Source: a virus
IMG/VR virus record: IMGVR_UViG_3300028388_002306
Span: 1-20,034 of that record
DNA length: 20,034 bases
Direction: 5' to 3' (one strand)
Shown: piece after piece, positions 1-20,034 of the stretch
How positions within the stretch are numbered: position 1 is the stretch's first letter
Layout: each line of letters starts with the position of its first letter
Made by a program: the position numbers and the translations under genes
Notes under the pieces: generated by a model
What the model saw: the letters and a program-made list of their open reading frames with translations, nothing else
Told to the model about the DNA's origin: nothing
Databases searched by the model: none

Positions 1-57
1 GGGCAATTGATCCGGACCGGACCGTATTGAGATAAAACGAACCTTAACAAAACAGCA

Positions 58-411
58 ATGGACCCGGATAAAATAGTAATTGGTCTACAAAAAAAGCCTA
101 ACCACATTTTAAAGGAATTGGGCGGGGTTTATTACGCGCTTACAGTTGTGGATCCTTCCACAAATAAAAGGTGGACCGGTTCGGCAATTAGTTTTTTACC
201 AAAAGCAACCGCGCCCCTATTTGTAAATATTACTCCAGGCAGCAACCCCCAAAAGTTACAATTTACCGGGTTGCGTATTTTATCAATCGAAATAATGGGA
301 GAGCCGGACAAATTAAGGCGCTTTATTTGTTACGTCGATCGGGATCTAATAAACGCACAACCCAAAGCAACCGTTAAATATATAGTTTCGACAATGTTAA
401 CCGAGTTTTAG
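58..411 (+). CDS. hypothetical phage protein upstream of terminase
   Basis: A 117-residue protein that I do not recognise. It starts at an ATG after an A-rich leader without a Shine-Dalgarno motif and ends 2 bases before the small terminase gene, so it probably belongs to the same transcript. The composition is that of a small, soluble, mixed alpha/beta protein with a basic N-terminal third (KKPNHILKEL). It has no signal peptide, membrane segment or cysteine cluster of the kind expected for an HNH nuclease, which often sits at this position in phages. Its location just before the packaging genes suggests a packaging or late-regulatory accessory role, but that rests on position only. The reading frame is credible because its spacing and codon style match its neighbours. 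Confidence 0.65.
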   Translation: MDPDKIVIGLQKKPNHILKELGGVYYALTVVDPSTNKRWTGSAISFLPKATAPLFVNITPGSNPQKLQFTGLRILSIEIMGEPDKLRRFICYVDRDLINAQPKATVKYIVSTMLTEF

Positions 412-413
412 TT

Positions 414-896
414 ATGAGCAGAAAGAAAACAGAAGCCGCGAAAAAATTACAAGGTACCTATCGAAACGACCGCAAAGAACAAACCGTCGCCGGTATTGAC
501 GAAATACCGCCGCCGCGTAAATTCTTAAGCCGTAAGGCAATGAAAGATATTTACTATTTTATTGCGGAACACTTAAAGAAAAACGCAAGCTTACAACACG
601 CCGACAGCCTACTAATAAGCCAAGCCGCGCTAAATGTTTATTTACTTGAAAAGGCAAGCCGTGACGTAATTAAACACGGCACCACCTACAAAAGTAAGGA
701 CTCCGACTACATCGGATTAAACGCTTATTATACTGTTTTCCGACGGGAGCGGGAACAATTAGAAAAGTATTGTAAAGAGTTAGGGATTGGCATTGCAAGC
801 CGTGAAAAAATACACGCTTTCGCGGCCGAAATATTGCCCAAAGAAGAAGCCGAAACAAAGGATCCCGTCGCAAAAGTTCGATCGATTAGAAGCTAA
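414..896 (+). CDS. phage terminase small subunit, P27 family
   Basis: This is the small subunit of the DNA packaging terminase, which recognises phage DNA and loads it onto the large subunit. The 160-residue length fits the P27 family. The N-terminal motif LQGTYRNDR (residues 12-20) matches the 'L-x-G-T-x-R-x-D-R' signature near the start of that family. It is followed by a proline-rich linker (EIPPPRKFLS) and then a helical body with many Lys, Glu and Ala residues. The gene starts 2 bases after the previous one. Its TAA stop overlaps the ATG of the large terminase by one base (TAATG), which suggests translational coupling. Position directly before a clear large terminase makes the call strong. 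Confidence 0.85.
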   Translation: MSRKKTEAAKKLQGTYRNDRKEQTVAGIDEIPPPRKFLSRKAMKDIYYFIAEHLKKNASLQHADSLLISQAALNVYLLEKASRDVIKHGTTYKSKDSDYIGLNAYYTVFRREREQLEKYCKELGIGIASREKIHAFAAEILPKEEAETKDPVAKVRSIRS

Positions 897-1237
897 TGGA
901 GTTAGTCAAAGACTATATAAACCGAGTTGTTGAAGGGCGGGAGGTAATTTGCCAAAATGCCCGCGCCGCCGTTTTGCGGCATTTGTCAGACCTGGAAAAG
1001 CAAAGCCGGGAAGATTACCCGTTTTATTTTGATGAAGCCGCCGCAAGGCGGGTTATTGAGTTCGTGAAAATTTGCCGACATACAAAAGGGCAATGGATGG
1101 GTAAAAAATTCTTATTGCAGCCGTGGCAAGCTTTTATCATTGCTTGTGTATTTGGGTGGAAGAAAAAAAAAACGGTTTCAGGCGTTTTAACCGCGCATAT
1201 ATTCGCGTCGCCCGGAAAAATGGTAAAACGGAACTAA
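896..1237 (+). CDS. terminase large subunit, N-terminal part (frame-disrupted)
   Basis: This 113-residue frame holds the N-terminal segment of the large terminase, the ATPase-nuclease motor that packages and cuts phage DNA. Residues up to about 92 read like a Terminase_1-type protein: a helical lead, then KGQWMGKKFLLQPWQ and an ACVFGW segment that normally precedes the ATPase core. After the 10-A run at 1163-1172 this frame loses similarity (TVSGVLTAHIF) and stops at 1235-1237, before the Walker A motif. The rest of the protein continues in the -1 frame (1123-2667). Reading one base twice at the A-run gives one continuous 590-residue terminase, a normal length. The start is fixed by the TAATG overlap with the small subunit. 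The break could be a programmed frameshift, an undercounted homopolymer or a real inactivating mutation. Confidence 0.85.
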   Translation: MELVKDYINRVVEGREVICQNARAAVLRHLSDLEKQSREDYPFYFDEAAARRVIEFVKICRHTKGQWMGKKFLLQPWQAFIIACVFGWKKKKTVSGVLTAHIFASPGKMVKRN

Positions 1238-2667
1238 TGGCGGCTTTGGCGTTATACGGATTGGTTGCAGATGATGAAATGGGCGCGGAGGTGTACTTTG
1301 TCGCCACCAAAAAAGACCAGGCAAAGGTCGGGTTTAATGCTACAAAAAAAATGCTTTCTTACTTACAACAGGATAGCCCCATTGCACGCGCCGAATTTAA
1401 CTACAACAGCCACACAATTTACAGCGAAAAATATAACAGCTTTTGTCGGGCAATGGGAAGGGATAGTAAAAGCGAGGACGGGCCGAGCCCCCATTTTGTT
1501 ATTGTTGACGAATACCACGCCCATATTGACGACCAAATGGTTAACGTTATGGAATCCGGTATGGGTGGGCGCCAACAACCGCTAACCCTGACAATTACGA
1601 CGGCCGGATATAATGTTTTTGGGCCTTGCAAATTGTTTGATGATAACATAGCCAAACCAATACTAACCGGCGGGTTGGATGATCCGACAACGTTTGCAAT
1701 AATTTACGAAGCAGAAACCCCCGAACACGAAAAAAGCACAACGGCGGCTTTAGTGGCAACCGAAGCCGAAAAAAATACTATTTGGTGGGATGATGAGACA
1801 CAATTACAATACGCTAACCCCGGCATTTCTAACGGTACCCCGGATTTAGACTATTTGCGGGATCGAATGCGAAAGGCAGTAAATGAGGGCGGCGAAAAAG
1901 AAACCGATTTTTTAACAAAAAACCTAAACGTATTTACCAGGGCGAAAAAGGTATGGATACAAAGCAAATATTACAAGCAAAACGTCGAGCCGGTTTCCTT
2001 TAAGAAGATGAAAGGTAAAACGGCCTATTTAGCGTTTGACCTTGCAAAAGTTCGAGATATTACCGCTTTAAGCGTGTATTTACCACAGCAACCCGGGCTC
2101 GAGTTGCCCCGGTTATACCAATTTTACTGGGTACCAATAGAAAACGCCCGCGAACGTCAGAAAAAAGACAAAGTACCCTATTTGAATTGGATAAAAGGCG
2201 GGCAAATACGGGCCACAGAGGGAGACAGCGTCGACCACGATGTTTTTATGCGTGACGTTTTAGAAATATGTGAAAATTTAAAGGTAAAGGGGATTGCTTA
2301 CGACCCGTGGAACGCCGAAACGGTACAACAGTATTTTAAAAAACAAGGCTATAAAACCTTTGAGTTTAGACAATATACAACCCTCTTTAATGAGCCTTTA
2401 ACGCACTACGAACTCGCAATAATAAGGGGGGAAATACGGTATAATTTTAACCCCGTAACGGCGTGGATGTTAGGCAATGTAACCGTCTACCGGGATAAAA
2501 ACGAAAACCGGAAAATTGACCGGGATAAAAGCCAAGAAAAGGTCGACGGCATTGTTACCGATATAATGGCAATCGGCCTATATTTAAAACTAACCCAAGC
2601 AAAGAAAAAGTTTAAGCGGCAAGGGTTACTAATGATTAACAATGAAAGCGAAAAAAGTGGAAGTTAG
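1123..2667 (+). CDS. terminase large subunit, ATPase and nuclease part (-1 frame)
   Basis: This frame holds the catalytic body of the large terminase. The true in-frame content begins near 1171, after the A-run; the first 16 or so residues from the ATG at 1123 are an out-of-frame shadow. In the joined 590-residue protein, the Walker A motif is ARKNGKT at residues 106-112 and the Walker B is VIVDE with D205-E206. The C-terminal RNase H-like nuclease shows three acidic sites: D382 in FDLAKVRDIT, D470 in AYDPWNA and D556 in GIVTDIMA. All key residues are present, so selection appears to maintain function despite the frame break. The coding frame overlaps the next gene by 26 bases. Assignment to the Terminase_1 type (HK97/P27-like phages) is confident; whether translation crosses the A-run is not known. 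Confidence 0.9.
   Translation: MASFYHCLCIWVEEKKNGFRRFNRAYIRVARKNGKTELMAALALYGLVADDEMGAEVYFVATKKDQAKVGFNATKKMLSYLQQDSPIARAEFNYNSHTIYSEKYNSFCRAMGRDSKSEDGPSPHFVIVDEYHAHIDDQMVNVMESGMGGRQQPLTLTITTAGYNVFGPCKLFDDNIAKPILTGGLDDPTTFAIIYEAETPEHEKSTTAALVATEAEKNTIWWDDETQLQYANPGISNGTPDLDYLRDRMRKAVNEGGEKETDFLTKNLNVFTRAKKVWIQSKYYKQNVEPVSFKKMKGKTAYLAFDLAKVRDITALSVYLPQQPGLELPRLYQFYWVPIENARERQKKDKVPYLNWIKGGQIRATEGDSVDHDVFMRDVLEICENLKVKGIAYDPWNAETVQQYFKKQGYKTFEFRQYTTLFNEPLTHYELAIIRGEIRYNFNPVTAWMLGNVTVYRDKNENRKIDRDKSQEKVDGIVTDIMAIGLYLKLTQAKKKFKRQGLLMINNESEKSGS
1163..1172 (+). other. A10 run at the terminase frame junction (candidate -1 slippery site or homopolymer error)
   Basis: Ten consecutive A residues follow GGTGGAAG. 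In the upstream frame they are read AAG AAA AAA AAA ACG; the similarity to terminases then resumes in the -1 frame as AAC GGT TTT. A run of A AAA AAA codons is a known type of slippery sequence for bacterial -1 frameshifting. The same junction would also result if the true genome had 11 A residues and one was missed. I see no clear downstream stimulatory hairpin. Confidence 0.6.
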
Positions 2668-2905
2668 CGAGGAACAAAAGGAAGTAATAGAAGCGATTGC
2701 AAGCGTAGAGGGCTATTTTCGCTATTATATTAAAATGCGGCAACGTTACCCCCTGGAAACGGACCAAAATTTATGGGAGTTAATAGAGCGCCGGTTGGAT
2801 CAATACAACGCCAAAAGGTACCAACAGTTTACAAGCTTTAGCAGCGCTAAAAACCGGTTTATTAAAACTAATCGCGCCGCGCTTAAGGATCTATTTATCG
2901 AATAA
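2642..2905 (+). CDS. small hypothetical protein between terminase and portal
   Basis: An 87-residue, highly charged and apparently all-helical protein. It starts inside the 3' end of the terminase gene (26-base overlap) in a different frame. It is rich in Lys, Glu, Arg and Tyr, with a run of aromatic and basic residues (YFRYYIKMRQRY) and no membrane segment. I do not recognise a family. The overlap with the terminase and its place before the portal suggest a packaging or head-assembly accessory, but no function can be assigned. It ends 65 bases before the portal start. Confidence 0.6.
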   Translation: MKAKKVEVSEEQKEVIEAIASVEGYFRYYIKMRQRYPLETDQNLWELIERRLDQYNAKRYQQFTSFSSAKNRFIKTNRAALKDLFIE

Positions 2906-2970
2906 AACAAACTAAACCATTGTTTAAAAATAAGACGGTTTAAGGTTGCATTTTTGTAAAAACGCTAATA
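2906..2970 (+). promoter_or_regulatory. intergenic spacer before portal, possible promoter
   Basis: This A/T-rich spacer is one of the few real gaps in the operon. It contains an inverted repeat, TAAACC (2913-2918) with GGTTTA (2937-2942), and further on CATTTTTG, which differs at one base from the Bacteroidota -7 consensus TAnnTTTG. A TTG lies upstream, but about 26 bases away, longer than usual for the -33 element. This is weak evidence for a promoter in front of the head genes. Confidence 0.25.
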
Positions 2971-4233
2971 ATGGGTTTAAGGTTTGCAATTGATAAGTTA
3001 CCATTTTTTAACCGTTCGGCCGGATCTTTAGCCGAACCGGGTAAAGCGTTGTTAGATTGGTTTATGGGCGGCTCTAACGTTGCCGGTGTTTCGGTGACAG
3101 AAAAAACGGCTTTGTCAGTTGCCGCCGTTTACAAGGCAAACCGTTTTATTAGCGAAAACATGGCAGCGCTACCCGGCGAAATTATTAAAAAGCCGCCCGG
3201 GGGAAATATTCGGGAAAAATTGCCTTTGCACCGGGTTAGCCGATTAATGAATAGCCCGGGAATTTACGGCGGGTTTAGCTTTGTCGAAACGATGCAAAGT
3301 TATGTTAATTTACACGGAAACGCCGTCGCTATTATTCGCAGAGATAGCGCAAATAATAACCCTACGGGTTTTGATATTATACCCCCGGACAGAGTAACGC
3401 CAATAATTGATAAAGGCAACGTTTATTTTTCCATAAGAGATAAACAAGGGAAACCCCACGTTTTTTTTGATTACGATGTTTTCCACATTCCTTGCGTACC
3501 TATTCACCCCGCCGCGCCCGGCGTTTGGGGCTTAAGCCCTTTGCAGTACCACCGCACGACGTTAGGTTTTAACATAGCCGTTAACGAATATGGGCCTAAA
3601 ATCTTTCAAGGCGTACAAACAAACGGTTACTTAAGTACGGAACAGGAACTCGACGACGACCAAATAGGCCGGATTGGGTCACAGTGGGCACAACAAACAA
3701 GCGGTTTAGAAAATACCGGACGGACCCCGGTTTTGGAGGGGGGTATGAAATTTATTCCTATCAATCTAAAACCCGAGGATATGCAATTCATTGACACAAG
3801 AAAAATTAACCTTGTGGATATTGCTAATATTTTTGGGGTGCCCCCTTACGTTGTTGGGGATTATTCAAGGGCTAATCATTCCAATATTGAGCAGCAAAGC
3901 ATCGACATAGTACGATACACACTAAGGATCCACGCGGCAAGGTGGGAAAGTGCAATCCAAGCCAAACTAATAAGCACTAAAGAAAGTAATACTCACCGCT
4001 ACCGCTTTAATTTAGATGAGATTACACGCGGCGACAGCCAAAGCCGAGCGGATCTTATTGAGACTTATATGAAATGGGGAATTTACAACCGCGACGAAAT
4101 ACGGGAATTAGACGACAACAACCCTATCCCTAATGGGGAAGGGGAAAAGACGTTAATTCCAATGAATTACACCACTTTTGAAAATTTGCCGCAAAATGAG
4201 CCAAACGACCCTAACCCGCCGGGCAACGAATAA
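2971..4233 (+). CDS. phage portal protein, HK97 family
   Basis: The portal forms the dodecameric ring at one head vertex through which the terminase drives DNA and to which the tail connectors attach. The 420-residue length is normal for the HK97 family. Typical features are seen in order: an N-terminal segment with TALSVAAVYKANRFISENMA, a central GLSPLQYHR segment, the IANIFGVPPYVVGDYSRA motif at about residues 284-301, the helical SIDIVRYTLRIHAARWESA stretch, and a C-terminal IYNRDEIRELDDNNPI segment followed by a Pro/Asn-rich tail. The start ATG follows the only gap in this part of the operon. The 3' end overlaps the protease gene by 38 to 56 bases, depending on the protease start, as is common for these two genes. 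Confidence 0.95.
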   Translation: MGLRFAIDKLPFFNRSAGSLAEPGKALLDWFMGGSNVAGVSVTEKTALSVAAVYKANRFISENMAALPGEIIKKPPGGNIREKLPLHRVSRLMNSPGIYGGFSFVETMQSYVNLHGNAVAIIRRDSANNNPTGFDIIPPDRVTPIIDKGNVYFSIRDKQGKPHVFFDYDVFHIPCVPIHPAAPGVWGLSPLQYHRTTLGFNIAVNEYGPKIFQGVQTNGYLSTEQELDDDQIGRIGSQWAQQTSGLENTGRTPVLEGGMKFIPINLKPEDMQFIDTRKINLVDIANIFGVPPYVVGDYSRANHSNIEQQSIDIVRYTLRIHAARWESAIQAKLISTKESNTHRYRFNLDEITRGDSQSRADLIETYMKWGIYNRDEIRELDDNNPIPNGEGEKTLIPMNYTTFENLPQNEPNDPNPPGNE

Positions 4234-5038
4234 AAAAACAGTTTTAAGAGCCGCCCCCGATGCTAATAATATTGTTGGGGCCGCCTTTCTTTACAACGTC
4301 CGGAGCGCGTTGTTGTATGGTATCTATTATGAGGAGTTATTGCCAGGGTGCGCAGATAGCGCAAATATGGACGACGTAGTTTGTCGGAAAAACCACGACA
4401 ATAACCTTGTTTTAGGTAGAACCCCGGAAACCCTTAGTTTAGAATTGCAAGCCGACGGGCTTTACTATGATTGCGAAGTTGCCCCAACAACGGTCGGAAA
4501 AGATGTACTAATTGAGGTAGAACGCGGCGACTTGCGCGGATCCTCTTTTGGATATACCACCACCGTTAACGGTATAAAATGGGGGGAAACAGACGACGGC
4601 ATACCATTACGGCAAGTTGTAAACATGGGCCGAATTGTTGACGTTTCCCCGGTTACAAACCCGGCGTTTGTAGAGACAAACGTAAGCTTAAAACAGTACG
4701 AGCGACAATTAGAGCAGGAAAAGCGACACGCCGCCCCGTTGCTTGTTTCGGCATTGGCAAATAAAAAAGTTTTACCGGTTGACGTTGTGCCGTATTTACG
4801 AAACGTTGCCAACGAAAGCGGCCTCGAGTTTCGGCAACTTATGAAAATGGCAACCGGGCAACCCGTAGCGCTTGAAAAGGCGACCGCCTTAAATTTATCC
4901 CAAAAATTAGAATTAGGGGCCGACCTAACTTTGCGGGCTTTGTGTGCTGATAATTGTTTGGTTGAAAACGGTAAAAGCGAAGCCGAAAAATTAGCCCTCA
5001 CTAAAACGTTTGAAGCTTTAGTAAAAGGCTATAAATAA
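4196..5038 (+). CDS. prohead maturation protease, S78 (HK97) family
   Basis: This serine protease cleaves the capsid delta domain, and itself, during head maturation. Numbered from the upstream ATG at 4178, the likely catalytic His is H73 in KNHDNN, followed by VLGRT; the likely nucleophile is S123 in RGSSFGY. The family segment IVDVSPVTNPAF follows. Past about residue 165 comes a Lys/Glu-rich helical tail, as expected for a protease that may also act as scaffold. I chose the ATG at 4196 because it reduces overlap with the portal gene; 4178 is equally open (adds MKICRK). The gene sits in the canonical portal-protease-capsid order and ends at a TAA just before a hairpin. Confidence 0.9.
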   Translation: MSQTTLTRRATNKKTVLRAAPDANNIVGAAFLYNVRSALLYGIYYEELLPGCADSANMDDVVCRKNHDNNLVLGRTPETLSLELQADGLYYDCEVAPTTVGKDVLIEVERGDLRGSSFGYTTTVNGIKWGETDDGIPLRQVVNMGRIVDVSPVTNPAFVETNVSLKQYERQLEQEKRHAAPLLVSALANKKVLPVDVVPYLRNVANESGLEFRQLMKMATGQPVALEKATALNLSQKLELGADLTLRALCADNCLVENGKSEAEKLALTKTFEALVKGYK

Positions 5039-5051
5039 AGCAGGAATTAAC

Positions 5052-5074
5052 CCCGGACGACGCCGGGTTTCTTT
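5052..5074 (+). terminator. candidate intrinsic terminator or attenuator before capsid gene
   Basis: CCCGG (5052-5056) pairs with CCGGG (5063-5067) around a 6-base ACGACG loop, and the stem is followed by TTTCTTT. The stem is short but all G-C. It lies between the protease stop and the capsid start, so it may lower read-through or separate capsid transcripts from the upstream message. Confidence 0.5.
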
Positions 5075-5094
5075 AATATCAAAAATGGCTAGTT

Positions 5095-6360
5095 ATGCCC
5101 ACTTTAAAAACGCTTTTTGAGCAAAAAGGTAATTTAGTTCACCAAATGGACGAAATTATCAAAAGCACCCACAATGACGCGGGAGAGGTCGTCCGGGCTT
5201 TGGACGACGAAAAGTTGCAGCAACTTTCTAAGATGCAAAAAGACCTGGACCGGATCCAAAAAACGATCGACGCCAACGAAGAACACCGCCGCGCCCTGGA
5301 AGCAACGCAACGCCGGGAAGGTAATATTATTACCCCGGACCAAATCGACGAAATTGAATATCGGGAGGTATTCGACGCGTATTGTCGGTATGGGGCCGCA
5401 AATTTGCCCACAGAGTACCGCCAAATTTTGCAAGCCAACCAAATAGGCGGGAAGATGGTACAATTGCGGGGAACGGACGCGCAAGTTACTACCACCGATA
5501 ATTTAGGGGGGTACCTTGTGCCGGAGGGCTTTATGAATGAGCTTTACAAGTATATGCTCTATTTTGGGCCAATGCTTGACGCCGGGCGGTTGCTGGAAAC
5601 AGACTCCGGAAATACAATCCCAATGCCAACCGTTAACGATACCGCCAACGTGGGATCCATGCAACACCCGGACGCGGCCGACATTGCCGTTAACGATATG
5701 CCCTTTGGTACCGTTTCTTTAGGCGCTTACACCTTTACAAGTGGCGTCGTATTGGTAGCCCGCCAACTTTTGCAGGATAGCGGCGTAAACCTGGAACAAG
5801 AACTAATCCCGCTATTAGCGGCTCGAGTTGGGCGAAACATTAACGCCAAACTAACAACGGGCCTCGGTAGTGGATCTAATGAGCCGGAAGGCGTTGTAAC
5901 AGGTGCCACCAATGTAATTACAGCAAGCGCCGCCGCCGCTATTTCTAAAAATGAAATTTTGGCTTTGAAGCACAGCGTCGACAATGCGTACCGCCAAAGC
6001 CCTAACGCCGGGTTTATGCTACATGATAGCACCGTCCTTGCGATTAAACAATTGCAATATGGATCCGGCGACGCCCGTTCTTTGTGGCAAGCAGGGCTCG
6101 CAGCCGGTGAACCGGATACAATCGACGGCGAGCGGTATTGGATCAACAACAATATGCCCGAAATTGGCGCGGGTAACAAATGTATGCTTTACGGCGATTT
6201 TAACGCCTACCGGATCCGGCGTGTACGCGGTGGGGGCGTGTTGCGTTCTGAGGAGCGCTACTTTGAAAAAATGGCCGTTGGTTTCTTATCTTTTATGCGT
6301 TTGGATGGGAAATTGATTGATCCAACAGCCGTAAAAGCTTTACAAAACGCTGCATCCTAA
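5095..6360 (+). CDS. major capsid protein, HK97 fold
   Basis: This is the main shell protein of the icosahedral head. At 421 residues it fits the HK97 family with an N-terminal delta domain. Residues 1 to about 75 are a charged coiled coil (LQQLSKMQKDLDRIQKTIDA), the part normally used as internal scaffold and removed by the prohead protease. The core begins around residues 133-143 with TTDNLGGYLVP, a family hallmark. Later segments, LTTGLGSGSNEPEGVV and the FMLHDSTVLAIKQL region, match the conserved A and P domains. The C-terminus (FLSFMRLDGKLID) is also typical. The gene is flanked by hairpin terminators on both sides, consistent with separate high-level expression. The start is the ATG at 5095; the ATG at 5085 is out of frame and closes after a few codons. 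Confidence 0.95.
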   Translation: MPTLKTLFEQKGNLVHQMDEIIKSTHNDAGEVVRALDDEKLQQLSKMQKDLDRIQKTIDANEEHRRALEATQRREGNIITPDQIDEIEYREVFDAYCRYGAANLPTEYRQILQANQIGGKMVQLRGTDAQVTTTDNLGGYLVPEGFMNELYKYMLYFGPMLDAGRLLETDSGNTIPMPTVNDTANVGSMQHPDAADIAVNDMPFGTVSLGAYTFTSGVVLVARQLLQDSGVNLEQELIPLLAARVGRNINAKLTTGLGSGSNEPEGVVTGATNVITASAAAAISKNEILALKHSVDNAYRQSPNAGFMLHDSTVLAIKQLQYGSGDARSLWQAGLAAGEPDTIDGERYWINNNMPEIGAGNKCMLYGDFNAYRIRRVRGGGVLRSEERYFEKMAVGFLSFMRLDGKLIDPTAVKALQNAAS

Positions 6361-6389
6361 AGAAAAGGGTCTTGTTTCAACCCCCCAAC

Positions 6390-6430
6390 GGGGCGCGGCG
6401 CTTTAGGTCGCGCCCCAATTTTAAATTTTT
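6390..6430 (+). terminator. intrinsic terminator after major capsid gene
   Basis: GGGGCGCG (6390-6397) and CGCGCCCC (6409-6416) form a perfect 8-bp G-C stem with an 11-base loop, followed by AATTTTAAATTTTT. It begins about 30 bases after the capsid stop codon. This is a good rho-independent terminator candidate, although some read-through is needed for the downstream connector genes unless they have their own promoter. Confidence 0.7.
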
Positions 6431-6434
6431 GGTT

Positions 6435-6638
6435 ATGCCACGAACGAAAAAAACCACACCAAAGAAAAAGCCAACAACTAAAGCCCGGGTTAAAGATCCG
6501 GACAAAGTTGTAATTAGGTTATTGGCGCCCATGGCCGGTAAAACACCATTACAAACCGGCGAACTAATAACAGTGAGCAAAGCCGCCGCCGCCCGTTATG
6601 TAAAAAACCGGGCCGGGGAAATTGTAAAGACTGACTAA
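6435..6638 (+). CDS. small basic phage protein (possible head decoration or connector accessory)
   Basis: A 67-residue protein. I chose the ATG at 6435 because the upstream in-frame TTG at 6372 would place the terminator hairpin inside the gene. Residues 1-20 are strongly basic (PRTKKTTPKKKPTTKARVK). The rest forms a small beta-rich unit (VVIRLLAPMAGKT, GELITVSKAAAARYV, then an AGEIV end). This pattern resembles small beta-hairpin domains encoded near gp6-like connectors in many phages. Its second half is similar in layout to the protein at 8483-8710. The stop overlaps the next ATG as TAATG. The precise role is unknown. Confidence 0.6.
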   Translation: MPRTKKTTPKKKPTTKARVKDPDKVVIRLLAPMAGKTPLQTGELITVSKAAAARYVKNRAGEIVKTD

Positions 6639-7207
6639 TGGAGTTAAGGTATAAAATAGTAGTGCCCCCGGCGGGGTTTGTCCTTACTTTAGAGGAAATA
6701 AAGGAAGCTTTAAAGGTTTCAACTACCGACGAGGACTACTTAATACAAACGTATTTAGCAGCCGCCACCGAACAAGTGGAGCAGCGCTTAAGCGTTTGTT
6801 TACTTACCCAAACCATAGACCAATATTTTGACCGTTTCCCAACGTCAAAGCGTTTTTTGGAATTAGCGCGGGGGCCAATGCAAAGCGTTACCGCCGTAAC
6901 TTATACCGATGCAAACGGCAATTTATTAACGTGGAACTCCAGCCTTTACGCTACCGATACTATAAGCAGAAAACCCCGAATAGGTCCTAAGCAGTTACAA
7001 ACGTGGCCTTTAGTAGAGCAGAATTTGAACGCGGTAAAAGTTCGCTTTGTGGCCGGTTATGGTGGAAGAAATAGCGTCCCGGCGCAATTTAAACACCTTA
7101 TTTTAACAATTATAGGGGATTGGTACCAACACCGCGACAACCCGGTACAAGAAAGAAAAACCCGGGCCGATTATTTAATACGCCGGTTGAAATTAACGAG
7201 TGTTTAA
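6638..7207 (+). CDS. head-tail connector protein, gp6-like
   Basis: A 189-residue protein matching the gp6-like connector family, which forms a ring under the portal and prepares the head for tail attachment. The N-terminal LTLEEIKEALKV and the following DEDYLIQTYLAAATEQVEQRL helices are the usual start of this family. A middle beta section (GPMQSVTAVTYTDANGN) leads to VRFVAGYGG, and the end is helical (FKHLILTIIGDWYQHRD). The first half is much like the Phage_connect_1 profile, in which acidic 'T/D-x-E-D' residues precede a long helix. It is translationally coupled to the preceding gene by TAATG, and the next gene follows its stop by 1 base. Confidence 0.8.
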   Translation: MELRYKIVVPPAGFVLTLEEIKEALKVSTTDEDYLIQTYLAAATEQVEQRLSVCLLTQTIDQYFDRFPTSKRFLELARGPMQSVTAVTYTDANGNLLTWNSSLYATDTISRKPRIGPKQLQTWPLVEQNLNAVKVRFVAGYGGRNSVPAQFKHLILTIIGDWYQHRDNPVQERKTRADYLIRRLKLTSV

Positions 7208-7208
7208 G

Positions 7209-7574
7209 ATGGCTAAACGGTTTACAATAGGAGATTTTGACCGCCGGGTAACTTTCCAAGAAAGGACAAGCGGCCGCGTAAATGGGTTTAAAAAGGCAAC
7301 CTTTGTTAATTACCACACGGAGTGGGCTTTTATTGACTATGAAACCGGCGGCACCGACGAAGCTTTTAACGCGGGCCGAAAAACAGGCCGCGAAAGCGCG
7401 GTTTTTTACGTTCGCTTAAATACTTTAACCCAAGCAATAACCACGGCGTTTAAATTGATCGACAACAGCACCGGCAAAACGTGGGATATTAGAAGCATAC
7501 ACGAACACCGGGAAACCGGGCGCAATATGTACCTAAAAATAACAGCAGAGCAAAAAGGGCCGGACAATGAGTAA
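7209..7574 (+). CDS. phage head-tail adaptor (head-tail joining protein)
   Basis: A 121-residue beta-rich protein with the layout of head closure/joining proteins (SPP1 gp16-like, Phage_H_T_join). The start IGDFDRRVTFQERTSGRVNG is the typical 'L-x-x-R-I-x-I-x-x' opening strand. A central EWAFIDYETGG strand follows, and then a late KTWDIRSIHEHRETGRNMYLKI strand pair, equivalent to the family's 'Y-x-I-x-x-I' motif. It would seal the connector channel after packaging. The ATG at 7209 follows the previous stop by 1 base; the GTG at 7200 is in frame but would overlap that gene and is less likely. The 3' end overlaps the next gene by 8 bases. Confidence 0.8.
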   Translation: MAKRFTIGDFDRRVTFQERTSGRVNGFKKATFVNYHTEWAFIDYETGGTDEAFNAGRKTGRESAVFYVRLNTLTQAITTAFKLIDNSTGKTWDIRSIHEHRETGRNMYLKITAEQKGPDNE

Positions 7575-8088
7575 AAAGGAGATTGAGCGCCAATTGGCAA
7601 AGGATATAAAAGAAGTGGTAAAAATCTTTAGGACTTTACCAAAGGAGTATCGCGGGAAAGCCCGCAAAAGCTTGTTTAGAAAACCCGCGCTAATGTTTCG
7701 AGACGCGGCGCGGGGTAACGTTCCGGTTAGTGACAAACCCCACTATCGATACAAAAAAAGCATAGACGGCGAACCCGGGGAAAAAATTACCTATTTGCCA
7801 GGGAATTTAAAAAGGTCTTTACGGGTGTTAACTTTTCGTCGTTCGCCTGATGTATTTGTAGGACCAAAGAAAAAGCCGAAAAATAAGGAAAGCGCGGTTT
7901 TTGGCGGTGATGATAAAACGGTCGACCCGTATTACGCTAATTTTGTGGAAAATGGAACAAGCAAACAACCCCCGGCGGGGTATATGCGTAAGGCTTACGA
8001 CAACAACGTTAGCAAGGCGCGGCAAGTGTTAGAACAAAACGCGCTAAAGATATTTAATAAGTGGAAAAAGAAAGCCGAAAAAAAGTAA
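7567..8088 (+). CDS. HK97 gp10-like tail/head-tail protein
   Basis: A 173-residue basic protein with the hallmark of the HK97 gp10-like family near its end: YYANFVENGTSKQPPAGYMR, equivalent to the family's 'Y-A-x-x-V-E-x-G-T ... P-F-x-R-P' segment. The N-terminus is a charged helix (IERQLAKDIKEVVKIF), and a lysine-rich loop (GPKKKPKNKE) sits in the middle. These proteins act at the head-tail joint or in tail completion. It lies between the adaptor and the DUF3168-like gene, the canonical place, and overlaps the adaptor gene by 8 bases. The last codons are lysine-rich, and its stop directly abuts the next ATG. Confidence 0.8.
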   Translation: MSKKEIERQLAKDIKEVVKIFRTLPKEYRGKARKSLFRKPALMFRDAARGNVPVSDKPHYRYKKSIDGEPGEKITYLPGNLKRSLRVLTFRRSPDVFVGPKKKPKNKESAVFGGDDKTVDPYYANFVENGTSKQPPAGYMRKAYDNNVSKARQVLEQNALKIFNKWKKKAEKK

Positions 8089-8478
8089 ATGCAGCTTTTC
8101 GCCCCCATATATAATCGCTTAATTGGATCCACCGCAATAACTGATATTGTCGGGGATAAAATATTTTTTTCGCGTGCCGAACAAGGCGCCGCAACCCCTT
8201 ATATTGTAATAAACCAAGTAAGCGCCACAGGTAGCGAAACTAAAAGCGGGCCAAGTACGGTCGATAAAAACCGGGTACAAATAGACGCTTACAGCAGCGA
8301 CGCGGAGACGGTTGTAAACTTAAGCGAACTAATACGGCAACGCCTGGAATATTACCAGGGAACAAGCGCGGGCGTTTATTTAGATGGGGCGGTTTATGAT
8401 AATGAGGAGACCGGGTTTGATGAGGAAAGCGACGCCCACCGGTTAAGGGTTGATTATTTTATACGATATAAACGCTAG
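8089..8478 (+). CDS. tail completion / tail terminator protein, DUF3168-like
   Basis: A 129-residue protein with the usual features of DUF3168 (SPP1 gp17-like tail terminators). It opens with an amphipathic helix plus ITDIVGDKIFFSRAEQGAAT, followed by PYIVINQVS, then KNRVQIDAYSSDAETVVNLS and ending in VDYFIRYKR. Proteins of this family cap the tail tube and bind the head connector. The ATG immediately follows the stop of the gp10-like gene. Confidence is good because both the internal pattern and the gene order agree. Confidence 0.75.
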   Translation: MQLFAPIYNRLIGSTAITDIVGDKIFFSRAEQGAATPYIVINQVSATGSETKSGPSTVDKNRVQIDAYSSDAETVVNLSELIRQRLEYYQGTSAGVYLDGAVYDNEETGFDEESDAHRLRVDYFIRYKR

Positions 8479-8482
8479 TATT

Positions 8483-8710
8483 ATGATTGTACGACTTTTA
8501 AAAGATTGGGTAAACCCCACAAGCGGCCTAAAGAAAAAAGCCGGGTTAGTTTTTGAAGTAGATAATAATTTAGGCCGAAAATTGATACAAAGCGGCACCG
8601 CCGCAAAAGCTACGCAAGCCGAGTTATTAGGAACGGTAAAAACGGCTTTACGCGAAGAAATTAAACTCCCAAAGCCACCCAAAAAAGAAACCCCCAAAAA
8701 GGGTAAGTAA
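8483..8710 (+). CDS. small phage protein with Lys/Pro-rich tail
   Basis: A 75-residue protein starting at the ATG at 8483, 4 bases after the preceding stop; an in-frame TTG at 8450 lies inside the previous gene and is not favoured. Residues 1-45 look like a small beta-hairpin domain (VRLLKDW, then GLVFEVDNNLGRKLIQSGTA). The C-terminus is Lys/Pro-rich (KLPKPPKKETPKKGK). The domain is laid out like that of the protein at 6435-6638, where the basic extension is instead at the N-terminus. Its role is unknown; location suggests a tail or connector accessory. Confidence 0.6.
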   Translation: MIVRLLKDWVNPTSGLKKKAGLVFEVDNNLGRKLIQSGTAAKATQAELLGTVKTALREEIKLPKPPKKETPKKGK

Positions 8711-8741
8711 AGACCTATAAAAGACAACAATCGCCGGGAAA

Positions 8742-8755
8742 TTTTGGTACCAAAA
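8742..8755. promoter_or_regulatory. perfect 14-bp palindrome upstream of the major tail gene
   Basis: TTTTGGTACCAAAA is a perfect inverted repeat in the 58-base gap before the tail tube gene. It may be an operator or a site for a dimeric DNA-binding protein, but no binding protein is seen in the window and it could be chance. Overlapping AAATTTTG is near the Bacteroidota -7 promoter consensus (TAnnTTTG) with one mismatch. Confidence 0.3.
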
Positions 8756-8768
8756 AAATCTTATTTCC

Positions 8769-9182
8769 ATGCCAACGACAGACGTTTTAAATTCAACAAA
8801 TTACGCTTTTTACGCGGGGGGTACTAAAATTGCCCTTACTACCGACGTAAGCGTTAGCCTAACGCACGAACCACGCGACAAAACGAACAAAGACTCCGGG
8901 AAATGGCGCGAATTGTTAGAGGGCCTATTGTCCGGAAATGGTAGTTGTTCCGGCTTTTACGCCCACGACGCCGCGTATGGTTTCGACGATCTTTGGTCAA
9001 GTTGGGTAAACCGTACTACCTTAGTTATCAAAAGCAGTACCGCCGTAAGCGGCGACAAATATTTGCAAGGAACGGCGTATGTAGGAAATTTAGAGGTTTC
9101 GAGCCCGGGAGCGCAAGATAATGTAACATGGAGCGCAACCTTTGAGTTTACCGGCGCAATTACGCAAGGGACGGAAACCTAA
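8769..9182 (+). CDS. major tail protein (tail tube)
   Basis: A 137-residue beta-rich protein that fits the TP901-1/phi13-like major tail protein type, whose hexamers stack to form the tube of a long non-contractile tail. It has an opening DVLNSTNYAFYAGGTKIALT strand pair, a central KDSGKWRELLEGLLSGNGS turn typical of this family, and a late DNVTWSATFEFTGAIT strand near the C-terminus. No sheath gene is present, which supports a siphovirus tail. The gene follows a gap that contains a palindrome and is followed directly by a strong terminator, consistent with high expression of an abundant protein. Confidence 0.8.
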   Translation: MPTTDVLNSTNYAFYAGGTKIALTTDVSVSLTHEPRDKTNKDSGKWRELLEGLLSGNGSCSGFYAHDAAYGFDDLWSSWVNRTTLVIKSSTAVSGDKYLQGTAYVGNLEVSSPGAQDNVTWSATFEFTGAITQGTET

Positions 9183-9214
9183 GAGTTAGTTAATAGTTTG
9201 AACCGTTTTTTTTA

Positions 9215-9242
9215 GCGGGCCCAATACGGGCCCGCATTTTTC
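9215..9242 (+). terminator. intrinsic terminator after major tail gene
   Basis: GCGGGCCC (9215-9222) and GGGCCCGC (9228-9235) form a perfect 8-bp G-C stem around a 5-base AATAC loop, followed by ATTTTT. It starts 33 bases after the major tail stop codon. This is the clearest rho-independent terminator in the window. Confidence 0.85.
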
Positions 9243-9264
9243 TATCAACAACAAACCACAAATA

Positions 9265-9651
9265 ATGGCTAATTACCACACTTTAGAAATTGACGGGCGA
9301 AACGTTCCCGTTTCCTTTGGATGGGGCGCAATGGTAAAATTTGAGGAAAAAACCGGCGTAAGGTTTCCCGAGTTTCAGACCATGCTCGAAAAACAAGAAT
9401 ACCCAATGGGTTTACTTTTGGTGTATGTTTTAACCGGACTAATGGAAGGGGCCCGCAAAGCCGGGATCATTGCGGAGGATTGCCCATTTCAGACCGTTAC
9501 AGACGTTGCCGATTTTTTAGACGAACACCCCGACGCGTTGCTGAAAATTACAAACATTGCCCAAAGTGATAACGACGCTTTAGGAGATGAGAAAAAACCC
9601 GGGCCAAAAAAAAAGGGGCCCAAACCACCCCGCCCGCCCGCGAAGAAATAA
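9265..9651 (+). CDS. tail assembly chaperone, short (gpG-like) form
   Basis: A 128-residue protein in the position of lambda gpG, between the tail tube and the tape measure. It binds and chaperones the tape measure during tail assembly. The N-terminus (YHTLEIDGRNVPVSFGWGAM) and the following KFEEKTGVRFPEF segment are typical of Gram-negative siphovirus chaperones. The last residues are basic and Pro-rich (EKKPGPKKKGPKPPRPPAKK), encoded around the slippery site. Normal termination gives this short form; a -1 slip at 9609-9615 extends it into the frame ending at 9971. An alternative reading as an unrelated small tail gene is unlikely given the frameshift architecture. Confidence 0.8.
   Translation: MANYHTLEIDGRNVPVSFGWGAMVKFEEKTGVRFPEFQTMLEKQEYPMGLLLVYVLTGLMEGARKAGIIAEDCPFQTVTDVADFLDEHPDALLKITNIAQSDNDALGDEKKPGPKKKGPKPPRPPAKK
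9606..9615 (+). other. programmed -1 frameshift site (A AAA AAG)
   Basis: Nine A residues and a G are read in the chaperone frame so that the last two codons form the heptamer A AAA AAG (9609-9615), the classic bacterial -1 slippery sequence. Flanking GGGCC (9601-9605) and GGCCC (9617-9621) are complementary, so the run may sit in a hairpin loop. The -1 frame is open from 9615 to 9971. Confidence 0.75.
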
Positions 9652-9971
9652 TACAAAATTTTAGTTGGGCGCGGTTGCTGCAAATGGCCGGGAGTATGGG
9701 GTGGACCCCCCAAACCTTTTGGGATAGCACGCCCTTCGAGTTCTTTAATATTTTGGAGGGCTTTATTGATTACCAGGACCAACTCCAGCGCAACGCATGG
9801 CGACAAACGCAACTTTTAGCCTTTTATCAGGTTATTACCGCCCCCCATTATACACAAGGGAGTCTAAAGGGCCCCGAAGATCTAATAAAAACTAAATGGG
9901 ATGATGAAAACACCGGGAATAACTTAAAAAGCCCGGACCAACTTATCGACAGTTTGTCCGGCGTTAAATAA
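9615..9971 (+). CDS. tail assembly chaperone, frameshift extension (gpT-like)
   Basis: This is the 3' portion of the long chaperone form. After the -1 slip the ribosome reads from 9615 with no stop until 9971, so the fusion (start 9265) would have about 235 residues. The segment carries the typical T-domain pattern: SWARLLQMAGSMGWTPQTFW followed by STPFEFFNILEGF, like the 'A-x-x-x-G-x-x-P-x-x-F-W-x-x-T-x-x-E' signature of tail chaperone extensions. An independent ORF could begin at TTG 9675 or ATG 9684, but neither has a convincing start and both would cut into the conserved segment. The next gene, the tape measure, starts 6 bases later, the expected order. Confidence 0.75.
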   Translation, partial: GAQTTPPAREEIIQNFSWARLLQMAGSMGWTPQTFWDSTPFEFFNILEGFIDYQDQLQRNAWRQTQLLAFYQVITAPHYTQGSLKGPEDLIKTKWDDENTGNNLKSPDQLIDSLSGVK

Positions 9972-9977
9972 CGGCTT

Positions 9978-12404
9978 ATGTCAATTGGTAAACTACTTAT
10001 CCGGGTTGGGTTAGATATAAACCCTTTAAATAAAGACTTAAGAAACGCCGAGCGCCGCTTAAGCCGCGCCGGTGGCCGGTTGGCTAATGTAGGTAACGAA
10101 CTAAGCACGAGTTTAACTTTGCCCATTATTGGCATTGGTGGCGCGGCGATTAAAGCCGCCGCCGATTTTGAAAAGCTAGAAAAGGCAATGTCAGCGCAAA
10201 TGGGATCCACGGAAGCCGCCCGCGCTGAAATAGAAAAATTGCGAGAAGTTGCCAAAAATCCCGGGTTAGGGTTTGAACAGGCTATCATGGGCTCGGTACG
10301 GTTGCAAGCGGTAGAATTTGAAGCCGGACTCGCCCGGCGAAGTTTAGCCGCCTTTGGCAACGCTTTAGCGATTGCAGGAAAAGACGCCTCCGACCTGGAC
10401 GGCGTAACGTTGGCTTTATCACAGATAGCAAGTAAAGGAAAGGTAAGCGCCGAAGAAATAAACCAATTAGCCGAACGGGTGCCCCAAATCCGTAAAGCGA
10501 TGGCCGACGCTTTCGGAAGCGCCGACACCGAATATATACAAGGGTTGCAAAAAGCGGGCCTAACGACGGAGCAGTTTGTTACCGGCGTTGTGGAGCAATT
10601 AGAAAAATTGCCCCGCGCAACCGGTGGAATTGCTAACAGCTTTAATAATTTCCAAACTGCCGTAAAATTAAGTTTAGCCCAAATAGGTAAGGCAATCGAC
10701 GAAACGGTCGACGTTGAGCAAGTTATGGAACGCATAACCCAAAGCATAACCGGCGCGGTTAAATGGTTTGGAAGCCTGGACTCTTCCACAAAAAAAATGA
10801 TTGTACGGGCGGCGGCTTTAGTGGCCGCAATTGGTCCTTTAGCTAAAGTAATTGGGAGCGCTAAATTGGTAATGAGTGCTTTGTATGGTGTTATGTTAAC
10901 GGTTAACAAGGCAACCGGGCTCCTAACCATTGCACAAGCCGCGCTAAATGCAGTAATGAAAGCTAACCCGGTTGGTATTGTAATAACCGCTTTGTCGGTG
11001 TTAGCGTTAGCCTTTGCCACGGCATACAAGAAAAATGAAAAATTTAGAGCCGCAATAAACGGGTTAAAAGCCGTTGCCGTGGAAGTTTTGCGGGTATTGG
11101 GTGAAGCCGTCTCCGCTTTTGCGGAAGGTTTCAATAAAATGAAAACCGGCCAAATTAAAGCCGCCGCCGCCGCTTTCAAAGAGGGTTTTATCAAAAGTAA
11201 CCCAATTGGGATAGCAAGCACAGAGGGACAAAGGTTTGCTAATGCTTACCGCGACGCCGTAAAAGAAACCTTACAAAAGGAACAAGACTCGGATCCGGTA
11301 ACAGAGCCTTTAAAATTTGACGGCGAACAAGTAACAGACGAAACGACCGCCACAAGGAACGCAATACAAGACCTGTTAAACGCTAACCCGGTTGTTATGG
11401 ATATAACCGCCAGGGTAAAGCAGGAGCGTAAGGTGGCAAAAAATAAAGGCAAGCTTTACGGAGACAGTTTCGACACGCAAGGCGCCGAAATTGACGCTAT
11501 TACGAATGGAATTGAAAGCCTTTTAAATGAAGGGGTAGATCCGGCAAGCGCCGCCGTTCAAAATTTAGTCCAAGACTTTAACGATTTACGCGCCGCCGGT
11601 TCGATGGGGGTAACGCAAATGTTACCCTCTCTAAATTTGATACCGCCCGCAATTGATAGTATAACGGAAGCTAACCGGGAATTTTCCACGAGCAATATTG
11701 AGGTTTCCGATACTATGCAAAAAATGGGCGAACAATTACAAGCGATAAACGAACAAGGCGCCGTATTTGGTGACGCCCTTTCTATCAATCAAGAAAAAAT
11801 CAACGTTTTACGCCAAACAATAGCCGCTTTAATAGAGGAAGGGTTCGACCCAATGAGCGCAAAGGTTCAAAATTTGGTCGCCGAAATGCAAGCCTTACAA
11901 TTTTCGCAAGCGGTGGGGCAAATGTTTACCGAAATGGGGCAGAGTATGATGAGCGCGGCAAAGCAGGGCGAAACAAGCCTAAAAAGTTTGGCTTTAGTAG
12001 CTTTAGAAGCGGCCGGGGCTTTTATACAAGCTAAACTAATGGAAGCCGTAGCCGCCGCCGTTGCTGATAGTTTTAAAAAAACGGGGATGTTTGGTTTAGT
12101 GATAGGTGCCGGGGTAGCCGCCGCAACCGGGGCTTTATTTAATGGCTTAATGGGTAAAGTTAGCGGGGCAGTAGCTTTAGCCGACGGCGGTATTGTAAAC
12201 GGTCCAACTAACGCTTTAATTGGCGAGTATTCCGGCGCAAGGAATAACCCGGAAGTCGTTAGCCCTATTAACAAGCTTGAAGGAATGCTAAATAAAAGGG
12301 CGCAAAATATTAGCGTAGACGGGCAAATACGGGCCGACGGTAGCGACATGCTTATTGTAATAGAAAACGCCAAACGACGACAACAACGGACTCGAGGGTT
12401 TTAA
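9978..12404 (+). CDS. tape measure protein
   Basis: This is the long protein that sets tail length and is later ejected into the host. It has 808 residues. The N-terminus (IRVGLDINPLNKDLRNAERR) and the following GNELSTSLTLPIIGIG segment match the conserved tape measure N-terminal domain. Around residues 250-350 lies an Ala-rich hydrophobic section with likely membrane-spanning stretches (ANPVGIVITALSVLALAF). Residues 494-538 and 597-641 are a degenerate repeat. The C-terminus is Ala/Gly-rich and ends with ADGGIVNGPTNALIGEYSG followed by NPEVVSP, a common tape measure ending. By the rough lambda-like relation of about 0.15 nm of tail per residue, the tail would be near 120 nm; this is inference. 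It is the largest gene between chaperone and tail tip, as expected. Confidence 0.95.
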   Translation: MSIGKLLIRVGLDINPLNKDLRNAERRLSRAGGRLANVGNELSTSLTLPIIGIGGAAIKAAADFEKLEKAMSAQMGSTEAARAEIEKLREVAKNPGLGFEQAIMGSVRLQAVEFEAGLARRSLAAFGNALAIAGKDASDLDGVTLALSQIASKGKVSAEEINQLAERVPQIRKAMADAFGSADTEYIQGLQKAGLTTEQFVTGVVEQLEKLPRATGGIANSFNNFQTAVKLSLAQIGKAIDETVDVEQVMERITQSITGAVKWFGSLDSSTKKMIVRAAALVAAIGPLAKVIGSAKLVMSALYGVMLTVNKATGLLTIAQAALNAVMKANPVGIVITALSVLALAFATAYKKNEKFRAAINGLKAVAVEVLRVLGEAVSAFAEGFNKMKTGQIKAAAAAFKEGFIKSNPIGIASTEGQRFANAYRDAVKETLQKEQDSDPVTEPLKFDGEQVTDETTATRNAIQDLLNANPVVMDITARVKQERKVAKNKGKLYGDSFDTQGAEIDAITNGIESLLNEGVDPASAAVQNLVQDFNDLRAAGSMGVTQMLPSLNLIPPAIDSITEANREFSTSNIEVSDTMQKMGEQLQAINEQGAVFGDALSINQEKINVLRQTIAALIEEGFDPMSAKVQNLVAEMQALQFSQAVGQMFTEMGQSMMSAAKQGETSLKSLALVALEAAGAFIQAKLMEAVAAAVADSFKKTGMFGLVIGAGVAAATGALFNGLMGKVSGAVALADGGIVNGPTNALIGEYSGARNNPEVVSPINKLEGMLNKRAQNISVDGQIRADGSDMLIVIENAKRRQQRTRGF
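11457..11900 (+). repeat. 45-residue internal duplication in the tape measure protein
   Basis: Residues 494-538 (nt 11457-11591) and 597-641 (nt 11766-11900) align without gaps at an offset of 103 residues. By my count 17 of 45 positions are identical. The core is GVDPASAAVQNLV in the first copy and GFDPMSAKVQNLV in the second. At the DNA level the copies have diverged, so this is an old duplication or a structural repeat. Confidence 0.75.
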
Positions 12405-12413
12405 TAGTGAAAA

Positions 12414-13139
12414 ATGATAATTAACGCCGATTGTTTGCAAGTTCTTAAGGAGATGCAACCCGAGACAATAAACGCGGTTGTTACCGACCCCCCGTATTGT
12501 TCCGGCGGTTTCAATGAAGCGGGCAAAAGTAACGCAAAGGGGCAGGGGTTAAGAAGTGAAACGATAAGGGAGGAGGGTTGGTTTGTAAATGACAATATGA
12601 CAACGGCGGGCCTTGTTTGGCTTTTACGAAATGTAGCCGTAGAAGTGGAACGACTTTTAAAAACCGGCGGGTCGATGCTAATGTTTACGGATTGGCGAAT
12701 GGTGCCCCATTTAGCGCCCGCCCTGGAAAGTTCGGGTTTGAGGTATCAAAATATGATAGTTTGGGATAAAATGCAGGTGGGGCTCGGCCGGGGCTTTAGA
12801 TCACAGCACGAAATAATATTGCATTTTACAAAAGGCACCGGGGTATATTTTGACAAATCCACCGGAAACGTTTTACGATCGAAACGAATAAACGCCCAAA
12901 CGCGCCTCCACCAAACGGAGAAACCGGTAGAACTTTTGGCGCAACTTGTTAAAGTAGTAACCCAACCGGGCGACGTTGTTTTGGATCCTTTCGGCGGGTC
13001 AATGAGTACGGGCGAAACTTGCGTCCGGTTAGGTCGTAATTTTGTAGGGATCGACAAAGGGCGCGGGTATTGTGAAATTGGAAAAGAGCGACTAAAAAAA
13101 GCCGCCCAAACCATACAAACAAGTTTATTTAATGGCTAA
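12414..13139 (+). CDS. DNA amino-methyltransferase (N6-adenine or N4-cytosine), beta-class order
   Basis: A 241-residue S-adenosylmethionine-dependent DNA methyltransferase. The catalytic motif IV is DPPY at residues 25-28, within AVVTDPPYCSGGF. The SAM-binding motif I is at the C-terminal side, residues 191-196 in VVLDPFGGS, followed by TGETCVRLGRNFVGID. Catalytic motif before SAM motif, with a TEKPVELL segment in between, is the arrangement of the N6-adenine/N4-cytosine MTases of the beta class. No restriction endonuclease is adjacent, so it is an orphan, likely modifying phage DNA against host restriction. It sits inside the tail operon: it starts 9 bases after the tape measure and overlaps the next tail gene by 8 bases, so it should be made late. 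The target sequence cannot be read from the protein. Confidence 0.9.
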   Translation: MIINADCLQVLKEMQPETINAVVTDPPYCSGGFNEAGKSNAKGQGLRSETIREEGWFVNDNMTTAGLVWLLRNVAVEVERLLKTGGSMLMFTDWRMVPHLAPALESSGLRYQNMIVWDKMQVGLGRGFRSQHEIILHFTKGTGVYFDKSTGNVLRSKRINAQTRLHQTEKPVELLAQLVKVVTQPGDVVLDPFGGSMSTGETCVRLGRNFVGIDKGRGYCEIGKERLKKAAQTIQTSLFNG

Positions 13140-15978
13140 ACGTTTATTTTCAAGCGCGACGGATGAATACGGCAATTTATGGGATATTGAAATCCACGAC
13201 GCGGATTTTAGCGGGGCGCCTATCGAGTTTGAAACCAAGCCCCCCGGCGTTGTTATTGATTACCAGGGGCAAAGCCAAAACAGGCTAAACCCAATTTTAA
13301 CAAGCAAAGCCACCGTTACCGTTTACATAAATAGCGACGACCAACAAGATTTTTTAAACGATTTACCCGACGCCAAAGAGGGCCGGTTTACTCTTAAGAT
13401 AGACAAAAGCGGCTCTTTTCATTGGGCCGGGGTTATTTTAACCGATACAGCAAGGGAGGAAAATATGCCCCGCCCCTTTGAATTGCAACTAACCGCAACC
13501 GATGGGTTAGGCGCTTTAAAAACCGTGGATTATGTACCCACCGGCGGCGTAAACGTGGCAGCGTGGGAGACTTTTTTACAACACCTTTTAAACGCCTTGC
13601 AATTACTACCGACGGCCAATTTTTGGGGCGCGTCTGACAACTTTATTACAACCTCTGTTAATTGGTATGAGCAACGAATGGACACCGGATCCACCGCCGA
13701 ACCTTTAGCCAATAGCCGGATCCACCACAGAGTATTTACCAAAATTGGCGACGACGGCGAAGAAAAATATAAAAGCGCGTTTTTTGTACTTAAGGAAATC
13801 GCTAAAAATTGGAACGCCCGCCTCTATTTAGACGCCGGGGTTTGGCGCTTTGAGCAATACGGGCAACGTATTAACCTAAGTGGGGATTTTAAAGAAAAAC
13901 GGTTCGATAAAAGCGCCAATTTTTTAGGCTTTACCAATGCAGCCAATTACGACGTTACTATTGACCAAACAAGCCAAAAAGCATTTTTAAGAGGTCGCCA
14001 CCATGAATGGTTCCCCCCTTTACGATTAGCCCGGACCCTTTACAAGCATGAAAGCGGCGCTAATTTTATGGACGGCGTACAATTAGACCACACCACAGAG
14101 GGCAACGAGTTTAATTTAGGGGAGTTTAACTACGCTAACGGAACGGCAAAACTTGTTTTTTCTTGTTCTATCCGGTTCTTTGCGGACTTTGCTTTGCTAC
14201 CCGATGACCCCGCGTTTGTTGTCCATTGGCGAATGAAATTTAAAATCGGGGACAAATGGCTAAAGCGGGAACATATAAACCAGGACCAACTCCCCCAAAC
14301 AATTACATTAACCCCAAACCCCACTTATACGCCTTTAACGTGGGAAAATTCGGAAAGTTACGTCCATTTTTTTAGTGGGGTTATGTATCCACAGCAAGCC
14401 TCCACAATGGTAATAACCCCCGGCGCTTTTACAACCCCATTTTTACCGGAAACCGGGGATTTATTAGTGTCTTTTGAATTAGTGGCCGTTTATAGCGTTT
14501 GGAATGAGCCCGCGAACCCTTCCACGCCAATAGCCGGGGAAGATATAACCAATTTAGCGGACGTAACGTATTGGTTAGATGGGTTGGATCTTAGAATAAC
14601 GGAAGCGGGAGAAGATTTTAACGATAATGAAAGAACCTACACCGTAAACAACCCCTTAACCGGCGCCGGGGATAATACAGAAATTTTTGATGATGTTATG
14701 ATTTTTGGCGACGGCCCAAAAGACACCACTTTTAGCCGGATTCAAATTTTTGATAATACCGGGGGCGCCTGGATAAATAGCGAATTTTGGGATTTAGGAA
14801 CGGTTGGCGGGGATTGGCGTAAATTCCAAGAGTTGCGTATATGGGAAATTTTAATCGGCCAACTAAAAGCGGTTAAACGTACTTACGGGACCGGCTTTTT
14901 TGATAGCATAGCCGCCACACGATTTAACGACGGTGAATTTTTCTATATATTAGGCGGGGCGCAATTTATGGCGGGGCAATCAGAACACGACGGGGAATGG
15001 TGGGCGGTTAGGGTTTACGATGAAACCACGCCAATAGAACCGGCCGACGTCGCCGTTCAATTTCCGCAACAGCCAATAAACGACCCGCCAACGCCGCCAA
15101 ATAATAACCCATTGGTTGCGATATCCGACGCCGTAACCACTCAAACGATACCCGCCGGACCCGTTGGTCAAATCCCAATAAGCATAGCGGCAAACGGTTT
15201 CCAAGTTGTAGCCGGGCAAAGTATAACAGTTGTTAACCCCTTTAGCGGCTACTCTCAAAGCTTTACGGTAAACAATGATACGATCGCAGGCGACACGGTT
15301 ATTAGCGTAAACGGCAACGCCGGGCAACCGTTCCCGCCGGGGTCGCCGGTTATTGTTTCCAATAATCCAAGCAACCAACAAAACACCCCGGGCCTAAATA
15401 CTCTATTTGAGGTGGAATATACCGGGGCGGACCCGGATCTTTGCGGCGAAGATTGCCCCGGTATTGCGGAAGCTTGCAAAATTTACGATAAAGAAACGGC
15501 CGGGGATGGATCCACCAATGGCAACGGCTTTATTTTAGATGATACCGGCTTACGATTTTTTGAGCCTGACAATTTAAACCCCACGTTTTTTTTAAGGGCG
15601 TCGGATGGGTTAAACATACCAACAAAAAAGCACCCTTTAGAGTGGTTTATAGCTTTTGGACCTAATACGCCAATTACAACGGGGCTATCCTCAAACGTTT
15701 TATTTGTAGTGCCGCCCCAATTCGCAGGGCTTAAAATGGAGCAAATAGGGATCGCCCTAAATAGTTTAGGCACCGGCGCCGGATCCACAACAATAGAATT
15801 ACAGAAAGACGCCGTCACAGAAGCAACAATCGATATAACCGCCCAAACAAATAAACGCGAAATTTACACCTTTACGGAAATTGCGTTAAGTGGTAACGAA
15901 TGCTTTACCATAAACGTTACCGCCGTGGAAGCAACGCCCCCGGAGGGTTTAGTGGTTTACTTTTATTTAAACACTTAA
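13132..15978 (+). CDS. large tail-tip / baseplate hub protein
   Basis: A 948-residue protein in the position where siphoviruses encode distal tail or hub proteins, after the tape measure. Its N-terminal 150 residues (MAKRLFSSATDEYGNLWDIE; later FTLKIDKSGSFHWAGVIL) look like the beta-rich hub domain seen in Bacteroidota phage tail proteins. The region to about residue 645 is long, Trp/Asp-rich and ends with an ELRIWEILIGQLKAVKRT segment. A Pro/Asn linker (NDPPTPPNNNP, about 650-660) separates it from a beta-domain with AVTTQTIPAGPVG. The final 110 residues (about 837-948; VLFVVPPQFAGLKMEQIGIA) resemble the end of the protein at 17989-19326. The hub role is inferred from position and domain style; no enzyme motif is visible. 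Confidence 0.7.
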   Translation: MAKRLFSSATDEYGNLWDIEIHDADFSGAPIEFETKPPGVVIDYQGQSQNRLNPILTSKATVTVYINSDDQQDFLNDLPDAKEGRFTLKIDKSGSFHWAGVILTDTAREENMPRPFELQLTATDGLGALKTVDYVPTGGVNVAAWETFLQHLLNALQLLPTANFWGASDNFITTSVNWYEQRMDTGSTAEPLANSRIHHRVFTKIGDDGEEKYKSAFFVLKEIAKNWNARLYLDAGVWRFEQYGQRINLSGDFKEKRFDKSANFLGFTNAANYDVTIDQTSQKAFLRGRHHEWFPPLRLARTLYKHESGANFMDGVQLDHTTEGNEFNLGEFNYANGTAKLVFSCSIRFFADFALLPDDPAFVVHWRMKFKIGDKWLKREHINQDQLPQTITLTPNPTYTPLTWENSESYVHFFSGVMYPQQASTMVITPGAFTTPFLPETGDLLVSFELVAVYSVWNEPANPSTPIAGEDITNLADVTYWLDGLDLRITEAGEDFNDNERTYTVNNPLTGAGDNTEIFDDVMIFGDGPKDTTFSRIQIFDNTGGAWINSEFWDLGTVGGDWRKFQELRIWEILIGQLKAVKRTYGTGFFDSIAATRFNDGEFFYILGGAQFMAGQSEHDGEWWAVRVYDETTPIEPADVAVQFPQQPINDPPTPPNNNPLVAISDAVTTQTIPAGPVGQIPISIAANGFQVVAGQSITVVNPFSGYSQSFTVNNDTIAGDTVISVNGNAGQPFPPGSPVIVSNNPSNQQNTPGLNTLFEVEYTGADPDLCGEDCPGIAEACKIYDKETAGDGSTNGNGFILDDTGLRFFEPDNLNPTFFLRASDGLNIPTKKHPLEWFIAFGPNTPITTGLSSNVLFVVPPQFAGLKMEQIGIALNSLGTGAGSTTIELQKDAVTEATIDITAQTNKREIYTFTEIALSGNECFTINVTAVEATPPEGLVVYFYLNT

Positions 15979-15982
15979 GCCA

Positions 15983-17983
15983 ATGTCCATTTTTATTAAG
16001 CTAAAAAAGATAGTAATAAACGCCTCCACGGTAATAGCACACCTAAAAACGTGGTTTGCCTTTAACGTTCGGCCGTTAATCGAAGGGGATGAAAGTAAAA
16101 GGGTTTGGGATGGGTCCAACAATGGTAACCACGCCGTTTTAAATGGGGGCTTTGCGCTTTCTTTTAATGGCACTAATACAGAGGTTACGGTTGGAGATAC
16201 AAACCAAACTATTAAAAGCCTTTGTTTTTGGTGCTACTTAAGCAGCGACACCGAGAAAATATTAGATTTAGACGGCGGCACCACAATGATAGAAGTAAAC
16301 GCGGGGGTTTTAACCGTTTCCGGGTTTACGGGGCTTACTCTTTACGTTAATGGATTTAACGACAATATTGTAACGCCTGGAAAATGGGAATTTATAGCAA
16401 TAACGGGGACGGCAGATGTAAACCTTTCTAACCTAATAATTGGTAAAATTGGCGCCACTTATTTTAACGGTCTTTTAGCCGGGTTAAAATTTTGGAGCGT
16501 AAGCGCCCCCGCCGCTAGCATATTGCACCAATACAAAAACCCGGAAAGATTAAGCCCCCCGGGGTTGTCTTTAGCTTATTTAGTGGCGTTTTATCCTTTA
16601 TCAGAGGCCGCAACCCTTCCAATTGTTTTAGACCATAGCGGGAACCACAACAACGGCCAAATTTTAGGCACGTTTACATATAATTTGAGTGAATCGGGGA
16701 TCTTACCAAATTTGCCTTTAGTCAATTTATCACAGCTTTTAACAAGCAACGGGAGCAGCTTTGTAAGTATTGCAAATGATGCAAGCCTGGACAATACAAC
16801 AGCCCTAACGGTTTCTTTGTGGTTTATTCGATCAGAAACAACAGCAACAAATCGGGGCTTATATCATAAAAACCCGGATAATACCGGCCTCCGGATTTTG
16901 TGCGACGCTGCAAACCTGACAATTAAAGGCGGTGGGGCGTCGTCTTTGAGCGTTCCCGGGTTTGACGAAATAGGCGTTTTATACAACTTAATTGTTACCG
17001 TAACGGGCACCACGGCAACGGCGTATAAAAACGGGGTACAAGTTGCAACGGGAACGATTGACGCTTTAACAAGCTTTGCCGGTTCTTTAAACATTGGGTC
17101 GGCTTTAGATGATACCACAACACGACCTTTTAACGGCCTTATTTTTAGCGCGGCGGAGTGGGGCATTGTATTAAATTCCGACCAAATAGAACAACTAACA
17201 AACGGTAATTTACCAACAACAATAGCTTTAGCGGATCTTTCCGGTTATTGGGAAAACAACAACGTTAAAACGTGGCCGGATCAAAGCACAAACGACAATA
17301 TAGGAACGCCAACGGGTACGTTAGAAACCATTATTTTACGGGAAGGAAAAACGACCGGTAAAAACCTGTTAGGGCTAACGTTGACCGACAAATGGCCTAA
17401 CGTGGGTAAATTTTACGGGGCGCAATATGCCCAAATAACTAACAACACCGGCTTAAATTTTTCGGATCCTTTAACCGTCGCTTTTTGGTACAAACACCAA
17501 ACCCCTAACACCGCCCAAACGATACTCGAGAAAGCCAACACTTTTAAAGCCGAAATATTAGCGGATAACACCTTCCAAGCTACTATCTACCATAGCGGCG
17601 GCACCGCCGAAATAATAAACCCAACAAACGAACTAACGGACTTTTATTGGGTGCATTTTGTTTTAACCTTTGACGGGTCAGTTATTCGCGTTTACAAAGA
17701 CGGCTTTGAGGTTGAAAACTTAACAATTGTTGCAAATATTGACACCGATACGACGGATATTTACATTGGCGCGGATAGTACCCCGGCAAATTACCTAAAC
17801 GGGTATTTTGACGAGTTTAAATTCCTTTGCAAAGCTTGGAGCAATACAGAGGTTTTAAATGAGTACACGAACACCGAACCGCAGCACAGAAATATCGAGG
17901 TAATAGGCGGTTTAATAATTGGGGAGCCTGGAAACTTTGGATTAGGCGACCCGGGATCAAATATATTTTTAGGCAATAACTAA
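15983..17983 (+). CDS. tail protein with three LamG-like lectin domains
   Basis: A 666-residue protein built from three laminin-G/concanavalin-like beta-sandwich domains, at about residues 40-190, 250-410 and 475-630. Each is preceded by a similar Asp/Asn/Gly-rich lead: WDGSNNGNHAVLNG, LDHSGNHNNGQILG and PDQSTNDNIGTPTG. Each also shows the family strands: FALSFNGTNTEVTVG, SFVSIANDASLDNTTALTVS and YAQITNNTGLNFSDPLTVAF. Later strands (YKNGVQVATG; YKDGFEVENL) and a closing motif (FNGLIFSAAEW; LNGYFDEFKFLCKAW) also recur. Such domains bind glycans or proteins, so this is probably a receptor-binding or adhesion component of the tail tip. It has no signal peptide. The start follows the preceding stop by 4 bases and the next gene starts 5 bases after the stop, so it is part of the tail operon. 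Confidence 0.85.
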   Translation: MSIFIKLKKIVINASTVIAHLKTWFAFNVRPLIEGDESKRVWDGSNNGNHAVLNGGFALSFNGTNTEVTVGDTNQTIKSLCFWCYLSSDTEKILDLDGGTTMIEVNAGVLTVSGFTGLTLYVNGFNDNIVTPGKWEFIAITGTADVNLSNLIIGKIGATYFNGLLAGLKFWSVSAPAASILHQYKNPERLSPPGLSLAYLVAFYPLSEAATLPIVLDHSGNHNNGQILGTFTYNLSESGILPNLPLVNLSQLLTSNGSSFVSIANDASLDNTTALTVSLWFIRSETTATNRGLYHKNPDNTGLRILCDAANLTIKGGGASSLSVPGFDEIGVLYNLIVTVTGTTATAYKNGVQVATGTIDALTSFAGSLNIGSALDDTTTRPFNGLIFSAAEWGIVLNSDQIEQLTNGNLPTTIALADLSGYWENNNVKTWPDQSTNDNIGTPTGTLETIILREGKTTGKNLLGLTLTDKWPNVGKFYGAQYAQITNNTGLNFSDPLTVAFWYKHQTPNTAQTILEKANTFKAEILADNTFQATIYHSGGTAEIINPTNELTDFYWVHFVLTFDGSVIRVYKDGFEVENLTIVANIDTDTTDIYIGADSTPANYLNGYFDEFKFLCKAWSNTEVLNEYTNTEPQHRNIEVIGGLIIGEPGNFGLGDPGSNIFLGNN

Positions 17984-17988
17984 AGACA

Positions 17989-19326
17989 ATGAAAAAGAAT
18001 AATTTAAAAGGGTTTGTTGTGGATTTAGCTATTTACGGCTTTATCCTATTTGTAATTTTGTGGTTTACAAGTTGCGAACAACGCCCGCAAAAAACGCCGT
18101 TTAATTTTGATGAGGTCGCCACGGTTTTAGATAGCCTGGAGAAAGACCTACAAATGGCAACCAATGACCCAAACGGGCTAATTTTAGCGCAAACGATTGT
18201 CGACCCGGCAACCTTTACCATATTAAGCCCCGTCGATAGCGGTTTGGTAGGTATAATTAGCCGCCGGAATGGGCTTTGGCGCTATGTATTAAATGAGGAC
18301 TTAAGAGATTATTACACGGTCGAAGTTGACCGAACGCCCATAAATATTACCAATGCAGATAGCACCGGTTGGACCTGGAAAAACGGTTGGGTTGTAAAAA
18401 ATGGATATACAGACGCCGATACTATTTTTATTATCGGCGGTAATGGGGAAGCAATAGCAGTAAACACGGTCGGAAATTGGGGCGGCGGGTCCGGTTCGGG
18501 GGCGCAATATTTAAACGCCTTAAGCGATGTAAATATGACCGCCCAAACAGGTTACCAAATTTTAGGAATAACGCCCGGCGACACTATTTTTAATAATGTA
18601 CCGGCGCCTTTTTGGTTTAATAGCGTTAGCGGAATGAATAGAAGCCGCGACGATGTAAGCTTTACAGGTGCCCACCATATAGATAGCGTGGATTATATAA
18701 AGTTCCATGATGCTAACGCAAGCGGCAAACGCTGGAAAATTGAGGAACGCAACGACGGCGGCTTAACCATTGAATATGGCGACGGTACCACGGATATTAG
18801 TATGCGTTTTAATATTGACGGGACTATACAATTTGGAAGCGACCCGAGCAACCCATATACTTTTCCCGCAGATTATACCGGCGCAAGTGATGGGGACGTT
18901 TTATCAATTAACACCACCACAGAGAATTTAGAATGGACAACACCCGGCGCGGGTGGCGCCGGTTCTTTAGATACTGTTTATTTGGCGTTTATGGTAGAGG
19001 ACCGCCTTGTGAGTTTGCCGGGAACAAGTGGGGTAATTGGAGACGGTTTCTTTGTGGTACCTAGCTATTTAGGTGGATGGGATCTTACGCGGGTCGCTTA
19101 CACCGTACACACACCCGGCGCCGGTGGAACTTACCCAATACAAACGGACAGAAATAGCACCGTTAATATATTTGGGACAAGCATTCCGGCCGGTTCGAGG
19201 TATGCAGAGGCGACCGGTAGTTATACGCTAACAACCGGGGATCTTTTAACGTTTGAGATACCCACCACAAGCGGAGCAACAACAGAGCCCCGAGGGCTTT
19301 CAATTCAGTTAATGCTAGTTCGATGA
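17989..19326 (+). CDS. tail fibre-like protein with lipoprotein-type N-terminus
   Basis: A 445-residue protein. The first 29 residues form a basic start (KKNNLK), a hydrophobic stretch (about residues 9-26, with YGFILFVILWF) and a Cys at 29 in FTSC, which resembles a lipoprotein signal peptide. The rest looks like a virion protein: a coiled or helical section (VLDSLEKDLQ), beta-rich segments, and the tail-fibre repeat-like motifs LNALSDVNM and ASDGDVLSINTTTENLEW. The last 120 residues (about 326-445; GDGFFVVPSYLGGWDLTRVA) form a beta-domain like the one ending the 948-residue protein. It overlaps the next gene by 4 bases (ATGA). It may be a tail fibre anchored by its N-terminus, or a membrane-attached phage product such as a superinfection-exclusion lipoprotein. 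The sequence does not decide between these. Confidence 0.7.
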   Translation: MKKNNLKGFVVDLAIYGFILFVILWFTSCEQRPQKTPFNFDEVATVLDSLEKDLQMATNDPNGLILAQTIVDPATFTILSPVDSGLVGIISRRNGLWRYVLNEDLRDYYTVEVDRTPINITNADSTGWTWKNGWVVKNGYTDADTIFIIGGNGEAIAVNTVGNWGGGSGSGAQYLNALSDVNMTAQTGYQILGITPGDTIFNNVPAPFWFNSVSGMNRSRDDVSFTGAHHIDSVDYIKFHDANASGKRWKIEERNDGGLTIEYGDGTTDISMRFNIDGTIQFGSDPSNPYTFPADYTGASDGDVLSINTTTENLEWTTPGAGGAGSLDTVYLAFMVEDRLVSLPGTSGVIGDGFFVVPSYLGGWDLTRVAYTVHTPGAGGTYPIQTDRNSTVNIFGTSIPAGSRYAEATGSYTLTTGDLLTFEIPTTSGATTEPRGLSIQLMLVR

Positions 19327-19658
19327 ATCAACCTCGGCTTTTACGTTATTCATTTACCAGGGGCGACCGTTTCCGGCTACCCATTACGTTTAATAGAGAT
19401 GTTTCCGGCTTTGTTTGGGAAAATGTGACAATCCAAGCACAGCTAAAAACGGAGGGCGGTGTTTTAGTGCATGACTTTAACCCCACCCCAACAATTGACG
19501 GGACAACAGTTAGCCTAACTTTAGCGGCCACAAGCGCAACGACGGAAAATTGGCAAACAGGCGCTTTAGTTATGGATATCGAAATAGGCGCCGACGGTTT
19601 CGGACCCGAGACGCCAATAAAGATTTTATTAACGGTTAACCCGGATGTTTCCTTTTAA
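19323..19658 (+). CDS. small baseplate/tail protein, BppU-like N-terminal fold
   Basis: A 111-residue beta-rich protein. The opening (YSFTRGDRFRLPITFNRDVS) matches the common phage 'R-G-D-T-F-x-L-P-x-x-x' pattern found in small tail proteins and in the N-terminal domain of baseplate upper proteins. The middle (VTIQAQLKTEGG) and the end (GALVMDIEIGADG) fit an immunoglobulin-like sandwich. Its ATG overlaps the stop of the previous gene as ATGA, so the two are coupled. It probably links fibre proteins to the tail tip; this rests on family-like pattern and position, not on a decisive motif. Confidence 0.65.
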   Translation: MNQPRLLRYSFTRGDRFRLPITFNRDVSGFVWENVTIQAQLKTEGGVLVHDFNPTPTIDGTTVSLTLAATSATTENWQTGALVMDIEIGADGFGPETPIKILLTVNPDVSF

Positions 19659-19668
19659 TGCTTAAACC

Positions 19669-20034
19669 ATGCCCGACCCTATAAATTTAAGTTTTCAGGA
19701 AAGCGAATCGATAAACGTAACGTTTACAGAGTCCGACAACGTTGTTGTTAATTTTGGGCAATCTTTGCCAAGTGGCGCCGTACTTTTTACCGATTTAACA
19801 GACACGCCCGGATCCCTGACCGGAGAGGGCGGTAAATACGTTAGGGTGAATGTAGGGGAAACCGGGCTCGAGTTTGTAAGCGGTACGAGTTCGGCGGTTG
19901 CTTTTACCGATTTAACCGATACGCCCGGGGCATTGGGAACGGCCCTCCAGGGGATCAGGGTAAACAGTGGCGCCACGGCGTTAGAGTTCTTTACCCTTGC
20001 GACGGTGGCGACGACGGGCGCTTATTCCGATCTA
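19669..20034 (+). CDS. tail fibre protein with tandem repeats (partial, runs off window)
   Basis: This gene starts at an ATG 10 bases after the previous stop and is open to the window edge, 122 codons. After an N-terminal beta-like lead (INLSFQESESINVTFTESD), it has repeats of the phage tail fibre type: FTDLTDTPG at residues 40-48 and 79-87, with a third copy starting as YSDL at the edge. Each repeat ends in a segment such as GETGLEFVS or GATALEFF. Such repeats usually form elongated trimeric fibre shafts. The missing C-terminus would carry any receptor-binding tip. Confidence 0.75.
   Translation, partial: MPDPINLSFQESESINVTFTESDNVVVNFGQSLPSGAVLFTDLTDTPGSLTGEGGKYVRVNVGETGLEFVSGTSSAVAFTDLTDTPGALGTALQGIRVNSGATALEFFTLATVATTGAYSDL
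19785..20034 (+). repeat. tandem tail-fibre repeats, about 117-bp period
   Basis: The stretch TTTTACCGATTTAAC at 19785 recurs at 19902, with only two differences over the 27 bases that encode FTDLTDTPG. The period is 117 bases (39 residues). A third, diverged unit begins at the window end (GCTTATTCCGATCTA). High DNA similarity suggests recent duplication or recombination within the fibre gene. Confidence 0.75.

Follow-up and report, generated by a model that had tools for sequence, protein, structure and literature searches.

The large terminase subunit (TerL) of virus record IMGVR_UViG_3300028388_002306 is interrupted at a run of ten A residues, and the question that this locus raises is whether the virus makes use of the interruption by recoding, or whether it reflects the length of one homopolymer in one record. 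We analysed a stretch of 20,034 bases of this single virus record (hereafter the window), which carries late genes in the siphophage-type order TerS, TerL, portal, protease, capsid, connector and tail genes, and tape measure. The terminase is the sole broken gene among those checked, which include neighbouring head and tail genes. Were the break genuine and exploited by the virus, it would represent an unusual recoding in a terminase and would allow a direct test of motor dosage by slippage; however, a lone frame break that falls on the longest single-base run in a metagenome contig calls for a check of reads and relatives before it is called recoding.

The frame junction in the large terminase subunit

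The small subunit (414..896, + strand; PF05119 Terminase_4, E 8e-10) precedes the N-terminal part of TerL, which is read in frame 0 (896..1237, + strand). Its residues 1–90 are terminase-like, include the Q-motif region LLQPWQAF and are matched by PHROGs 10517, 4914 and 9 (E down to 2e-28, reached by phrog_10517 over residues 3–89), whilst this part has no match in Pfam or among solved structures. Past the A-run the frame-0 residues are out-of-frame filler, ending at a stop codon at 1235–1237. The run itself, A10 at 1163..1172 (+ strand; AAG AAA AAA AAA ACG in frame 0), exceeds every other homopolymer in the window, the next in length being an A9 at 9606–9614. The −1 frame is free of stops over 1105–2664 and is then closed by a stop codon ending at 2667; between 1168 and 2667 (+ strand) it encodes the ATPase and nuclease, with matches to PF03354 (3e-25), PF20441 (2e-27), phrog_9 (3e-117) and the HK97 TerL structure 6z6d (2e-31). 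In most relatives the similarities stop at FGW and resume at G-x-RRF, which brackets the frame switch to 1160–1173. The first-pass annotation had described a terminase split by a −1 junction at the A10, and the frames, the run and the domain matches all confirm this.

The joined protein, numbered with one extra Lys at the junction, has the composition of an HK97-type TerL: an ATPase and an RNase H-like nuclease, a Walker A-like ARKNGKT at residues 106–112, DE at 205–206 and three nuclease Asp residues. Most of the catalytic residues picked out from the sequence beforehand hold (Walker A 106–112, D205-E206, D382 and D470), but the proposed D556 is unconserved, and the invariant third nuclease Asp is instead joined residue 551 (D460 of P0002), in EKVDG. 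With the HK97-type enzymes (PF03354 plus PF20441; PDB 6z6d) the window TerL therefore shares the ATPase and nuclease motifs, and also the order small subunit, TerL, portal, protease and capsid. It differs in that its frame is interrupted at the A-run, in a loop before the ATPase core; one continuous frame is usual, though not strictly defining, for the type, and here the frame switches within 1160–1173.

Relatives are uninterrupted at the junction

Besides the window, 227 related loci were collected from three viral-contig scans, one genome scan and four phage records. Both sides of the junction were found in 217 of these (viral contigs, prophages and phage records), which form the scored set, and the other ten had no usable match on one side. 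All 217 scored relatives carry both TerL halves in one open frame, and the longest A-run at their junctions is eight. The nearest are ~37% identical to the window, a distance at which they do not show the state of its immediate kin. Three loci (L005, L113 and L123) had appeared out of frame in a coarse test; in the corrected frame test no relative was broken, and L113 was left unscored, having no N-terminal match.

The relatives also indicate what the junction encodes. The spacer between the W of FGW and RRF measures six residues in 106 relatives, seven in 60, five in one and 10–13 in 31, and the FGW–RRF stretch is a loop of variable length. The Lys-rich stretch of the window fits six or seven residues according to how the frames are joined; because spacer length varies among the relatives, in-frame lengths of the run yield normal spacers. 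Two of the loci, L015 and L016, are contigs of one uncultured Bacteroidetes MAG with similar, uninterrupted terminases, and their Lys-rich loops (GWRNKKTKFRRF and GWRIKKTKFRRF) resemble that of the window.

Searches for closer kin returned none. A scan of 2.9 million IMG/VR viral contigs for FGWK in the window's spelling, with a run of eight or more A residues after it, gave two matches, neither of them a terminase; megablast against phage records and single-protein scans of viral contigs with the portal and the capsid found no near relative, and an exact DNA pattern around the A-run, with a variable gap allowed, had no match. As the searches may omit records very near the window's own, missing close kin is not proof of absence. 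By the 217 relatives and the FGWK scan together, the A-run is peculiar to this one lineage or to this record, however long it truly is.

Chance and composition

A run of ten A residues is unremarkable for the composition of the window, as one occurs, with both strands counted, in 92 of 100 shuffles, whilst the switch of homology between frames exactly at the A10 is not a matter of chance. AAA makes up 76% of the Lys codons in this phage, and when KKKKNG was recoded synonymously with the phage's codons, 53% of trials gave 11 or more A residues in a row; given this preference for AAA, the run needs no special explanation. Coding runs of at least eight A number three against 7.3 expected, a count as low being reached in 1.3% of synonymous permutations, whereas coding runs of at least six A are not fewer than in the permutations. 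This mild shortage suggests that long A-runs are avoided in coding sequence, but it does not distinguish an A10 from a run one base longer. The only other run of nine A in coding sequence lies at the tail-chaperone site.

A length error or a recent indel as the probable explanation

From the position of the junction, the intact motifs and the uninterrupted relatives, we infer the cause of the indel as follows (the probabilities expressed here and below for each reading are our judgement). The break is probably an error of one base in the length of the homopolymer, or else a natural indel that arose recently at this hypermutable run, in an otherwise ordinary HK97-type terminase. The gene would be a single open-reading frame whose poly-lysine loop is coded by a long A-run, and the length of that run in the contig would set the two halves out of frame, either because it was miscounted during sequencing or assembly, or because slippage during replication recently produced an indel in some members of the population. 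Wild phages would then make TerL as one functional chain of ~590 residues. A break at a long homopolymer with intact relatives is the pattern that such an error or polymorphism leaves.

The first-pass annotation had left the choice between slippage and a missed A; a missed A is favoured, and programmed slippage is unsupported, with every relative uncut and no run above eight. It had also proposed that uninterrupted relatives without the A-run would mark the break as a sequence error, and the scored set comes near to that state, being wholly uncut with runs of up to eight. Against this explanation, neither the A9 elsewhere in the contig nor an A8 elsewhere in the terminase gene has a length problem, and a run brought into frame by one more base would be prone to slip as well, in a gene that the phage needs.

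Alternative explanations for the break

Should the ten A residues be real and fixed, transcriptional slippage would be the likelier means of rescue: unprogrammed slippage of the RNA polymerase would add or drop A residues, and a minority of mRNAs would encode enough full-length TerL to package DNA. We hold this to be possible, although a good deal less probable than a length error or recent indel. Bacterial runs of 9–11 A do slip, as in tssM1 of Citrobacter rodentium, where an A11 gives rise to mRNAs with 10–15 A and ~20% restoration of the frame in an interrupted essential gene, with no stimulators (PMC4256274). Comparable cases of rescue are cited from Buchnera and Blochmannia (PMC5009743), and expression by slippage has been proposed for a poly-A frameshift in the methyltransferase of Campylobacter phage CPt10 (PMC2853527). 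The A10 falls within the range of at least about nine A or T residues at the break that such a rescue takes; as in tssM1, an essential gene is cut just past a long A-run with the downstream frame intact, a variable loop would tolerate more or fewer lysines, and the downstream motifs are all in place. However, the tssM1 run is an A11 and its rescue was established with mass spectrometry, Western blot and GFP fusions, whilst the A10 of the window stands in a metagenome contig; no relative shares the run or the break, and the prior odds lie with a plain error or polymorphism in run length. It is very doubtful that the packaging motor is made only via poly-A slippage, an arrangement that would keep TerL low relative to the small subunit and leave a Q-motif-only fragment in excess.

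Programmed −1 ribosomal frameshifting, which would yield a short product of 113 residues alongside full-length TerL at a fixed ratio, is just as improbable. An A_AAA_AAA heptamer does lie within the A10 in the right register for −1 slippage (1165–1171, + strand), and the tail chaperone of the same phage contains a canonical −1 site, but the RNA downstream of the heptamer folds worse than or like its shuffles (z +1.5, +0.5 and +1.2), giving no stimulatory fold, and neither the run nor the break is conserved in any scored relative or recovered as a terminase in the IMG/VR scan. The short product would be without Walker A, Walker B and nuclease, and a paper on frameshift prediction names no terminase (PMC10885494). 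Recoding has been suspected in another terminase, that of Streptomyces phage Hau3 (reviewed in PMC5009743), though there as translational bypassing tied to a UUA codon and not as poly-A slippage. We give still less weight to a dead gene in a defective phage or decaying prophage: the frameshift is what decay would predict, yet ~500 downstream codons run without a further stop, all invariant residues are kept and the adjoining head and tail genes that were checked are intact. Least credible of all is a split terminase of two separately translated polypeptides. A second polypeptide could start at one of the GTG or TTG codons that the −1 open-reading frame carries ahead of the ATPase, at 1123, 1144 and 1156, but the first ATG of that frame (1237) is already past Walker A, nearly all other main genes in the window start with ATG, and not one of the scored relatives is split here.

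The tail-chaperone site and the tail region

Frameshifting by −1 in the tail-chaperone gene pair is well known in phages. In the window, the short chaperone product (9265..9651, + strand) lies before the tape measure and reads CCA AAA AAA AAG GGG in frame 0 at 9604–9618, where an A_AAA_AAG heptamer at the A9 (9609..9615, + strand) is probably the −1 frameshift site. The −1 frame is open over 9591–9968, and the second part of the chaperone in that frame (9675..9971, + strand) matches phrog_16333 (E 2e-10) and, weakly and just under the curated cut-off, PF09550 Phage_TAC_6 (E 7e-4). The first-pass annotation had drawn a parallel between this site and the terminase junction, raising the use of slippage in two genes. 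The terminase site does resemble the −1 frameshift of phage tail assembly chaperones (Xu et al. 2004, cited in PMC10885494) in its −1 direction and its A-rich sequence, so the shared direction and base stand. The evidence for the two is unequal, however: the chaperone site is near the tape measure and has the canonical A_AAA_AAG, whilst at the terminase junction the heptamer is only A_AAA_AAA and a stimulatory fold is missing. The chaperone site is a separate, classic −1 site.

Two further genes of the tail region were observed. Between the tape measure and the large tail gene there is a DNA methyltransferase gene (12414–13139; phrog_67, E 2e-58), an unusual location within the tail module. 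A tail-region protein of 666 residues (15983–17983) contains two concanavalin A-like (Laminin_G_3) stretches and is a candidate receptor- or glycan-binding protein.
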